Under the pieces are notes generated by a model. It worked only from the letters and a program-made list of their open reading frames with translations, searched no databases and was not told the DNA's origin. DNA of 64,000 nucleotides from Boseongicola sp. SB0665_bin_10 (GTDB taxonomy: Bacteria > Pseudomonadota > Alphaproteobacteria > Rhodobacterales > Rhodobacteraceae), in the NCBI GenBank assembly GCA_009838075.1, contig VXSG01000097.1, positions 1 through 64,000 on the forward strand, in the 5' to 3' direction. The number at the start of each line of letters is the position of its first letter. The stretch's first letter is position 1. A program made the position numbers and the translations under genes. Positions 1 to 64,000 of the stretch are shown here, in pieces.

Positions 1-1
1 A

Positions 2-127
2 GTCTGGGCACCCCGTCTCTCGAACCTGACCGTGGAACTTGTGCCCGGCGGGCATTTCTTCGTGGACCAGTCGCCCGGCGAAACCGCCAAGGCGCTCTGC
101 AGGTTCCTGTTGCCACTGGCCTCATGA
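2..127 (+). CDS. alpha/beta-hydrolase, C-terminal fragment (gene cut by window edge)
   Basis: The last 41 codons of a gene that starts before the window; the frame beginning at base 2 stays open to TGA at 125-127. The segment GGHFFVDQSPGETAKAL matches the end of alpha/beta-hydrolase fold enzymes, where the His after a Gly pair is the catalytic-triad histidine and a helix follows to the C-terminus. Substrate cannot be told from this piece. It converges on the M20 peptidase gene. The family call rests on one motif, so confidence is moderate. Confidence 0.55.
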   Translation, partial: VWAPRLSNLTVELVPGGHFFVDQSPGETAKALCRFLLPLAS

Positions 128-135
128 ACGCAGCA

Positions 136-150
136 GGCCCTTTGCGGGCC
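136..150. terminator. small GC hairpin between convergent genes
   Basis: GGCCC-TTTGC-GGGCC lies 9 bases after the stop of the hydrolase fragment and before the end of the convergent M20 gene. There is no T-run, so it is only a candidate terminator. Confidence 0.25.
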
Positions 151-215
151 CGTCGTGCCCCTGGCCGGGCAAGGCGGGTGTTCCCTCGCGAGATGTGCGG
201 TCCGGCTTGGGCGTC

Positions 216-1592
216 TCAGCGAACCAGCGCGTCGAGCACACGGACCCAGCTCCTTATGCCCTTGTGAAAGGAACGAAGGTCGTACTTTTCGTTCGGCGAG
301 TGGATCTGGTCGTCGTCCAGTCCGAAGCCGATCAGCATGGACGGAAGACCGAGGACTTCGCGGAAATATCCCGCTATCGGAATCGATCCGCCCGAGCCGA
401 CAAAGGCGGCTTCGTTGGGCCACTCGTCCGAGAGCGCCTGCCGTGACGCCTCGAAGGCAGGGTCGTCGGTCGACATGACCGAAGCCGGAGACGCGCCGTG
501 GTCGGCGAATTCCACGCTGCAGTCGGGTGGAAGTGCTTTGCGCACCATCGCACGGAAGCTCTTCCTGATCGCGACCGGATCCTGGCGGCCAACAAGACGA
601 AAGCTGATCTTGGCCGAGGCCCAGGAGGGCAGCACGGTCTTGAAGCCGTCTCCCGTGTAGCCACCATTGATCCCGTTCACTTCGCATGTGGGCCTGGACC
701 AGATCATTTCGAGCACGCTGCGTCCCGATTCCCCTGCCGGTTCCGAAAGATCCACGGCCTGCAGGAATCCGTCCGCATCAAACCCCAGCGCATCCCACTG
801 CGTTCTGATGCCTTCGGACAGTTCATCAACGCCATCGTAGAATCCCGGGACGGTGATGCGGCCGCTCTCGTCGTGCAGGGACGCAATGATGCGCGCGAGC
901 ACCCGGATCGGATTGATCGCCGCACCTCCATACGAGCCGGAATGCAGGTCCTTGTCAGGGCCGGTGACCTTGACCTCCTCGCCGAGCAGCCCGCGGAGCA
1001 TCGTCGTAATGGCCGGCGTGTCGCGATCAAAGAGCCCCGTGTCGCAGATCAGCGCCAGATCGGGCTGACTCAGTTCCTCGGCATGTGCCTCGAGGAACGG
1101 GACAAGCGAGGTGGATCCGGATTCCTCTTCTCCCTCGAAGATGAACGAGAGCCTGCACGGCCAGTCGCCCTTGACGGCCCTCCAGGCACGACACGCCTCC
1201 ATGAAGGTCATGAGCTGACCCTTGTCATCGCACGCCCCCCGGGCGCGGATCACCTTTCCCGCCGGCGCGTCCTCGACAACCGGGTCGAAAGGGTCGTGGG
1301 TCCAGAGTTCCAGCGGGTCGGCCGGCTGAACATCGTAATGGCCGTAGAACATCAGGTGCGGGCTGCCGTCGCCCACATGGCCCACAACCATCGGATGGCC
1401 GGGCGTTCGGCGAGCCTCCGCCTCGACCCCAAGGGATGCGAGATCTGCAACCAGCCAGTCCGCAGCCGCCTGGCAGTCGTTCTTGAATGCCGGGTCGGTC
1501 GAGATTGACGGGATGCGGACCAGGGCTTTCAGGCGCTCCAGTGCTGCATCAAGGTTGTCGTCGACATGTGAGAGTACGGCGTCGATCGTCAT
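216..1592 (-). CDS. M20 family dipeptidase / metallopeptidase
   Basis: A 458-residue cytoplasmic zinc-dependent peptidase of the M20/ArgE-DapE superfamily, probably a dipeptidase. The metal site is visible: GHYDVQP (first His and Asp), the bridging Asp in GACDDKGQ, the general-base Glu pair in FEGEEESGS, the Asp in ICDTG, and a late His near the C-terminus (DDQIHSPNE). A dimerisation insert sits between the two catalytic halves. Length fits the dipeptidase branch (about 450-470) rather than DapE or ArgE (about 380). ATG is preceded by AAAGGAGG at good spacing. It is divergent from hemA. The exact substrate is not readable from sequence. Confidence 0.9.
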   Translation of the reverse strand: MTIDAVLSHVDDNLDAALERLKALVRIPSISTDPAFKNDCQAAADWLVADLASLGVEAEARRTPGHPMVVGHVGDGSPHLMFYGHYDVQPADPLELWTHDPFDPVVEDAPAGKVIRARGACDDKGQLMTFMEACRAWRAVKGDWPCRLSFIFEGEEESGSTSLVPFLEAHAEELSQPDLALICDTGLFDRDTPAITTMLRGLLGEEVKVTGPDKDLHSGSYGGAAINPIRVLARIIASLHDESGRITVPGFYDGVDELSEGIRTQWDALGFDADGFLQAVDLSEPAGESGRSVLEMIWSRPTCEVNGINGGYTGDGFKTVLPSWASAKISFRLVGRQDPVAIRKSFRAMVRKALPPDCSVEFADHGASPASVMSTDDPAFEASRQALSDEWPNEAAFVGSGGSIPIAGYFREVLGLPSMLIGFGLDDDQIHSPNEKYDLRSFHKGIRSWVRVLDALVR

Positions 1593-1706
1593 GTTGCCTC
1601 CTTTGGTTGCCGGTCACGTAAGCCGAGTTCGGCGCGGCGTCCAGCGCCTTCGGTCGCAGGGGGACTTGCAACCGCGGCATTTTTCGGCGATTCGGGCGGC
1701 GTCAAT

Positions 1707-1735
1707 TTGTTATCCGTGCGCTTTGACCTTAAACT
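1707..1735 (+). promoter_or_regulatory. candidate hemA promoter
   Basis: TTGTTA and TAAACT, each 4/6 to the -35 and -10 consensus, are 17 bases apart, about 40 bases before the hemA start in the divergent M20/hemA gap. The word TTTGACC also occurs twice here (1722 and 1748). I found no FNR-type TTGAT-N4-ATCAA palindrome. Confidence 0.3.
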
Positions 1736-1777
1736 CGTGTTCGCAGGTTTGACCAAACCCGCCAAAGGGAGAAGGAA

Positions 1778-3001
1778 GTGGACTATTCCGCGTGCCTCGA
1801 TGACGCAATCCGGCGGCTTCACGACGAGGGCCGTTACCGGACATTTATCGACATCGTGAGAAATCGGGGCAAGTTCCCGAATGCGACGTGGCGACGCCCT
1901 GACGGGACGGAGCGCCCGGTAAGGGTCTGGTGCGGCAACGACTACCTGGGCATGGGCCAGCATCCCGACGTGCTGTCCGCCATGCACGATGCGATTGACG
2001 AAGCCGGGGCAGGTTCCGGTGGGACGCGCAACATTTCCGGCACGACCCTTTATCACAAGAGCCTGGAGGCCGAACTGGCCGACCTTCACGGCAAGGAGGC
2101 CGCCCTCCTGTTCACGAGCGCCTACATTGCCAATGACGCGACGCTTTCCACGCTGCCCAGGATTTTCCCGGGCCTGATCATCTATTCGGACGAGTTGAAC
2201 CACGCGTCGATGATTGAAGGCATTCGCCGCAATGGCGGATCAAAACGGGTGTTTCGCCACAACGACCTGGCGCATTTGCGCGCGTTGCTGGAAGCGGACG
2301 ACCGCTCTGCGCCCAAGCTGATCGCAATCGAGTCGCTGTATTCCATGGACGGGGATTTCGGCCCGATCGAGGGAATCTGCGATCTGGCGGAGGAATTCGA
2401 TGCCATCACCTATGTGGACGAAGTCCATGCAGTGGGCATGTACGGACAGCGCGGCAGCGGGGTGGCCCAGCGGGATTGGCAGGCTCACAGGGTGGACATC
2501 ATGAACGGTACGCTCGCGAAAGCCTTCGGTGTCATGGGCGGCTACGTGGCCGCAAGCGCCAGGATGTGCGACGCACTGAGATCCTATGCGCCGGGGTTCA
2601 TCTTCACGACGTCGCTCGCGCCGGCCATCGCGGCAGGCGCCACGGCATCGGTCCGGATCCTGAAGTCGGATCAGTTCAGGCGTGACAAGCTTCAGGTGCA
2701 GGCGCATGTCCTGAAGACGCGGCTCAAGGCGCTTGGCCTGCCGCTTATTGATCATGGCAGCCATATCGTGCCCGTCATCGTCGGGGATCCCGTGCATACC
2801 AAGCTTCTCTCCGACATGCTGCTCGAGGATCACGGGATCTACGTTCAGCCGATAAACTACCCGACCGTGCCACGAGGCACGGAACGGCTGCGCTTCACGC
2901 CTTCGCCCGTGCATGGCCAGGATGACATGGAGCACCTGATCAAGGCGATGGACACGCTTTGGTCCCATTGCGAACTCAATCGGTCCGAATTGTCTGCATA
3001 G
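1778..3001 (+). CDS. hemA: 5-aminolevulinate synthase
   Basis: A 407-residue PLP enzyme that condenses glycine and succinyl-CoA to 5-aminolevulinate, the first step of tetrapyrrole synthesis by the C4 (Shemin) route used in Alphaproteobacteria. The N-terminal region ([17 protein letters not shown]), the [13 protein letters not shown] motif, the glycine-rich [13 protein letters not shown], the [12 protein letters not shown] Asp/His pair and the PLP lysine in [13 protein letters not shown] are all present, and length is normal. The start is GTG with a purine-rich AGGGAGAAGGA just before it; no ATG lies nearby in frame. It is followed by an inverted repeat and the promoter of the RodZ-like gene, so it is probably transcribed alone. 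Confidence 0.96.
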
Positions 3002-3047
3002 CACAATGGGCGATGACGCCCTGTCTTGTGTTTGGCGGTTGTAGACG

Positions 3048-3086
3048 CACTGCAAACTTGGTAAATTTGCAGTGTTGCACTATACT
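3048..3086 (+). promoter_or_regulatory. promoter with overlapping 9-bp inverted repeat before rodZ-like/ispG
   Basis: TTGGTA (3058-3063) and TATACT (3081-3086) are spaced 17 bases apart and form a good sigma-70-like promoter ending 29 bases before the next ATG. A perfect 9-bp inverted repeat, CACTGCAAA (3048-3056) and TTTGCAGTG (3066-3074), flanks and overlaps the -35 element, which is where a repressor operator would sit. The region is clearly AT-richer than its surroundings. It could instead act partly as a hemA terminator, but no T-run follows. Confidence 0.5.
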
Positions 3087-3115
3087 TAAGGAAGACAGTC
3101 ACGTCCGGACAGCGC

Positions 3116-4405
3116 ATGGTTGCGGAGATGCAGGTATCAGCCGACGCCGCAGGCCCGTCGAAGCTCAGGGGTTTTGACGATTTCGAAATGCGTCTTGGCG
3201 ACATCTTGCGGGGCGAGAGGGCGACAAGGGGAAAGTCGCTCCTCGACGTTCAGAACGAACTCAGGATCAAGGCGGAATACATCTCGGCGATAGAGGCGGC
3301 GGACTCGTCGGTGTTTGACGTGCCGAGCTTCGTGGCGGGCTACGTTCGCTCATACGCAGGCTACCTGGACGTTGATCCGGACTGGGCGCTCGAGACCTTT
3401 TGCAAGGAAAGCGGGTTCTTCCTCGCGACCGGCCGAAGCTCGCGGATGCGGCAGCACTTGAAGCATTCCGTCAGGAAAGACGAGTTGAGCGCACCAGCCG
3501 GGCAGGCCCCGACCGGCAGGCATCCGATCGCAAGCCGTTACGTCGGATACTTGATGGACCGGGAAACGTCGCTGTCGAGTCCAGAGCCGAGGGCATTGGG
3601 GTCAATTGCCGCGTTGCTCGCGCTTCTGGCCGGAATCGGCTACGGTGGCTGGGTCGTCCTGCAGGAGGTCCAGAAGGTGCGTCTCGCACCGGTTGACCAG
3701 ACACCGCAGGTCATTATCGACCTTGATCCGGTCAATTCCGCATTTCCTCTGGAGGAGGACGCGGCGGAGCAGGATGGCGTCGCAACCGTCGTCGCGTCGG
3801 GCAGGATCAACGGGTTTTCCCGGCCGGAAGTGGCGGACGTTCCCGCGATTGTTGCGCGAGACGGCCCGATCGCCGCGATTGATCCAGACACGTTCGGGGC
3901 ATTGGCTCCGGAATCGGGAGTGCGAGGCGTGTCCGACGTTACGGCGCCGTACAGCCATTCAACGTTTGCCGGCATGGAAGTCGAATTCGATCTGCCGCAC
4001 GCCGACCCAATGACCTACTTTCCGAGGGTTCAGGAGGTCGCTCCGGACGTTTCGGCGATCGAGCCGAGTGCGCCCTCCGTTGAGCTTTTGGCGGTGCGCC
4101 CGTGCTGGGTGCGCGTTCGCGGACCAGACGGAACGGTCATACTCGAGAAGATTCTTGATGCCGGCGAGACGTTTGACGTTCCCCTTACGGATGAGCCGGC
4201 GCGTCTGCGGGCCGGCAATGCCGGGTCGCTCTACTTCGAGGTGAACGGTCAGGTACACGGCCCGGCCGGCAACGGACAATCCGTCGTGCGTGACATCGTG
4301 CTGTCACCCGAAGCGCTTGTCGAGAACTATGGTGCGGCCGACGTTGCGTCGGACTCGGAACTGGCCCGTTACATATCGGTGGCCGAGGCAGCGAGCGGCG
4401 AATGA
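3116..4405 (+). CDS. RodZ-like helix-turn-helix membrane protein
   Basis: A 429-residue protein with the RodZ layout: an N-terminal HTH_25 domain at about residues 20-100 (LGDILRGERATRGKSLLDVQ, IKAEYISAIEAAD, FVAGYVRSYAGYLDVDP), one membrane segment near residues 160-180 (SIAALLALLAGIGYGGWVVL), a low-complexity acidic linker, and a C-terminal beta domain (CWVRVRGPDGTVILEKIL). RodZ ties MreB to the cell-wall elongation machinery; in several alphaproteobacteria the gene sits just before ispG, as here. Two in-frame ATGs lie close together (3116 and 3128) and the Shine-Dalgarno is weak, so the start is uncertain by four codons. Confidence 0.8.
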   Translation: MVAEMQVSADAAGPSKLRGFDDFEMRLGDILRGERATRGKSLLDVQNELRIKAEYISAIEAADSSVFDVPSFVAGYVRSYAGYLDVDPDWALETFCKESGFFLATGRSSRMRQHLKHSVRKDELSAPAGQAPTGRHPIASRYVGYLMDRETSLSSPEPRALGSIAALLALLAGIGYGGWVVLQEVQKVRLAPVDQTPQVIIDLDPVNSAFPLEEDAAEQDGVATVVASGRINGFSRPEVADVPAIVARDGPIAAIDPDTFGALAPESGVRGVSDVTAPYSHSTFAGMEVEFDLPHADPMTYFPRVQEVAPDVSAIEPSAPSVELLAVRPCWVRVRGPDGTVILEKILDAGETFDVPLTDEPARLRAGNAGSLYFEVNGQVHGPAGNGQSVVRDIVLSPEALVENYGAADVASDSELARYISVAEAASGE

Positions 4406-4463
4406 TGGCTTTCGAGCGCCAGTCCGACCGTGAATGTGTCCGTGTGGTGGGGGTATTCCTGAC

Positions 4464-5573
4464 ATGTCGCTGAACAGCGTTCGTCCGTGGCGCAACATCT
4501 ATCGCAGGAAGTCACGGCAAATCCACGTGGGTTCCGTGCCGGTTGGAGGTGATGCGCCGATCACCGTTCAGACGATGACGAACACTGACACCACGAATGT
4601 TGCCGCGACCGTTGCGCAAGTCCAGGCAACCGCGGAGGCAGGGGCCGACATCGTGCGCGTTTCGGTCCCGGACGAGCCGAGTTCCCGGGCGCTCAAGGAG
4701 ATTGTCGCGGAAAGTCCGGTCCCGATCGTTGCCGACATCCATTTTCACTACAAGCGCGCGATCGAGGCCGCGGAGGCCGGCGCCGCATGCCTTCGCATCA
4801 ATCCGGGCAACATTGGTTCGGAGGATCGCGTCCGCGAAGTCATCCGGGCGGCCAGGGACCATGGCTGCGCGATCCGGATCGGCGTGAATGCGGGCAGTCT
4901 CGAGAAGCACCTGCTCGAAAAATACGCCGAGCCGTGTCCCGAGGCGATGGTGGAAAGCGGGCTGAATCACATCAGGATCCTGGAAGACAACGACTTCCTT
5001 GAGTTCAAGATCAGCTGCAAGGCGTCTGACGTGTTTCTTGCGGCCGCGGCCTACCAGGCATTGGCCGAGGCCACGGACGCGCCGATCCATCTTGGGATCA
5101 CCGAAGCGGGCGGACGCGTCCCAGGCACGATCAAGTCCGCGATTGGCCTCGGAAACCTGCTCTGGATGGGCATCGGCGACACGATCCGGGTGTCGCTGAG
5201 TGCCGATCCCGTCGAGGAGGTGAAGGCGGGAAGCGAGATCCTGAAGTCGCTCGGGCTGCGGCATAGAGGCGTGAACATCATCGCCTGCCCTTCCTGTGCA
5301 CGTCAGGGCTTTGACGTCATCAGGACCGTCGAGGTTCTCGAGAAGAGACTTGAACACGTGAAGACGCCCATGAGCCTTTCGATCATCGGTTGCGTCGTGA
5401 ATGGCCCCGGCGAGGCGCTGATGACGGATGTCGGATTCACGGGCGGCGGTGCCGGATCGGGAATGGTCTACCTGGCGGGAAAGCAGGCCCACAAGATGTC
5501 TAACGAAGAGATGATCGACCATATCGTCGATCAGGTCGAGAGGCGCGCAACGGAGATCGAAGCCGCCTCGTAG
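4464..5573 (+). CDS. ispG: 4-hydroxy-3-methylbut-2-en-1-yl diphosphate synthase (flavodoxin/ferredoxin)
   Basis: IspG (GcpE), 369 residues, converts MEcPP to HMBPP in the methylerythritol phosphate route to isoprenoids, using a [4Fe-4S] cluster. The N-terminal TIM barrel shows [20 protein letters not shown], and the cluster cysteines lie in [10 protein letters not shown] and CVVNGPGEA, followed by the family tail. The ORF opens ten codons earlier, but the family N-terminus [20 protein letters not shown] begins at 4464, with a GGGGG tract about 10 bases before. It is 58 bases behind the RodZ-like gene and probably shares its promoter. Confidence 0.95.
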
Positions 5574-5633
5574 CCGGCTGTCTTGAAGTCCCTCCCTTCC
5601 GCTTGAGGCGTCTGCCGCCCTGATCCGTGCGTC

Positions 5634-6386
5634 CTATCCCCGGTTCGCTCGGATCACGGCCACGATCTCGCGCATCTGCTCGAGTTCCAGAAAGCCGCGC
5701 AGTATAAGGTCTCCCAGGATGAATCCGGGCGTGCCCTGGACGTCCAGCGCCTGGGCAAGCGCATGGTTCTTGCCAATTGCCGATGCAACATCATCGCTGT
5801 CCATTGCTTCCGTGATCGCGTCATGGTCAAGCCCCAGTTCGCGGGAGGTCCGGACCAGGAAACCGCCAGTCACCGCGCCGTCATGCTGCATGAGCGTGTC
5901 GTGTACGCGCTTGTAGGCTGCGTCGCCGGCGACGATCTTGACGGCAATTGCGTATTGCGCGGCCAGGGTCGACTGGTCACCGAGAATGGGAAACTCCTTG
6001 ACGATGTAGCGAATGTTGCCGTCGCTGGCGACCAGTTCTTCCACCGCCGGGAAAGCGCGCTTGCAGAAGCCGCAGCGGTAGTCCAGGAACTCGACCAGCG
6101 TGACGTCGCCGTCCGGGTTGCCGCCAACGTAGCTGAAGCCGTCGTCAAAAATGCTGGCGTGGAGACGTTCGATCGCATCGCTGTCCCGGGCCACGGCGTC
6201 CTGCTCGCGGCGTTCCTCGAGGACCGAGATGGCTTCCATCAGGACTTCCGGGTGTTCGATCAGGTAGTCGCGGATTTCGGATCGAAGGGCGGCGCGTTCG
6301 CTCGCCGACATGGATTCAATGTCGAATGCAGCAGCCATCGACGCCGCGAGGGTCACGAACAGTATGCTCATGATCTTGAATTGCAT
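5634..6386 (-). CDS. DsbA-family thiol:disulfide oxidoreductase, exported
   Basis: A 250-residue secreted thioredoxin-fold protein. A signal peptide (MQFKIMSILFVTLAASMAAA) is followed by a helical N-terminal extension of about 70 residues, then the DsbA fold with active site CGFC in FLDYRCGFCKRAFP and the cis-proline loop GTPGFI. The extension before the thioredoxin domain resembles ScsC/BdbD-type proteins in which it drives oligomerisation; that is inference. Role: disulfide formation or isomerisation in the periplasm. It converges on ispG with about 60 bases between. Confidence 0.85.
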   Translation of the reverse strand: MQFKIMSILFVTLAASMAAAFDIESMSASERAALRSEIRDYLIEHPEVLMEAISVLEERREQDAVARDSDAIERLHASIFDDGFSYVGGNPDGDVTLVEFLDYRCGFCKRAFPAVEELVASDGNIRYIVKEFPILGDQSTLAAQYAIAVKIVAGDAAYKRVHDTLMQHDGAVTGGFLVRTSRELGLDHDAITEAMDSDDVASAIGKNHALAQALDVQGTPGFILGDLILRGFLELEQMREIVAVIRANRG

Positions 6387-7083
6387 TGGCGATCTCCAGA
6401 AATTGCTGACTGAGCATCTGCAGAATGCGGAACGAACGCAAGGGTTTCACCAATTCGTGTAGACCCGCGACCGTAGACGATCCGTTCCTCGAGGAATTCT
6501 TCAGCGATGCCGGTTGGTCTTGTTTCGGGGAAAGGCGCCGGGAGTGATGGACCGACGGTGCATGTCAGGTTCGGCATGCATGTGGGAAGGCCGGTCGGAG
6601 TCCTCACCGACCTTGTCGGCGGCTTCGCGGGTCATGCGACACCGGGCGCAGCGGACGGGCAAGAGCCCGTCCGGACCCTCTCAGATGAGATCGGGCGCCT
6701 TGCTGACCCGGGCGTTGGGTCCGGGACACGAAGCCAAGGCTGCATGGCGAAATGAGATGCGCGGAGCGCCGGCGCGCACCCGCGAAGACGGTGACCAGGA
6801 TCTGGTCGGACTCCAGGTGGTCGCATCCATTCGCGGGTCGATCGTCGTTGCCTGCCGCCGCGAACTGATGCAGGCGCGTCCAAGGCCGTTGTCCTGGACA
6901 CATGGGCAGATCGCGAGACTTCACGATCCTGGCCGGATGGAACCTGGCCGGGCAACCGTCACGCCGGCCCGGCTCGTCCGGGGGACTCCAGTTTCCAGGC
7001 AAGCATCCGTGTCCCGACGCATGCCTTGATTGACGCGGTCCGGCAACTTTGGCAGAGGACACTTCATCACCGAGGACAGTCTC
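6387..7083. other. gene-free stretch of about 700 bases
   Basis: No convincing coding frame. A 9-bp stem, CGGACGGGC-AAGA-GCCCGTCCG, lies at 6652-6673. On the minus strand a protein-like segment (TGIAEEFLEERIVYGRGS) lies in the short 6368-6607 frame and might be a remnant, but I could not assign it to a family. Plus-strand frames here have arginine/proline-rich, shadow-like composition. Confidence 0.5.
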
Positions 7084-8235
7084 ATGCGCCTTTCCCGTAG
7101 GTCCCAAGTAGACCCGTTCATTGTCATGGACGTCATGGAAGCGGCGGCACGGGCCGAGGCTGAAGGTCGGCACATCATACATATGGAAGTCGGTCAGCCC
7201 GGCACGCCCGCGCCGAAGAGTGCGCGGCGGGCGCTTGCGGATGCCATGGAGAAGAACGCGCTTGGATACACCCTGGCGCTGGGCAATCCTGCACTGAGGG
7301 CGAAGATCGCCTCGCTCTACCGGTCTCGATATGGTGTCGACCTGTCGCCCGAGCGGGTCATCGTCACGGCTGGATCGTCCGGGGCATTCCTTCTGGCTTT
7401 CACCGCGCTTTTCGAGGCAGGCGACCGCGTGGCGCTCGGAGCCCCCGGATATCCTTCGTACCGCCAGATTCTGCGCGCGCTCAGCCTGGTTCCGGTCGAT
7501 GTCGAAACCCGAGCGGAGGATCGGTACCAACCCGTGCCGCACCTCCTGCCGGATGGCATCAAGGGCCTGATCGTGGCGTCGCCGGCAAATCCGACCGGGA
7601 CCATGCTGGACAGACCGGCATTGGCGGCGCTTATGGATGCGGCGGCCGAACGGAATGCCCGTTTCATCTCCGACGAGATCTACCACGGCCTCGAATACGA
7701 GCGTCCGGCAGTCACTGCGCTTGAAGTCTCGGACGATGCCTGTGTCATCAACTCCTTTTCCAAGTATTTCTCCATGACGGGCTGGCGGGTCGGCTGGATG
7801 ATCGTCCCGGAGGCACATGTGCGCACGATCGAACGACTTGCCCAGAACATGTTCATCTGTGCTCCGCATGCAAGTCAGGTAGCCGCCCTTGCGGCGATGG
7901 ACTGCGACGACGAGCTCGAACGAAACGTGGCAACCTATCGGGCCAACCGTGACCTGATGATCAAGGGCCTGGCAGATTGCGGGTTTGACCGGATCGCTCC
8001 GCCGGACGGCGCCTTCTACGTTTATGCCGATGTTGCGCAATTCACCGATGACAGCCGGGTGTTCGCGAGAGAGATCCTGGACAAGGCGGGCGTCGCGGTC
8101 ACACCAGGCGCGGACTTCGACAAGGCGCGGGGCGGACAGACGATCAGGTTCTCCTACGCGCGCTCGACTCCTGACATCGAGGAGGGGCTCGTGCGCCTCA
8201 ACCGCTTCATGAAGTCCCGCGATGCCGCCGCGTAG
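7084..8235 (+). CDS. fold type I pyridoxal-phosphate aminotransferase (AspC/class I-II)
   Basis: A 383-residue class I/II aminotransferase. Visible marks: HMEVGQPGTPAP at the N-terminus, ALGYTLALGNPALR, the PANPTG motif (SPANPTGTML), SDEIYHGLEY, and the PLP-binding lysine in NSFSKYFSMTGWRVGW with the following Arg; a carboxylate-binding Arg lies in TIRFSYARS. The amino donor is not readable. The ORF opens 18 codons upstream with TTG, but ATG at 7084 has GAGGAC 6 bases before it and starts the conserved domain. It overlaps the upstream part of the penicillin-binding-protein frame. Confidence 0.9.
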   Translation: MRLSRRSQVDPFIVMDVMEAAARAEAEGRHIIHMEVGQPGTPAPKSARRALADAMEKNALGYTLALGNPALRAKIASLYRSRYGVDLSPERVIVTAGSSGAFLLAFTALFEAGDRVALGAPGYPSYRQILRALSLVPVDVETRAEDRYQPVPHLLPDGIKGLIVASPANPTGTMLDRPALAALMDAAAERNARFISDEIYHGLEYERPAVTALEVSDDACVINSFSKYFSMTGWRVGWMIVPEAHVRTIERLAQNMFICAPHASQVAALAAMDCDDELERNVATYRANRDLMIKGLADCGFDRIAPPDGAFYVYADVAQFTDDSRVFAREILDKAGVAVTPGADFDKARGGQTIRFSYARSTPDIEEGLVRLNRFMKSRDAAA

Positions 8236-8401
8236 GGTCGAACCGCCGTTGCAGCCCAACTCTCGAGCCGGGGTTGGCGGGATGGATGCAACCGGCTTGA
8301 GGGCAATGCGATCGCAGCCAGCGGAGTCTCAGCGAGCCCGGAAATCCCGACCCGGCTCTTTTCTTTCGTCGATAAAGGCATCATATAGGTTAGTCCAGGC
8401 A

Positions 8402-10945
8402 ATGGCGGGAAGGGGCGTGGTCCGGTTCATCCTCTTGTTTGCAGGTGCGGCATTCAGCTTCCTGACGCTTGGTCTGCTGGCGTTTTCGCTGTTGGTCTGG
8501 ATGGTGTTTGCGGCCCACGAAAAGGGGTTGCCCGACGTTTCGTCGCTCGCGAACTATCGGCCGCCAACCCTGACCAGGATCTATTCGCCGGACGGACGGC
8601 TCATCGACGAGTACGCCCAGCAGCGGCGCATCTACATTCCATTTGACGAGATTCCAGATCTTGTGAAGCAGGCCTTCATGTCCGCCGAGGACAAGAACTT
8701 TTACGCGCATGCGGGGTTCGACGTCCGGGGAATTGCCGCCGCTCTCTACGAGGCGGTGATGTCAAGGGGGCAGTCACTGCGGGGCGCCTCGACCATCCCG
8801 CAGCAGGTGGCCAAGATCATCTATTTTGGAAGCGAACGTGCGATCGAGCGAAAGATCAAGGAACTGATCCAGGCCAATCGCATGGTTGCCACGATTGGTC
8901 GCAAGAAGATCCTGGAAATCTATCTCAACGAGATATTCCTCGGCCAAAATGCATACGGCGTGGCCGCCGCCGCCCAGACCTACTTCAACAAGACCCTGGC
9001 AGAGCTGGAGCCCCAGGACGCCGCCTACCTGGCTGCACTGCCAAAGGCGCCGTCGACCTATCATCCGGTTCGGGAGACCGAGCGCGCGATGGCGCGGCGG
9101 AACTTCGTGCTCCGCGAGATGTGGCAGAACGGCCATCTGGACAAGGACGCATACGAGGCCGCTGTGGCCGCTCCGTTGCTGACTGTCCAGGCAGGGGACA
9201 GGGAATCCTTCGCGACAAGGCTTCCGACGCGGGACTACTTCACCGAGGAGATCAGGCGGCAGCTCAGTCGGGATTTCGGTGACGACGGATTCAAGTCCGC
9301 AGGCCTCACGATCCGCGCGACCGTTGACCCCGAAATGCAGAAGATTGCGGCGCGGGCGCTTCGGCACGCGTTGGAGGAATACGACCGGGCGCTGGGCAGA
9401 TGGCGCGGGCCTGCCGCCACGATCGCGACCGAGGAACTGGACGCCGGCTGGCGGGCGGCGCTCGCGGAGGTTCCGAAGCTTGCCCGGGACGTGGAAGGCT
9501 GGTCGCCTGCCGTGGTGCTCGGGGTTGAAGGCAATGCGGCACGCATTGGCGTCGAGAGGCAGGAAGGAGACGAGGATGAATTCCTGCTGACGCCCGAGGA
9601 CGTCGAATGGGTCAGGAAGGCGAGTGGGCCCGGTGACATCCTGAAAGTTGGTGACGTGATCTATGTGCGGCACGAAGGCGACACGTCATCCGGTCCGGAT
9701 TTCTCGCTGAGGCAGGTTCCGGGCGTGCAGGGGGCCTTCATGGCAATGGACGTGAACACAGGCCGGGTGCTCGCAATGCAGGGGGGCTTTTCCTACCAGG
9801 AGTCAAATTTCAACCGCGCGACGCAGGGCCTTCGGCAGCCCGGTTCCTCGTTCAAGCCCTTCGTGTACGCGGCGGCCCTGGATTCCGGATTCACGCCCGC
9901 GACGATCATCATCGATGCTCCGATCGAGGTGGAGATGGCAGACGAAACCGTCTGGAGCCCCAAGAACGCAACGGACAAGTTCTATGGACCGGCACCCTTG
10001 AGGACGGCCATTGAGCGGTCCCGCAACCTGATGACGGTCCGCCTGGCCCAGGAGGTGGGAATGCCCGTGGTGGCGGGCTACGCGGAACGATCCGGCGTTT
10101 ACGACCGGATGGAGCCATATCTGGCCAATTCCCTTGGAGCTCAGGAGACCACGCTCTATCGAATGGTCTCGGCCTACTCCATGTTCGCAAACGGGGGCGA
10201 AAGGGTGATCCCGACGCTCGTCGACAGGGTTCAGGACCGTTGGGGAACGACGATTCATCGACACGACCGCAGAAACTGCGTGGAATGCGGTTTGAGAGAG
10301 CTTCCGGAGGGGCATGTGCCCGCGATCACGTCCAACCGGGAACGCGCGTTTGATCCCATCACCGCATACCAGCTCACCTCCATGATGGAGGGCGTGGTCG
10401 AGCGCGGCACCGCCGCCGGCGCGATCAACCTGGACGTTCCGGTCGCGGGCAAGACGGGCACGACGAACGAAGCGCGTGACGTTTGGTTCATAGGCTTTAC
10501 GTCAACCATCGCGGCAGGCTGCTACATCGGTTACGACCAGCCCGAACCGCTTGGTCGCACCGCGTCGGGCGGCAGGATGTGCGCCCCGGTCTTTCAGAAG
10601 TTCATGGAAGAAGCCGTGAAGAAATACGGTGGCGGACGCTTTGTCGTGCCGCCGGGCGGAAAGTTCATAAACATCGACCGTCACAACGGTGCGCGCCTTC
10701 CCGACGAGGCGGTTGGCGACAACGTGGTGGCGGAGTATTTTCGCGAAGGCGAAGAACCGGTCTTTGGCGTTGCCTTTGACGGCGGATTCGCCTTGGGGGC
10801 AAGCCTGCCGAACCTGGACGACCTGGCAGACGTTGAAGACGTGCAGGATCCCACGTTCCTGGAGGCTGGGAACGAAGCGGATCCTGACCCGGACGTGCCG
10901 GCCCAGGCTACGGAAAGCGAAATTTCGGCGGGCGGGCTCTATTGA
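8402..10945 (+). CDS. mrcA: class A penicillin-binding protein 1A (bifunctional glycosyltransferase/transpeptidase)
   Basis: PBP1A polymerises lipid II and cross-links peptidoglycan at the outer face of the inner membrane. From the ATG at 8402 it has 847 residues: a membrane anchor (VVRFILLFAGAAFSFLTLGL), a glycosyltransferase domain with EDKNFYAHAGFD, RGASTIPQQVAK and KKILEIYLNEIFLGQNAYGV, an OB-like insert, and a transpeptidase with nucleophile Ser482 (PGSSFKPF), SRN (ERSRNLM) and KTGT (GKTGTTNEA). The open frame runs back to 8222, inside the aminotransferase gene, giving a 60-residue Arg/Ser-rich extension; the family begins just before the anchor, so I prefer 8402, although its Shine-Dalgarno is weak. 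The C-terminus is an acidic tail. Confidence 0.93.
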   Translation: MAGRGVVRFILLFAGAAFSFLTLGLLAFSLLVWMVFAAHEKGLPDVSSLANYRPPTLTRIYSPDGRLIDEYAQQRRIYIPFDEIPDLVKQAFMSAEDKNFYAHAGFDVRGIAAALYEAVMSRGQSLRGASTIPQQVAKIIYFGSERAIERKIKELIQANRMVATIGRKKILEIYLNEIFLGQNAYGVAAAAQTYFNKTLAELEPQDAAYLAALPKAPSTYHPVRETERAMARRNFVLREMWQNGHLDKDAYEAAVAAPLLTVQAGDRESFATRLPTRDYFTEEIRRQLSRDFGDDGFKSAGLTIRATVDPEMQKIAARALRHALEEYDRALGRWRGPAATIATEELDAGWRAALAEVPKLARDVEGWSPAVVLGVEGNAARIGVERQEGDEDEFLLTPEDVEWVRKASGPGDILKVGDVIYVRHEGDTSSGPDFSLRQVPGVQGAFMAMDVNTGRVLAMQGGFSYQESNFNRATQGLRQPGSSFKPFVYAAALDSGFTPATIIIDAPIEVEMADETVWSPKNATDKFYGPAPLRTAIERSRNLMTVRLAQEVGMPVVAGYAERSGVYDRMEPYLANSLGAQETTLYRMVSAYSMFANGGERVIPTLVDRVQDRWGTTIHRHDRRNCVECGLRELPEGHVPAITSNRERAFDPITAYQLTSMMEGVVERGTAAGAINLDVPVAGKTGTTNEARDVWFIGFTSTIAAGCYIGYDQPEPLGRTASGGRMCAPVFQKFMEEAVKKYGGGRFVVPPGGKFINIDRHNGARLPDEAVGDNVVAEYFREGEEPVFGVAFDGGFALGASLPNLDDLADVEDVQDPTFLEAGNEADPDPDVPAQATESEISAGGLY

Positions 10946-10954
10946 AGGTGTAGC

Positions 10955-10978
10955 CACGCGCCAGTGGTGCGTGCGTTT
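10955..10978 (+). terminator. hairpin terminator candidate after mrcA
   Basis: CACGCGCC-AGT-GGTGCGTG (one G-T pair) begins 9 bases after the mrcA stop and is followed by a short TTT. It sits between the convergent mrcA and prfB genes and could serve both. Confidence 0.45.
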
Positions 10979-11022
10979 CCAACGCAACTGCGATCCATCT
11001 CGTCCAAGGCGCGATCGTTACG

Positions 11023-12147
11023 TTACCCCGCCCTTGCTTCGTCCCGCCTCTTTCCGGAAACGCCGAGAGCCAGCGTTGCAGCCATGAACGCATCAAGATC
11101 GCCGTCAAGAACACCTGCCGTGTCTGACGTCTCGTGCCCGGTTCGCAGGTCCTTCACCATCTGGTAGGGCTGCAGGACGTAGGACCGGATCTGGTTGCCC
11201 CAGCCGGCGTCTCCCTTGCCTTCATGGGCCTCGGTGATCTCCGCGTTTCGCCTTTCGAGCTCCAGCTGGTACAGGCGGGACTTCAGGGTTTTCATGGCGA
11301 TTTCACGGTTCTGGTGCTGCGACTTTTCGGAGGAGGTGACGACGATGCCGGTCGGCAAGTGCGTCATTCTTACGGCAGAATCCGTGGTGTTGACGTGCTG
11401 ACCGCCAGCGCCGGACGAGCGAAAGGTGTCGATGCGGACATCCGCCGGGTTCACCTCGACCTCGATGCTGTCGTCCACGACGGGGTAGACCCAGACGGAC
11501 GAGAAGGAGGTGTGCCGCCGCGCCGCGCTGTCGTATGGGGAAATGCGGACCAGTCGGTGCACGCCGCTTTCGGACTTCAGCCACCCGTATGCGTTCTGAC
11601 CAGCAATCTTGAAGCATACCGACTTGAGTCCAGCCTCTTCGCCCGGTTGCAGGGACTGGATCCGCACTTCGTAGCCGTGGGCTTCGGCCCAGCGTTCATA
11701 CATGCGCGCCAGCATTTTCACCCAGTCGCAGCTCTCCGTTCCGCCGGCACCCGCATTGATCTCGAGATAGGTGTCGTTGCCATCGGCTTCGCCATCCAGG
11801 AGCGCTTCGACCTCGGCTTGGGCGGCGCGTTCGGCGAGAGACGTCAGCGCCGCCTTTGCGTCCTCCAGAACTTCAAGATCGTTTTCCTGCTCTCCGAGCC
11901 CGATCAGTTCGACGTTGTCGGAGAGCTCCTGCCGCATGGACGTGAGGCGCTCCATCGCGTCAACGAGCATCTGCCGCTCGCGCATGAGCGTTTGTGCGCG
12001 TTCTGGATCTTTCCAGAGGTTCGGGTCTTCGGCCATCGCGTTGAATTCTTCCAGGCGATGTGCCGCCGTGTCCCAGTCCATGCGTTGGGCCAGCAGATCG
12101 AGCGACTTCTCGATGGCGGCGACCGTGTTTTCCGCCTCGGCACGCAT
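11023..12147 (-). CDS. prfB: peptide chain release factor 2
   Basis: RF2, 374 residues, releases the peptide at UGA and UAA codons. The universal GGQ loop (SSGAGGQHVNTTDSAVR) and the codon-recognition region (HRLVRISPYDSAARRHTSF) are present; SPY stands where E. coli has SPF, which I recall as usual in alphaproteobacteria. The ORF extends 15 codons upstream, but ATG at 12147 has GGAGAGG 5 bases before it and matches the family N-terminus. The gene is one continuous frame, so the programmed frameshift known from E. coli prfB is absent. Confidence 0.95.
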   Translation of the reverse strand: MRAEAENTVAAIEKSLDLLAQRMDWDTAAHRLEEFNAMAEDPNLWKDPERAQTLMRERQMLVDAMERLTSMRQELSDNVELIGLGEQENDLEVLEDAKAALTSLAERAAQAEVEALLDGEADGNDTYLEINAGAGGTESCDWVKMLARMYERWAEAHGYEVRIQSLQPGEEAGLKSVCFKIAGQNAYGWLKSESGVHRLVRISPYDSAARRHTSFSSVWVYPVVDDSIEVEVNPADVRIDTFRSSGAGGQHVNTTDSAVRMTHLPTGIVVTSSEKSQHQNREIAMKTLKSRLYQLELERRNAEITEAHEGKGDAGWGNQIRSYVLQPYQMVKDLRTGHETSDTAGVLDGDLDAFMAATLALGVSGKRRDEARAG

Positions 12148-12292
12148 GACACCTCTCCATGCAAATCTTGGCTGGCGGACGGGTGATAACAATGCCCGTT
12201 CCTGGCTTCAAGGCAACCGCTTGCAGGCGCGAAACGGACACGGCAAGTTGTTGCCGCAGGAGCAAGACCGGAACTCCATAAGGCGCGAGGCA

Positions 12293-13081
12293 ATGAGTCA
12301 GGGTGTCCAGAGCGAGTCGGCTGCCAGCCCGGTTCCGGAAATCGCGGACGTCACGCTGGCCGAGCTTTTCGTGTCGATCAAGGCTGGAGTGCACGATTTC
12401 AGGAGTGCGCCACTGCACGGAATCCTGTTCAGCGGCGTCTATGTCGTCTCAGGATGGCTGCTTGTCTGGCTCGGCGCCGGCACCTTTTTCTGGACTCTCG
12501 CCATTGCGCTCGGCTTTCCGCTGGTTGCTCCCTTTGCCGCCGCGGGACTTTATGAGACAAGCCGCCGGATCGAGGCAGATGAGCCACTGGAATGGGCCGG
12601 AATGCTGACCGTGGTCTGGAAGGAGCGCGGACGGCAGTTGCCTTGGGTGGGCGCGATTCTCGCTTTCGTGTTCCTGTTCTGGAGCATTTTTGCCCATATG
12701 AGTTTCGCGCTGTTTCTCGGTCGCGCGGCCATGACAAATGTCCTGACCTCGTGGGATGTGTACCTGACGCCAACCGGCTTCTCGATGCTGGTGTTCCAAG
12801 GTGTCATTGGCGGCGCAGTCGCATTCCTGACATTCGCGTTGACGGTCGTGTCGCTGCCATTGCTGGTGGACAAGGAGATCGACTTTGTGACGGCAATGCT
12901 GATTAGTGTCAGGACCGTCGCCAGGAACAGGCTGGCCATGTGCGTTTGGGCCGCGATCATTGCCGCCAGCCTGCTTGTCGCGATGCTGCCCCTGTTCTTG
13001 GGGCTTCTCATTGTGTTGCCCGTCCTCGGACATGCAACCTGGCACCTCTACAGACGAGCACTCTACGTTCCGCTGACGTGA
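12293..13081 (+). CDS. DUF2189 family integral membrane protein
   Basis: A 262-residue polytopic membrane protein with about six hydrophobic segments. After a short soluble N-terminus with the motif DVTLAELFVSIKAGVHDFRSAP, it carries AGLYETSRRIEADEPLEW between early helices, both hallmarks of the DUF2189 family. The biochemical function of the family is unknown. ATG at 12293 has GCGAGG just before it; the longer ORF in the track reads through the antisense of prfB and is not real. It diverges from prfB and ends in a strong hairpin. Confidence 0.82.
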   Translation: MSQGVQSESAASPVPEIADVTLAELFVSIKAGVHDFRSAPLHGILFSGVYVVSGWLLVWLGAGTFFWTLAIALGFPLVAPFAAAGLYETSRRIEADEPLEWAGMLTVVWKERGRQLPWVGAILAFVFLFWSIFAHMSFALFLGRAAMTNVLTSWDVYLTPTGFSMLVFQGVIGGAVAFLTFALTVVSLPLLVDKEIDFVTAMLISVRTVARNRLAMCVWAAIIAASLLVAMLPLFLGLLIVLPVLGHATWHLYRRALYVPLT

Positions 13082-13099
13082 CCTCGGCGTCGCGCAGCA

Positions 13100-13118
13100 G
13101 CGGGCCGGACTGGCCCGC
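13100..13118. terminator. 7-bp GC hairpin between convergent genes
   Basis: GCGGGCC-GGACT-GGCCCGC lies 18 bases after the DUF2189 stop and 26 bases before the end of the convergent HNH nuclease gene. No T-run; a bidirectional terminator is plausible. Confidence 0.4.
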
Positions 13119-13143
13119 ATGTGAGTCGCATCGTTCGGGTGCG

Positions 13144-14049
13144 CTACAGTTCGCGCTCGGGTGTTCGGAAGATCGTGTCCCGGTGCCATTCCAGATAGCT
13201 CTTCCTTGGGAGATATTCCGAACTCTGCGGTTTCCTCAGGCTCTTGCCGTGAAATCCGACCAGCCAGTCGACGTTGGTCGATCCCGAGAGGTGCTGGCTG
13301 CAGGCGATGGTGCTTCCGTCGTCCCGGACGGTGAACGCTCCCAAATCGAATGCCTTGTGATGAAGCACGCAGAGCGAAAGGCCGTTCGGGACGTCGTCAG
13401 GCCCGCCGTGCGTGTGCCACTTGATGTGCGCGGCCTCAAGCCCCGCTGGCCGATCCCCGAGCCGCAGGTCGTAGCCGCAGACGCAGCACCGTTTCTCGTA
13501 GGCCATAAGGACCTTTTGGCGGAACTCGGGATCCCGCTTCCTTCTTTCGGCAGTGACCGCTCCGGCAACATGGCTGAGACCGACGTCTTCAAGGATTCCC
13601 TGGTGCAGGGAGTCGGGAAAGTGTTTGTCAAGGAGGCGCCGCGCCACGACTCCCACACTTCTTGAATCGGCCATCAGGACTTGCAGGACGTCGTCCTCGA
13701 ACCCGCCTCTCGCGTGCTTTTCGACCAAGTCGCGCCTGCGCGCGTCGCCTTGGTCATTGGGCAGGATGGGCGGCCCGTCCGCCCTGACCTTCCACAGCCC
13801 GTCGTTCTGGAGTCTCCAGAACGGATATTCCGGTCTGGGATTTGGTGTCCACGGACCATATGCCTTCAGCAGCGCCTTCAACCTGTCGTCCAGGTCATGA
13901 AACGCAACCGCTTCATTGCCTCTGCGCAGTTCGCCAAGAGCCAGCAGGACGAGCAAGGGCTTGTGCGCGGCCGGCTGCTGTCTGGCGACGCCGGACTTGC
14001 CCAACTGGATGTTGTCGAACCTGTCTAGGAGTGAGGCTAGGTCAGTCAT
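13144..14049 (-). CDS. HNH endonuclease with N-terminal sulfur-binding-like domain (putative type IV restriction enzyme)
   Basis: A 301-residue nuclease. The C-terminal half has a full HNH core with zinc-type cysteines: CCVCGYDLR, LEAAHIKWHTHGGPDD, NGLSLCVLHHKAFD. The N-terminal half carries AAHKPLLVLLALGELRRG and PEYPFWRLQNDGLWKV, which I recognise from the sulfur-binding domain of McrA-like enzymes that cleave phosphorothioate-modified DNA. That would make it a defence enzyme against Dnd-type modified DNA. No dnd/ssp genes are in the window. A GTG start at 14061 and an ATG at 14049 are both possible; neither has a clear Shine-Dalgarno. The HNH assignment is firm; the substrate is inference from the domain pair. 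Confidence 0.8.
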   Translation of the reverse strand: MTDLASLLDRFDNIQLGKSGVARQQPAAHKPLLVLLALGELRRGNEAVAFHDLDDRLKALLKAYGPWTPNPRPEYPFWRLQNDGLWKVRADGPPILPNDQGDARRRDLVEKHARGGFEDDVLQVLMADSRSVGVVARRLLDKHFPDSLHQGILEDVGLSHVAGAVTAERRKRDPEFRQKVLMAYEKRCCVCGYDLRLGDRPAGLEAAHIKWHTHGGPDDVPNGLSLCVLHHKAFDLGAFTVRDDGSTIACSQHLSGSTNVDWLVGFHGKSLRKPQSSEYLPRKSYLEWHRDTIFRTPEREL

Positions 14050-14220
14050 GCACGCAAGCACGAAAGCCGCACTTCAATTTGGAGAGATGCACGGCTTCGG
14101 TGCGGACCGGGACAGACAGCCTCACGCCAGAATGCCCCGGCTAAATCAGTCGCTCCTCGAATGACCAAGATTGGGCGCTTCGCTTGGTGAAACGATGTTC
14201 CCGCAATGGTCGGCAATGCG

Positions 14221-15594
14221 TCAATCGTCGTCGTCATCCGCTTCGGGGACAGCCACGAATTCCGGATAGGCCTCTATACCGAGTTCCACGACGTCCTGAC
14301 CCAACTGCTCCGCGCTCGGCGAGACACGCAGTCCGATGAGCCGGTCGATCAGCATCCAGATCACTGTCGAGACGCCAAAGACAAAGACGCCAATCGCAAC
14401 GATGCCGGTCAGCTGCACGAAAAGGTTTCCGCCCGCTGCAAGGCAGACGGCGAGCGTTCCCCAGATGCCGGCGAACAGGTGGGCCGGAATGGCGCCCACG
14501 ACGTCATCGACCCGAACCATCTCCAGCAGCCGGAGTCCCGCAACCGCAATGGCGCCTCCGACCCCGCCAATCAGGATCGCCCATTGGTGGTCGACGAGGT
14601 CCGGCCCGGCGGTGATCGCCACGAGCCCTGCGATCGCTCCGTTCAGCGTTGCCAGAAGGTCCATGCGTCCGAGGATTGGCTTGGACAGAACCAGCGCCGC
14701 CACGACGCCCGCTCCGGCCGCGATGTTGGTGTTGGCGAATATGTTGCTCAGCGCCACCGCGTCCGTTGCCGAATTCAGTGCGAGCTGGGAGCCGCCGTTG
14801 AATCCGAACCAGCCCAGCCAAAGGATGAACACGCCCAGCGTGACGATGGGGACGTTTGAGGGCGGCATCTGCCGAACGGTGCCGTCCTTGCGGAACCGTC
14901 CGCGCCGCGCACCGAGCAGCATGGCGCCGGACAGCGCGGCCCATCCCCCGGTCGAGTGCACGATCGTGGACCCAGCAAAGTCCTGGAAGCCCATTTCGGC
15001 CAGCCAGCCGCCGCCCCAGGTCCATGCGCCCACGATCGGATAGATGACGGCGGTCAGTATCGCCACGAACAGGAAGAACGACCACAGCCGCACGCGCTCG
15101 GCGAGTGTGCCGGAGATGATTGACGCCGTTGTCGCGACAAAGACCATCTGGAAGAACCAGTCCGACATCGTGGCATGTCCGGAGGAATCCGCCAGCAATG
15201 TTTCGCGGGCCTGGTCGATTGCGTCCGGAGCGGCGCTCAGGAGCGCGACCTCGCTGGCCGAGTTGCCGCGGAACAGCGAGAGCGATCCGAAGAAGCCGCC
15301 GTCTACGTCGACATACATGACGTTGTAGCCGATGACGTAGTAGGCCAACCCGGCAATCGAGTAGAGCCCGATGTTCTTCATGCAGATGACGGAGGCGTTC
15401 TTCGTGCGAACGGACCCGGCTTCCAGCATCGTGAAGCCGGCGCACATCCACATGACCAGTGCGCCCCAGATAAGAAACGCAAACGTGTTGAGCACGAATC
15501 CGGTTTCCGCGCCGACCGGCGCCTGCGCCATGGCTGAGGCCGGCAGAAGACCCAGAATCGCTGCGAGTCCCAGAATTTCAATCAGCTTTTGCAT
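14221..15594 (-). CDS. amt: ammonium transporter (Amt/MEP/Rh family)
   Basis: An inner-membrane ammonium channel, 457 residues with 11-12 membrane segments. An N-terminal signal-like segment (LAAILGLLPASAMAQA) precedes the mature N-terminus TGFVLNTFAFLIWGALVMWM. Pore features are present: MCAGFTMLEAG, FAGSTIVHSTGGWAALSGA with the first pore His, and VGAIPAHLFAGIWGTLA with the second. ATG at 15594 begins the signal segment; the ORF opens 15 codons earlier without support. There is no adjacent glnK gene encoding the PII regulator that usually travels with amtB. It diverges from the partner-switching operon. Confidence 0.93.
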   Translation of the reverse strand: MQKLIEILGLAAILGLLPASAMAQAPVGAETGFVLNTFAFLIWGALVMWMCAGFTMLEAGSVRTKNASVICMKNIGLYSIAGLAYYVIGYNVMYVDVDGGFFGSLSLFRGNSASEVALLSAAPDAIDQARETLLADSSGHATMSDWFFQMVFVATTASIISGTLAERVRLWSFFLFVAILTAVIYPIVGAWTWGGGWLAEMGFQDFAGSTIVHSTGGWAALSGAMLLGARRGRFRKDGTVRQMPPSNVPIVTLGVFILWLGWFGFNGGSQLALNSATDAVALSNIFANTNIAAGAGVVAALVLSKPILGRMDLLATLNGAIAGLVAITAGPDLVDHQWAILIGGVGGAIAVAGLRLLEMVRVDDVVGAIPAHLFAGIWGTLAVCLAAGGNLFVQLTGIVAIGVFVFGVSTVIWMLIDRLIGLRVSPSAEQLGQDVVELGIEAYPEFVAVPEADDDDD

Positions 15595-15691
15595 GATGAT
15601 CGTGTCCCTGTCTTTCGTGAACGCACTTTGGCATGTCACGGCGGAGCCCGAAAATCAACGCTGAACCTGACATGACAATCCGATTGTGCCC

Positions 15692-15770
15692 TTGACACCG
15701 CGATGCATCGTCGGCAGACAATTGACGGAAATTACGCGCGGAAAATGCTGCTTGTCACTTTCGTGGCAAG
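15692..15770 (+). promoter_or_regulatory. candidate control region of the partner-switching operon
   Basis: A perfect TTGACA (15692-15697) and a TTGACG (15722-15727) lie in the amt/STAS gap; the latter has a weak AATGCT 16 bases on. A 20-base near-palindrome, CTTGTCACTTTCGTGGCAAG (15751-15770, 8-bp arms with one G-T mismatch), ends 36 bases before the first start codon. -10 matches are poor, so a non-housekeeping sigma factor or an activator may be involved. Confidence 0.3.
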
Positions 15771-15806
15771 TTCATGGCCGCGCAAGTCTTGGGTAAGGAG
15801 ATTGAG

Positions 15807-16160
15807 ATGGATTGCAGAGCCTCGCGGGACGGACACGCTGTGGTCGTCGAAGTCGAAGGACGCATCGACGGTGCCACGGCCGGGGATCTGGAGAATTCTA
15901 TGATGGCCGAAATCGAGGACACGGACAAGGTTGTGGTCTGTGACCTCAACGGCGTTTCATATGTCAGCAGCGCCGGACTCCGGGCAATTCTCGTCGTTGC
16001 CAAGCGACTCTCCAAGCAGGCGGTGGATTTCTCGATCTGCGGGCTCAACGGCCCCGTGGCCGAAGTGTTCCACATTTCCGGATTTGACAGGATTTTCAAG
16101 GTTTACGAAAAGCGCGAAGAGGCACTGGCAGAAGCGACCGCCAATTCAGGACAGGCCTAA
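15807..16160 (+). CDS. STAS-domain anti-sigma factor antagonist (RsbV/SpoIIAA-like)
   Basis: A 117-residue single STAS domain. In partner-switching systems such proteins bind the kinase/anti-sigma factor when unphosphorylated and release its client. The phosphorylation site is conserved: DLNGVSYVSSAGLRAIL, with the Ser before Ala-Gly-Leu as the usual target. The early strand-turn (GHAVVVEVEGRIDGATA) fits the fold. ATG at 15807 is chosen because TAAGGAG lies 6 bases before it; the ORF in the track opens 11 codons earlier. It is first of seven collinear genes and ends one base before the ATPase gene starts. Confidence 0.88.
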   Translation: MDCRASRDGHAVVVEVEGRIDGATAGDLENSMMAEIEDTDKVVVCDLNGVSYVSSAGLRAILVVAKRLSKQAVDFSICGLNGPVAEVFHISGFDRIFKVYEKREEALAEATANSGQA

Positions 16161-16161
16161 A

Positions 16162-16653
16162 ATGTCCAAGGTGGAGCGCCTTGAGATTGACAGCCAGGTC
16201 GAAAACCTCACAAAGATCGAGGCTTGGATAGATTCATTCTGCGAATCTCACTTCCCGGCGGTTGAGTTCAGGCACAAGATGCATCTTGTCATCGAGGAAC
16301 TGTTCATGAACGCCGTCATGCATGGCTACGGAGGAGACCGCAAGGACGGCCCGATCTGGCTTGCCCTGCATCCGTTGCCCGAAGGTGCGGCGCTCGTCAT
16401 AGAGGATGACGCGCCGCCTTTCAATGTCCTTGAGGACGGTCCAGCACCGGATACGCAGTCCGGCGTGGAGGACAGACCGATCGGCGGGCTTGGCATCATG
16501 CTGGTCCGGAACATGGCCGACCACGTAAGCTACGACTACGACAAGCGCAATCGGATCACCACGGTCTTTGGCCGCGGGCCGCCGCCCGGCGGCGGCGCGG
16601 ATATGGACGTGGAAGGATCGGCAGCGGCCGGGCTGCAGGGGTCGTCGCCATGA
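16162..16653 (+). CDS. RsbW/SpoIIAB-like ATP-binding serine kinase / anti-sigma factor
   Basis: A 163-residue GHKL ATPase (HATPase_c_2). The N box EELFMNAVMHGY, the G1 motif in VIEDDAPPFN and the glycine loop GGLGIMLVRNMADHVSYDY are all visible, in the spacing seen in RsbW and SpoIIAB. It should phosphorylate the STAS protein encoded just upstream and hold a client protein, classically a sigma factor. A Gly/Pro-rich tail (GPPPGGGADM) follows the catalytic core. ATG at 16162 is preceded by AGGACAGG; the longer track ORF runs back through the STAS gene. No sigma-factor gene is adjacent. Confidence 0.86.
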   Translation: MSKVERLEIDSQVENLTKIEAWIDSFCESHFPAVEFRHKMHLVIEELFMNAVMHGYGGDRKDGPIWLALHPLPEGAALVIEDDAPPFNVLEDGPAPDTQSGVEDRPIGGLGIMLVRNMADHVSYDYDKRNRITTVFGRGPPPGGGADMDVEGSAAAGLQGSSP

Positions 16654-16680
16654 AGTTCGGCAAGTCAAGGCGGTCAAGAG

Positions 16681-17424
16681 ATGCGACCCGGTAGGCTGAC
16701 GATCCAGTTCATCTTCGTGCTTTGCCTGTTGCCGATCGTCGGGCTGTCGGTTGCGGGCGTTCTGAACTACCTGAAATTCGAGCGACTTCTCACGTCGAAT
16801 GTTGCGGCCCGCTACGACGCCGTGCTGCGCGACCTGGTCTTGGCCATCGGGAACAGCCTCGAGGAGGGGTTGACGCTGGGCACGACGAGATCGACCGAAC
16901 AGTTGATCCAGCGCTCCGTAAGCCAGTTCGAAGGCGCCTTCGACCTTTTCGTGACGGACGTAGATGGCGTGCTGCTCTACACGACCAGGCCATCTGCCGA
17001 GGAACAGGACAACGCCGCGTTCGAAGAAGGGGTTGCGGAGCTTGAGATCCCGACGCCGGGTGACGTCCTGCACACTTTCGGTTCCGGAGAAGGCTTCTCG
17101 GCCCGAATGGCAATCCTGCAGAACGGCAGGCCGGTCGGGACGCTTGTGCTGTCACATGACGGTGGCGATGTCATGGGAGACCTGGACGAGACATCGTTGC
17201 ATCTCGTCAATGCGCTGCTTGGCTCCTTGCTGCCGGTCATTCCGCTCCTGGTTCTCGGAACCGTGGTGGTCCTGGGGCGAATCGAGGGGCAGATCGCGAA
17301 GCGAAGCGAAACCTTGCATCAGGCGAGCGAACCCGAAGCCCCCGAGCCCGCGTCTCCCGACCCGCTCGTGCACGCGGTATGGAAGATCGGGCAGGAGATG
17401 GCCAATGCGCGGAAGGCCGGATGA
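16681..17424 (+). CDS. membrane-anchored sensor-like protein without output domain
   Basis: Not assigned to a named family. It has 247 residues: a membrane segment at about 8-28 (QFIFVLCLLPIVGLSVAGVL), an extracytoplasmic part of about 150 residues with PAS/Cache-like features (FDLFVTDVDGVLLYTT, ARMAILQNGRPVGTLVLS), a second membrane segment at about 178-198, and a roughly 45-residue cytoplasmic tail rich in Glu/Pro. No kinase, cyclase or phosphatase follows, so it would need a partner for signalling. It starts 27 bases after the ATPase gene with AAGGCGG upstream, and its stop is one base before the next ATG. It resembles the N-terminal part of the neighbouring MFS fusion in layout, suggesting a shared role. 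Confidence 0.72.
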   Translation: MRPGRLTIQFIFVLCLLPIVGLSVAGVLNYLKFERLLTSNVAARYDAVLRDLVLAIGNSLEEGLTLGTTRSTEQLIQRSVSQFEGAFDLFVTDVDGVLLYTTRPSAEEQDNAAFEEGVAELEIPTPGDVLHTFGSGEGFSARMAILQNGRPVGTLVLSHDGGDVMGDLDETSLHLVNALLGSLLPVIPLLVLGTVVVLGRIEGQIAKRSETLHQASEPEAPEPASPDPLVHAVWKIGQEMANARKAG

Positions 17425-17425
17425 C

Positions 17426-19576
17426 ATGAAGTCCCGTTTTCTCGCTTTCTTCATGCTGGCCCTGATTCTGCTGACGCTGATTCCGTTTCTGCTGTTCGGG
17501 ATACTGTCGGTTCGCACATTCGAGGCTCGCCTTCTGCCGGAAGTGGAGAACCAGACGATCAATTCCGCTCTGAGCCTCCAGCGACGCCTCAATCTCGCAA
17601 TTGCGTTCTCCGGCGGCTTGGAATCGTTGCGCGGAGTCGAAGAGACGCTTGACGCGACTCGGTCATTTTCGGCAGGCATGGAGTTTCTGGCGTTGACGGA
17701 TCCGGACGGAGAGATTCTCTACCTTTCCGCAAGTGATCCGGACAGCGTTGCCGGAACACTTTCCAAGCTGGCCGATCCGGCCCCGATGGCGATGGCCGAA
17801 CGGCTATTTGGCACATGGGAGAAGGTGACCGGCAGGCCGCTTCTCTCTCCCATCGAGATGTCCGGTCGCCGGATGGGCAACCTGCTCCTGTCCAGCCTGC
17901 CGCTCGGGAGAGACCCCGACAGTCCCGATGGCTTCCTGCATGCAGGTGTCAATATCGAGGTGATCGATGCACTGACGCGTGACATCTGGTTTGACATAGT
18001 CACCGTGGTGATTGCGGTCGCCCTTGTGGCCATCGAGTTCCTGATCCTGATCTACGCCGTACTGATCATCCGCCCTCTCTGGATGATCGAATTCCTCACG
18101 GCCAGGCTGCTGGTCAAGGATCTGCGTTTCGTGCCTGCGTCCCTGTGGGGCGGCGGCATGCAGAAGCTGGTTCGTCGGATCAACGAGGTGATCTGGCGAG
18201 GCGTTGACATCGCCAAGACCCGCGCGGGCGAGATTGGGCTGCTCCTGCCAGGTGCCGACGGCCCCCGACCGATTCGGTCTCCGGCTGTCTCGTACATCCG
18301 CCTTCCCCTTTTCATGTTCTTCCTCTCGGAGGCCATCCTGCGACCGATCCTGCCGCAGTTTCTGGGACAGTTTGCGCCGCCTGACAGCGACCCGGGTCTG
18401 CGGATCGGCCAGATCATGGCCGGTTTCATGGCGGCATCCCTGATTTCAGTGCTTGTCGGCTCGGTTCTCGCGGAGCGTTTCGGCGCCCGACGTGTCTTCT
18501 TCTGGGGCGCCGTCCTGAGCGCCGCCGGCATAGCGGGCCATCTCGCCGCGCAGGGCTTTGCCAGCATCCTGCTATCGAGGTCGCTCACGGGATTCGGCTA
18601 CGGGCTGGTTTACGCTGCGGCGCAGATCTACATCAGCCAGCATGCAAAGCGTGATCGCCGAAGCTCCGGGTTTTCGGTGTTCTTTGCCGTGGTCGTCTCC
18701 GCCGAAATCTGCGGCCCGGCCTTGGGCGGCGTGCTGGCGGACAGGCTTGGCCTGGCTTCCGCACTGGTGGCGGCAACCGTCGTCGCGGCAGTTTCGGCAT
18801 TGCTCTGCATGCTTGTCATCTCCCGCTTGGTGCCGGACCTTACGGATGCTTCGGCCACGCCGGAGGATGTTGCCGAGGCAGAGGCCGAAGACCATGTCAC
18901 GAGACAACTGCCCGGCGTGCAATGGGACGCGTTCCGGACAGTCCTGCTGAATCCGAGATTCATGGTCGCCATGATCTGTTTCGCGATTCCTGCCAAGGCG
19001 CTCCTGACCGGGGGCCTGTTCCTCCTGATGCCGCTGGCGGTCGTGGGGTCGGGAGGCAGCGTCGCGGACAGCGCCCGCGTGCTCATGGCCTATGGCATTG
19101 CCATTCTTCTGCTGGCGCCGATTGTGTCGCCGCTCGCCGATCGCTGGCGAAAGTTCCATCTTTGGGTGGCCGTGGGCTGCGGCGTTGCGGGGATAGGGCT
19201 CGTCCTGCCTCACACGTTGCACACGCTCGGCCACGGAGGATTGATCGTGCTCATGGTCGCCACGTTGCTCTTTGGTGTGGGCCAGACCTTGTCTATCCCG
19301 GCTCAGATCAGCTATCTCATGCATGTGTCCGAGACGAGAGGTCCCAGCACCAGCGCGGGTGCGGTGCTAGGCGTCTTTCGTTTCATCGAGCGCCTGGGTT
19401 CGCTTTTTGGCCCGTTGGTCGCGAGCGGCTTGCTGCTGGCGTCGACACCGGAGGAGGCGCTAATGTTGATGGGCATTGCGGCCGTGCTGCTGATGGCCTG
19501 CGGATTGAGCTGGTATCTGGCATTCGGGGATCAGGAGGAGGGAGATGCGATTCGTGCCTTGCTTTTCGAGACGTGA
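17426..19576 (+). CDS. fusion of extracytoplasmic sensor domain with MFS transporter
   Basis: A 716-residue protein with two parts. Residues 6-28 and 189-217 are membrane segments bracketing about 160 extracytoplasmic residues with a sensor-like FLALTDPDGEILYLSAS; a cytoplasmic linker of about 70 residues follows (RPLWMIEFLTARLLVKDLRF). From residue 287 on there is a complete major-facilitator domain: motif A-like GSVLAERFGARRVFF, a motif C-like GPALGGVLADRLG, and about 12 helices. MFS proteins normally have no such leader, so this may be a transporter used as a sensor or a sensor that controls uptake. ATG at 17426 has GGAAGG before it. Its end overlaps the binding-protein gene by 32 bases. 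Confidence 0.82.
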   Translation: MKSRFLAFFMLALILLTLIPFLLFGILSVRTFEARLLPEVENQTINSALSLQRRLNLAIAFSGGLESLRGVEETLDATRSFSAGMEFLALTDPDGEILYLSASDPDSVAGTLSKLADPAPMAMAERLFGTWEKVTGRPLLSPIEMSGRRMGNLLLSSLPLGRDPDSPDGFLHAGVNIEVIDALTRDIWFDIVTVVIAVALVAIEFLILIYAVLIIRPLWMIEFLTARLLVKDLRFVPASLWGGGMQKLVRRINEVIWRGVDIAKTRAGEIGLLLPGADGPRPIRSPAVSYIRLPLFMFFLSEAILRPILPQFLGQFAPPDSDPGLRIGQIMAGFMAASLISVLVGSVLAERFGARRVFFWGAVLSAAGIAGHLAAQGFASILLSRSLTGFGYGLVYAAAQIYISQHAKRDRRSSGFSVFFAVVVSAEICGPALGGVLADRLGLASALVAATVVAAVSALLCMLVISRLVPDLTDASATPEDVAEAEAEDHVTRQLPGVQWDAFRTVLLNPRFMVAMICFAIPAKALLTGGLFLLMPLAVVGSGGSVADSARVLMAYGIAILLLAPIVSPLADRWRKFHLWVAVGCGVAGIGLVLPHTLHTLGHGGLIVLMVATLLFGVGQTLSIPAQISYLMHVSETRGPSTSAGAVLGVFRFIERLGSLFGPLVASGLLLASTPEEALMLMGIAAVLLMACGLSWYLAFGDQEEGDAIRALLFET

Positions 19577-20585
19577 ACTGATTGTCGGGTCACTGGCCTT
19601 CGGAGTGGCCGGTTCGATGCCCGAACGCCTGCGCGCGGATGCGGCGGGCAAGTCAGTATTCATGGTTCTGTGGCGGGGCGAAACCGAAGTCGAGGAGGGC
19701 TTTCGCGCACATTTCGCCGAAGCCGACGTTCCGATCGATTTCACGATTCGGTCCCTTGACCGGGACGTGAGCAAGCTTCCGTCCATCATCGAGGAGATCC
19801 AGCGCGTCGAGCCCGATCTCGTCTACACCTGGGGCACCTCGGTCACTCTCGGCATTGCCGGCCGGGATCCCGAACTGGCGGAAGGTCCGGACGACTATCC
19901 GCCCATGATTCTCGACCGGCCGGTCCTGTTCACGATGGTGTCGCAGCCCGTACGCTCACGCATCATTGAGGAGTTCGGCCCGACGGGCCGCAACGTGACC
20001 GGCGTCAGTCACATCGTGCCCGTGGAGACGCAGGTCAGCGCGATGATGGCCTACATGCCGGTGGACCGCATCGCGGTCATCTTCACCCCCACGGAGACGA
20101 ATTCCGTGCTGGCCGTGGAACAGCTTGTCGCTCTGGGAGATCGTGAAGGCATCCGGGTCGACGAATTTCCGGTGCCGCTGGACTCCGGGGGCAATCCCAG
20201 CCGGGAGGCCTTGCCGGAGCTGATTGACAAGGCGGCGGACGGCGGGCCGCAATTCCTCTATCTGGGACCTGACAGCTTCGTCGGCGAGCACGCGAAGTAC
20301 ATCACCGGTCTTGCGAATGAGAAGCGGCTCCCCTCCTTTGCCTCGACCGAGCGGATGCTTGCCTCGTCGGACGCTCTGTACGGACTGGTGGCGCCTTACC
20401 GGAAGGTCGGGCGCTTCACGGCCCAGAAGGCGGAGCAAATACTTTGCGGCGAGAAAGCCGTGTCGGACATTCCCGTCGAGGTGATGCCGGAATTCTCGTA
20501 CCAGATCCGGGTGGACGTCGCGCAGTCTCTCAACATCCTGCCCAATCTTTCGCTTCTCGACTACGCGGAAATCATTGGCCAATGA
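19545..20585 (+). CDS. periplasmic substrate-binding protein, PF04392 type (TrpX-like)
   Basis: A 346-residue exported binding protein of the ABC_sub_bind family. An N-terminal SRRELIVGSLAFGVAGS has a twin-arginine-like start and a short hydrophobic core, so export may be by Tat. Domain features include LVYTWGTSVTLGIAGRDP, FTMVSQPVRSRIIEEFGPTGRNVTGVSH and a C-terminal YQIRVDVAQSLNI, all typical of the family. Such proteins usually feed an ABC importer, but no permease or ATPase gene lies nearby; here it sits among signalling genes. ATG at 19545 has an excellent AGGAGGAGGGAG. It overlaps the next gene by 4 bases (ATGA). Confidence 0.82.
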   Translation: MRFVPCFSRRELIVGSLAFGVAGSMPERLRADAAGKSVFMVLWRGETEVEEGFRAHFAEADVPIDFTIRSLDRDVSKLPSIIEEIQRVEPDLVYTWGTSVTLGIAGRDPELAEGPDDYPPMILDRPVLFTMVSQPVRSRIIEEFGPTGRNVTGVSHIVPVETQVSAMMAYMPVDRIAVIFTPTETNSVLAVEQLVALGDREGIRVDEFPVPLDSGGNPSREALPELIDKAADGGPQFLYLGPDSFVGEHAKYITGLANEKRLPSFASTERMLASSDALYGLVAPYRKVGRFTAQKAEQILCGEKAVSDIPVEVMPEFSYQIRVDVAQSLNILPNLSLLDYAEIIGQ

Positions 20586-21328
20586 CCGCGACCCCTCTCC
20601 CAGCGGGCCCAGGCAAGAACGTGGGGAGGGGCAGGCTGAGCGATGTCGCCGGGCGCCGCCTGGACCGGACGGCTCGTGACATCCCTGCCGGCACCGGCCT
20701 GCGGCTTGCCACGATGGAGGACGTTCCGGCGCTGGTGGACATCGTCGACTGGGCGACAAGCCAGACGAAACGGGAGGGCCTGTTCCTGCGCATGTCCGAG
20801 GAATTTCTGGCCAAGTTCGTCAGGGACGGATTCGTGGTTCTTCCGGTGTCGGACAGCAAGATACTCGGATACAGCAACGCGATGCAGGCAAACAGCGACC
20901 ATCCGCCCTTCCTTGACGGGTCGTACAGCCGGGCGCCGGGTCTCCTCTTTGGCACCGTGCTCGGCCCCGAGGCGCGTGCCCAGGGCTGGCACGGCAGGTT
21001 GATCCGGATCCGAATGGACATCTTCCGCGAGGCTGGCATTGATTCCGTGCAATGCACGGTGTCGCCCTACAATCGGGTTTCCCTCGGCAACCTTCTGGCT
21101 GCCGGTTTCCGCGCCTACGGATTGAAGGACTTGCTTGACGGACATCCTCGATTTCTGCTTCGGCATGACTTTGAACAAGAGGCGATGCCGGGCCCGTATT
21201 GCAAGCTGGCACTGCCGGAGTCAGGAAGCGTGGCAGACCACGGGGCGTTGCTGGCGGACGGCTATGTCGGCGTGAGCCTGGAACGGGGCGAGACCAACGC
21301 CCTGTGCTACGTGGCGGGATCCGGGTAG
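20582..21328 (+). CDS. GNAT-fold acetyltransferase-like protein
   Basis: A 248-residue protein with a GNAT fold: GLRLATMEDVPALVDIVDWA at the start of the domain (residues about 38-57), the central LLFGTVLGPEARAQGWHGRLIRIRM, where the Gly-rich acetyl-CoA loop should be (here GPEARAQGWHG, close to the Q/RxxGxG/A pattern), and VQCTVSPYNRVSLGNLLAAGFR, the usual NxxxxxLYxxxGF-type end. The acceptor is unknown. It is translationally coupled to the binding-protein gene by ATGA, placing it firmly in the signalling operon. The longer track ORF reads through the previous gene and is rejected. Confidence 0.75.
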   Translation: MTATPLPAGPGKNVGRGRLSDVAGRRLDRTARDIPAGTGLRLATMEDVPALVDIVDWATSQTKREGLFLRMSEEFLAKFVRDGFVVLPVSDSKILGYSNAMQANSDHPPFLDGSYSRAPGLLFGTVLGPEARAQGWHGRLIRIRMDIFREAGIDSVQCTVSPYNRVSLGNLLAAGFRAYGLKDLLDGHPRFLLRHDFEQEAMPGPYCKLALPESGSVADHGALLADGYVGVSLERGETNALCYVAGSG

Positions 21329-21355
21329 GGTCGCGGGGGTCGATGGTTCGGAGAG

Positions 21356-23278
21356 ATGACGGCAAGCTCCACAAAGCACGGAACCCGGAAGGGGCGAAGC
21401 CTGCGGCGCGGGATCACCATGATTGCTGCCGCCGCCCTGGTGGCAGTATCGGGAATCATCATCGCCTACGCGGAATTCCGCAATGACCTGGTGAGCCGGA
21501 GATACGAGTCGTCTTGGATCGAAGTGCAGTCGGATTTGCTCGACACGATGCTGGAACTCTATCGCGGGCGCCTGGGAGACGTCTCAAGGACGGTTGTCCT
21601 GGATGCCGAGATTGACGCAGCGCTGAGAAACGGCAGCTCGGATGATCTCAACAGGATGCTCGAGCAAGTCAGGAACACGGTGCGTGCACGGCCTGAGTTC
21701 GCCGTGCTTTCCGCCTCGGGGCAGATTCTGGCCACCACGGGCGACGAGGCCGGACTGGTTGAATCGGGCGCGGTCGAGGAAAGGGCCACAGATGCCATCC
21801 GAAACCGCATCATCGTCGCTCCAAGCGGCTCGCCGTTCCTGGTGCATTATTCGCCGGTACGGCGCGGCGACGTCGTCGTGGCGCAGGTCGTGGCGTATCT
21901 TGAAATCAGTGACGGGATCTCGTTCTTTTTTCCGGACCTGATCGGGCTGGCGCTTTCACAACCAAAGGGCGGGCTGCTCGGGCTTGCGGGAGATGTGCCG
22001 GAACTCGAATCCGCCCTTCCGGAACCCGATGGACAGGCACGGCATCAGATCATGTCCAGCTCGGATGGCAGGCGTTTCGACGTGGCGACCCTGCCGCTCA
22101 GGGACGAGGACGGAAACTTCTCCGGCGAACTCGTTCTCCTGAGGGACATCTCTGACGCGCTGGAGCGCGAGGAAGTTCTTGCCACGCTGGCGTTCTCGTC
22201 GGTGCTGGTCATAGTTCTCCTGTCGCTTGGGCTGCTTGCTCGGGCGCTTCGCCTTGGATTTCGGCCCTTGGGGGCAGTGGTGTACCTGCTCGATGCCATG
22301 GCGCGCGGCGAAACCGGCCTGCGCATGCGAAACGTCGAGCCGCCTCCGGAGCCCGAGAGTGACGTCGAAGGGGTGCCTGAACGGTTCGCGTACCACAGTG
22401 TCGCCAGGAAAGACCAAGAGCCCGACAGTTCCGGCTCGACGAGTCTCGCCCAGCGGTCGGTGGCGGAAATTGATACGCTTCTTGACACGGTGGAGCGGTT
22501 CCGTGCCAGCATAGACGCTCGTAATGCCTTGATCGCCGTGCAGGAGCAGCTCGAGAGCGCAAGGCGAATTCAGCAATCGCTGCTTCCTGAGGATTTTGAC
22601 CTGCATCCCGGTCTCGACTTCAGCGGGCGGATGCGTGCCGCCCAGGATGTCGGCGGGGACTTTTTCGACGCGTTTCCGGTGGACGACGGCCGCGTAGCGG
22701 CAGTGATCGCGGACGTGTCCGGCAAGGGCATCGCCGCGGCGCTCTTTGCCGCGCAGGCAAGTGTTGTTCTGCGGTCGCATTGCCAAACGCCAGAAAACCT
22801 GCCCGTGCAGATACAGGCGGCGAACAACGCGCTCTGCCAACGCAACCCCGAAGAGATGTTCCTTACCGCGATCGTGGCCTTCATCACGCCGCGAACTGGT
22901 GAGGTTGCCTTCGTCAATGCGGGCCACTGTCCACCTATGATCGCCGGCATTGACGGGAAGGTCAGACTTGAAATGCGGCCGCCAAATCTCGTGCTCGGGG
23001 TCCTGCCGGACGTGGACTGGTCGCTGCATCACCTGACCTTGGGTCCCGGGGAGAGCCTGCTATTTCACAGCGACGGATTCGACGAGGCACAGACAAAGGA
23101 AGGCGAGATACTGGGCCGGGACAAGTCAATGGAGATTTTTGGCAAGGTGATTGGCGAGGCTGAGAGCCAAGATTGCGCGGCCGTGTCGGAACGCATTCTT
23201 GAAGAGATCGACCAGTTTGCCGGGGACGCGCCGCAGGCCGACGACATCACGCTGATTACGATGAAACTGGTTGACTGA
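21356..23278 (+). CDS. membrane-bound SpoIIE/RsbU-type PP2C serine phosphatase with extracytoplasmic sensor
   Basis: A 640-residue phosphatase likely to dephosphorylate the STAS antagonist. A membrane segment at about 20-38, an extracytoplasmic region of about 235 residues (with FAVLSASGQILATTGDEAG, sensor-like), and a second membrane segment at about 276-298 lead to a linker and coiled coil (ALIAVQEQLESARRIQQSLLP). The PP2C domain from about 410 on has the metal-site Asp residues in AAQDVGGDFFDAF, VIADVSGKGIAAALFAAQA, FHSDGFDEAQ and QADDITLI. It is last in the operon, 27 bases after the GNAT gene. ATG at 21356 has a close GGAGAG, so a slightly different start is possible. Confidence 0.9.
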   Translation: MTASSTKHGTRKGRSLRRGITMIAAAALVAVSGIIIAYAEFRNDLVSRRYESSWIEVQSDLLDTMLELYRGRLGDVSRTVVLDAEIDAALRNGSSDDLNRMLEQVRNTVRARPEFAVLSASGQILATTGDEAGLVESGAVEERATDAIRNRIIVAPSGSPFLVHYSPVRRGDVVVAQVVAYLEISDGISFFFPDLIGLALSQPKGGLLGLAGDVPELESALPEPDGQARHQIMSSSDGRRFDVATLPLRDEDGNFSGELVLLRDISDALEREEVLATLAFSSVLVIVLLSLGLLARALRLGFRPLGAVVYLLDAMARGETGLRMRNVEPPPEPESDVEGVPERFAYHSVARKDQEPDSSGSTSLAQRSVAEIDTLLDTVERFRASIDARNALIAVQEQLESARRIQQSLLPEDFDLHPGLDFSGRMRAAQDVGGDFFDAFPVDDGRVAAVIADVSGKGIAAALFAAQASVVLRSHCQTPENLPVQIQAANNALCQRNPEEMFLTAIVAFITPRTGEVAFVNAGHCPPMIAGIDGKVRLEMRPPNLVLGVLPDVDWSLHHLTLGPGESLLFHSDGFDEAQTKEGEILGRDKSMEIFGKVIGEAESQDCAAVSERILEEIDQFAGDAPQADDITLITMKLVD

Positions 23279-23306
23279 CAGCGCGTACCTGAGACGCTCC
23301 ATGCCA

Positions 23307-23695
23307 TCACGGCTGTCGCTGGGTGGGGGCCAGTGACGTGCCTCCGGTCGGCTGGGCCGGGTTTCGTGCATGAACCGTCCTGCAGGCAAGTGGCGTCACG
23401 CCGTAATGTGCGCGGAAGAGCTTGGAAAATGGCTCATGTTCTCAATCCCGCAATCCAGCGCAATGCCGGAATTTGACTGATCGCTGGAGCCGAGGGCCAT
23501 CGCGGCGTACTGCATCCGGATCCCGCTGCCATAGACGGATGGCGTGATTCCAAGATGACACCGGGCCATCCGGCAGACGTGCTCGAGCCCTCGCCCGGCT
23601 GCGGCCACGAACCGGCCGCGCCACGGCGGAACACTTCGGGGTGCTGCGCAACCAGGCGAGCCATGGCTGCACGGCCGCGTGGCCCGTGACCGCAT
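23307..23695 (-). pseudogene. decayed AraC-family transcriptional regulator
   Basis: The C-terminal AraC DNA-binding domain can be read on the minus strand but not in one frame. One frame gives HLGITPSVYGSGIRMQYAAM and GIALDCGIENMSHF, the second helix-turn-helix; near 23425 the reading must shift by one base, after which FSKLFRAHYGVTPLACR continues the family pattern to a TGA at 23309-23307. A short stretch before the first block (GLEHVCRMARC) fits the preceding helix. The N-terminal effector domain is not recognisable; a further frame (to 23849) has protein-like sequence but no family match. Frameshift plus truncation argue for a dead gene; a sequencing error could explain the frameshift alone. 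Confidence 0.68.
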
Positions 23696-23933
23696 AGTCC
23701 ACGACCCGAGTCATCATCGCGAGCAGGAAGTCCTCGATCCTGGCGAGGCTGCGTCGTGCGGTCTGCCGTTCCAGCGCCGTGTCCTCAAGCGAGCGCAATG
23801 CGTCCTCTTCGAGCCCCATTGGACAGATGCGCCTCAAGTTTCTAGACAATGGCCCTCACTTTCGGCATTGCTATGCACATCAGGATTAGGGGTCCGAGCG
23901 GCCCTCCCAGTTCAACAACGGAGAACACTGCAC

Positions 23934-24935
23934 ATGAAGTACTTCGCAACCGCTGCAGCGGCCATGACATTGGCCATTGGCGCACCGGCCGCCTTTGCCG
24001 CCTGTGACTCTGGCGAGATTGTCGTCAAGTTCAGCCACGTCACCAACACCGACAAGCACCCAAAGGGGATTGCCGCGACGCTTCTCATGATGCGCGTGAA
24101 CGATGAAATGAACGGGAAGATGTGCATGGAGGTCTTCCCGAACTCCACGCTTTACAACGACGACAAGGTGCTCGAAGCGCTTCTTCAAGGCGACGTGCAG
24201 CTTGCTGCGCCCTCGCTGTCAAAGTTCGAGAACTTCACGCGCCAGTTCAGGCTCTTCGACCTGCCCTTCATGTTCAAGAACGTCGAGGCTGTGGATGCGT
24301 TCCAGGCTTCGGCGACCGGACAGGCCATGAAGGATTCGATGCAACGTCGAGGTCTTCAGGGGCTGGAATTCTGGCACAACGGCATGAAGCAGATGTCGGC
24401 CAACGTGCCGCTTCTTTCTCCATCCGATGCCCAAGGGCTCAAGTTCCGCATTCAGGCGAGCGACGTCTTGCAGGCGCAGTTCGAGGCCATCGGCGCAAAC
24501 CCGCAAAAGATGGCCTTTTCGGAAGTGTACGGAGCCCTGCAGCAGGGTGTCGTGGACGGGCAGGAAAACACCTGGTCGAACATTTATGGCCGAAAGTTCT
24601 TCGAAGTCCAGGACGGTGTCACCGAGACCAATCACGGCATCATCGACTATCTGGTGGTCGCCTCGACGGATTGGCTTGACGGCCTGGATTCGAGCGTGCG
24701 CGAGCAATTTCTCGGCATCCTGCGGGATGTTACCGAGACCCGCAACGGCGAGGCGTTTGCCGTCAATCAGCAGGCTCGCCAGGCAATCCTGGATGCTGGC
24801 GGGACTATCCGCGAACTGACGCCGGAGCAGCGTGCGGCCTGGGTTGATGCAATGCGTCCGGTCTGGGACAAGTTCTCGAAAGATGTTCCTGCGGCACTGA
24901 TCGATGCCGCCCAAGACATCAACATGAGCATGTAG
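23934..24935 (+). CDS. dctP: TRAP transporter solute-binding protein, DctP type
   Basis: A 333-residue periplasmic receptor for a TRAP-type secondary importer, usually for small carboxylates. A signal peptide (MKYFATAAAAMTLAIGAPAAFA) precedes VKFSHVTNTDKHPKG. Family landmarks include FDLPFMFKNVEAVDAF, GLKFRIQASDVLQAQFEAIG with the carboxylate-binding Arg, and the GALQQGVVDGQENTW block. ATG at 23934 begins the signal peptide with GGAG about 10 bases before. It heads the P-Q-M operon; a strong hairpin follows its stop, which would let the binding protein be made in excess. A decayed AraC gene lies just upstream. Confidence 0.93.
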   Translation: MKYFATAAAAMTLAIGAPAAFAACDSGEIVVKFSHVTNTDKHPKGIAATLLMMRVNDEMNGKMCMEVFPNSTLYNDDKVLEALLQGDVQLAAPSLSKFENFTRQFRLFDLPFMFKNVEAVDAFQASATGQAMKDSMQRRGLQGLEFWHNGMKQMSANVPLLSPSDAQGLKFRIQASDVLQAQFEAIGANPQKMAFSEVYGALQQGVVDGQENTWSNIYGRKFFEVQDGVTETNHGIIDYLVVASTDWLDGLDSSVREQFLGILRDVTETRNGEAFAVNQQARQAILDAGGTIRELTPEQRAAWVDAMRPVWDKFSKDVPAALIDAAQDINMSM

Positions 24936-24943
24936 AAGCTGAT

Positions 24944-24969
24944 GCGGGCGGGCCACGTAGCTCGTCCGC
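24944..24969 (+). terminator. 10-bp hairpin directly after dctP (partial terminator or mRNA stabiliser)
   Basis: GCGGGCGGGC-CACGTA-GCTCGTCCGC, with two G-T pairs, starts 9 bases after the dctP stop and has no T-run. It lies inside the 320-base dctP-dctQ gap, which otherwise shows no gene. Similar structures after binding-protein genes set the ratio of binding protein to permease. Confidence 0.5.
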
Positions 24970-25255
24970 AATCTTGACGCGGAGAATCCAGAAGGCACGC
25001 TTGCCAGACGGGTCCCCGCCGCGGAAGCGTCATCAAGCTGAATCCGCGGCCTTGATCCATGCCCTGCATGCACGCAATGCCCGTCCGGCGCCAATTGCGG
25101 TCCCGGATGTCGGGAACGGCGCATGGTTGCACGTCGCAGGCAACACGCGGTCCGCGTACGCCGCTTGAACCTTGTCGTGTTTGGGCACCTTGCTTTGCGG
25201 GATGCAATCGAAGTCCGGTTCGGGTAATGATCCTGACGGAACGGGGACATTGGCA

Positions 25256-25921
25256 ATGCATGCGAACTGGACGGATGCGATCGAGGAAACGCTGATTGCG
25301 GCGCTTCTCGGCCTGATGACCCTTTTGACCTTCGCGAACGTAGTTGCCCGGTACGTGTTCAATTCAAACATCCTCTGGGCGCTGGAGTTGACGGTCTTTG
25401 CCTTCGGCTGGCTTGTGCTTCTTGGCGCGTCCTACGCGGTCAAGAAGGGCATGCATCTGGGCGTCGACCTGGTCATCAATGCGGTGCAGCCGCGCGCGCG
25501 CCGCGTCCTTGGCCTGGTTTCGGTTGCTTGCTGCATTGCGTTTGCATGTCTGCTCCTGAAGGGCGGCTACGACTACTGGGCGGTTTTCGCGGACCTGCCT
25601 CCAACCGAGGGACGCTGGTTTCCCTTGGGATTCCCCGAAACGTTTCGAAGCCAGTCCTTCTACGAGGTGAACGACATTCCGCTGCCCGAATTCCTGAGAT
25701 TCATCGAGGGTTGGCTGCTGTATCCCGGCGATCCTCCCTTCGAGAAGGTGCCGAAGGCAATCCCCTACGCTGTGCTGCCGCTGTCCGCAATGCTCCTGCT
25801 CTTTCGATTCCTTCAGGCAGCATGGCGCATCTGGCACGGCAGCACCGATCGGCTGGTTGTCAGTCACGAGGTCGACGACGAGCTGGCGGAAACCCGGGCA
25901 GGTGCGAGGGAGACGGAATAG
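25256..25921 (+). CDS. dctQ: TRAP transporter small permease, DctQ type
   Basis: A 221-residue four-helix membrane subunit. EETLIAALLGLMTLLTFANVVARYVFN and WALELTVFAFGWLVLLGASYAVKKGMHLGVD are the classic DctQ blocks. An extra soluble stretch between the last helices (LPPTEGRWFPLGFPETFRSQ and the following 50 residues) makes it longer than the usual 160-180. ATG at 25256 is used because the homology begins there; the ORF opens 28 codons earlier. Its TAG shares its last base with the dctM GTG. Confidence 0.9.
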   Translation: MHANWTDAIEETLIAALLGLMTLLTFANVVARYVFNSNILWALELTVFAFGWLVLLGASYAVKKGMHLGVDLVINAVQPRARRVLGLVSVACCIAFACLLLKGGYDYWAVFADLPPTEGRWFPLGFPETFRSQSFYEVNDIPLPEFLRFIEGWLLYPGDPPFEKVPKAIPYAVLPLSAMLLLFRFLQAAWRIWHGSTDRLVVSHEVDDELAETRAGARETE

Positions 25922-27297
25922 TGGAGGTCGTCCTTCTGTTCTCGACGGTCATCGGGTTCCTGCTGCTCGGCGTCCCGATCGCGGTTGCGCTCGGGTTGTC
26001 CTCGACGCTGTTCCTGCTGATCTACTCGGAGAGTTCGCTTGCCTCCGTATCAGGTACGCTCTTCGAGGCATTCGAGGGCCACTTCACGTTGCTTGCAATA
26101 CCGTTCTTCATTCTGGCGTCGGCCTTCATGACGACGGGTGGCGTTGCGCGCCGGATCATCCGGTTCTCGGTCGCTTGCGTCGGGCACTTGCCTGGCGGCC
26201 TGGCAATCGCTGGCGTCTTCGCCTGCATGCTCTTTGCGGCGCTTTCCGGCTCGTCCCCTGCAACGGTTGTCGCAATCGGCACGATCGTGGTGGCCGGCAT
26301 GCGTCAAGTTGGATACTCGAAGGAGTTCGCGGCAGGCGTGATCTGCAATGCAGGCACGCTTGGCATCCTCATTCCGCCGTCAATTGTCATGGTCGTGTAC
26401 GCGGCGGCGGTCGAGGTCTCGGTGGGACGGATGTTTCTCGCTGGCGTCATTCCCGGAATAGTCGCGGGCCTCATGCTGATGGTCACGATCTACGTGATAG
26501 CCAGGGTCCGCAACCTGCCACGGGGCGACTGGAAGGGCTTTCGGGAGATTCTTGAGAGTGGGCGCGAAGCAGGCTGGGGCCTCTTTCTCATACTCATCAT
26601 TCTTGGCGGCATCTATGGCGGGGTATTCACGCCAACCGAAGCCGCGGCAGTGGCAGCGGTCTACGCATTCGTTGTCGCCTGTTTTGTGTATCGCGACATG
26701 GGTCCGCTCGCGACGGCATCTGAGGCAGAAAACATTCCGCTGCATCGCAAGCCCCAGGCCCTGTTCACGGCATTCGTTCACCCGGACACCAGGCACACGC
26801 TTCTGGAGGCCGGAAAACTGACGATCACGCTTCTGTTCGTCATTGCGAACGCGCTTCTCCTGAAACACGTGCTGACCGACGAGCAGATTCCCCAGGGCAT
26901 TGCCGCAGCCATGCTGGAAGTTGGCTACGGTCCAGTCGCGTTCCTGATCATCGTGAACATCATCCTGCTGATCGGCGGGCAGTTCATGGAGCCATCCGGC
27001 CTGCTCGTGATCGTTGCTCCATTGATGTTCCCGATTGCGATCGAGCTTGGGATCGATCCGATCCATCTGGGCATCATCATGGTGGTCAACATGGAAATCG
27101 GCATGATCACGCCTCCCGTGGGCCTGAATCTCTTCGTGACGTCTGGCGTTGCGGGCATGCCGATGATGGCCGTCGTGCGGGCCGCATTGCCGTTCCTGGC
27201 CGTGCTGGTCGCGTTCCTGGTTCTGGTCACTTACGTGCCTTGGCTCAGCACCTTCCTGCCAAACACGTTCATGGGCCCGGAAATCATCACGAGGTAG
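25921..27297 (+). CDS. dctM: TRAP transporter large permease, DctM type
   Basis: The 458-residue channel subunit of the TRAP importer, with about 12 membrane segments. Blocks recognised: GVPIAVALGLSSTLFLL, FFILASAFMTTGGVARRIIRF, ALSGSSPATVVAIGTIV, GTLGILIPPSIVMVVYA, VFTPTEAAAVAAVYAF and MITPPVGLNLFVTSG. The start is GTG at 25921, overlapping the dctQ stop by one base, with GAGGGAGA upstream; no ATG is close. A hydrophilic insert of about 45 residues (YRDMGPLATASEAENI onward) separates the two halves. Substrate is unknown. Confidence 0.92.
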   Translation: MEVVLLFSTVIGFLLLGVPIAVALGLSSTLFLLIYSESSLASVSGTLFEAFEGHFTLLAIPFFILASAFMTTGGVARRIIRFSVACVGHLPGGLAIAGVFACMLFAALSGSSPATVVAIGTIVVAGMRQVGYSKEFAAGVICNAGTLGILIPPSIVMVVYAAAVEVSVGRMFLAGVIPGIVAGLMLMVTIYVIARVRNLPRGDWKGFREILESGREAGWGLFLILIILGGIYGGVFTPTEAAAVAAVYAFVVACFVYRDMGPLATASEAENIPLHRKPQALFTAFVHPDTRHTLLEAGKLTITLLFVIANALLLKHVLTDEQIPQGIAAAMLEVGYGPVAFLIIVNIILLIGGQFMEPSGLLVIVAPLMFPIAIELGIDPIHLGIIMVVNMEIGMITPPVGLNLFVTSGVAGMPMMAVVRAALPFLAVLVAFLVLVTYVPWLSTFLPNTFMGPEIITR

Positions 27298-27335
27298 CGG
27301 CCCCTTCCGGCATCCGTTCGCCCCGGGGAGAGGCG

Positions 27336-30326
27336 TCAGTCACGTGCCTCAACGCGCAGCTTCCCTTCCACTATCGTGCGCGTGAAGACGTCCGTCACCG
27401 CTTGCGCGGTGTCTTTCAGATGAGCCACGAGCGTGTCGAAGTCCGGGAAGTCGACACATCCAAGCATGAGTTCCCGGAATGCGTGGGGTGCGGTTTCCGG
27501 GTCGAACTGGCCTTCGAGACAAAGGCGGATGACCTGCTGAATCTGGGTATAAAGATGCAGCGCGTCGACGAGCGTCGCGGTTTCGTTTGCGCCGATCATC
27601 ACCGGACCAAGTGCCTCAAGCGTCGACCGCGTTTCGGCTCCCGGCGCCGGGAGGTCGTCCAGGACGTGGCCGGCGTGCAGGCGCAGGAACTGCGCGATGA
27701 ACTCGATGTCGATCAGGCCACCCGGAACCAGCTTCAGGTCCCAGACGTTCGCGGGAGGCTTTTCGTCCGCGATCCGCCGCCGCATCTCCGCCATGCTCTT
27801 GGCGGACTTTTTCACGTCGCGGACGGCAAAGAGAACGTCGTCAAGCACTTCCCAGACGTCAAGGGCAAGCGTCTGGTCGCCGGCAACGACGCGGGCGCGC
27901 GTCAACGCCATGTGCTCCCAGGTCCATGCTTCCTCGCGCTGATACCTGCTGAAGGCCTTGATGTTTGTTGCCACCGGACCCTTGTTGCCAGAGGGCCGAA
28001 GACGCATGTCAACTTCGTAGAGCACGCCCTCTGCGGTCGGGGCGGAGAGGGCGGCGATCAGCCGTCGCGTAAGCCGGGTGTAGTAGCGGACCGGGTCGAT
28101 CGGGTTGTCGCCATCCGATTCCGGGCAGTCGGGGTCGTGCGTGTAGAGCAGAATGATGTCGACGTCGGAATCTGCAGTCATCTCCAGGCTGCCGAGCTTT
28201 CCGAGGCCGACAATCGTCACCTTGCCGCCGGCGACGCGGCCGTGCGCGGCCTCCATTTCCCTCGTGACCGCAGCGAGCGCGGCCTGCATCGTCAGATCGG
28301 CTATGTCGGTGAATGCCCAGGCTGCGCGCTCGCCGCTGATTGCGCCGGTCAGGAGCCGCACGCCGATCAGGAACTTCTGTTCGGCGGCGAAGATGCGCAG
28401 GCGGTTGAGAATCTCCTCGTGGGCGAATTCGCCGTTGAGAAATGCGTCAAGGCGGTCCGACAGCACGCGACGGACTGGCAGTTCTGACAGCAGCGCCGGA
28501 TCCAGCATGCCGTCGAATATGTTCGGCTTGCGGCTTATGACAGTGGCGAGTTTCGGGGCGGCGCCGAGGATGTTCACCAGCAGCGACATCAGGCCGGAAT
28601 TGCTGCCGAGGACGGAGAAAAGCTGAATGCCGGCAGGCAATGCAGAAAGAAACGTGTCAAACTTCACGAGCGTCCCGTCAGGCTGCCCGGTATCGGCGAA
28701 TGTCTGCAAGAGCCGCGGCATGAGATCGGCAAGACGATGGCGCGCCGCGTCGGTCCGGGTTGCACGGTAGCGTCCGGACTGCCACGTCCGGACGGTTGAC
28801 GACACCTCGGACGGGCGTTGAAACCCCATCCTGCCCAGTGTTTCAAGAGTGTCCGGATCGTCGTCGTCACCGGCGAAGACAAAACTGCCTTCCTCGACCG
28901 GGTGGTCCTTGTCCTGCTCGAAGAGCCGGTCATAGTGGCCCTCGACCAGTTCCAGCGTCTTCCGAAACGTGTCGGCAAAGGACTCTGCGCTCTCAAATCC
29001 CATCATCAGGGCGAGTTCGCAGAGTTCTTCCTCGTTGTCCGGCAGCAAGTGGGTTTGCTCGTCGCGTCGCATCTGGATGCGGTGTTCGACATCGCGCAGG
29101 AACCAGTAGGCGTCCCGGAGCAGGATTTCCGTCTTGTGGTCGATCCATCCTTGCTCGGCCAGCGCCGCAAGGGTTCTCTCCGTCGGACGCGTGCGGAGCG
29201 CAGGCATGCGTCCGCCCGCAATCAGTTGCTGGGTCTGTGCAAAGAACTCGATTTCCCGAATGCCGCCGCGCCCGAGCTTGACGTTGTGTCCAAGCACCGT
29301 GATTTCGCCAAATCCCTTGTGCGCATGGATCTGCCGCTTGATCGAGTGGATGTCCGCGATGGCAACGTAATCGAGGTACTTGCGGAAGATGAACGGCGTC
29401 ATGTCCCTGCAAAAGGCGCCGCCGGTCTGCAGGTCGCCTGCCACGACGCCCGCCTTGATGTATGCCGCTCGCTCCCAGGTCTGGCCCCTGTCCTCGTAGT
29501 AGCGCATCGCGATTTCGTAGGGCAGGGCAAGTGCTGTGGAGCCGGGGTCCGGCCGCAGGCGGAGGTCGGTCCGGAAGACGTACCCGTCTCCCGTGCGTTC
29601 CTGCAGGATCTTGATGAGACGGCGGATCATGCGGGAGAAGATGCGTGTGGCCTCGCCCTCATCCCTCACGATCCCTGCCTGCGGATCGTAGATCACAACG
29701 AGATCGATGTCGGAGGAGTAGTTCAGCTCGCCTGAACCGAGCTTGCCCATGCCGATGACGGCAAGTCCCGACGCCCTGCTCGGGTCCTCCGTGTCGTTCA
29801 GGACCAGCCTGCCGGAATTGTGCGCCGCCATCAGCACGTGATTGACTGCCGACGATGCGGCGGCGCGCGCGAAGGCGCTGAGCCACGAGGTGACCTTTCG
29901 CGCCTCGAGGACCCGCCTGAGGTCGTACAGTGCCAGCGAGAAGGCAAGCTGGCGCTTGAGCTCGCGCAGGCGTCGCATGATGTCAGGTTCCGCAGGGTGG
30001 GTTCGCCACGCCGCCCTTGCATCCTCGACAAGGCGATTGAGCAATCCGTCCGGCGCTTCAACAAAGGTCGGCAGGACGCATTCCGGGTGAGTGGTCGCGA
30101 TGCCGCGAAGATGCGGCGAAAGCGCGAGCGAAGCCAGAAGAAGGTCTCGGTTCCGCGATTCCTTGGCCAGAAACGCGATCAGCTCGGGTTGGTCGGACCT
30201 GGCTTCGCGAAGATCGCTCAACACCTCTTCGGCGACTTCCCCCGAAACGGATCTTATCGGCCTGCAGATGCCTGCAAGGAAGAGTTCGTCGGCTGCATCG
30301 GTGATCGTCGAAACCTGACCCGGCAT
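27336..30326 (-). CDS. glnE: bifunctional glutamine synthetase adenylyltransferase/deadenylyltransferase
   Basis: GlnE, 996 residues, adds or removes AMP on glutamine synthetase in response to PII and glutamine. Both nucleotidyltransferase halves carry the active-site pattern: GMGKLGSGELNYSSDIDLVV in the N-terminal deadenylylase half and GLGKLGSLEMTADSDVDIILL in the C-terminal adenylylase half. Full family length. ATG at 30326 has AGAAGGG about 9 bases before. It converges on dctM with 38 bases between. Confidence 0.95.
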   Translation of the reverse strand: MPGQVSTITDAADELFLAGICRPIRSVSGEVAEEVLSDLREARSDQPELIAFLAKESRNRDLLLASLALSPHLRGIATTHPECVLPTFVEAPDGLLNRLVEDARAAWRTHPAEPDIMRRLRELKRQLAFSLALYDLRRVLEARKVTSWLSAFARAAASSAVNHVLMAAHNSGRLVLNDTEDPSRASGLAVIGMGKLGSGELNYSSDIDLVVIYDPQAGIVRDEGEATRIFSRMIRRLIKILQERTGDGYVFRTDLRLRPDPGSTALALPYEIAMRYYEDRGQTWERAAYIKAGVVAGDLQTGGAFCRDMTPFIFRKYLDYVAIADIHSIKRQIHAHKGFGEITVLGHNVKLGRGGIREIEFFAQTQQLIAGGRMPALRTRPTERTLAALAEQGWIDHKTEILLRDAYWFLRDVEHRIQMRRDEQTHLLPDNEEELCELALMMGFESAESFADTFRKTLELVEGHYDRLFEQDKDHPVEEGSFVFAGDDDDPDTLETLGRMGFQRPSEVSSTVRTWQSGRYRATRTDAARHRLADLMPRLLQTFADTGQPDGTLVKFDTFLSALPAGIQLFSVLGSNSGLMSLLVNILGAAPKLATVISRKPNIFDGMLDPALLSELPVRRVLSDRLDAFLNGEFAHEEILNRLRIFAAEQKFLIGVRLLTGAISGERAAWAFTDIADLTMQAALAAVTREMEAAHGRVAGGKVTIVGLGKLGSLEMTADSDVDIILLYTHDPDCPESDGDNPIDPVRYYTRLTRRLIAALSAPTAEGVLYEVDMRLRPSGNKGPVATNIKAFSRYQREEAWTWEHMALTRARVVAGDQTLALDVWEVLDDVLFAVRDVKKSAKSMAEMRRRIADEKPPANVWDLKLVPGGLIDIEFIAQFLRLHAGHVLDDLPAPGAETRSTLEALGPVMIGANETATLVDALHLYTQIQQVIRLCLEGQFDPETAPHAFRELMLGCVDFPDFDTLVAHLKDTAQAVTDVFTRTIVEGKLRVEARD

Positions 30327-30519
30327 GCCAAATGCCCTTCTTCGAACACTTCCGCTACGTTGCTTGTCCCGTTCGCGATTGACAAGATCCGGGCCGGACG
30401 GCTTCGCGACGTATTCGGCGGCGAAGCCGGGCCTTCAAGGACTCGATGTCGCCCCTTGCAGATGCGCGTCCAAGAACAGGACGCCACGGTCGCGGCGTCC
30501 CGATCTCATCGCGTGCGGT

Positions 30520-31047
30520 TCACGTCTTGATTGACGCCGTCATCGCCGGGGCATCTGGCGGAGGCGATCCAGAAGCCTTGGGCGGGTTGCTGACAGGCTT
30601 GACGCTGGGCGGATCCTTCTGCCGCTGAACCGAACCGTCAAAATGTGCGCCCGATTCGATTGCGATCGTCTTGTGGATGATATCGCCCTCGACGCGCGCA
30701 TTGGATGTGAGACGCACCTTGAGGCCACGCACCTTGCCGACGACACGTCCGTGCACGACCACATCGTCAGCGTTGCATTCGCCCTTGATGGTCGCGCTTT
30801 CTCCAACGGTGAGGAGATGAGCGTGAATGTTGCCCTCCACCTCGCCTTCGATGTTGATGTCGCCTGACGTCTTGATGTTGCCGATGACCTTGAGGTCCGA
30901 TGCCAGCACCGAGGGAGGCGGCTTGGCCTTCTGGGTGCGTGCGGGCACTTCGCTGACGGTCGGCACGTCCTCTCCAGCCTTGGCCTTGAAGGTCTCGCCG
31001 GACGTCTGATTCGAGTCGGGTTCGCTTGTCTTGGTCTTAGAAAACAT
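30520..31047 (-). CDS. bactofilin (DUF583 cytoskeletal protein)
   Basis: A 175-residue bactofilin: a disordered charged N-terminus of about 45 residues, then a right-handed beta-helix core from VLASDLKVIGNIKTSGDINIEGEVEGNI to HKTIAIESGAHFDGSVQR with the repeating G-x-hydrophobic pattern, and a Pro/Ser tail. Bactofilins polymerise without nucleotide and place cell-wall enzymes. Its start codon overlaps the end of the M23 peptidase gene by 11 bases, so the two are co-translated; this pairing is known from other bacteria, where the peptidase is the partner. Confidence 0.92.
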   Translation of the reverse strand: MFSKTKTSEPDSNQTSGETFKAKAGEDVPTVSEVPARTQKAKPPPSVLASDLKVIGNIKTSGDINIEGEVEGNIHAHLLTVGESATIKGECNADDVVVHGRVVGKVRGLKVRLTSNARVEGDIIHKTIAIESGAHFDGSVQRQKDPPSVKPVSNPPKASGSPPPDAPAMTASIKT

Positions 31048-32341
31048 CTCTCGCTGCCTTGATGTAAATCAGTGGGTTGATCGCTTTCCCATGTGTACGG
31101 ATTTCGTAGTGCAGATGGGTCCCCGTCGAGTTTCCAGTGTTTCCCATATCACCGATTCTCTCCCCGCGCGAGACTCTTTGCCCTTCTTTCACCCGGATTC
31201 GAGAAAGATGTGCATATCGGGTCTCGAAGTCGAAATCGTGCTTGATCTTGACCAGTTTGCCGTAGCCCGCATGCCGTCTCGCAAACGTCACGACGCCGTC
31301 CCCGGTTGCAAGGATCGGGGTTCCGGACGGTCCCGCCCAGTCATGGCCCCGATGCATCTTGCCCCAGCGCATCCCGAACCCGCTGGTCGAACGATGAACA
31401 CCTCGAATCGGATAGCCGAAGGGCATGCTCTGCACTGCGACGCGGTACAGCTCGACCTCGCGAAGCTGTTCCAGAACTTCGCCGGCCCGGAGCAGCTGGG
31501 GATCCTCGTCGGCATCCCCCGACGTCGAAAAGACCACCGGCGAAATCAGGCCGCCCTGTCCGGAATATCGCCGCCTCACCTGTTCGATAATGCTGTCGGT
31601 CGGCAGGCCGACGGCAGCGAACATGTCCTTGATCGGCGCCAGCGAGGTCTCGACGGCGTCTTCGATCTGGCGAAACACCCGTTCGTTGCGTTCGATCTCC
31701 AGTCTCTTCTCGAACGCGATCTCGTCGAGCCGGGCCTCCGCCGTGTCGGCGGCTCTCCTTATGTCATCCCTCTCCTCCGCAACGCTGGCCAGCGCGGAGG
31801 TCAGGAAGCCGAGCGTTGCGACAAGCTCTTCTTCCGTCGTTTCGGCAGCAAGCCCATCCGCATTTTCGCCGAGCCTTGCCAGCAGGGCTGCGGCTTGCAA
31901 CCGTGCGTCGTCACGCTCCTCCATGGACTTTCGAAGCGTGCTGGCGATCACGTCGACGCCTGTTTCCAGTTCTCGGCGGCGATCTTCGGAACGAAGAAGC
32001 CGGGACTGGATGGTCGATATCTCGTCCAGGGCGGCAGCAAGTCGCTCATGGGCGTCAGCTGCCTCCCTCGCACGGTCGTTGCGCTCGATTGCCAGCCCGT
32101 TGAGGCGCGACTCGTAGACGGCCTGGTCCCGGAGCGCCTGTTCGTAGAGGGTGCCCGACCCGAATCCGTGCATCACGACCATGGCTGACGACACTATCGT
32201 CCAGCAGAGGAGCAGCGCGGCGCCCGAAATTCCGGCGATCTGGACGAAGGGAGTGAGCCTAATGAGCCTTGTTTCGCCGTCAGTTCGAAGGAATAGCCGT
32301 TTCTCTGGAAAGGCGCGTGCGAGCGTTGAACGAAATTTCAT
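31037..32341 (-). CDS. M23 (LytM-like) peptidoglycan endopeptidase, membrane-anchored
   Basis: A 434-residue protein: one membrane segment near residues 30-55 (ISGAALLLCWTIVSSAMVVMHGF), a long coiled coil (about 70-230, heptad-rich with many Glu/Arg), then an M23 domain with GMRWGKMHRGHDWAGPSGTP (HxxxD zinc ligands) and the HxH motif in GTHLHYEIR. The active-site residues look intact, so it should cut peptide cross-links. A GTG start five codons earlier (32356) is also possible; neither has a clear Shine-Dalgarno. It is upstream of and overlaps the bactofilin gene. Confidence 0.9.
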   Translation of the reverse strand: MKFRSTLARAFPEKRLFLRTDGETRLIRLTPFVQIAGISGAALLLCWTIVSSAMVVMHGFGSGTLYEQALRDQAVYESRLNGLAIERNDRAREAADAHERLAAALDEISTIQSRLLRSEDRRRELETGVDVIASTLRKSMEERDDARLQAAALLARLGENADGLAAETTEEELVATLGFLTSALASVAEERDDIRRAADTAEARLDEIAFEKRLEIERNERVFRQIEDAVETSLAPIKDMFAAVGLPTDSIIEQVRRRYSGQGGLISPVVFSTSGDADEDPQLLRAGEVLEQLREVELYRVAVQSMPFGYPIRGVHRSTSGFGMRWGKMHRGHDWAGPSGTPILATGDGVVTFARRHAGYGKLVKIKHDFDFETRYAHLSRIRVKEGQRVSRGERIGDMGNTGNSTGTHLHYEIRTHGKAINPLIYIKAARDVF

Positions 32342-32761
32342 GCCCAAGAGATTCACGTGCGGCTGTACCTTGTCTTGGGAAAAGTGCTAAGGATTCATGC
32401 CTTTGCGCGGTGCCTTGTGTCAAGTCCCGCGCCATGTCCATTCGGAGTCCTTCGCCCATCCGGACCAACGGCAGGCCAAATGGGCGGAAATCTGCCGAAA
32501 TCCCGCAATTGATCCACAGGAAGCGCACGCATGGGGCATCGCCTGCAACGTGCATCGAGACACGTTGGCGCAGACTTCGGGATCGCAAGGCGCTCCGGGA
32601 CCGAGGCCAGGCGGGCACAACCTGGCTGGCACCTTCCCGGGACAGCCCGGGCGAGCGCAAGGTGCCGTGCGGGCCGGTTCGCAGGAACGGACTCATGTTT
32701 GTTTTCGGCTCCATGGAATGCTGCTAGGTTCCGGCGCACATCATGCTGAGCGGTTTCCAAC
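32342..32761. other. gene-free gap with a long bipartite hairpin
   Basis: About 420 bases between divergent genes, with no credible coding frame. At 32628-32666 arms GGCACCTT and AAGGTGCC enclose a second stem CCCGGG-ACAG-CCCGGG, with a 7-base bulge (CGAGCGC) on the 3' side. It ends 96 bases before the start of the AsmA-like gene and would lie in that gene's 5' leader if transcription starts upstream. Confidence 0.5.
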
Positions 32762-35700
32762 ATGAAGACTTCGGAGACGGGCAAGAACGGCGAGCCTCCC
32801 GAGACCCCAAGGACCGGCGGGACGGGCGGACGCCTGCGCGCAGGCCTTGGGCTGATGCTGTCGCTTGCAGCTGCCGGTCTCGTGATCGTTGTTCTGGCGC
32901 TGGTCCTGTCTGGACGGTCGCTGCCGCTGCCCGAATTCGCGCGTGCCATGGTCGAGGACAGGGTGAACACACTTGCCGGGGACGTCGTGATCAATCTGGG
33001 AAGCGTGAGTCTTTCCGTTGGACGCGACGGATCGCCGTTGATCCTGATGCGTGATGTCCTTGTGGCGCAGCGTGACGGCAATTCGCTTGCGCACTTGAAC
33101 AGCCTGGGCGTTGGCATGTCGCTGGAAAGCCTGTTTCGCGGAAGGGTTGCCCTTTCGCGCATGCTGCTGGAGGGTGCACAGGTCACGGTGAGACGCGACG
33201 GTGACGGGCGGTTTTCCTATCGTTCGCAGGAGGAGTTCTGGGAATCAGAGGCGGAACCGCTGCCGGGAATTCTCGAGGAAGTCGACCGGGTCATCGGCGG
33301 CCCGACGCTGTCCTCCCTGGAGGAGATCAGGGCGACCGGAATCGTGCTGACCCTCGAGGACGCCCGAAGCGGGCGCATCTGGCAGGCCTCCAACGCCTCG
33401 GCAGTGCTCCGGCAGTCCGAGGACGTGCTGACGGTTTCGGCGAGTTCGGATGTGTTCAGCGGCACGGACGAGCTTGCCCAGATGCAACTATCCGTTTCAA
33501 GGAGCCGTGACACCGGACGTGTTTCGCTCGGCGCCCAGGTCACGAACATGCCTGCGGCCGACATTGCGCTTCAGTCTCCGGTCCTTTCCCTGCTTGGCGT
33601 GCTTGATGCACCGATTTCGGGCGCCGTTCGAACGGAATTCGGAGCGAACGGCGAGTTGTTATCCCTCGCAGGAACGCTGGACATTGCACAGGGTGCGCTT
33701 CGTCCGACCGAGGACGTTCCGCCAGTCGAGTTCGATTCCGCACGCGCTTATTTCAATTTCGATTCCGAACAGCAGAGAATCGTGCTCTCCGAGGTGGCCT
33801 TTTCCGCCATGAGCGGCGAAGTCCTGGCCACCGGCCATGTCTATCTGCGCGATCCTGACGGGGCATGGCCCCGCTCGTTCCTTGGCCAGTTCAGGATCGA
33901 GAGGCTTGCCTATGCCGGAGACATCTTTCAGGCCCCGCTGTCATTCGAGGATGTCAGGATGGACGTTCGACTGAGACTTGATCCGTTCTCGGTGGAACTG
34001 GCCCAACTCGTCGTCGACAACGAGGGCATTCCTCTGCGGGCCAGCGGCAGTGTCAGCATCCGCAACGGTCATTGGCTTGCAACGATTGACGCGAAGACCG
34101 AAAGAGTCGCAACAAGGCGGGTCATGGACTTGTGGCCTACGGCGTTGGCTCCCAAGACGCGAGGCTGGGTGGCGCGCAACGTGAAGGGCGGCGTGCTCCA
34201 CAATGCGTCAGCCGCGGTTCGTTACGAGACCGGGGAACTGACGCCCGAGTATTCCTTGAGCTTTGAAGTCGAGGAAGGGACCGCGAAGGTCCTTTCCGGG
34301 ATGCCGACGCTCGACGGCGTCGGAGCCCTGGCCACGATTCGCGACAGCGCCTTCGTCCTGGCGATGGATCAAGGGGGAATGACGGTCGGAACCGGCGACA
34401 GGCTTGATCTTTCCGGGTCCGTGTTTCGGGTCGCTGACTTGCGCGCGAAACCGGCGCAAGGCGTCATTGAGATTGACGTTACGGGATCCTTGACCGCCGT
34501 CCTGACCGCCCTGAACAACCGTCCGTTGCGAGTCATGGAACGGGCGAGCCAGCCTCCGCACATCGCGCGCGCAAACGCCGAGGCGCGCGCGGTCGTGCGC
34601 CTGCCCTTGATTGACGGCCTCCGGCAGGACGACGTCACGTATCGCGTTGATGCGCGGATCCGCAACGTGCACTCGGAATTGCTGGTGGCGGACCGGGTCT
34701 TCGCTTCGCCGGAACTGGTGCTTGCAGCGAACGAGTCCGGGATCGGCGTCGTAGGCTCGGCGACCCTGGATGACGTTCCGCTGACCGCAAGCTGGCGTCA
34801 GCCTTTCGGGGCCGGTGCGTCTGACGGGGGACGCATCAAGGGGACGGTGGTCCTTTCGCCGGAAGCCGCGGCCGCGTTCGGCGTGCCCTTGCCGCCGACA
34901 TCGATCAGCGGAAGTGCCGTTGCGCAATTCGACCTTGCATTGCCGTTGACCGGTCCTGCCCGGCTGGATCTCGCGTCCGATCTCAAGGGAATTGCGATCA
35001 CGTTGCCGCAAATCGAGTGGAGCAAACCGGCGGATGCAGTCGCCATGCTTGAAGCGAAGGCAAAGCTGGGCGACGCGCCGGAAGTCGAACGCCTTTCCTT
35101 CTCGGGTGACGGCCTGTCCTTTGTCGGGGCGTTCGAACTCCTTGACGGGGGCCTCGGGCGTGCAGCATTCGATGAAATCAGGATCGGCGACTGGGCGGAT
35201 GTTTCCGCCGAAATCTCGGCTGGCCCGGGCGGCGCGGTCGCAGTGATCACGGGAGGCATGCTTGACCTGCGCGAAAGCGAATTTGGCGACGACGGAGAAT
35301 CCGGCGTGACGACGCGCACGTTGTTCGACATCACGCTGGACCGATTGATCATGTCGGACAGCGTCGTGCTGTCTCCCTTTGTTGGCCAGGTTGAAAGAGG
35401 ACCCAACGGATTCTCGGGCGCAATCGAGAGTCGCGTGAACGGGCGCACGGCGATTTCGGGACGGCTCGTGCCGACGGACGGCGGAACGGCCATTCGGATA
35501 CAGTCGGACGACGCCTCCGGGGTCCTTCGGGATACCGGCATAACGCCCAATGCCAGGGAAGGGGTGCTTGACCTTGCCCTGGTTCCTGTTCCCGGAGCGG
35601 GTGGCAACACGTATGACGGGGAATTCCAGATCAGCGACCTGCGTATTCGGAGGGCGCCGGCAATGGCGGAGCTGCTTGACGCGATCAGCGTGGTCGGCCT

Positions 35701-36061
35701 GCTGGATCAGCTGGACGGGCCCGGAATCAAGTTCACGAACGTCGACGGACGCTTTCGTCTGACGCCAGGTCAGCTTCGCATTCACGAGGCAGCCGCCGTC
35801 GGCGGGTCGCTCGGACTTTCCGCGAGCGGGAGCTATCAGCTTGATACCAGGGAACTGGACGTGGAGGGCGTGATTTCGCCTGTCTATTTCCTAAACGCGA
35901 TCGGCTCGATATTTTCGCGACGGGGCGAAGGGCTGTTCGGCTTCAACTATCGCGTGGCCGGATCGACGGACGATCCGAAAGTCTCGGTCAATCCGCTGTC
36001 GATCTTGACACCCGGGATGTTCCGCGAAATTTTCCGTGCCAATCCGCCGGCGGAGAACTAG
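32762..36061 (+). CDS. YhdP/AsmA-like protein (DUF3971), envelope lipid-transport family
   Basis: A 1099-residue protein with one N-terminal membrane anchor (residues about 28-52, LGLMLSLAAAGLVIVVLALVL) and a very long beta-rich periplasmic part. Middle DUF3971 blocks (WPTALAPKTRGWVARNVKGG) and the AsmA-like C-terminal region (TNVDGRFRLTPGQLRIHEAA, VEGVISPVYFLNAIGSIF) are visible. The family is thought to form a hydrophobic groove carrying phospholipid from inner to outer membrane. The Shine-Dalgarno is weak. It is 6 bases before queA, so the two are one transcript. Confidence 0.85.
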   Translation: MKTSETGKNGEPPETPRTGGTGGRLRAGLGLMLSLAAAGLVIVVLALVLSGRSLPLPEFARAMVEDRVNTLAGDVVINLGSVSLSVGRDGSPLILMRDVLVAQRDGNSLAHLNSLGVGMSLESLFRGRVALSRMLLEGAQVTVRRDGDGRFSYRSQEEFWESEAEPLPGILEEVDRVIGGPTLSSLEEIRATGIVLTLEDARSGRIWQASNASAVLRQSEDVLTVSASSDVFSGTDELAQMQLSVSRSRDTGRVSLGAQVTNMPAADIALQSPVLSLLGVLDAPISGAVRTEFGANGELLSLAGTLDIAQGALRPTEDVPPVEFDSARAYFNFDSEQQRIVLSEVAFSAMSGEVLATGHVYLRDPDGAWPRSFLGQFRIERLAYAGDIFQAPLSFEDVRMDVRLRLDPFSVELAQLVVDNEGIPLRASGSVSIRNGHWLATIDAKTERVATRRVMDLWPTALAPKTRGWVARNVKGGVLHNASAAVRYETGELTPEYSLSFEVEEGTAKVLSGMPTLDGVGALATIRDSAFVLAMDQGGMTVGTGDRLDLSGSVFRVADLRAKPAQGVIEIDVTGSLTAVLTALNNRPLRVMERASQPPHIARANAEARAVVRLPLIDGLRQDDVTYRVDARIRNVHSELLVADRVFASPELVLAANESGIGVVGSATLDDVPLTASWRQPFGAGASDGGRIKGTVVLSPEAAAAFGVPLPPTSISGSAVAQFDLALPLTGPARLDLASDLKGIAITLPQIEWSKPADAVAMLEAKAKLGDAPEVERLSFSGDGLSFVGAFELLDGGLGRAAFDEIRIGDWADVSAEISAGPGGAVAVITGGMLDLRESEFGDDGESGVTTRTLFDITLDRLIMSDSVVLSPFVGQVERGPNGFSGAIESRVNGRTAISGRLVPTDGGTAIRIQSDDASGVLRDTGITPNAREGVLDLALVPVPGAGGNTYDGEFQISDLRIRRAPAMAELLDAISVVGLLDQLDGPGIKFTNVDGRFRLTPGQLRIHEAAAVGGSLGLSASGSYQLDTRELDVEGVISPVYFLNAIGSIFSRRGEGLFGFNYRVAGSTDDPKVSVNPLSILTPGMFREIFRANPPAEN

Positions 36062-36067
36062 GTTTCC

Positions 36068-37123
36068 GTGCGCCTTTCCGACTTCGACTTCGATCTGCCC
36101 GAGCGACTGATCGCGACCCGGCCGGCGCGTCCTCGGTCATCGTCCCGGCTTCTGGTTGCGACGAAGAGGGACTGCATAGATGCGCATGCCATCGATCTGC
36201 CCGATCATCTGCGCCCGGGCGATCGTCTCGTCCTGAACGACACGCGCGTGATTCCAGCACGATTGACTGGAACCCGGCGGCGCGCGGATGCGAACGGCGA
36301 GACGCGGGCAAGGGTCGAGGTGACCCTGCTCGAGCCTTGCGTCGATGGAACTTGGGAAGCGTTGCTGAAGCCGCTGAAGAGGGTGCGCGAGGGCGAAGTC
36401 ATCGAATTCTCGAACGATCTCGCTGCCGAGGTTGAGCGCAGGGGAGAAACGACCGCCTGTCTCGGCTTCAACCTCAAGGGGCCAGACTTCGATGCCGCGC
36501 TTGCCGCAGCGGGCGCCATGCCGCTGCCGCCCTATATCGAGAGCAGGCGCCCGGTGGACGATCTTGACCGGCAGGACTATCAGGCCATCTGGGCGCGTGA
36601 AAGCGGTGCGGTCGCTGCGCCGACCGCTTCACTGCACTTCGACCAGGCGCTCCTGGCCAGGGTGGACGGGGCCCGGATAGATCGCAGCTTTGTCACGCTG
36701 CACGTCGGTGCAGGCACGTTTCTGCCCGTCAAGACGGACGACATATCCGACCACAGGATGCATGCCGAGCGGGGCGTCATCTCGCAAGCCGCGGCAACTG
36801 AGATCACGAAGACCCAGGAGTCCGGCGGGCGGGTCATCCCGGTTGGAACAACGGCGTTGCGGCTGCTCGAATCCGCCGCTGACGCGGACGGGACGATCAG
36901 GCCGTGGAAAGGTTCCACGGAGATCTTCATCACGCCAGGCCACCGGTTCCGCATTTCCAATGCGCTCATGACAAATTTTCACTTGCCGCGGTCCACGCTG
37001 ATCATGCTGGTCTCGGCCTTCATGGGCGTGGACCGAATTCGTGAGATCTATGCCCATGCGATTGCGCAGGAGTATCGGTTCTTCTCTTACGGCGACGCTT
37101 CGCTGCTGCTGCCCGGGGAGTGA
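36068..37123 (+). CDS. queA: S-adenosylmethionine:tRNA ribosyltransferase-isomerase
   Basis: QueA, 351 residues, moves the ribosyl group of SAM to preQ1 in tRNA, giving epoxyqueuosine. Landmarks: [23 protein letters not shown] at the start, [53 protein letters not shown] and [16 protein letters not shown]. The start is GTG at 36068, six bases after the AsmA-like stop; no ATG exists at this end. It is probably co-transcribed with the AsmA-like gene. Confidence 0.95.
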
Positions 37124-37391
37124 GCTTCCGGCGGCCAAGGGGATGCAAGAGCAGGTCGAGGCCTTGGTGCCTGGAGGATTCCAATTCGAGCCGTGAGGGC
37201 AAGAGGTCGTCGGCTGCGCGGTCGGCAATCGCGACGACCAGGAAGAATCGCTTGCGGTCGAATCAAGGTTCGGATTGCGGAGTGATCCTGCAGTCATGCG
37301 TGCAGTGCGGATTTCCGACATGCTCTCGTCGCAGATGAACATTTGACGAATCCCCGATGCGACTATTCGAAAGAAAAAACGGAGCACGCTG

Positions 37392-38681
37392 ATGCTAAGG
37401 GTCATAGGCAGCGTCTGGGCGCTCATGCTCGGCATGTTCCTGTTGATGGTCGGAAACGGCCTTCAGGGCTCGCTCATCGGGATTCGCGGCGCGATCGAGG
37501 AATTCTCGACCACCGAACTTGCCATCGTCACTTCGGCCTACTTTGTCGGGTTTCTCTTCGGCTCGCGCCTGGCGCCCGCAATGATACGCCGCGTCGGCCA
37601 TGTCAGGGTTTTTGCCGCCCTTGGCTCGTTCATCTCCGCGGTGTTGATCCTTTATCCCACGATCACCTTTCCGTGGGCGTGGATCCTGATGCGCGTGATC
37701 ATCGGGTTCTCGTTCTCCGGCGTCTATGTCACGGCGGAAAGCTGGCTGAACAACGCTTCGCCAAACGAGAGCCGCGGCAAGGCACTGTCACTGTACATGA
37801 TCGTTCAGATGTCAGGCATAGTGAGCGGCCAGGCGCTCCTGAACGTTGCGGATCCTGCAGGGTTCGAGATCTTTGTCATTCCGTCAGTCCTGGTCTCCTT
37901 CGCGTTTGTTCCGATCTTGCTTGCCGCAACGCCTACGCCCGCCTTTGAGGCGACGAAGGCGATGAACCTCGCCCAACTCTACCAGGTGTCTCCAACCGGG
38001 ATCGTGGGCATGTTCCTGCTCGGACTGATCTTCTCGGCACAATTCGGAATGGCGCCGATATATGGCACGGAAGCAGGCTTCACGGTTTCCCAGATCGCGC
38101 TATTTGTCTCCGCGATCTTTGTCGGCGGGATGGTTCTGCAATATCCGTTCGGATGGCTGTCGGACCGGATGGATCGACGCGTGCTGATCTTTGTGGCTGC
38201 CGTGGGCGGTTCCATCGGCGGCGGCATTGGCTTCCTTTGGGGAGGTGTCTTCGAATTTGCGTTGTTGGCAGGATTCATTGCGGGCGGTGTCTCGAATCCG
38301 CTTTACGCGCTCCTGATTGCATACACGAACGACTATCTCGAACCGGATGACATGGCTTCGGCGTCGGGCGGACTGATTTTCGTGAACGGGCTGGGTGCCA
38401 TCGTTGGTCCGATCATTGTCGGGTGGGCCATGGCGGCCGTAGGGCCGAACGGTTTCTGGATTTTCATGGCTGGCGTAATGCTCGTGCTGACGGCATACGT
38501 GGCCTTGAGGATGTCGCGGCGCCCGTCGATATATGCGAGCGAAGACGCGTCCGGCACGGTGAGCTATGCGCCAGTTCTGCCGACGGCAACGCCGGTTGCC
38601 GTCGAGGCGGCGCAGGAAATCTATGCCGAGAGCACGGAAGCGGAGGCCGACGCGGACGAAGACGTGCAGGGCCTTGCATGA
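37392..38681 (+). CDS. MFS transporter (YcaD/UMF2-like)
   Basis: A 429-residue inner-membrane permease with 12 predicted helices. MFLLMVGNGLQGSLIGIRGA, YFVGFLFGSRLAPAMIRRVGHVRVFA (motif A position), TAESWLNNASPNESRGKALSLY and QYPFGWLSDRMDRR fit the subgroup that includes E. coli YcaD, whose substrate is unknown. An acidic Ala/Glu-rich C-terminal tail follows. ATG has GGAG 8 bases before. It is preceded by about 270 bases without a gene and followed by a 9-bp stem. Confidence 0.87.
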   Translation: MLRVIGSVWALMLGMFLLMVGNGLQGSLIGIRGAIEEFSTTELAIVTSAYFVGFLFGSRLAPAMIRRVGHVRVFAALGSFISAVLILYPTITFPWAWILMRVIIGFSFSGVYVTAESWLNNASPNESRGKALSLYMIVQMSGIVSGQALLNVADPAGFEIFVIPSVLVSFAFVPILLAATPTPAFEATKAMNLAQLYQVSPTGIVGMFLLGLIFSAQFGMAPIYGTEAGFTVSQIALFVSAIFVGGMVLQYPFGWLSDRMDRRVLIFVAAVGGSIGGGIGFLWGGVFEFALLAGFIAGGVSNPLYALLIAYTNDYLEPDDMASASGGLIFVNGLGAIVGPIIVGWAMAAVGPNGFWIFMAGVMLVLTAYVALRMSRRPSIYASEDASGTVSYAPVLPTATPVAVEAAQEIYAESTEAEADADEDVQGLA

Positions 38682-39010
38682 ACGGGTGCGGTTGCCGGAA
38701 GACCTTGCGATGCCGGAATCTGTCCCTGCGGGTTCGGGGTGCAGGGATTCGATCTCGGTCCAATTCGATCCAGGCCGAAGCCGCAAGATGCAGTCAGCGC
38801 ATTCGGCACGTGGCGCAACATGATGTGCCGAATTGCGGCGCATTAGACTGCCGCGCCGCCGGCAGGATGTGGCCAAAGTGCCATGCGAAGTCCGGCAACG
38901 GCCGAGAATCAAAGATCTGTGTTGCGATCAATGCCTGATTGAGGGTAAGGCGAACGTGACGCTGAGTCGTCCTTGGGGGGCGGAAACGGAGCGACCAAAG
39001 GTGGTGTTTC
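38682..39010. other. gene-free gap with a 9-bp inverted repeat
   Basis: No credible gene in about 330 bases. ATTCGGCAC (38801-38809) and GTGCCGAAT (38825-38833) form a perfect 9-bp stem with a 15-base loop, 120 bases after the MFS stop. It could be a terminator for that gene, although no T-run follows. Confidence 0.4.
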
Positions 39011-39586
39011 ATGTCAATCCCCGAAGAAATCCTGGCTTTTTGGCTGAACGAGACCGGACCGTCCGGATGGTATGAGGGCGGAGAGGATCTGGACCAGGAA
39101 ATCCGAAACCGATTTGAAGGCGATCATGAGGACGTGTGTGAAGGCAGGTTGTCGCTTTGGCTCACCTACCCGGAAGGAACCCTTGCATACATCATTCTGA
39201 CCGACCAGTTCCCAAGGAACATGTTTCGGGACAGTCCAAGGGCGTTTGAGTCCGACAAGCTGGCCAAGGCGGCCGCAAAGATGGCGATAGCGAAATGCTG
39301 GGACACAAGGTTCGAGGAGCCCGCGCGACAGTTCTTCTACATGCCGCTTGTGCACTCGGAATGCCTTGAGGACCAGGATCGCGCGGTCCGCCTGATGATG
39401 TCGCGGATGCCGGACACGGGCCACCGGTCTTTGCCGCACGCGCGTGCGCATCGCGAGGTGATCCGTCGCTTCGGCAGGTTCCCCACGCGCAACGAGGCGC
39501 TGTCCCGGGCGAGCAACGCGGCGGAGCAGGCTTATCTTGATGCCGGTGGATACAAGGCCGTGGTCGAGGAGATGAAGGCAGCCTGA
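39011..39586 (+). CDS. DUF924 family protein
   Basis: A 191-residue all-helical, TPR-like protein of the DUF924 family. Family motifs: IPEEILAFWL near the start, LTDQFPRNMFRDSPRAFESD, FFYMPLVHSECLEDQDRAV and RFGRFPTRNEALSR. No biochemical role is established. ATG at 39011 has AAAGGTGG about 7 bases upstream. It stands alone between two gaps, though a 6-bp hairpin (39705-39719, ATGCCG-CCC-CGGCAT) follows at some distance. Confidence 0.88.
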   Translation: MSIPEEILAFWLNETGPSGWYEGGEDLDQEIRNRFEGDHEDVCEGRLSLWLTYPEGTLAYIILTDQFPRNMFRDSPRAFESDKLAKAAAKMAIAKCWDTRFEEPARQFFYMPLVHSECLEDQDRAVRLMMSRMPDTGHRSLPHARAHREVIRRFGRFPTRNEALSRASNAAEQAYLDAGGYKAVVEEMKAA

Positions 39587-39944
39587 GCGCGTCGGCAGGA
39601 TCCGCATTCCAGGCGAAGAAGCCACGTCTTGCGGCGAGGCGGGCGAAAGAAGGGCGGCACTCTTTCGGCAGAGAATGCGACATGTCGTTCGCGCTTTCGG
39701 AACAATGCCGCCCCGGCATGCACGCCCGCAAATTGGGCGAAATTCTCGTTCGAGCCGAGTCTCCCTTCGGTTTGTTCGTGCTCACCGCCCGTAATCAAAG
39801 TTCTGGAACCGTGCGCAGGCAGTCGGCAGCTGTCGCAGAATCGCATGGCAGGCATTCCCGGATTTCAACGGCCCAAGGGTGACTCCCTGCTCAGCCTGTG
39901 GCAGATTGTTTAACGTCAAACAATTTATTCGCTGGAGAGAGGGC
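39587..39944. other. gap between DUF924 and lpdA, with operator-like palindrome at its end
   Basis: No gene seen in 358 bases. Short frames in the track are low-quality shadows. The last 40 bases carry the lpdA control region. Confidence 0.4.
39905..39924. promoter_or_regulatory. palindromic operator candidate before lpdA
   Basis: ATTGTTT-AACGTC-AAACAAT is a perfect 7-bp inverted repeat with a 6-base centre, ending 20 bases before the lpdA ATG. It is AT-rich in a GC-rich setting, as expected for a binding site. I cannot name the regulator; it does not match the PdhR or FNR consensus I know. Confidence 0.42.
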
Positions 39945-41342
39945 ATGGCTGAAAAGGCGTTTGATGTCATCGTGATCGGCGCTGGACCGGGGGGGTATGT
40001 TGCCGCGATTCGCGCCAGTCAACTGGGCCTCAGGACGGCGATCATAGAGCGCGAGCACATGGGGGGCATTTGCCTGAATTGGGGATGCATACCGACGAAG
40101 GCAATGCTGCGTTCGTCCGAGGTGTTCCACCTGATGCAGCGCGCCAAGGAATTCGGACTGAAGGCCAAGGACGTCGAGTATGATCTCGATGCGGTGGTTG
40201 AGCGGTCGCGCAGTATCGCAAAGCAGCTCAACGGCGGCGTCGGCCATCTGATGAAAAAGAACAAGGTCAAGGTCGTCATGGGAGAGGCGACGGTGCCTGC
40301 CCAAGGCATGGTCCTGGTGAAGACGGGTGCCGGAGAAGAAAGGCTCTCCGCCAAGTCGATCATTGTTGCCACCGGAGCACGTGCCCGGGAATTGCCCGGT
40401 CTCGAAGCCGATGGGGAGCGCATCTGGACCTACAAGCACGCGCTCATGCCGCCGCGCATGCCGAAGAAGCTGCTCGTGATCGGTTCCGGAGCGATCGGCA
40501 TCGAGTTTGCCAGCTTCTACAAGACGCTCGGAGCTGAGACGACCGTCGTCGAGGTCATGGACCGCATACTGCCGGTCGAGGATGCCGAGATCAGCGCGTT
40601 TGCTAGGAAGGCCTTCCTTAGGCAGGGAATGAAGATCCTCGAAGGGGCAAACGTGACGAAACTGGATCGCGCGGGCAGCAAATTGACTGCCCATGTCGAG
40701 ATTGGCGGCAAGATCGAGAAACACGATTTCGACACGGTCATTTCAGCAGTGGGCATCGTGGGCAATACGGAAGGCCTCGGGCTCGAAGCGCTTGGTGCCA
40801 GGATCGACCGCACGCATGTGGTGACCGACGAATTCTGCAGGACCGGCGTCGAAGGACTGTACGCGATCGGTGACGTCGCCGGCGCCCCTTGGCTTGCACA
40901 CAAGGCCAGCCATGAAGGGGTCATGGTTGCGGAACTGATCGCGGGCAAGAACAAGGTGCATCCGGTCAAGGCGGAGAGCATCGCGGGCTGCACCTACTGC
41001 CATCCGCAGATCGCAAGTGTCGGGCACACCGAGGCCAAGGCCAGGGAAATGGGCTACAAGGTCAAGGTCGGCAGCTTTCCCTTCGTCGGCAACGGCAAGG
41101 CAATTGCGCTTGGTGAACAGGAGGGGCTGGTCAAGACGGTGTTCGACGAGAAGACCGGCGAGCTGTTGGGCGCGCACATGGTTGGCGCTGAGGTCACCGA
41201 GCTCATTCAGGGCTATGTCGTGGGCCGGCAACTCGAGACGACCGAAGAGGACCTCATGTCAACCGTCTTCCCGCATCCGACGCTCAGCGAGATGATGCAC
41301 GAAAGCGTGCTGGAGGCCTACGATCGCGCCATCCACATTTGA
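39945..41342 (+). CDS. lpdA: dihydrolipoyl dehydrogenase (E3)
   Basis: Lpd, 465 residues, reoxidises dihydrolipoamide with NAD+ for pyruvate, 2-oxoglutarate or related dehydrogenase complexes. The FAD site VIVIGAGPGGYVAAIRASQLG, the redox disulfide GGICLNWGCIPTKAML, the NAD site VIGSGAIGIEFASFYK, the second FAD motif GLYAIGDVAGAPWLAHKA and the catalytic His in FPHPTLSE are intact. ATG at 39945 has GGAGAGAGGG before it. It is away from any E1/E2 genes, so its complex cannot be told from context. Confidence 0.95.
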   Translation: MAEKAFDVIVIGAGPGGYVAAIRASQLGLRTAIIEREHMGGICLNWGCIPTKAMLRSSEVFHLMQRAKEFGLKAKDVEYDLDAVVERSRSIAKQLNGGVGHLMKKNKVKVVMGEATVPAQGMVLVKTGAGEERLSAKSIIVATGARARELPGLEADGERIWTYKHALMPPRMPKKLLVIGSGAIGIEFASFYKTLGAETTVVEVMDRILPVEDAEISAFARKAFLRQGMKILEGANVTKLDRAGSKLTAHVEIGGKIEKHDFDTVISAVGIVGNTEGLGLEALGARIDRTHVVTDEFCRTGVEGLYAIGDVAGAPWLAHKASHEGVMVAELIAGKNKVHPVKAESIAGCTYCHPQIASVGHTEAKAREMGYKVKVGSFPFVGNGKAIALGEQEGLVKTVFDEKTGELLGAHMVGAEVTELIQGYVVGRQLETTEEDLMSTVFPHPTLSEMMHESVLEAYDRAIHI

Positions 41343-41794
41343 ACTGGACGCATTCGCGGCACCCTTGCCCGCGGTCCGTGCGGCGAGGCGGAGCACGCGA
41401 GGGGCGTGACGACCGGAAGACTGCGCAGCCGTGGACTGACGCACGCGTTCGGCGTTGAATCCGACAGACGGTTCGCGCTCCGTGTCACCGTTCGCGGCTT
41501 CCGGCGCGGCGGGGCAGCGAAACCAGCCCTTCGTGCGAATGACGGTCCGGGGACGTCTTCCGGCATCCGGTGTCACGTTCACGGGAATGGCGCCCGTCCT
41601 GCGGCGACGAGGCGTTGCCAGGTCGAAATGCACTGCAGTCTTCGGGATTCGTTGCGTTCGGGAACCGGCTGGATCCCCGTGTCTGCAAAGGGGATCGGAA
41701 TGGGACCTTCCTGCAGCCGCCGAGAGCCGCACGGAACCCACGAACCTGCATTTCAAACTTCAGGAGATCCAGGATGCCGGGGCTGTTTGCATGG
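41343..41794. other. gap after lpdA with GATCCCC inverted repeat
   Basis: About 450 bases between convergent genes without a credible gene. GATCCCC (41672-41678) and GGGGATC (41690-41696) form a 7-bp stem with an 11-base loop, a possible terminator or degenerate dispersed repeat. Nothing else is seen. Confidence 0.4.
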
Positions 41795-42451
41795 CTACAT
41801 CGGGTGCATCGTCATGGATTGAGCAATGCGCGTCTCGATTTCCCGGACAGCCGTGACCACGGTGTCGGCGATCAATTCCAGTTTCCGTATCTGGTTGATG
41901 CGGGCGCGGACCCTTTCGCGTTCCGGCCGTGCAAGCAAGTGCTCGAAAATCCTGCACACATCAGCCAGGCCTATGATTGCAATGTCGCGCGGCTCCGGGA
42001 TTTCATCACTGAACAGCAGGGACATTATGCGGAGCTTCACTTCCCGGCGCTCAACCGCACCATCGCGCGTGGGATACCGGCGGGACCTGAACACCCAGAG
42101 AAAAAGGTTCTCCTCTTCCGTCAGGATGCCGTTGGCGCACAGGCGGTCAAGGGATGCTCTCCGGATGTCATCGGATTTACGGCTGAAGAATTCGACCCAG
42201 TAGCGGGAATCATGCTGCTCCTCGGAGGCACAGATGTCTCGCAGCGCCGAATCGAGCAGATCATCCCCTGTGGGTTCGCGATCCGTGACAAAGAGCCTTT
42301 CTGGATCAGTGTCGACTTTGCCCTCAAAGGCGAGGTCCATCAATACCGCGCCCGAAAGCGCATAGCCGACGGAATGCTCCGGAACATGAACAAACTTTCC
42401 GCTCTCATCTTCGAGCATGAGAAGAACGATTTCTTCAGCAAGGGTCAGCAA
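41795..42451 (-). CDS. GPP34 (Golgi phosphoprotein 3-like) domain protein
   Basis: A 218-residue helical protein. The N-terminus LAEEIVLLMLEDESGKF followed by HSVGYALSGAVLMDLAFEGKV is the signature of the GPP34 family, known from eukaryotic GOLPH3, which binds phosphatidylinositol-4-phosphate, and from many actinobacteria, where function is largely unknown. The start is a TTG at 42451; GAGGAG lies 8 bases upstream and no ATG or GTG is available at this end, so the rare start is well supported. It is alone between two gaps. Function in this organism is unknown. Confidence 0.78.
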   Translation of the reverse strand: MLTLAEEIVLLMLEDESGKFVHVPEHSVGYALSGAVLMDLAFEGKVDTDPERLFVTDREPTGDDLLDSALRDICASEEQHDSRYWVEFFSRKSDDIRRASLDRLCANGILTEEENLFLWVFRSRRYPTRDGAVERREVKLRIMSLLFSDEIPEPRDIAIIGLADVCRIFEHLLARPERERVRARINQIRKLELIADTVVTAVREIETRIAQSMTMHPM

Positions 42452-43374
42452 TGTCTTTTCTCCTCGTTTTCTGGCAATCCTGACCGGCAGGACCAGTCGC
42501 TTTCAGAACCATGATCGCGAGGGGCGACCGCGATATGCGTATTGGGAATCATGTGCGTAGGTGACGATCGGGTCTCTCCCGCACTGATTTCACGGGTCAG
42601 TGGAGGGTGCCGGCGCAAACGCCACACGCCGTGCAGATGCGTCAATCCCGGACGCCTCGTTCCGCACGACCCTGGAACATGCGCCTCGCCGCGTGGCCGC
42701 GCAACCCCGTGCCGGAGATTGGCGGGAGACCCGGCCTTCCAGCTTGTGCCACAAGTGTCAATATCCATCGTTCCAGTCCACCAAATCATGTCCCGGTGAC
42801 CCGATGGTCACTCACGCCCGAAAACTTCCCTATGCATTCTCTTCATTGTGCCAACATTTGACGTCTTGAGCAATGCGGCGTCGACAATCAGGATACGCGT
42901 CAACATCCCCCGCTTCAAGTGATTCCCAATGCCATTCCCGGTACGAAGTGGATCACGTCACGTCCCGGGGAACGAACGAGGTGGGCACGGGTCGCCGGTG
43001 GTCCGGTGTCCCGAAAGTCAGTTCGGCCACGGGTTCCGACGGGAGCCGGTGCTGACCGCATCGCGGGTCCGTGGAAGAGTTCCACGGACCGCGATAGAAT
43101 TTCCTGTCATCCGGAATCCAGATCCAGCTCCCGGAATTCGGGAACACGACGCCCGCCAGGCGTCGATTGGACGGCAGGCGGCCCCTTGGTCACGGAATGC
43201 AGGCAAGCTGGGAAGTCCATGATGCATGGGCTGACATCCGGCAATCAATGGCACGAGGAATGCGTTGTGGCACGGCGCTGCCAAGCAGGGTGATTTCGTC
43301 CGCAACCCGGCAAGAATCGCCTTTTCTGTCCGTCGGGCTTGACCTATCTGTGAAGCGCGACAGAGGGGAGGCGA
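42452..43374. other. 920-base gene-free region before uvrA
   Basis: All frames are short with shadow-like composition. Two perfect hairpins are seen: GTGACC-CGAT-GGTCAC (42796-42811) and an 11-bp stem GGTCCGTGGAA-GAG-TTCCACGGACC (43066-43090). I see no tRNA or named RNA, and no LexA box of the GTTC-N7-GTTC type before uvrA. Confidence 0.5.
43066..43090. repeat. perfect 11-bp inverted repeat
   Basis: The 25-base element with a 3-base loop (GAG) would fold very stably in RNA. It lies about 285 bases before uvrA. No T-run follows, and a second copy was not noticed in the window. Confidence 0.6.
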
Positions 43375-46233
43375 ATGGCCGAGCAGAAGAACATCGAGGT
43401 CCGAGGCGCCCGCGAGCACAATCTCAAGAACATCGACGTCGACATTCCACGCAACAGCCTCGTGGTGATCACCGGCCTTTCGGGATCCGGCAAGTCGTCT
43501 CTTGCCTTTGACACGATCTACGCAGAGGGCCAGCGTCGCTACGTCGAGTCGTTGTCGGCCTATGCGCGGCAGTTCCTCAACATGATGGAAAAGCCTGACG
43601 TGGATCATATCAGCGGGCTGTCGCCCGCGATCTCGATAGAACAGAAGACGACCTCCAAGAACCCGCGCTCGACCGTTGGAACGGTCACGGAGATCTACGA
43701 TTACCTGCGCCTCCTGTTCGCCCGTGCCGGCACGCCCTTCTCGCCGGAAACAGGCCTGCCGATCGAGGCGCAACAGGTGCAGGACATGGTTGATCGCGTC
43801 ATGACGATGGAGAGGGGAACCCGAGCCTATCTCCTGGCTCCCATAGTGCGCGACAGGAAGGGCGAATACCGCAAGGAGTTCCTTGAACTTCGCAAGCAGG
43901 GATTCCAGCGCGTCAAGGTGGACGGCCGGTTCTTCGATCTCGAGGAGCCGCCTGTGCTTGACAAGAAATTCCGTCACGACATCGACGTGGTGGTCGACCG
44001 CATAGTGATCAAGGAGGGCATCGAGACCCGGATGGCCGACAGTTTCAGGACTGCGCTTGATCTCGCCGACGGCATCGCGGTGCTGGAAACCGCTCCGGGG
44101 AGCGGCGATCCGGAGAGAATCACATTTTCCGAGAACTTCGCCTGCCCGGTTTCCGGATTCACGATCCCGGAGATCGAGCCCAGGCTATTTTCGTTCAATG
44201 CGCCCTTCGGAGCCTGCCCTGATTGCGACGGCCTGGGCGTCGAACTGTACTTCGACGAGCGCCTTGTGGTACCGGACGGGAACCTGAGGGTCTACGACGG
44301 TGCACTTGCCCCGTGGCGGAAGGGCAAGAGCCCGTATTTCAGGCAGACCATCGAAGCCCTCGCGAGGCACTACAAGTTCGACACCAGCACAATGTGGAAG
44401 GATCTGCCGGCCAAGGTCCAGCGCGTCTTCCTCTACGGCTCCGGCGAGGAGCAGATCCTGTTCCGCTACGACGAAAACGGGCGCATTTACCAGGTGAGGC
44501 GACCGTTCGAAGGCGTGATTCCGAACATGGAGCGTCGCTATCGCGAAACCGATTCAAACTGGATCCGCGAAGAGTTCGAACGCTATCAGAACAACCGGCC
44601 CTGCGGGACCTGCGAGGGATATCGGCTGAGGCCCGAGGCGCTTGCAGTGAAGATTGGCGGGCTACATGTCGGCGAAGTCGTGCAGATGTCGATTCACGAA
44701 GCGCTCAAATGGGTCGATGGTGCGCCGAAGCAACTCACCAGGCAGAAGAACGAAATTGCGCACGCGGTGCTCAAGGAGGTCCGCGAGCGGCTTGGCTTCC
44801 TGAACAATGTGGGACTCGAATATCTCACTCTCAGCCGGAACGCGGGCACGCTTTCCGGCGGCGAATCACAAAGGATCAGGCTGGCAAGCCAGATCGGCTC
44901 CGGCCTGACCGGCGTGCTCTATGTTCTGGACGAACCTTCCATCGGGCTGCACCAGCGAGACAACGGGCGACTCCTGCAGACACTGAAGAACCTTCGCGAC
45001 CAGGGCAACACGGTCATCGTGGTGGAACATGACGAAGAGGCGATCAGGGCGGCCGATCACGTCTTCGACATCGGCCCGGGTGCGGGGGTCCATGGCGGGC
45101 AGGTCGTGGCCGAAGGCGCTCCGGCAAGGATCTCCGCCAACAAGCAGAGCATCACGGGCGACTATCTGGCCGGACGGCGTGCCATCGGCGTGCCGATTTC
45201 GCGGCGGGCCGGCAAGGGCAAGTCGGTCAGCGTCGCAGGGGCGACCGGCAACAACCTGAAGGAGGTCACGGCGGAATTTCCGCTTGGCAAGTTCGTTTGC
45301 GTGACCGGCGTGTCCGGGGGCGGCAAGTCGACTCTCACCATCGAAACGCTCTTCAAGACCGCCTCGATGCGTCTCAACGCCGCACGTCAGACCCCAGCAC
45401 CCTGCGAGGGCATTAAGGGGCTCGAATACCTGGACAAGGTGATCGACATCGACCAGCGGCCAATCGGTCGAACCCCCCGTTCGAACCCGGCCACCTACAC
45501 CGGCGCATTCACGCCAATCCGAGACTGGTTCACAGGCCTCCCCGAATCGCGTGCCCGGGGATACAAGCCGGGGCGCTTCAGCTTCAACGTGAAGGGCGGG
45601 CGTTGCGAGGCGTGCCATGGTGACGGCGTCATCAAGATCGAGATGCACTTCCTTCCGGACGTGTACGTGACCTGCGAAACCTGCAAGGGCGCGAGGTACA
45701 ATCGCGAAACGCTGGAAATCAAGTTCAAGGGCAAGTCGATTGCCGATGTTCTCGACATGACGGTCGAGGACGCGCAGCGGTTCTTCAAGGCGGTACCCTC
45801 GATCCGGGAGAAGATGGATGCGCTGATGCGTGTCGGGCTCGGCTACATCAAGGTCGGCCAGCAGGCCACCACGCTGTCGGGCGGCGAGGCGCAGCGTGTC
45901 AAGCTCTCCAAGGAACTGTCGCGCCGCGCGACGGGCCGCACGCTCTACATCCTCGACGAGCCAACCACAGGGTTGCACTTCGACGACGTGCGGAAACTTC
46001 TCGAGGTGCTTCACGAACTGGTGGATCAAGGCAATTCGGTGATCGTCATCGAACACAATCTCGACGTCATCAAGACCGCTGACTGGATCATCGACATTGG
46101 GCCGGAAGGCGGTGACGGCGGAGGGCAGATCGTTGCGGTCGGCACGCCCGAGGACGTGGCCAAGTCGCCGGACAGCCATACCGGGCGGTACTTGGCGGGC
46201 CTGCTTGGAGCCGAGAGAGTCGCGGCGGAGTAG
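43375..46233 (+). CDS. uvrA: excinuclease ABC subunit A
   Basis: UvrA, 952 residues, is the damage-recognition ATPase of nucleotide excision repair. Two ABC halves: Walker [15 protein letters not shown], UvrB-binding and insertion regions, the zinc sites CPVSGF...CPDCDG and CEACHGDG...CETCKG, signature [12 protein letters not shown] and Walker B DEPSIGLH; then [26 protein letters not shown] and [14 protein letters not shown] at 43375 has GGGGAGG upstream. It is transcribed alone and converges on xth. Confidence 0.97.
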
Positions 46234-46300
46234 AGCGGGCGCGGCGTATTTGCGGCGCCGACAGGATCATGACTGGCGTCCTGGAGCAAGCCAGGCCGGT

Positions 46301-47080
46301 TCAGGCGTCCAGTTCAATCCAGACCGGCGTATGGTCCGAGGGTCTTTCGCGACCCCGCAGCTCGGCCTCGATCCAGCAGCCGGACATCAGGTCCGCTGCC
46401 TGCGGCGTCAGCAGCAGGTGATCGATCCGGATGCCGTCATTGCGGTCGAAGGCGTTCCGCTGGTAGTCCCAGAACGAGTAGTGACCGGAATCCTGGTGCC
46501 GGGCGCGAAAGGCGTCGGTGAAGCCCAGGTTCAGGATTTCGCGAAAGGCGGCGCGGGTTTCGGGCCTTCCGAGAGCATCTTCGCGCCATGCGTCCGGCCT
46601 GGCCGCGTCCTCGTCCTGCGGGATCACGTTGTAGTCGCCGGCCATGACCGCAGGCTCTTCGGCAGCCAGCAATTCCAGGGCCCTCTCCTGCAGGCGTTTC
46701 ATCCAGACGAGCTTGTAATCGTATTTCTCGCCCGGGGCCGGATTGCCGTTTGGAAGATAGAGACAGCAGACGCGAACCGCTTTCCTGCCAATCGCCGTCG
46801 CCTCGATCCAGCGCGCCTGTTCGTCGTTCGGGTCGCCCGGGAGACCGCGGACGACATCTTCGAGCGGGAGCCTTGAGAGGATTGCCACGCCGTTGAAGCC
46901 CTTCTGGCCGTGGGTCTTCACGCCGTAGCCAAGGTCCTCGAAGCGTTCGCGGGGAAAGGTCTCGTCAAGGGACTTGATTTCCTGAAGAAGGGCGACGTCC
47001 GGAGCACTGGTGCCAAGCCAGTCCGCAAGGCCTTCAAGGCGCGCCTTGACTCCGTTGATGTTGAATGTCGCGATGCGCAT
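46301..47080 (-). CDS. xth: exodeoxyribonuclease III
   Basis: ExoIII-type AP endonuclease/3'-exonuclease of base excision repair, 259 residues. MRIATFNINGVKARL, LLQEIKSLDE (metal Glu), AGDYNVIPQDEDAARP, SFWDYQ, NDGIRIDHLLL and the terminal catalytic PSDHTPVW are all present. ATG at 47080 is the conserved start with AGGGAGG ahead of it; the ORF opens 10 codons earlier. It is convergent with uvrA, about 70 bases apart. Confidence 0.95.
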   Translation of the reverse strand: MRIATFNINGVKARLEGLADWLGTSAPDVALLQEIKSLDETFPRERFEDLGYGVKTHGQKGFNGVAILSRLPLEDVVRGLPGDPNDEQARWIEATAIGRKAVRVCCLYLPNGNPAPGEKYDYKLVWMKRLQERALELLAAEEPAVMAGDYNVIPQDEDAARPDAWREDALGRPETRAAFREILNLGFTDAFRARHQDSGHYSFWDYQRNAFDRNDGIRIDHLLLTPQAADLMSGCWIEAELRGRERPSDHTPVWIELDA

Positions 47081-47244
47081 TTGGTCCCTCCCTGCCAGTT
47101 TCTGGACCATCCGCTCGGACTCGGCAAGCAGCGCGGAGAGTCAGCACTCCGTTCGATCGTCGGTGACTGACGCGGTCGCGAAGCGTCAGGTCGCGTCACT
47201 CGGAGAGTTGCGCGGCCGACGTCAATCCGAGGCGTGAGAATGGG

Positions 47245-47577
47245 TCACATCGAAAAGGACGTGCCGCAACCGCAGCTTGATGTCGCGTTTGGGTTCTCGA
47301 CAACGAAACGCGCGCCGATGAGTTCGTCCGAGAAGTCGATGACGGCGTTTGACAGGAACGGGAGCGACACTTCGTCCACGACAACCCTTTGTCCCTTGCC
47401 TTCCAGAACAAGATCTCCTTCCGCGGGTTCGTCCAGGTCGATGCTATACTGGAAGCCCGAGCAGCCGCCGCCTTCGACTGCGACGCGAAGTGCCTTGGGA
47501 TCGCTCGCTCCTGAATTGATTTCGGCCAGCCGCTCAAATGCGCGGTGGGTGACCTGGGGTGGGATTGCGATGTCCAT
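47245..47577 (-). CDS. A-type iron-sulfur cluster carrier (IscA/ErpA family)
   Basis: A 110-residue HesB/IscA-like protein that passes Fe-S clusters to apo-proteins. The three ligand cysteines are in GGGCSGFQY and SSCGCGTSFSM. ATG at 47577 begins the family N-terminus (IPPQVTHRAFERLAEINSG) with CGGAG upstream; the ORF extends 31 codons further without support. It diverges from dgt, an arrangement I know from Rhodobacterales. ErpA is the likeliest subtype, but IscA or SufA cannot be excluded. Confidence 0.92.
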   Translation of the reverse strand: MDIAIPPQVTHRAFERLAEINSGASDPKALRVAVEGGGCSGFQYSIDLDEPAEGDLVLEGKGQRVVVDEVSLPFLSNAVIDFSDELIGARFVVENPNATSSCGCGTSFSM

Positions 47578-47651
47578 GCCGAACTCCGGCGTTTTCTTTT
47601 GGGGTATTGCTGAATATACGGAGCGCGGCACAGCCGGGCAAGAGAAGGGCA

Positions 47652-48800
47652 ATGATGAAGCCCTATGCATCGGATCCGACCAGGAGTCGCGGGCGCTTGT
47701 TTCCGGAGGAGCAAAGCGCCCTTCGGTCGTGTTATCAGCGCGACCGCGACCGAATCATTCATTCCAGCGCATTCCGCCGGCTCAAGCACAAATCGCAGGT
47801 CTTCATCGAACATGAGGGGGACTACTTCCGGACGAGGTTGACCCATTCGATCGAAGTCGCACAGGTGGCGCGCACCATTTCCAACGCTCTCGGTTTCAAC
47901 ACGGAACTGACCGAAGCCGTGGCCTTGGCGCACGATCTTGGCCATACGCCTTTCGGCCACACTGGCGAGGATGCCCTTGCGGAACTGATGGCGCCTCACG
48001 GCGGATTCGATCACAACGCGCAGGCGTTGCGCATCGTGACGGATCTTGAGCGTCACTATGCCGAATTTGACGGCCTGAACCTCACTTGGGAGACGCTGGA
48101 GGGAATCGCGAAGCATAATGGCCCGGTGACTGGTGACCTGCCTTGGGCGCTCGCGGCCTACCAGAAGCGTCACGATCTCGAAACGGACACCTTCGCCGGC
48201 GCGGAGGCCCAGGTGGCTGCGGTTTCGGACGACATTGCCTACAACCACCATGACCTGCATGACGGATTGAGAGCGAAGCTGTTTTCGACCGATGACCTGG
48301 CCGGGTTGCCGATTCTGTGCCGGTGCTTCGAGCGCGTGGACGAACTGTATCCGGGTCTCGACCGCTATCGCCGTCGCCACGAGGCGTTGCGTCGGTTCTT
48401 CGGAGTCCTGGTCGAGGACGTGATTGCAGTTGCACGGCAGAACCTGGCCAGGCTCGCACCGCGAACGTCCGACGACATTCGAAATGCAGGGTTCCAGATC
48501 ATCCTGTTCTCGGACGCACTTCATCGGGATCTGAAAGTGGTCAGCGACTTCCTGTTCGACCGGATGTACCGTGCGCCCTCGGTGGTCAGGAAGCGCAAGC
48601 AGGTCACGGGCGTGGTCAGGGACCTGTTTCCGTACTTTCTTGAACACCCGGAAGGGCTTCCCCGCAGCTGGCGCGAGGACATCGAGAAGGCCGCCGGCGG
48701 GACCGAGCTTGCCCGGATCGTCTCGGACTACATTGCCGGGATGACGGACCGGTTCGCGCTTCAGTGTCACGAGACGTTCATCGCGGAACGCATGCGCTGA
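47652..48800 (+). CDS. dgt: deoxyguanosinetriphosphate triphosphohydrolase-like protein
   Basis: An HD-domain dNTPase of 382 residues that splits dNTPs into deoxynucleoside and triphosphate. The metal-site pattern is intact: FRTRLTHSIEVAQVAR, LAHDLGHTPFGHTGED and VAAVSDDIAYNHHDLHDG. It belongs to the shorter, type 2 branch (about 380 residues), not E. coli Dgt (about 505). Two adjacent ATGs (47652 and 47655) are possible, with AGAAGGG just before. It is first in the plus-strand run to scpB. Confidence 0.93.
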   Translation: MMKPYASDPTRSRGRLFPEEQSALRSCYQRDRDRIIHSSAFRRLKHKSQVFIEHEGDYFRTRLTHSIEVAQVARTISNALGFNTELTEAVALAHDLGHTPFGHTGEDALAELMAPHGGFDHNAQALRIVTDLERHYAEFDGLNLTWETLEGIAKHNGPVTGDLPWALAAYQKRHDLETDTFAGAEAQVAAVSDDIAYNHHDLHDGLRAKLFSTDDLAGLPILCRCFERVDELYPGLDRYRRRHEALRRFFGVLVEDVIAVARQNLARLAPRTSDDIRNAGFQIILFSDALHRDLKVVSDFLFDRMYRAPSVVRKRKQVTGVVRDLFPYFLEHPEGLPRSWREDIEKAAGGTELARIVSDYIAGMTDRFALQCHETFIAERMR

Positions 48801-48865
48801 GCCCGGCTCCAGGTTTCTGTCGCGCCTCAGATTGACTGCAACTGATTGAATGGTAAACCGCGCGC

Positions 48866-50590
48866 ATGAACATCTTCGGCGAAATCCGTGCATCGGTCCT
48901 GGAAACGCTTGACGCCTTGGTGGCGGAGGGTGTGCTGCCGGTCGGCCTCTCATGGGGCAGCGTCACGGTGGAGCCGCCAAGGGACGCGGCCCATGGCGAC
49001 ATGGCAACGAATGCCGCGATGGTGCTTGCAAAGCCCGCCGGCAAGCCCCCGCGGGACTTCGCCGAAGTTCTGGCCGAGAGATTGATGAATGATCCGAACA
49101 TCGTTCGCGCCGAAGTTGCGGGCCCCGGCTTCATAAACCTGCGGCTGGCTCCCGTGATTTGGCATGACGTGCTGGCGGAAGCGATCGATGCAGGACCGCA
49201 ATTCGGTCATTCCGGCATGGGCGCCGGTGTCAAGGTCAATGTCGAGTTCGTGTCCGCCAACCCGACCGGGCCGCTGCATGTCGGCAACCTGCGGGGAGCG
49301 GTCTTCGGTGACGCGCTCGCATCTCTGCTGGAATTCACGGGCTACGACGTTACGCGCGAATACTACGTCAATGACGGCGGCACGCAGGTCGACACTTTGG
49401 CGCGGTCGGTCTACCTCCGCTATCTTGAGACGCATGGACAGGACGTCGAGTTCGACGAGGACGCATATCCGGGCGAATACCTGGTTCAGGTGGCTGAGGC
49501 GCTCAAGGAATGCGTGGGCGACGCCTATGTCGGCAGGGACGAGGGGGCCTGGCTGTCGGAAGTCAGGGAATTCGCGACCCGAGAGATGATGAATCTGGTC
49601 CGGGAGGATCTTTCGGCCATCGGGGTCACGATGGACGTGTTCTTCAGCGAGAGGTCGCTCTTTGGCACGGGCCGGATCGAGGCGGCGGTTGAAGAGTTGA
49701 AGCGGCGCGACCTCATCTATCAGGGGACGCTTGAGCCGCCAAAGGGCAAGCAGCCCGAAGACTGGGAACCACGCGAACAGACGCTTTTCCGTTCCACGGC
49801 CCACGGCGACGACGTGGACAGGCCGATCATGAAGTCGGACGGTTCATGGACATATTTCGCACCGGACATTGCATATCACTGGGACAAGATCCTGCGCGAC
49901 TATGATGAATTGATCGATGTGTTCGGTGCCGACCACGGCGGATACGTGAAGCGCATGCTGGCCGCCGTGTCCGCGCTTTCGGACGGGCGCGTGCCCTTGG
50001 ACATCAAGCTGACGCAGCTGGTCAGGCTTTGGGAGGGCGGCAAGCCCCTGAGGATGTCCAAGCGGGCGGGCGCGTTCGTTTCGCTGCAGGATCTGGTCGA
50101 ACGCGTGGGCGCGGACGTGACCCGGATGGTGATGCTGACCCGCAGAAATGACGCGCCGCTGGATTTCGACCTTGCAAAGGTGACCGAGCAGTCCAAGGAC
50201 AATCCCGTGTTTTACGTGCAATATGCTCACGCGCGCGTTCGCTCCGTGATGCGCAAGGCAGAGGAGATGCATCTCGATTGGTCAGATGATGCCAAGCTCG
50301 AAGACGAGGCCGAATTTGCATTGGCACGCAAGGTTGCCGAGTGGCCCAGGCTGGTCGAGATCGCGGCACGAAACCATGAGCCGCACCGGATCGCATTCTA
50401 TCTCCATGACCTCGCATCCGAGTTCCATGCCCTTTGGAACCTTGGCAATTCCAAGCCTGCGCTGCGCTTCCTGCACGAAGGGCATCCAAATGCGACAGCA
50501 AGGAAAATGGCGCTTCCACGCGCCGTGGGCATTGTAATTTCCAATGGATTGGGTATTCTGGGGGTGACGCCGGTCGAGGAAATGCGCTGA
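48866..50590 (+). CDS. argS: arginyl-tRNA synthetase
   Basis: Class I ArgRS, 574 residues. The N-terminal Add-1 domain (ATNAAMVLAKPAGKPPRDFA), the HIGH motif as HVGN in SANPTGPLHVGNLRGAVFGD, the KMSKS-like RMSKRAGAFVSL, and the C-terminal anticodon-binding domain with DALR-like YVQYAHARVRSV and LHDLASEFHALWN are present. ATG at 48866 gives the family start (MNIFGEIRASVLETLDALV). It follows dgt by 65 bases and precedes the SPOR gene by 79. Confidence 0.96.
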   Translation: MNIFGEIRASVLETLDALVAEGVLPVGLSWGSVTVEPPRDAAHGDMATNAAMVLAKPAGKPPRDFAEVLAERLMNDPNIVRAEVAGPGFINLRLAPVIWHDVLAEAIDAGPQFGHSGMGAGVKVNVEFVSANPTGPLHVGNLRGAVFGDALASLLEFTGYDVTREYYVNDGGTQVDTLARSVYLRYLETHGQDVEFDEDAYPGEYLVQVAEALKECVGDAYVGRDEGAWLSEVREFATREMMNLVREDLSAIGVTMDVFFSERSLFGTGRIEAAVEELKRRDLIYQGTLEPPKGKQPEDWEPREQTLFRSTAHGDDVDRPIMKSDGSWTYFAPDIAYHWDKILRDYDELIDVFGADHGGYVKRMLAAVSALSDGRVPLDIKLTQLVRLWEGGKPLRMSKRAGAFVSLQDLVERVGADVTRMVMLTRRNDAPLDFDLAKVTEQSKDNPVFYVQYAHARVRSVMRKAEEMHLDWSDDAKLEDEAEFALARKVAEWPRLVEIAARNHEPHRIAFYLHDLASEFHALWNLGNSKPALRFLHEGHPNATARKMALPRAVGIVISNGLGILGVTPVEEMR

Positions 50591-50669
50591 ATACAACAGG
50601 TACCCGGACCGTGCGCGAGACGAGCAGGATGACCGCTGGACCAACCGGTGGCAGCATTGAGGCACGGAA

Positions 50670-51608
50670 ATGACGGCAATCAATTTCGAAGATCAAGAGG
50701 AATCCGCCGAGGCCGGATTCCTGGCGGCTGTCATGAATTGGGCCGGCGCGCTCCTTTCGGTCCTGTTGATTGCGGGACTGATGGCTTGGGCATGGCAGCT
50801 ATGGGTCAGGGACGTGACGGGCGTCCCGGTGATAAGGGCGCTTTCGGGCCCGATGCGGGTGTTGCCCGAAGACCCCGGGGGTCTGGCCAGCGAAAATCGG
50901 GGCCTGACAGTCAACCGGATCGCGGAGGATCGCACGGATGTTGCTCCTGCGAAGGAGGTGGTTCTGGTTTCCGTACCCGTTGCACTGGACGAAGACGAGG
51001 ATCTTGCAATGGGTGCGCTGCCGCGAGCGGCCGATGCCGGGGCAGACGTGGCGCTGCCCGGCACCGCGGGTGATGTCGAAGGGGCAGTCATGACGGTAGG
51101 CGAGGTTCCCGGATTCGGCACGGAGCAGGAGATCGTCGGTCAGGGCGAGGTGGTGCGTTTCGGAACAGACCGGGCCGTTCAGGAAGCGCTGGCGGACGTC
51201 TTGGCGGCTTCCGCGGGCACGACTGTCGGCGCGTCCGGTGCCAGGATGATTCCGGCGGCATTTCGACCGCCTCCGCGTCGTCCGGAAGGCCTGCGAGCCT
51301 TGGCTGCACCTGCCGCAGGTCCAGGCACCGGCGATGTTCAACTCTCGGCAGTCCCGCCGGGCACGAGGCTCGTGCAACTCGGCGCCTACGGAGACACGGG
51401 CGCTGCGCACGCAGAGTGGGACAGGATCGTTGCACGCTTCGGCGACTACATGGTCGGCAAGCGGCGGGTCGTGCAGGAAGTGGAGTCAGGCCACCGCACG
51501 TTCTTCCGCTTGCGGGCAACGGGCTTCGTCGACCTGGCCGATGCGCGGCGCTTTTGCTCTGTACTGCAGGCGGATGGTGCAGACTGCATTCCGGTCGTGC
51601 AGCAGTAA
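50670..51608 (+). CDS. SPOR-domain membrane protein
   Basis: A 312-residue protein with one membrane segment (about residues 20-45, VMNWAGALLSVLLIAGLMAWAW), a long low-complexity Pro/Ala linker, and a C-terminal SPOR domain from about residue 230 (GTRLVQLGAYGDTGAAHAEW, FFRLRATGFVDLADARRFC). SPOR domains bind denuded peptidoglycan at the division site. Its TAA is followed directly by the nagZ GTG. This gene sits between argS and nagZ, as in related genomes I know. Confidence 0.9.
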   Translation: MTAINFEDQEESAEAGFLAAVMNWAGALLSVLLIAGLMAWAWQLWVRDVTGVPVIRALSGPMRVLPEDPGGLASENRGLTVNRIAEDRTDVAPAKEVVLVSVPVALDEDEDLAMGALPRAADAGADVALPGTAGDVEGAVMTVGEVPGFGTEQEIVGQGEVVRFGTDRAVQEALADVLAASAGTTVGASGARMIPAAFRPPPRRPEGLRALAAPAAGPGTGDVQLSAVPPGTRLVQLGAYGDTGAAHAEWDRIVARFGDYMVGKRRVVQEVESGHRTFFRLRATGFVDLADARRFCSVLQADGADCIPVVQQ

Positions 51609-52643
51609 GTGCCAAGTGGCGCGTATATCTTTGCGCCATCCGGGACTGAGCTCGGGCCCCGGGAAGCCAGGTTTTTCTCCGAGGCGCAGCCCTTCGGGTT
51701 CATCATGTTTCAACGGAATTGCAAGTCCCCGGACCAGCTTCGCCGCCTGACAGCGGAGATTCGCGAGGCCGTCGGGCGCAATGCACCGATCTTGATTGAT
51801 CAGGAGGGCGGCCGCGTCCAGCGGATGCGGGCACCCCATTGGCGCGAGTGGATGCCTCCCCTTGACCAGGTGGAAGCGCTTGCCGGCACAGGCGACGTAT
51901 CGTGCGCGGCAGAACGGGCAATGTACCTGCGCGGGTTCCTGATCGGCACCGAGCTGCTCGCGCACGGAATAGACGTGAACTGCGCTCCATGCGCGGACGT
52001 GGCCAGGCCCGAAACTCATCCCTTCCTCAGGAATCGTTGCCTCGGCTCATCAGCCGTCGTGGTGACGGTCATGGCGCGTGCGCTCGCCGCGGGCCTGACA
52101 GATGCGGGCTGCCTGCCTGTCCTAAAGCATGCGCCCGGTCACGGACGCGCGACACGCGACAGTCATGAGGCCCTGCCTCGCATCGACGCATCGCTTGCCG
52201 AGCTTTTCGAGACCGACTTCCTGCCGTTTCGCGAACTCGCGGGCCTGCCAATGGCGATGACGGCACATGTTGTCCTTCCTGAAATCGATCCTGAACGGCC
52301 GGTGACGCTCTCCGAAGCCGGCGTGACATATCTGCGCGAAGAGCTTGGGCTTGCGGGATTGTTGCTGACGGACGACATCTCGATGGGGGCATTGTTCGGG
52401 AAGGTCGAATCCCGCGCTGCATCGGCACATGAGGCCGGATGTGACCTGGTGCTCCATTGCAACGGGGATCTCGCCGAGATGTCGGCGATTGCGACGGTCG
52501 TGGGTGAAATGTCGTCATCGGCCCGAAGAATGGCAGATATTGCGTTTTCTGGACGAAAGAACCCACTAGATGTTGACATTTCCGATTTTGAAGCCGAGTT
52601 TGCGGCGCTAACGCAGGAGGCGAACAAGAATGCCGGACGGTGA
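51609..52643 (+). CDS. nagZ: beta-N-acetylhexosaminidase (peptidoglycan recycling)
   Basis: A GH3 glycosidase of 344 residues that removes GlcNAc from anhydro-muropeptides in the cytosol. Motifs: LIDQEGGRVQRMRAPHW, the KHAPGHGRATRDSHEALP loop with catalytic His/Asp pair, and the nucleophile Asp in LLTDDISMGAL. The start is GTG at 51609, immediately after the SPOR stop; there is no better candidate. The end overlaps scpA by 14 bases. Confidence 0.93.
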   Translation: MPSGAYIFAPSGTELGPREARFFSEAQPFGFIMFQRNCKSPDQLRRLTAEIREAVGRNAPILIDQEGGRVQRMRAPHWREWMPPLDQVEALAGTGDVSCAAERAMYLRGFLIGTELLAHGIDVNCAPCADVARPETHPFLRNRCLGSSAVVVTVMARALAAGLTDAGCLPVLKHAPGHGRATRDSHEALPRIDASLAELFETDFLPFRELAGLPMAMTAHVVLPEIDPERPVTLSEAGVTYLREELGLAGLLLTDDISMGALFGKVESRAASAHEAGCDLVLHCNGDLAEMSAIATVVGEMSSSARRMADIAFSGRKNPLDVDISDFEAEFAALTQEANKNAGR

Positions 52644-53412
52644 TGCGGAATTTGTCGAGGTCGAGGCTCGCGTCGAGCCCGATGCACTGCTTGTCGACGT
52701 GGATGGGTTCGAGGGGCCGCTCGACCTGCTTCTTCAGCTTGCACGGAACCAGAAAGTGGATCTACGCAAGATCAGCGTGCTGGCGCTTGCAGAGCAGTAC
52801 CTCCTGTTCATCGAACGCGCGAAATCCCTCAGAATCGAGCTCGCGGCCGACTATCTGGTCCTGGCGGCCTGGCTGACCTTTCTGAAGTCGCGATTGCTCT
52901 TGCCGCGAGACCCGGACGACGAGGGACAGTCCGGCGAGGAACTGGCAGCGCATCTCGCGTTCCAGCTCGAACGCCTGGCTGCGATGCGGGACTCCGCGGC
53001 AAGGCTCATGGCGCGGGATCAGAAGGGCAGGGAATTCTTTGTGCGCGGCATTCCGGAAGACGTGAATCGCGTGTGCCGCGTTCGCTACACCGCGTCACTC
53101 CTGGATCTCATGCAGGGTTATGCCCGGGTTCGGACTCGAGACGAGTTTCGCCCGTTCACGTTCATCCGTGAACACGTGATGACGCTCGAGCACGCGCTTG
53201 AGCGAATGCGGAGCTTGATCGGATACGCGGGCGAATGGACCGATCTCATGTCCTACTTGCCTCAAGGTTGGGAGACTGACCCGAAACGGCGTCGTTCGGC
53301 CACTGCATCGCACTTCGCCGCATCACTGGAACTCGCAAAGGGCGGCGCAATTCAGATTCGGCAAAGCGAGATATTTGCACCGATCCAGATCAAGGTGGTT
53401 CAGGGTGGTTGA
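52630..53412 (+). CDS. scpA: segregation and condensation protein A
   Basis: ScpA, 260 residues, is the kleisin that bridges the two SMC heads. The N-terminal SMC-binding part FEGPLDLLLQLARNQKVDLRKISVLALAEQYLLFI and LAADYLVLAAWLTFLKSRLLLP are textbook; the C-terminal winged-helix region is present though degenerate. It overlaps nagZ by 14 bases and scpB by 8, so translation is coupled. Confidence 0.95.
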   Translation: MPDGDAEFVEVEARVEPDALLVDVDGFEGPLDLLLQLARNQKVDLRKISVLALAEQYLLFIERAKSLRIELAADYLVLAAWLTFLKSRLLLPRDPDDEGQSGEELAAHLAFQLERLAAMRDSAARLMARDQKGREFFVRGIPEDVNRVCRVRYTASLLDLMQGYARVRTRDEFRPFTFIREHVMTLEHALERMRSLIGYAGEWTDLMSYLPQGWETDPKRRRSATASHFAASLELAKGGAIQIRQSEIFAPIQIKVVQGG

Positions 53413-54079
53413 CGCCGACGAGGACCTCGGGGCGCTTGGCAGCCTGTTCGAAGCTCCCGCGCTGCATGAACAGGAGCGGATGGTCGAGGCCATGCTGTTC
53501 GCGTCGGCGGAGCCGATTTCAATTGTCGACCTCAATGCCCGCATGCCCCATGGAAGCGATGCCGCCAAGGCACTTGAACTGCTGAAGGCACGCTACGAGG
53601 GGCGAGGCGTGAACGTGCGAAAGTCAGGTGATGGTTGGGCCATCCGCACATCGCCTGATCTCGGATTCCTGATGACGAAGGAGATCGTTGAGACGCGCAG
53701 GCTGAGTCGCGCCGCGATCGAGACATTGACGATCATTGCCTATCACCAGCCTGCGACCCGGGCGGAGATCGAGGAAATTCGCGGCGTAAGCGTCAGCCGG
53801 GGAACGCTCGACCAGCTCTTCGAGCTCGAGTGGATAAGGCTGGGTCGCCGGAGGATGACTCCCGGGCGACCGGTGACGTATGCCGTGACCCAGACCTTCC
53901 TGGACCATTTTGGGCTTGAAAGCACGAAGGACCTTCCGGGACTCAAGGAGCTTCGGTCGGCGGGCCTCCTGGACAGCCGTCCTCCTCCCGACAATGAGTC
54001 CGGCGAGCGCGGCGGGGAGACTGACTCCCAGTCGGAAATGTTCGCCGAGGACGAAGAAGCGGACGCGAGGGACGCATGA
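53405..54079 (+). CDS. scpB: segregation and condensation protein B
   Basis: ScpB, 224 residues, dimeric winged-helix partner of ScpA in SMC condensin. VEAMLFASAEPISIVDLNARM, RLSRAAIETLTIIAYHQPATRAEIEEIRGVSVSRGTLDQL and RRRMTPGRPVTYAVTQTFLDHF are highly conserved. The start is taken as GTG at 53405, with AAGGTGG at 53393; the ORF in the track opens with codons that lie inside scpA. An acidic tail ends the protein. Confidence 0.94.
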   Translation: MVDADEDLGALGSLFEAPALHEQERMVEAMLFASAEPISIVDLNARMPHGSDAAKALELLKARYEGRGVNVRKSGDGWAIRTSPDLGFLMTKEIVETRRLSRAAIETLTIIAYHQPATRAEIEEIRGVSVSRGTLDQLFELEWIRLGRRRMTPGRPVTYAVTQTFLDHFGLESTKDLPGLKELRSAGLLDSRPPPDNESGERGGETDSQSEMFAEDEEADARDA

Positions 54080-54415
54080 GGCAGGTCATGTTCGCTTGAC
54101 GATGCCACGGCGCGTGCGGCTGAATTGATGGTGGAGGTGGCGCGCTCGGGCCTCCTGCATGTTCGACCGTCAGTTCAGGGTTGAAGGATTTCGCCCGCTG
54201 CGCACCTTGGCCGTACGCAGCACACGTGCTCCTACTGAAGAAGACCTGTCCTGCGGGGCGCGAAGATCGAGGACAACATGTCCGGCTCAAGCCAGTGACC
54301 CGGACACGAGTCTTTTCCAGCAACGGCGTTGAAGGTCGGTCGGCGCCGTGTCGCGCGGAGAATCGCTGCACGAACCTGTCATCGGCGAGGGCTGGGGACG
54401 GTATCGGGTTCGCGC
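54080..54415. other. gene-free gap after scpB
   Basis: About 335 bases between convergent genes. No credible frame, no tRNA, no clear terminator. In some Rhodobacterales tatABC follows scpB; it is not here. Confidence 0.45.
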
Positions 54416-55195
54416 CTACTGGCCAAACCGGTAGAAGATCATCACGCGCGCCATTCCGCCCTGGTTGTCGAGCGAATAGGTGCAGGGCCTGAACTCGCCG
54501 CCCCGACCACAGCGATTGTTGCCGGACGCGTTTACCTGATAGTTTTCCTGCCCGAAGTCAAAGCGCGTCCCGTCGAGTCGCACGGCCCAACCGGAGGAGA
54601 GCGGCATCTCGAGACCCGCCCCAAGCGCCCATCCAACCCGGGTTTTGTCACTTCGGAAAGAGTCGTCGGCGTCAAAAAGCAGGTTCCCTTCAAGGCAACC
54701 GGGCCCCCCGTAGTCAATGTCAGTGACTGAATTGACGATCCGTGCCAGCGCAGGCCCGCCGGCGAGAAAGACCCGGGTGTTCCCGACATCCATGTCAAGG
54801 CCCATTCGCGCCGTGGCCATCCAGCGAATGCGCGCCGTGGCGGTTTCGTCGCCACATGTCGGATCCAGCTGGTCCGTGTCCGCGGACATTCTGCCGGCCA
54901 GGGCGTCGATTTCGATCCGCAGCCCCGTTCGACCCATGTCAAGGCGGCGGCCTGCCAGAAGGCCGACGGCGGCGGCCGGACTGTCGAACTTGTTGGTTGA
55001 CCCCGGACTGCCCCAATCGGCAAATCCGTCGACATCAACGATCTTGTTCGCCACCTTTCCGGTGCTGACGAACAATCCGGCGTAATTCCCGTTGCCGCCA
55101 ATGTCGGCAGCCCGTGTCTCCGCGGCACTGATAGCCAGCACGGCGAGGGCGGCCACGGTCATGGTCCGCCACCGCCAAGACATGTCCCGTATCAT
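54416..55195 (-). CDS. outer-membrane beta-barrel protein (OmpW/Omp25-like size)
   Basis: A 259-residue exported protein: signal peptide (TMTVAALAVLAISAAETRAA), then alternating amphipathic strands with Gly/aromatic turns, and a C-terminal strand RVMIFYRFGQ ending in an aromatic-rich pattern near the terminus, as in 8-stranded barrels. Cysteine pairs in DPTCGDETATA, GGPGCLEG and NNRCGRGGEFRPC suggest disulfides. Start taken at 55195 with GGAG 5 bases before; 55183 is possible. No closer family name can be supported. Confidence 0.72.
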   Translation of the reverse strand: MIRDMSWRWRTMTVAALAVLAISAAETRAADIGGNGNYAGLFVSTGKVANKIVDVDGFADWGSPGSTNKFDSPAAAVGLLAGRRLDMGRTGLRIEIDALAGRMSADTDQLDPTCGDETATARIRWMATARMGLDMDVGNTRVFLAGGPALARIVNSVTDIDYGGPGCLEGNLLFDADDSFRSDKTRVGWALGAGLEMPLSSGWAVRLDGTRFDFGQENYQVNASGNNRCGRGGEFRPCTYSLDNQGGMARVMIFYRFGQ

Positions 55196-55654
55196 GCGGC
55201 TCCAGCCTCCATCGTGCCAGCGATGCGACGGCGTCGTGCGCGCACCAACCAAAGTGCCAATGGAAGCACGATCGACCGCGGCACGGAAAGGGCGGTCCTT
55301 CGCGACTTCGTCCAACATCGCACACTTCCCCCGTCGAGTATCAGCCTTCGAAAATGCCGGTGCACAGCGACTCATTGCAAGCGGAACAAGTTACGTCAAC
55401 CGACCCGATGGAGCAGGTCCCCGTCCGGCGGGGCAGCACGGTGCGGTCAACGCAGCATGTGCATCGCGGGCAACCCCTTGTCGCAAGATGGTTCGGGACG
55501 AGAGTCCATGAACGGCGCGGTTCGCGACGGAACCGTTCAAGCTCTCACCGCCGCACGGCACGGGTCCGCCAGCTCTTGCGGACGAAAATGAAGTGGCCAG
55601 AGGAGAAATGGCGGAACAATGCATTTCACGGCGCCGAAATCAGGCCAGGATGTT
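55196..55654. other. gap between the barrel gene and dcd
   Basis: About 460 bases without a credible gene. Small stems are present (for example CGGTTC-GCGACG-GAACCG), none with a T-run. It must hold the promoter of the barrel gene. Confidence 0.45.
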
Positions 55655-56746
55655 TCAGGGCGGGGTCGCTGACCCCATCCGGAACTGCTTTGAGAGCTTG
55701 AGCCCCTGGCCCTGGTAGTTGGACGAAATCGCGCTTCCATACAGCGCTGCAGGCCGCGCGGACATCCTTTCGTACACCAGGCGCCCGACAATCTGGCCAT
55801 GCTCAAGAACGAACGGCGCCTCATGGCACCGCACTTCCAACACGCCTCGGGAACCTGCGCCACCCGCCTCGGCCCAGCCGAATCCCGGGTCGAAGAAACC
55901 CGCGTAGTGGACGCGAAACTCTCCGGCCATGGCCAGGTATGGCGCCATTTCCGCGGCATGAGTCGGCGGGATCGTCACGGCCTCCCGGCTGACCAGGATG
56001 TAGAAGGCTCCGGGATCCAGGATGATCCGTCCCTCGCCGGTGTGGACTTCCTCCCAGAATTCGTCAGGTTCGTAGCCAGCAAAGTTGTCGAGGTCGATCA
56101 CCCCGCCATGCGGCTTGGCGCGGTAGCCGACGAGCGTTCCGTCGGCCGGATCCAGGTCGACCGAGAATCCGAGACCCTCGGAGATCACTGCCGTTCCGGA
56201 GACGAGGCCGACTTCCTCATGGAGTGCGGCTAGGGCGGTGTCATCCAGCGCGACGTGTCCTTCTCGGAACCGGATCTGGTTGAGCCGCATGCCCGGCCGG
56301 ACCAGCACGGAGAACGACCGAGGGCAGATCTCGGCATAAAGCGGTCCATGATAGCCCGCCGGGATGCGGTCGAACTCCGTCGCGCCGTCCGTGATGGCCC
56401 GGGTCAGAAGGTCAAGCCTGCCGGTCGAGCTCTTTGCGTTCGCGACCGCTGAAATGGTCTTTGGCAGGGCAAGTCGCTCCTGCAAGGGCACGACATAGAC
56501 GCATCCCCTTTCGAGCACCGCACCGTCGCTGAGATCGAATCGATGCATCTCGAACTTGTGCAGCCGATCCTCGACGCCGGCACCGCCGGTTGCGAGGAAG
56601 GATGCGCGGACACGATAGGCGACGTCGCCGAGTCGCAGGTCCAGCGACGCGGGCTGGACCTGTGCGTCCGCGAATCCCGCGCCGGCGTCGATCGAACCGT
56701 TCCCGATCATGGCCCGGATTTCGGTGTCTGGCAGAACGCCAGTCAC
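55655..56746 (-). CDS. dcd: dCTP deaminase, long (duplicated) form
   Basis: 2'-deoxycytidine 5'-triphosphate deaminase, about 363 residues, turns dCTP into dUTP for dTTP synthesis. It is about twice the size of E. coli Dcd because the double-stranded beta-helix is repeated; the first half begins GVLPDTEIRAMIGNGSI and both halves carry family blocks (VQPASLDLRLGDVAYRV, AVANAKSSTGRLDL, and later YEPDEFWEEV, GAFYILVSREAVTIPP). Start is placed at GTG 56746, where family similarity begins; the track ORF runs 44 codons further with poor composition. The Shine-Dalgarno is weak. It lies downstream of tRNA-Pro. Confidence 0.88.
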   Translation of the reverse strand: MTGVLPDTEIRAMIGNGSIDAGAGFADAQVQPASLDLRLGDVAYRVRASFLATGGAGVEDRLHKFEMHRFDLSDGAVLERGCVYVVPLQERLALPKTISAVANAKSSTGRLDLLTRAITDGATEFDRIPAGYHGPLYAEICPRSFSVLVRPGMRLNQIRFREGHVALDDTALAALHEEVGLVSGTAVISEGLGFSVDLDPADGTLVGYRAKPHGGVIDLDNFAGYEPDEFWEEVHTGEGRIILDPGAFYILVSREAVTIPPTHAAEMAPYLAMAGEFRVHYAGFFDPGFGWAEAGGAGSRGVLEVRCHEAPFVLEHGQIVGRLVYERMSARPAALYGSAISSNYQGQGLKLSKQFRMGSATPP

Positions 56747-56916
56747 GGTCGGCGCTCGGAAGTGGGCGGCAATTTCTCGGGTGCAGCGTCTCGATGGCGT
56801 CGGCATGCGCGAAGAGCGGCCAGGTGTCCTGCGACACGGAACGCACGGACCCGGCTGCCCTTGCAACTCTTCCTGCATGATGAATTCGTCATCGGTTGCC
56901 CAGGTCTTTCAGGTGA

Positions 56917-56994
56917 TGGTCGGGCTAGCAGGATTTGAACCTGCGACCTTCCGTCCCCCAGACGGACGCGCTAACCAAGCTGCGCCATAGCCCG
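56917..56994 (-). tRNA. tRNA-Pro (anticodon GGG)
   Basis: Read on the minus strand: acceptor CGGGCTA pairs with TAGCCCG; D-arm GCGC..GCGC; anticodon stem TCCGT/ACGGA around the loop CTGGGGG, giving anticodon GGG; T-arm GCAGG-TTCAAAT-CCTGC; discriminator A, then an encoded CCA at 56919-56917. It sits 57 bases after the MerR gene on the same strand, as in related genomes. Confidence 0.97.
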
Positions 56995-57051
56995 ACTTTC
57001 GGCCTTCTGTCGCAAAAGGGGACGCGTGGCAATGGTTGATCCGGCGGCATG

Positions 57052-57729
57052 TCACGAATCCACGGACCTGCGCGTTGAAAGGGCCCTAAGTCGTCCGGCA
57101 ACCTTCAACAGGCCATCGCGACGCGCTTTCAGCTTGGCCGGGTCGGCCAGAATCACGCGTGCGGCGATCCCAGGCCCCCGAGCAAAATCCTCGGCATCGT
57201 CCTCGGGGTCCGCTTCAGCGGCATCGGATGGATCGATCTCGAGGGCAGCTTCCCGTGCGGGCCGCAGGCCCGCATCTGCCTGTTCCGCGGCATCCGCTTC
57301 TTCCTGGGGCCGGCTCTCCATCGTGTCGGCATCGGTGTCGGCGTGTCCGCCGTCCCCTTCCATCTCGTCGGGCGCGGCGGGGGAGGGAATCCGTTGCGCG
57401 TCCTTTGCAACGGACTCAACTTGGTCTTGAGCTTCCTGCTCCGCCTGTTCTGAATCAAGCGGAATCGAGAAGGAGGAGACGTGACTCGCTCCTTGTTCCC
57501 GGAGCAGCTTCTGCACCCCGCGAATCGTCATGCCCTTGTCCCGTAGAAGCGTCTTTATCCCTCCAACGAGCAGCATGTCGGCAGGACGATAGTAGCGGCG
57601 TCCACCGGCACGCTTTGTCGGCTTGATTTGCGCAAACCGCGTTTCCCAGAAGCGAAGGACGTGTGCGGGCACATCCAGCCAGTCAGCCACTTCAGAAATG
57701 GTTCGGAACGCCTCGCGGGACTTTTGCAC
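57052..57729 (-). CDS. MerR-family transcriptional regulator
   Basis: A 225-residue regulator. The N-terminal winged helix is clear: [50 protein letters not shown] and [13 protein letters not shown]. The rest is an acidic Ala/Glu/Asp-rich region without an effector fold, then a basic tail ([19 protein letters not shown]). It is not a metal sensor: the usual cysteines are missing. The start is GTG at 57729. It lies 6 bases behind ihfA and is probably co-transcribed; its targets are unknown. Confidence 0.88.
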
Positions 57730-57735
57730 CGTGGA

Positions 57736-58038
57736 TCAAGCCTTGTTGCCGGCAGCTACTCGCTCTTTCATCAGATGAGAGGGACGAAACGTAAGAACTT
57801 TGCGTGGATGGATCGGCACCTCTTCGCCGGTCTTGGGATTGCGGCCGACGCGCGGTCCCTTTTCCCGGATGGAGAATGTTCCGAAGGAAGAGACTTTCAC
57901 CTGTTCACCCCTGGCGAGAGTGTCTGAAATGTGTTCAATGACGCTTTCGACCAGTTGAGCGGATTCGTTGCGACTGAGACCGACTTCCTGGTAGACGGCA
58001 TCCCTGAGATCCATCCGTGTCAATGTCTGTTCGCCCAT
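57736..58038 (-). CDS. ihfA: integration host factor alpha subunit
   Basis: IHF-alpha, 100 residues, one half of the IHF heterodimer that bends DNA sharply. [43 protein letters not shown] and the DNA-intercalating arm [22 protein letters not shown] are present. ATG at 58038 has AGGGGGA upstream; the ORF extends 21 codons more but without similarity. It lies between fabH and the MerR gene on the same strand. Confidence 0.95.
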
Positions 58039-58135
58039 AAATTCCCCCTGCACGAATTTGTTTTGTGGCGGCAGAATGGGCGGGGAGAGTTGCCGAGTCA
58101 ATAACGGGACGCCCCCAAAATCGGGCTGGTCCGGA

Positions 58136-59107
58136 CTACCAGCGGAGAATGACCGATCCCCAGGCCAGGCCGCCGCCGATCGCCTCGGTAAGAAGCAGGT
58201 CGCCGGGCTTGATCTGGCCGCGCTCGACCCCGACCGAAAGCGCGAGGGGAATCGATGCCGCCGAGGTGTTGCCGTGTTCCTGCACTGTCAGCACGACCCG
58301 CTCCAGCCCGAGACCGAGCTTCTGGGCGGTTGACTTGATTATCCTCAGATTCGCCTGATGCGGAACGAGCCAGTCTACGTCAGCGCCCGTGAGCCTGAGA
58401 CTGTCCAGCGAGGCTTGCGCCGTCCGCGCCAGCTTTTCCACGGCATGCCGGAACACTTCGCGGCCTTGCATGCGCAGGTGCCCGATCTCCTGCGTCGACA
58501 CGCCGCCGTCAACGTAGAGGATGTCGCGGTAGCGCCCGTCGGAATGGAGGTCCGTCGCAAGGATTCCGCGATCAGCGTTAGACCCCTCGCCCTCGGCGAC
58601 CTCTAGCAGGACCGCCCCAGCGCCGTCACCGAACAGCACGCAGGTCGTGCGGTCGCTCCAGTCAAGAATGCTGCTGAAGGTCTCCGCTCCGATCACGAGA
58701 ATGCGGCGAGCCTCGCCCGAGACGATCAATGCGTTGGCCTGGGACAGTCCGAAGACGAATCCCGCACAGACGGCCTGCACGTCGAAGGCGAATCCTCGAG
58801 TCATGCCGAGTTTTCCCTGCACGATCGTCGCCGCCGACGGGAACGTCAGGTCCGGCGTGGACGTGGCGACGATCACCGCGTCGATGTCGTCTGCTGCGCG
58901 GCCCCCCGCAGCCAGCGCCGACAACGCGGCCTTGGTTGCAAGTTCGGAGACAGCTTCGCCTTCAGCGGCAAAGTGACGAGATTCGATTCCCGTTCGCGCC
59001 CTGATCCATTCATCCGACGTGTCGAGCTTGCTCTCGAACCAGGAATTCGGAATCACCCGTTCGGGCAGATAGTGCCCAACCCCTTGCACCACCGCGCGTG
59101 TCGTCAT
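58136..59107 (-). CDS. fabH: beta-ketoacyl-ACP synthase III
   Basis: FabH, 323 residues, starts fatty-acid synthesis by condensing acetyl-CoA with malonyl-ACP. Catalytic Cys in [13 protein letters not shown], His in [10 protein letters not shown] and Asn in [11 protein letters not shown] are in place, as is the ending [19 protein letters not shown] at 59107 overlaps the plsX stop by 4 bases (ATGA), so the two are translationally coupled; the longer ORF in the track lies inside plsX. Confidence 0.96.
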
Positions 59108-60195
59108 CGTTCCCGTTCTTTGCCAGCCGCCTCGGCGGTTCCCCCGTTCCCACACTGCCCGCCGGGGTTGACGGATGCAACCCGGGCCGCGAGGCGTTCG
59201 TTGAACCGGCTTTCTGCCAGGCGGCATGCAAGCCCAATGGCGGAAGCGACGCCGACCGCGTCGGCTGACCCGTGGCTCTTGACCACGGTGCCGTTGAGGC
59301 CGAGGAACACGCCGCCATTCACGCGCCTGGGATCAATTCGCTTCGAAAGGCGGCGAAGCGACGTCACCGCCAGCAGCGCTGCAATCCGTGAGAGCGGCGT
59401 GGCGCGAAAGGCCTCGCGCAGGAACTCGCGGATGAGCAATGCAGTTCCTTCCCCTGTCTTCAGCGCGATATTGCCGGTAAATCCGTCCGTCACGATCACG
59501 TCCACGCGGCCCGACGGAATGTCGCCGCCCTCGACAAAGCCGACAAATTCGAAATTTGCGTCGTCGGCTGCCGACGCGATCAGGTCGTGCGCCTCGCGAA
59601 TCTCTGTATGGCCCTTGTTCTCCTCGGTGCCGACGTTCATGAGGCCGATGCGCGGCCGGGACAGTTCCAGGCCGTTTCGCGCGTAGGAAGCGCCCATGAG
59701 CGCGTATTGAAGGAGATTCCTGGCGTCGGCCCGAATGTCCGCGCCGACGTCAAGCAAGACATTGAATCCTCCCGGACTGCGAGATGGCCAGAGGCAGGCG
59801 ATTGCAGGCCGGTCGACGCCTGGAAGCTTCTTCAGCCTGATCGTGGACAGCGCCATCAGGGCGCCGGTGTTTCCGCATGACACCACGGCATCGGCCTCTC
59901 CGCCCCTGACAGCCTCGACCGCCGCCCACATGGAAGTTCCCTTGCCGTTGCGCAGCACGTGGCTTGGCTTGTCGTCCATGCTGACGACTTCGTCCACGTG
60001 ACGGATTCCGCAGCAGTCCACCAGCATGCGCTTCTTGCCCAGCCTGTTCCTTCTGCGGAGCAGCCTGCGCAGCTCGGGCTCGGGGCCAAAGAGCAGGAAT
60101 TCGAATTTGGGGTTCTTTCTTGCGGCCCTGGCAATGCCGGCAACGACGGCGGCCGGTCCCCGGTCGCCTCCCATGGCGTCAACGGAAATCGTCAT
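59104..60195 (-). CDS. plsX: phosphate acyltransferase PlsX
   Basis: PlsX, 363 residues, makes acyl-phosphate from acyl-ACP, the first step of phospholipid synthesis with PlsY. ISVDAMGGDRGPAAVV, VSCGNTGALMALS, DVGADIRADARNLLQYALMG, GLMNVGTEENKGHT and VDVIVTDGFTGNIALKTGEG are family blocks. Start is placed at 60195 (MTISVDAMGGD); an ATG 14 codons earlier (60237) is in frame and neither has a strong Shine-Dalgarno. It overlaps fabH by 4 bases and follows rpmF. Confidence 0.94.
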   Translation of the reverse strand: MTISVDAMGGDRGPAAVVAGIARAARKNPKFEFLLFGPEPELRRLLRRRNRLGKKRMLVDCCGIRHVDEVVSMDDKPSHVLRNGKGTSMWAAVEAVRGGEADAVVSCGNTGALMALSTIRLKKLPGVDRPAIACLWPSRSPGGFNVLLDVGADIRADARNLLQYALMGASYARNGLELSRPRIGLMNVGTEENKGHTEIREAHDLIASAADDANFEFVGFVEGGDIPSGRVDVIVTDGFTGNIALKTGEGTALLIREFLREAFRATPLSRIAALLAVTSLRRLSKRIDPRRVNGGVFLGLNGTVVKSHGSADAVGVASAIGLACRLAESRFNERLAARVASVNPGGQCGNGGTAEAAGKERER

Positions 60196-60260
60196 GCGCT
60201 TGTTCGCGCCGCTGGACAGATCGGGAATATTCGCCATCCCAGGTGTGTTGGATGCCGGGT

Positions 60261-60467
60261 TCAGGCTGCGTCCTCATCCAAGTCGAATTCCTCGATCTGG
60301 GCAACAACTTCCTGACCATCGTAGTAGCCGCAGGCGGCGCAGACATGGTGCGGGCGTTTCAATTCGCCGCAGTTGGGACACTCGCCGGGATTCGAGGCGA
60401 ACAGCGCGTCATGGGAACGGCGCTTGTTGCGGCGAGATGGAGTGATCTTGTTCTGCTGGACGGCCAT
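60261..60467 (-). CDS. rpmF: 50S ribosomal protein L32
   Basis: L32, 68 residues. [22 protein letters not shown] is the conserved start, and a four-cysteine zinc ribbon is formed by CPNCGELK and CAACGYYDG, so this is the zinc-binding (C+) version. It lies between the DUF177 gene and plsX, all on the minus strand, in the usual order. Confidence 0.96.
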
Positions 60468-60614
60468 TTCCTAGATCCTCGGTTCAGTTTGGAAGTGCCT
60501 GACCCCGTCCAGGGTCCAAGCGGTCTTACGCGCCGGCACGCTTCTTGTCCAATCCATTGTCCTTCGTGCGGAGCCGGGAACATAGCGCGATTTCGTCCAA
60601 GGGCAAGGACGAAT

Positions 60615-61166
60615 TCACCGGCGGTTCTTGTCAGCGTCAGGCGTCCGTTCCTGCAGTGATTTCAATGCCGCGAACGGGCGGACCTCCTCGTCTGTCATCG
60701 GGGACTTTCCTGGCGCGGAAACCGAAATGCTGACAGGATCGACACCCTTGGCCCTTGGCCACGGCGGAAGGGCCAGGGCGAGGGCTTCGGCCAGGACTTC
60801 CTCGAGATCCAAGGTGGTCGGCAGCGGGTCTGCGTTTTCATCGGCAGGCATCTCGACCTCGTCACCCTCTGGCACCGGCAGGTCGTGCACGTAGAGACGG
60901 GTCACCCGTTCGTCGATGCGGGTGGTCACCGGGCTGCCCGTGGCAACGCAGTCCTGCTGGACCGTTGCGCCGAGCTTGGCGTCGAGCTTCAGGTCCCGGA
61001 GCCCGTCCGGCGAGAGATGGCCCTCGAGCTTCAGCTTTCGCAATCCCCTGATGCCGAGCGTCCGCGCGAGGGCGGCCCGCGCGTCCTCATCCGGCTCAAG
61101 CGAGAATGAAATCCTCTCCCTGACGGACTGGCACCTGATGATGTGACTGCCTGCACCGGTTGCCAC
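60615..61166 (-). CDS. DUF177/YceD family protein, ribosome-assembly related
   Basis: A 183-residue YceD-type protein. Blocks: LRKLKLEGHLSPDG, the Cys-containing ATVQQDCVATGSPV, the acidic DPLPTTLDLEEVLAEALALALPPWPR, and the end PFAALKSLQ. The gene precedes rpmF nearly everywhere; YceD is linked to 23S rRNA metabolism. Start is taken as GTG 61166 with AAGGA 7 bases before; TTG at 61172 is too close to that site. It diverges from the BamE-like gene. Confidence 0.9.
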   Translation of the reverse strand: MATGAGSHIIRCQSVRERISFSLEPDEDARAALARTLGIRGLRKLKLEGHLSPDGLRDLKLDAKLGATVQQDCVATGSPVTTRIDERVTRLYVHDLPVPEGDEVEMPADENADPLPTTLDLEEVLAEALALALPPWPRAKGVDPVSISVSAPGKSPMTDEEVRPFAALKSLQERTPDADKNRR

Positions 61167-61245
61167 GAGCAAATCCTTGAACCTGCGATCTTCTGTGGAT
61201 ATGCCGACTAGGCGGAGGTCGCGGATTTATCAAGAGGTGGGCGCA

Positions 61246-61710
61246 ATGAAGGTTTCGCGTGGGACGGTCTTCGGGGCAGGGGCCCTGCTGCTGAACCTTG
61301 TGCTTGTTCCTGCCTGTTCAAGCCTTGAAGACAGTCATGGCTATGTTCCGGAAGCCGGACTGGTCGAGGAAATCCAGGTCGGCATCGACACGAAGGTGAC
61401 GGTCGCCCGCATCCTTGGTCGCCCTGGCGTGGAAGGGATCATCGACGACCGAGGCTGGTACTATGTCAGATCCGACTACCAGCGCCGTCTCTGGTATGCA
61501 CCCGTCGAGTCGAATCGCGAAGTTCTGTCGGTCTCCTTTGCCGACGACGGCGTTGTCGAGAATGTCGAACGCTTCGGGTTGGAGGATGGCCGTGTCGTCG
61601 CGCTGGAGCGCAGGGTCACGGATTCAAACACGCAGGGCATCAGTTTCCTGCGTCAGCTCTTCTCGAATTTCGGCAATTTCGATGCGAGCGCGCTCTTCGA
61701 CGAGAACTAG
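61246..61710 (+). CDS. BamE/SmpA/OmlA-family outer-membrane lipoprotein
   Basis: A 154-residue lipoprotein. The signal peptide ends with a lipobox VPAC (LVLVPACSSLEDSHG), and the SmpA/OmlA core EEIQVGIDTKVTVARILGRPG and RGWYYVRSDYQRRLWYAPVE follows. It should be the BamE part of the outer-membrane barrel assembly machine, held at the inner leaflet of the outer membrane. ATG at 61246 has GAGGTGG before it; the track ORF opens 23 codons earlier, in the DUF177 upstream region. Confidence 0.9.
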   Translation: MKVSRGTVFGAGALLLNLVLVPACSSLEDSHGYVPEAGLVEEIQVGIDTKVTVARILGRPGVEGIIDDRGWYYVRSDYQRRLWYAPVESNREVLSVSFADDGVVENVERFGLEDGRVVALERRVTDSNTQGISFLRQLFSNFGNFDASALFDEN

Positions 61711-61813
61711 GGTCTTCCGAAATGCAGGACCCCGCATTGGGCCAGTCCGGGCCCGCGGCATTGACCATGATCCGCGGCATGGGCGGACATCCGGCAGGTC
61801 GCATTGCAATACG

Positions 61814-62239
61814 TCACGTGGTCGTCGGTCCGGACTCCGGCTTGCCTGCCGATCCAGGCTCGAAGTTGAGCGCAACGCCATTGATGCAGTATCGAAGGCC
61901 CGTCGGCTTCGGACCGTCGGGGAACAAATGCCCCAGATGCCCGTCGCATCGTGCGCAATGCACCTCGGTCCTGCGCATGAAGAAACTGCGATCCTCGCTT
62001 TCGCCGATCGTGCGGTCGTCAATTGGCTGGTAGAAGGACGGCCATCCGGTACCGCTTTCGAACTTGTGGGCCTGGTCAAAAAGGCGTGATCCGCAGCCCT
62101 TGCACGTGAAGACGCCCGGCTCCTTCGGGAAATCGTCATGCGTGAAGGCGCGTTCTGTACCGTGCTTCCTGAGGACGTCGTATGCCGGCCCGCCCAACTG
62201 GTCGCGCCACTCTTCATCTGATTTGACGATCTTCTCCAC
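61814..62239 (-). CDS. msrB: peptide-methionine (R)-S-oxide reductase
   Basis: MsrB, 141 residues, repairs oxidised methionine (R-sulfoxide). EKIVKSDEEWRDQL, HGTERAFTHDDF, the zinc site CKGCG/CARCDGHLGH, SGTGWPSFY and the catalytic Cys in GLRYCINGVAL are intact. Start is placed at GTG 62239 with AAAGGGGA upstream; the ORF continues 10 codons further. It diverges from the olsB-like gene. Confidence 0.94.
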   Translation of the reverse strand: MEKIVKSDEEWRDQLGGPAYDVLRKHGTERAFTHDDFPKEPGVFTCKGCGSRLFDQAHKFESGTGWPSFYQPIDDRTIGESEDRSFFMRRTEVHCARCDGHLGHLFPDGPKPTGLRYCINGVALNFEPGSAGKPESGPTTT

Positions 62240-62337
62240 CTGGTTTCCCCTTTGTCGTGCTACGGTCAAGGTTGCGGGGCAACATTGCCCACGCGAAACT
62301 TAAGTCGGCGAACCGGAATCACCAAGGGGACACTGCG

Positions 62338-63096
62338 GTGCGCGCAACGTATAGGGCCCGACTCGCCGCTGCGCCCGAGGACATCGAGGTTGCACAGCGG
62401 CTTCGGTACAGGGCCTTCATCGCGTGTCGGGATGCCGTGGCCCGTCCTGACGGGCTTGACGCGGACCCGTTTGACGACATTTGCCAGCAGGTTCTCGTCG
62501 CCGAGGTGGGCAGCGACCGGGTCGTTGCCACGTTTCGGCTGCTGCGGCTTGGATGCGGGGCCGAAATCGGCAGGAGCTATTCGGCACAGCACTACGGGCT
62601 GAACGGCCTTTCCCGGTTTCGGTGGCCGATGGTCGAGATCGGCCGGTTCTGCGTGGCGCCAGACGAAGGCGATCCCGGCATCCTGCACGCGGCATGGGGC
62701 GCGCTGACCGCGTTCGTTGACCGGGAAGGGATCAAGCTTCTGTTCGGCTGTTCGTCGTTTCATGGAACCGACGCGGGGATCTACAGCGATGCATTCGCCA
62801 TGCTGCGGGAACGCCATCTCGCACCGCAGCGCTGGCTGCCGCGCATCAAGGCGCCGCACGTGTTCAGGTTCGCGCAACGGCTTCGGCAGAAGCCGGACCG
62901 GCGCCGGGCGCTGAGCTCGATGCCACCATTGCTGAGAAGCTACCTGTCAATGGGTGGCTGGGTCAGCGATCACGCGGTCATCGACCGGGAACTGAACACG
63001 CTTCACGTCTTCACCGGTCTGGAGGTTGACTCAATCCCGCCAGGGCGGGCACGCCTGCTGCGCACGGCCGCTGTCTCGCCGGACCGTCACGCTTGA
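62338..63096 (+). CDS. olsB: L-ornithine N(alpha)-acyltransferase (OlsB-like GNAT)
   Basis: A 252-residue acyltransferase of the OlsB/PF13444 type, which adds 3-hydroxyacyl groups to ornithine to form lyso-ornithine lipid. RLRYRAFIACRDAVARPDGLDADPFDDICQQVLV, EIGRFCVAPDEGDPGILHAAW and LFGCSSFHGTDAGIYSDAFAML are family blocks. Start is GTG 62338 with AAGGGGA 8 bases before; the track ORF overlaps the msrB start region. The partner acyltransferase gene olsA, usually next to olsB, is not here. Another amino-acid acyltransferase specificity is possible. Confidence 0.82.
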   Translation: MRATYRARLAAAPEDIEVAQRLRYRAFIACRDAVARPDGLDADPFDDICQQVLVAEVGSDRVVATFRLLRLGCGAEIGRSYSAQHYGLNGLSRFRWPMVEIGRFCVAPDEGDPGILHAAWGALTAFVDREGIKLLFGCSSFHGTDAGIYSDAFAMLRERHLAPQRWLPRIKAPHVFRFAQRLRQKPDRRRALSSMPPLLRSYLSMGGWVSDHAVIDRELNTLHVFTGLEVDSIPPGRARLLRTAAVSPDRHA

Positions 63097-63127
63097 CCTG
63101 TTTCGGAGTCCCGCATAGCCCGCCGGC

Positions 63128-64000
63128 ATGGCACGTGCACCGCTTCTTCAACTGACCGGCATCGCGCTGAAATTCGGCGGCAACCCGCTTTTTGAAGACG
63201 TGTCGCTGATCATCCAGCCGGGAGACCGCCTGGCGCTGGTCGGACGGAACGGCTCGGGGAAATCCACGCTTCTCAAGATCATGGCCGGAATGGTCGAGGT
63301 TGACGAGGGCGAACGGGCGGTTTCATCCGGAGGCAGCGTTGGCTACATGGAGCAGGAACCCGACCTGCGGGGGTGCCAGACGCTCGGCGACCTGGCGACC
63401 CAAGGCGTGGAGATCTCGGAGCATTGGCGTGTCGATGCTGCGGCCGACGGGCTGAAATTCGATGTCGACACGCCCGTCGAAGCCGCTTCCGGCGGCGCGC
63501 GGCGGAAAGCCGGGCTGGCACGGCTCATTGCGCAGGTGCCGGAGCTGCTGCTGCTTGACGAGCCAACAAACCACCTGGACATCGAGTCGATTGCCTGGCT
63601 TGAGGCGCACCTGGCCGAAGTCGGGCAGGCCTTCGTCGTGATCAGCCACGACCGTGCCTTCCTTCGCGCGCTCACGCGCGCGACGATCTGGATCGACAGG
63701 GGAGTCGTGCGCCGGCGCGAAGGCAGCTTCGCGGGCTTCGAGGAATGGCGCGACCGGGTCTGGGCGGTGGAGGACGCTGCGCGACACAAGCTCGATCGCA
63801 AGATCCTGAGCGAAGGCAAATGGGCGGTCGAGGGCATCAGCGCGCGCCGGCGGCGGGATCTGGGCCGCGTCCGGGCATTGGAGGCCATGCGGGCTGAACG
63901 TGCGAACCAGGTTCTGCGCCAGGATGCTGCAAGGATGGAACTGATGTCCGGCCCGAGATCGGGCAAGCGCATCATCGAAGCGCGACGGATTTCCAAGGAA
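63128..64000 (+). CDS. ABC-F family ATPase (Uup-like), N-terminal part, cut by window edge
   Basis: The first 291 codons of an ABC-F protein, open to the window end and so absent from the ORF track. ATG at 63128. Walker A GRNGSGKSTLL, a modified signature SGGARRKAGLARLI, and Walker B LLLLDEPTNHLDIESIAWLEAHL are visible, then the inter-domain linker rich in Arg/Lys (KWAVEGISARRRRDLGRVRAL). ABC-F proteins act on the ribosome as translation factors; the linker length points to the Uup group. No membrane segments. Confidence 0.9.
   Translation, partial: MARAPLLQLTGIALKFGGNPLFEDVSLIIQPGDRLALVGRNGSGKSTLLKIMAGMVEVDEGERAVSSGGSVGYMEQEPDLRGCQTLGDLATQGVEISEHWRVDAAADGLKFDVDTPVEAASGGARRKAGLARLIAQVPELLLLDEPTNHLDIESIAWLEAHLAEVGQAFVVISHDRAFLRALTRATIWIDRGVVRRREGSFAGFEEWRDRVWAVEDAARHKLDRKILSEGKWAVEGISARRRRDLGRVRALEAMRAERANQVLRQDAARMELMSGPRSGKRIIEARRISKE

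Follow-up and report, generated by a model that had tools for sequence, protein, structure and literature searches.

An HNH nuclease gene whose product appears to carry a reader domain for phosphorothioate (PT) DNA, found where no genes for writing that mark are in view, raises the question of what the enzyme would act on. The gene lies within a 64,000-nucleotide stretch of Boseongicola sp. SB0665_bin_10, referred to here as the window. A preliminary description had proposed that the nuclease is an orphan that attacks incoming PT-DNA. We therefore examined the protein, its host, its chromosomal slot and its relatives.

Identity and architecture of the nuclease

The gene is an intact open reading frame on the reverse strand, running from an ATG at 14049 to a stop codon at 13144-13146 and encoding 301 aa. 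An alternative GTG start is possible at 14061; both orthologues, from two congeners, start at the ATG-equivalent position and begin MTDLKLLLDRF and MADLTSLLDRF, in agreement with the ATG at 14049. Residues 23-295 matched the NCBIfam model NF045808, "phosphorothioated DNA-binding restriction endonuclease", with 297.2 bits (E 9.9e-89) against a curated cut-off of 180 bits. A Pfam scan returned only HNH_2 (PF13391; 42 bits vs a cut-off of 21, E 8.7e-11), and PADLOC returned generic HNH and type IV restriction endonuclease models.

Table 1. Features of the window discussed in the text.
Feature	Positions	Strand	Basis or remark
SBD-HNH PT-dependent restriction endonuclease gene (predicted), 301 aa + stop	13144..14049	-	NF045808; 37-87% identity to family members
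Sulfur-binding domain (SBD), residues 21-158; pocket H29, K30, Y75, P76, R79; candidate base-reading motif Q100-G101-D102	13576..13989	-	phmmer, Foldseek
HNH core, residues 188-241; C188xxC191 + C227xxH230 (zinc), H208/N222/H231 (catalytic HNH); roles inferred	13327..13488	-	PF13391
Segment replaced by ~63 bp in a congener (empty slot)	13161..14125	.	blastn
STAS anti-sigma-antagonist	15774-16160		part of partner-switching-like set
SpoIIE-like phosphatase	21356-23278		part of partner-switching-like set

The two N-terminal blocks on which the preliminary description relied, HKPLLVLLALG (residues 29-39) and YPFWRLQNDGLW (residues 75-86), are both present in the protein. In a phmmer search of the PDB, residues 21-158 matched the SBD chain of SprMcrA, 7cc9 (1.5e-12), and also ScoMcrA, 5zmm, and in a profile of 46 rows the N-terminus matched SBD structures only. 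Structure prediction, which had been suggested as a check, pointed the same way: the eleven best Foldseek matches of the AlphaFold2 model (mean pLDDT 87.4, pTM 0.74) were all SprMcrA or ScoMcrA structures, among them 7cc9_B (5.1e-08) and 5zmo_A (7.4e-07), with target-normalized TM-scores of 0.74 and 0.80; normalized to the isolated SBD chains, scores across the eleven ranged from 0.71 to 0.80. The sulfur-binding reading was thus upheld by the NF045808 profile, the PDB sequence search and the predicted structure.

The SBD pocket motifs (HK/HR and YP) are present as H29-K30-P31 and Y75-P76-F77, and H29, K30 and P76 are invariant across 46 homologues, the window protein included. The sulfur cavity of SprMcrA consists of Y31, Q32, Y78, P79 and A82 (PMC7470945) and that of ScoMcrA of H116, R117, Y164, P165 and A168 (PMC6224610); the alignment sets H29, K30, Y75, P76 and R79 of the window protein opposite these residues. 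The substitutions at K30 and R79 are of a tolerated kind, since the ScoMcrA mutants R117K and A168R still bound PT-DNA (PMC6224610). The base-contact motif of SprMcrA, HGD (102-104), aligns with QGD (100-102). The family consensus RAPHKPLL becomes PAAHKPLL in the window protein, or TAAHKPLL within its small clade, and with the arginine of RAPHK replaced, affinity or specificity may differ.

The HNH core had been called intact, and it is: PF13391 was matched, and the HNH and zinc residues C188, C191, H208, N222, C227, H230 and H231 are kept and invariant in the 46-row alignment that includes the window protein. The HNH half matched TagI in the phmmer search, and the C-terminal profile matched modification-dependent HNH enzymes in the PDB, together with a weak IscB match. 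By sequence and model, the protein is predicted to be an EcoWI/SprMcrA-type SBD-HNH, PT-dependent (type IV/IIM) restriction enzyme. It is an ordinary intact member of an enzyme family already known, and the preliminary description had identified it rightly.

Writers in the host and history of the slot

A tblastn search with ten Dnd and Ssp proteins gave no match in the window, bearing out the statement that modification genes are missing from it. The host genome is a 4.80-Mb draft in 124 contigs, 98.63% complete with 3.53% contamination. The absence of dnd genes predicted for it was borne out as well: family searches of this 98.63% complete draft found no match to DndC, none over the cut-off to DndD, and no SspB/DUF4007, so that ssp is absent too. 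The same searches of the two congeners that carry an orthologue likewise found no DndC, DndD (over the cut-off) or SspB. The window gene is a true orphan with no cognate writer, an absence that in a 124-contig draft is not absolute. NF045808 also matched, more weakly, a second site in the host (C24:34755-35132, in a 366-aa open reading frame), which was rejected as a PT enzyme; the match covers positions 157-284, the HNH half only, and Pfam finds HNH_2 alone.

The gene sits in housekeeping surroundings, flanked by an Amt-type ammonium transporter on one side and, on the other, a BPSS1780-like membrane protein that adjoins prfB. In one congener (G003) the orthologue lies between the same neighbors, and in another (G005), at the end of a contig, it adjoins this membrane protein. 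When positions 12290-15000 of the window were compared by blastn with the corresponding locus of congener G007 (L113), matches stopped at 13160 and restarted at 14126, with ~63 bp in between, so that the slot is empty there. Congener G001 keeps a 3-prime remnant (homology to 13201), consistent with a deletion, and the gene was apparently lost there in that way. Between orthologues dN/dS was 0.14-0.23, with dS of 0.47-0.55, about twice that of neighboring genes (0.21-0.25). The gene evolves under purifying selection, in a slot subject to gain and loss of the kind common for defence genes. Three congeners (G001, G002 and G007) have other SBD-HNH genes, ~38% identical, at other loci.

An origin from a mobile element or phage was considered and rejected: the gene is not bordered by convincing direct or inverted repeats, its GC content is like that of the flanks, phage records held no close homologue, and plasmid homologues were all less than 60% identical. 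In a further congener (G006; L114, C182) homology to the window ends shortly past the membrane-protein gene, from about 2311 onward, and gives way to unrelated sequence, apparently ATPase-encoding, which may mark the slot as a small hot spot for integration. Near the SBD-HNH gene, positions 15774-23278 of the window hold a partner-switching-like set in an alphaproteobacterium. Silicimonas and Boseongicola MAGs are the nearest named relatives (Rhodobacteraceae/Paracoccaceae branch). The closest relative outside the alphaproteobacteria, at 50% identity, is in a gammaproteobacterial MAG (L018) from sample series jk18x22, the same series as an 87% relative (L016), which suggests exchange inside one microbial community.

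Writers among other carriers of SBD-HNH genes

Dnd genes in the same genome had been named as a finding that would refute an anti-PT role. This proves a weak, non-diagnostic criterion, as other family members co-reside with dnd or ssp writers. Published work already lists SBD-HNH enzymes co-occurring with writers (PMC7461809); Lutz et al. put the share of such enzymes with a possible dnd-cluster association below 3.6%, and proposed that these cases reflect inactivity or a mismatch of motifs (PMC7461809).

Among alphaproteobacterial SBD-HNH carriers, 5 of 9 had writers, compared with 15 of 385 sampled genomes. One (G002; L103, C89:7084-19617) has a complete dndABCDE set with a Dnd-type restriction helicase, and an SBD-HNH gene whose core is apparently intact and whose 5-prime end is cut off by a contig end. 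The others are G021, with dndC and dndD over the cut-off; G426, with DndC over the cut-off; G184, with SspB; and G007, in which a single 22-kb contig carries both the SBD-HNH gene and an Ssp-like cluster of DUF4007, a large ATPase and a PAPS reductase. On that contig a few kb separate the SBD-HNH gene from the cluster and from a DndB-like gene (L100, G007:C46, 4256-14326). Within the draw of 385 alphaproteobacterial genomes, DndC exceeded the cut-off in 8 and SspB was found in 7, with no overlap; in this draw alone, 2 of 3 carriers had writers vs 13 of 382 non-carriers (Fisher p = 0.004). The nine-genome comparison gives a smaller p, from genomes that are related and were chosen for carrying SBD-HNH. 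Out of 50 carriers from many phyla, DndC was over the cut-off in 6 and SspB was found in 9, together in 13 distinct genomes; compared with a draw of Desulfobacteria, in which 24 of 192 had writers, p was 0.02, for groups that are taxonomically unmatched and with some of the 192 themselves carriers. Writers are not depleted among SBD-HNH carriers. Defence genes generally cluster, and many of the genomes compared are MAGs, so the enrichment of writers is suggestive, not proven.

We also surveyed 80 SBD-HNH loci for linkage, up to 6 kb on each side. Writer-like genes were nearby in six (L023, L042, L043, L046, L084 and L086) and weakly in L020, whose Ssp-like matches have broken frames; SspC/SspD matches in L036 were not counted, as the gene order was unlinked. 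In Poribacteria (L084; 1269-6927) the order is SspC-SspD, 4 bp, SBD-HNH, then a TIR protein, with SspB short or broken, and in Thiotrichaceae (L086; 5974-12709) it is SBD-HNH, 6 bp, SspD-SspB-SspC. The SBD-HNH genes of these two distant loci lie within tight apparent ssp operons, and that of L046 is beside dndBCDE. In three planctomycete loci (L042:3093-5156, L043:5944-9753 and L046:5084-6888) two HKPLL-type (SBD-like) genes stand close together beside Dnd genes, and the second such protein in L046 has an HNH_2 domain. On a tree of 58 proteins the writer-associated members clustered (8 changes vs 15.6 in shuffles), and the window gene formed a writer-free clade of starred support with its orthologues in G003 and G005 and a gammaproteobacterial MAG.

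These writer-linked relatives, a surprise from outside the window, are worth following: co-residence, including the apparent ssp operons, makes the question of how cutter and writer share a cell directly testable, and motif mismatch is one simple answer. The Ssp mark is CpsCA, reportedly not a target of the SprMcrA SBD (PMC9521924), and such a mismatch could explain peaceful coexistence with Ssp. A tentative reading, which we consider rather unlikely, is that across the family SBD-HNH is not simply an enemy of PT. Linked to Ssp or Dnd writers in Poribacteria, Thiotrichaceae, Caldilineaceae (L023), Planctomycetes and the alphaproteobacterium G007, sometimes within a single apparent operon, it may serve PT-based defence as a further kind of effector module, or it may be a compatible reader whose PT motif is a different one. 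The window gene would in that case represent an orphan branch of the wider family.

Proposed role and comparison with named systems

The role that we consider very probable is that of a stand-alone PT-dependent (type IV/IIM-like) restriction endonuclease in a writer-free host, acting against incoming PT-modified DNA. Alternatively, it could supply the nuclease activity of a PT-based self/non-self system, as SspE or DndI do, with the PT writer either lost or hidden in sequence that the assembly lacks. Members in tight apparent ssp operons (L084, L086) or beside dndBCDE (L046), and the over-representation of PT writers in carriers, speak for this. Yet DndC, DndD (over the cut-off) and SspB were not found in the host at 98.6% completeness, nor in G003 and G005, the clade is writer-free in the tree and the neighbors are housekeeping genes, which together make a missing writer improbable.

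Still less probable is an HNH enzyme that reads another mark, such as 5mC or 5hmC. Its HNH half does resemble those of the modification-dependent TagI and VcaM4I, and ScoMcrA has both SBD and SRA domains, but the window protein is without SRA, and its one reader domain, in which the sulfur-pocket residues are conserved, matches SBD structures. We give just as little credence to a decaying or inactive relic with no current function. Such decay would fit the gain and loss at the slot within the genus (empty in G007, a 3-prime remnant only in G001) and a dS about twice that of neighboring genes, but not an intact frame in which all catalytic and pocket residues are kept and dN/dS is 0.14-0.23.

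The anti-PT role builds on domain architecture, residue conservation, predicted fold, purifying selection and writer absence, all computed directly; binding, cleavage offset, dimerization and biological role we infer from the characterized relatives EcoWI, SprMcrA and ScoMcrA. The N-terminal wHTH-like SBD would hold the Rp sulfur of a phosphorothioate in the backbone within the cavity formed by H29, K30, Y75, P76 and R79, while the loop with QGD 100-102 would read neighboring bases. Cleavage by the zinc-stabilized C-terminal HNH domain would follow, a little way outside the modified site; the enzyme probably cuts as a dimer that uses a divalent metal. Since no Dnd/Ssp writer is detectable in the host, its own DNA would be unmarked, and the enzyme would act on incoming PT-modified plasmids, genomic islands and dnd-carrying conjugating elements. 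Characterized SBD-HNH enzymes restrict dnd+ plasmids, and some assayed family members are weak or require Mn2+ (PMC7461809). For a recipient, a barrier against PT-marked DNA is reasonable because close relatives carry PT writers; given the frequent writers beside family members elsewhere, pure anti-PT defence is possibly not the sole role. With this gene the Rhodobacteraceae/Paracoccaceae branch gains a clean example of an orphan PT-dependent restriction enzyme.

Among named systems, SspE and DndI share with this family the sensing of backbone phosphorothioate and a nuclease domain, and are DUF262 + DUF1524 proteins coupled to a writer (PMC11662687); the Pfam scan of the window protein found neither DUF262 nor DUF1524, and its host is without a writer. 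TagI and VcaM4I, modification-dependent HNH enzymes, have a similar HNH half. Their reader domain and mark differ from those of the PT-reading SBD. The pocket is that of ScoMcrA (Streptomyces coelicolor, PDB 5ZMM/5ZMO), with H116, R117, Y164 and P165 corresponding to H29, K30, Y75 and P76. In ScoMcrA an SRA domain separates the SBD from the HNH, whereas the Pfam scan of the window protein gave HNH_2 only and no SRA; its SBD extends to ~158 and its HNH starts at 188, and therefore there is no room for one. With EcoWI and the other members of NF045808 the protein shares nearly its whole length, an N-terminal SBD and C-terminal HNH, CxxC/CxxH and the HK and YP motifs, but it is only ~35% identical to the enterobacterial plasmid members bearing that annotation, and its pocket has PAAHK instead of RAPHK. 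It differs from SprMcrA (Streptomyces pristinaespiralis, PDB 7CC9/7CCD/7CCJ) in H29-K30 vs Y31-Q32, R79 vs A82, N82 vs the phosphate-contacting R85, and fewer arginines in the loop preceding YP, yet the two have the same SBD-HNH architecture, and SprMcrA is its best structural match.
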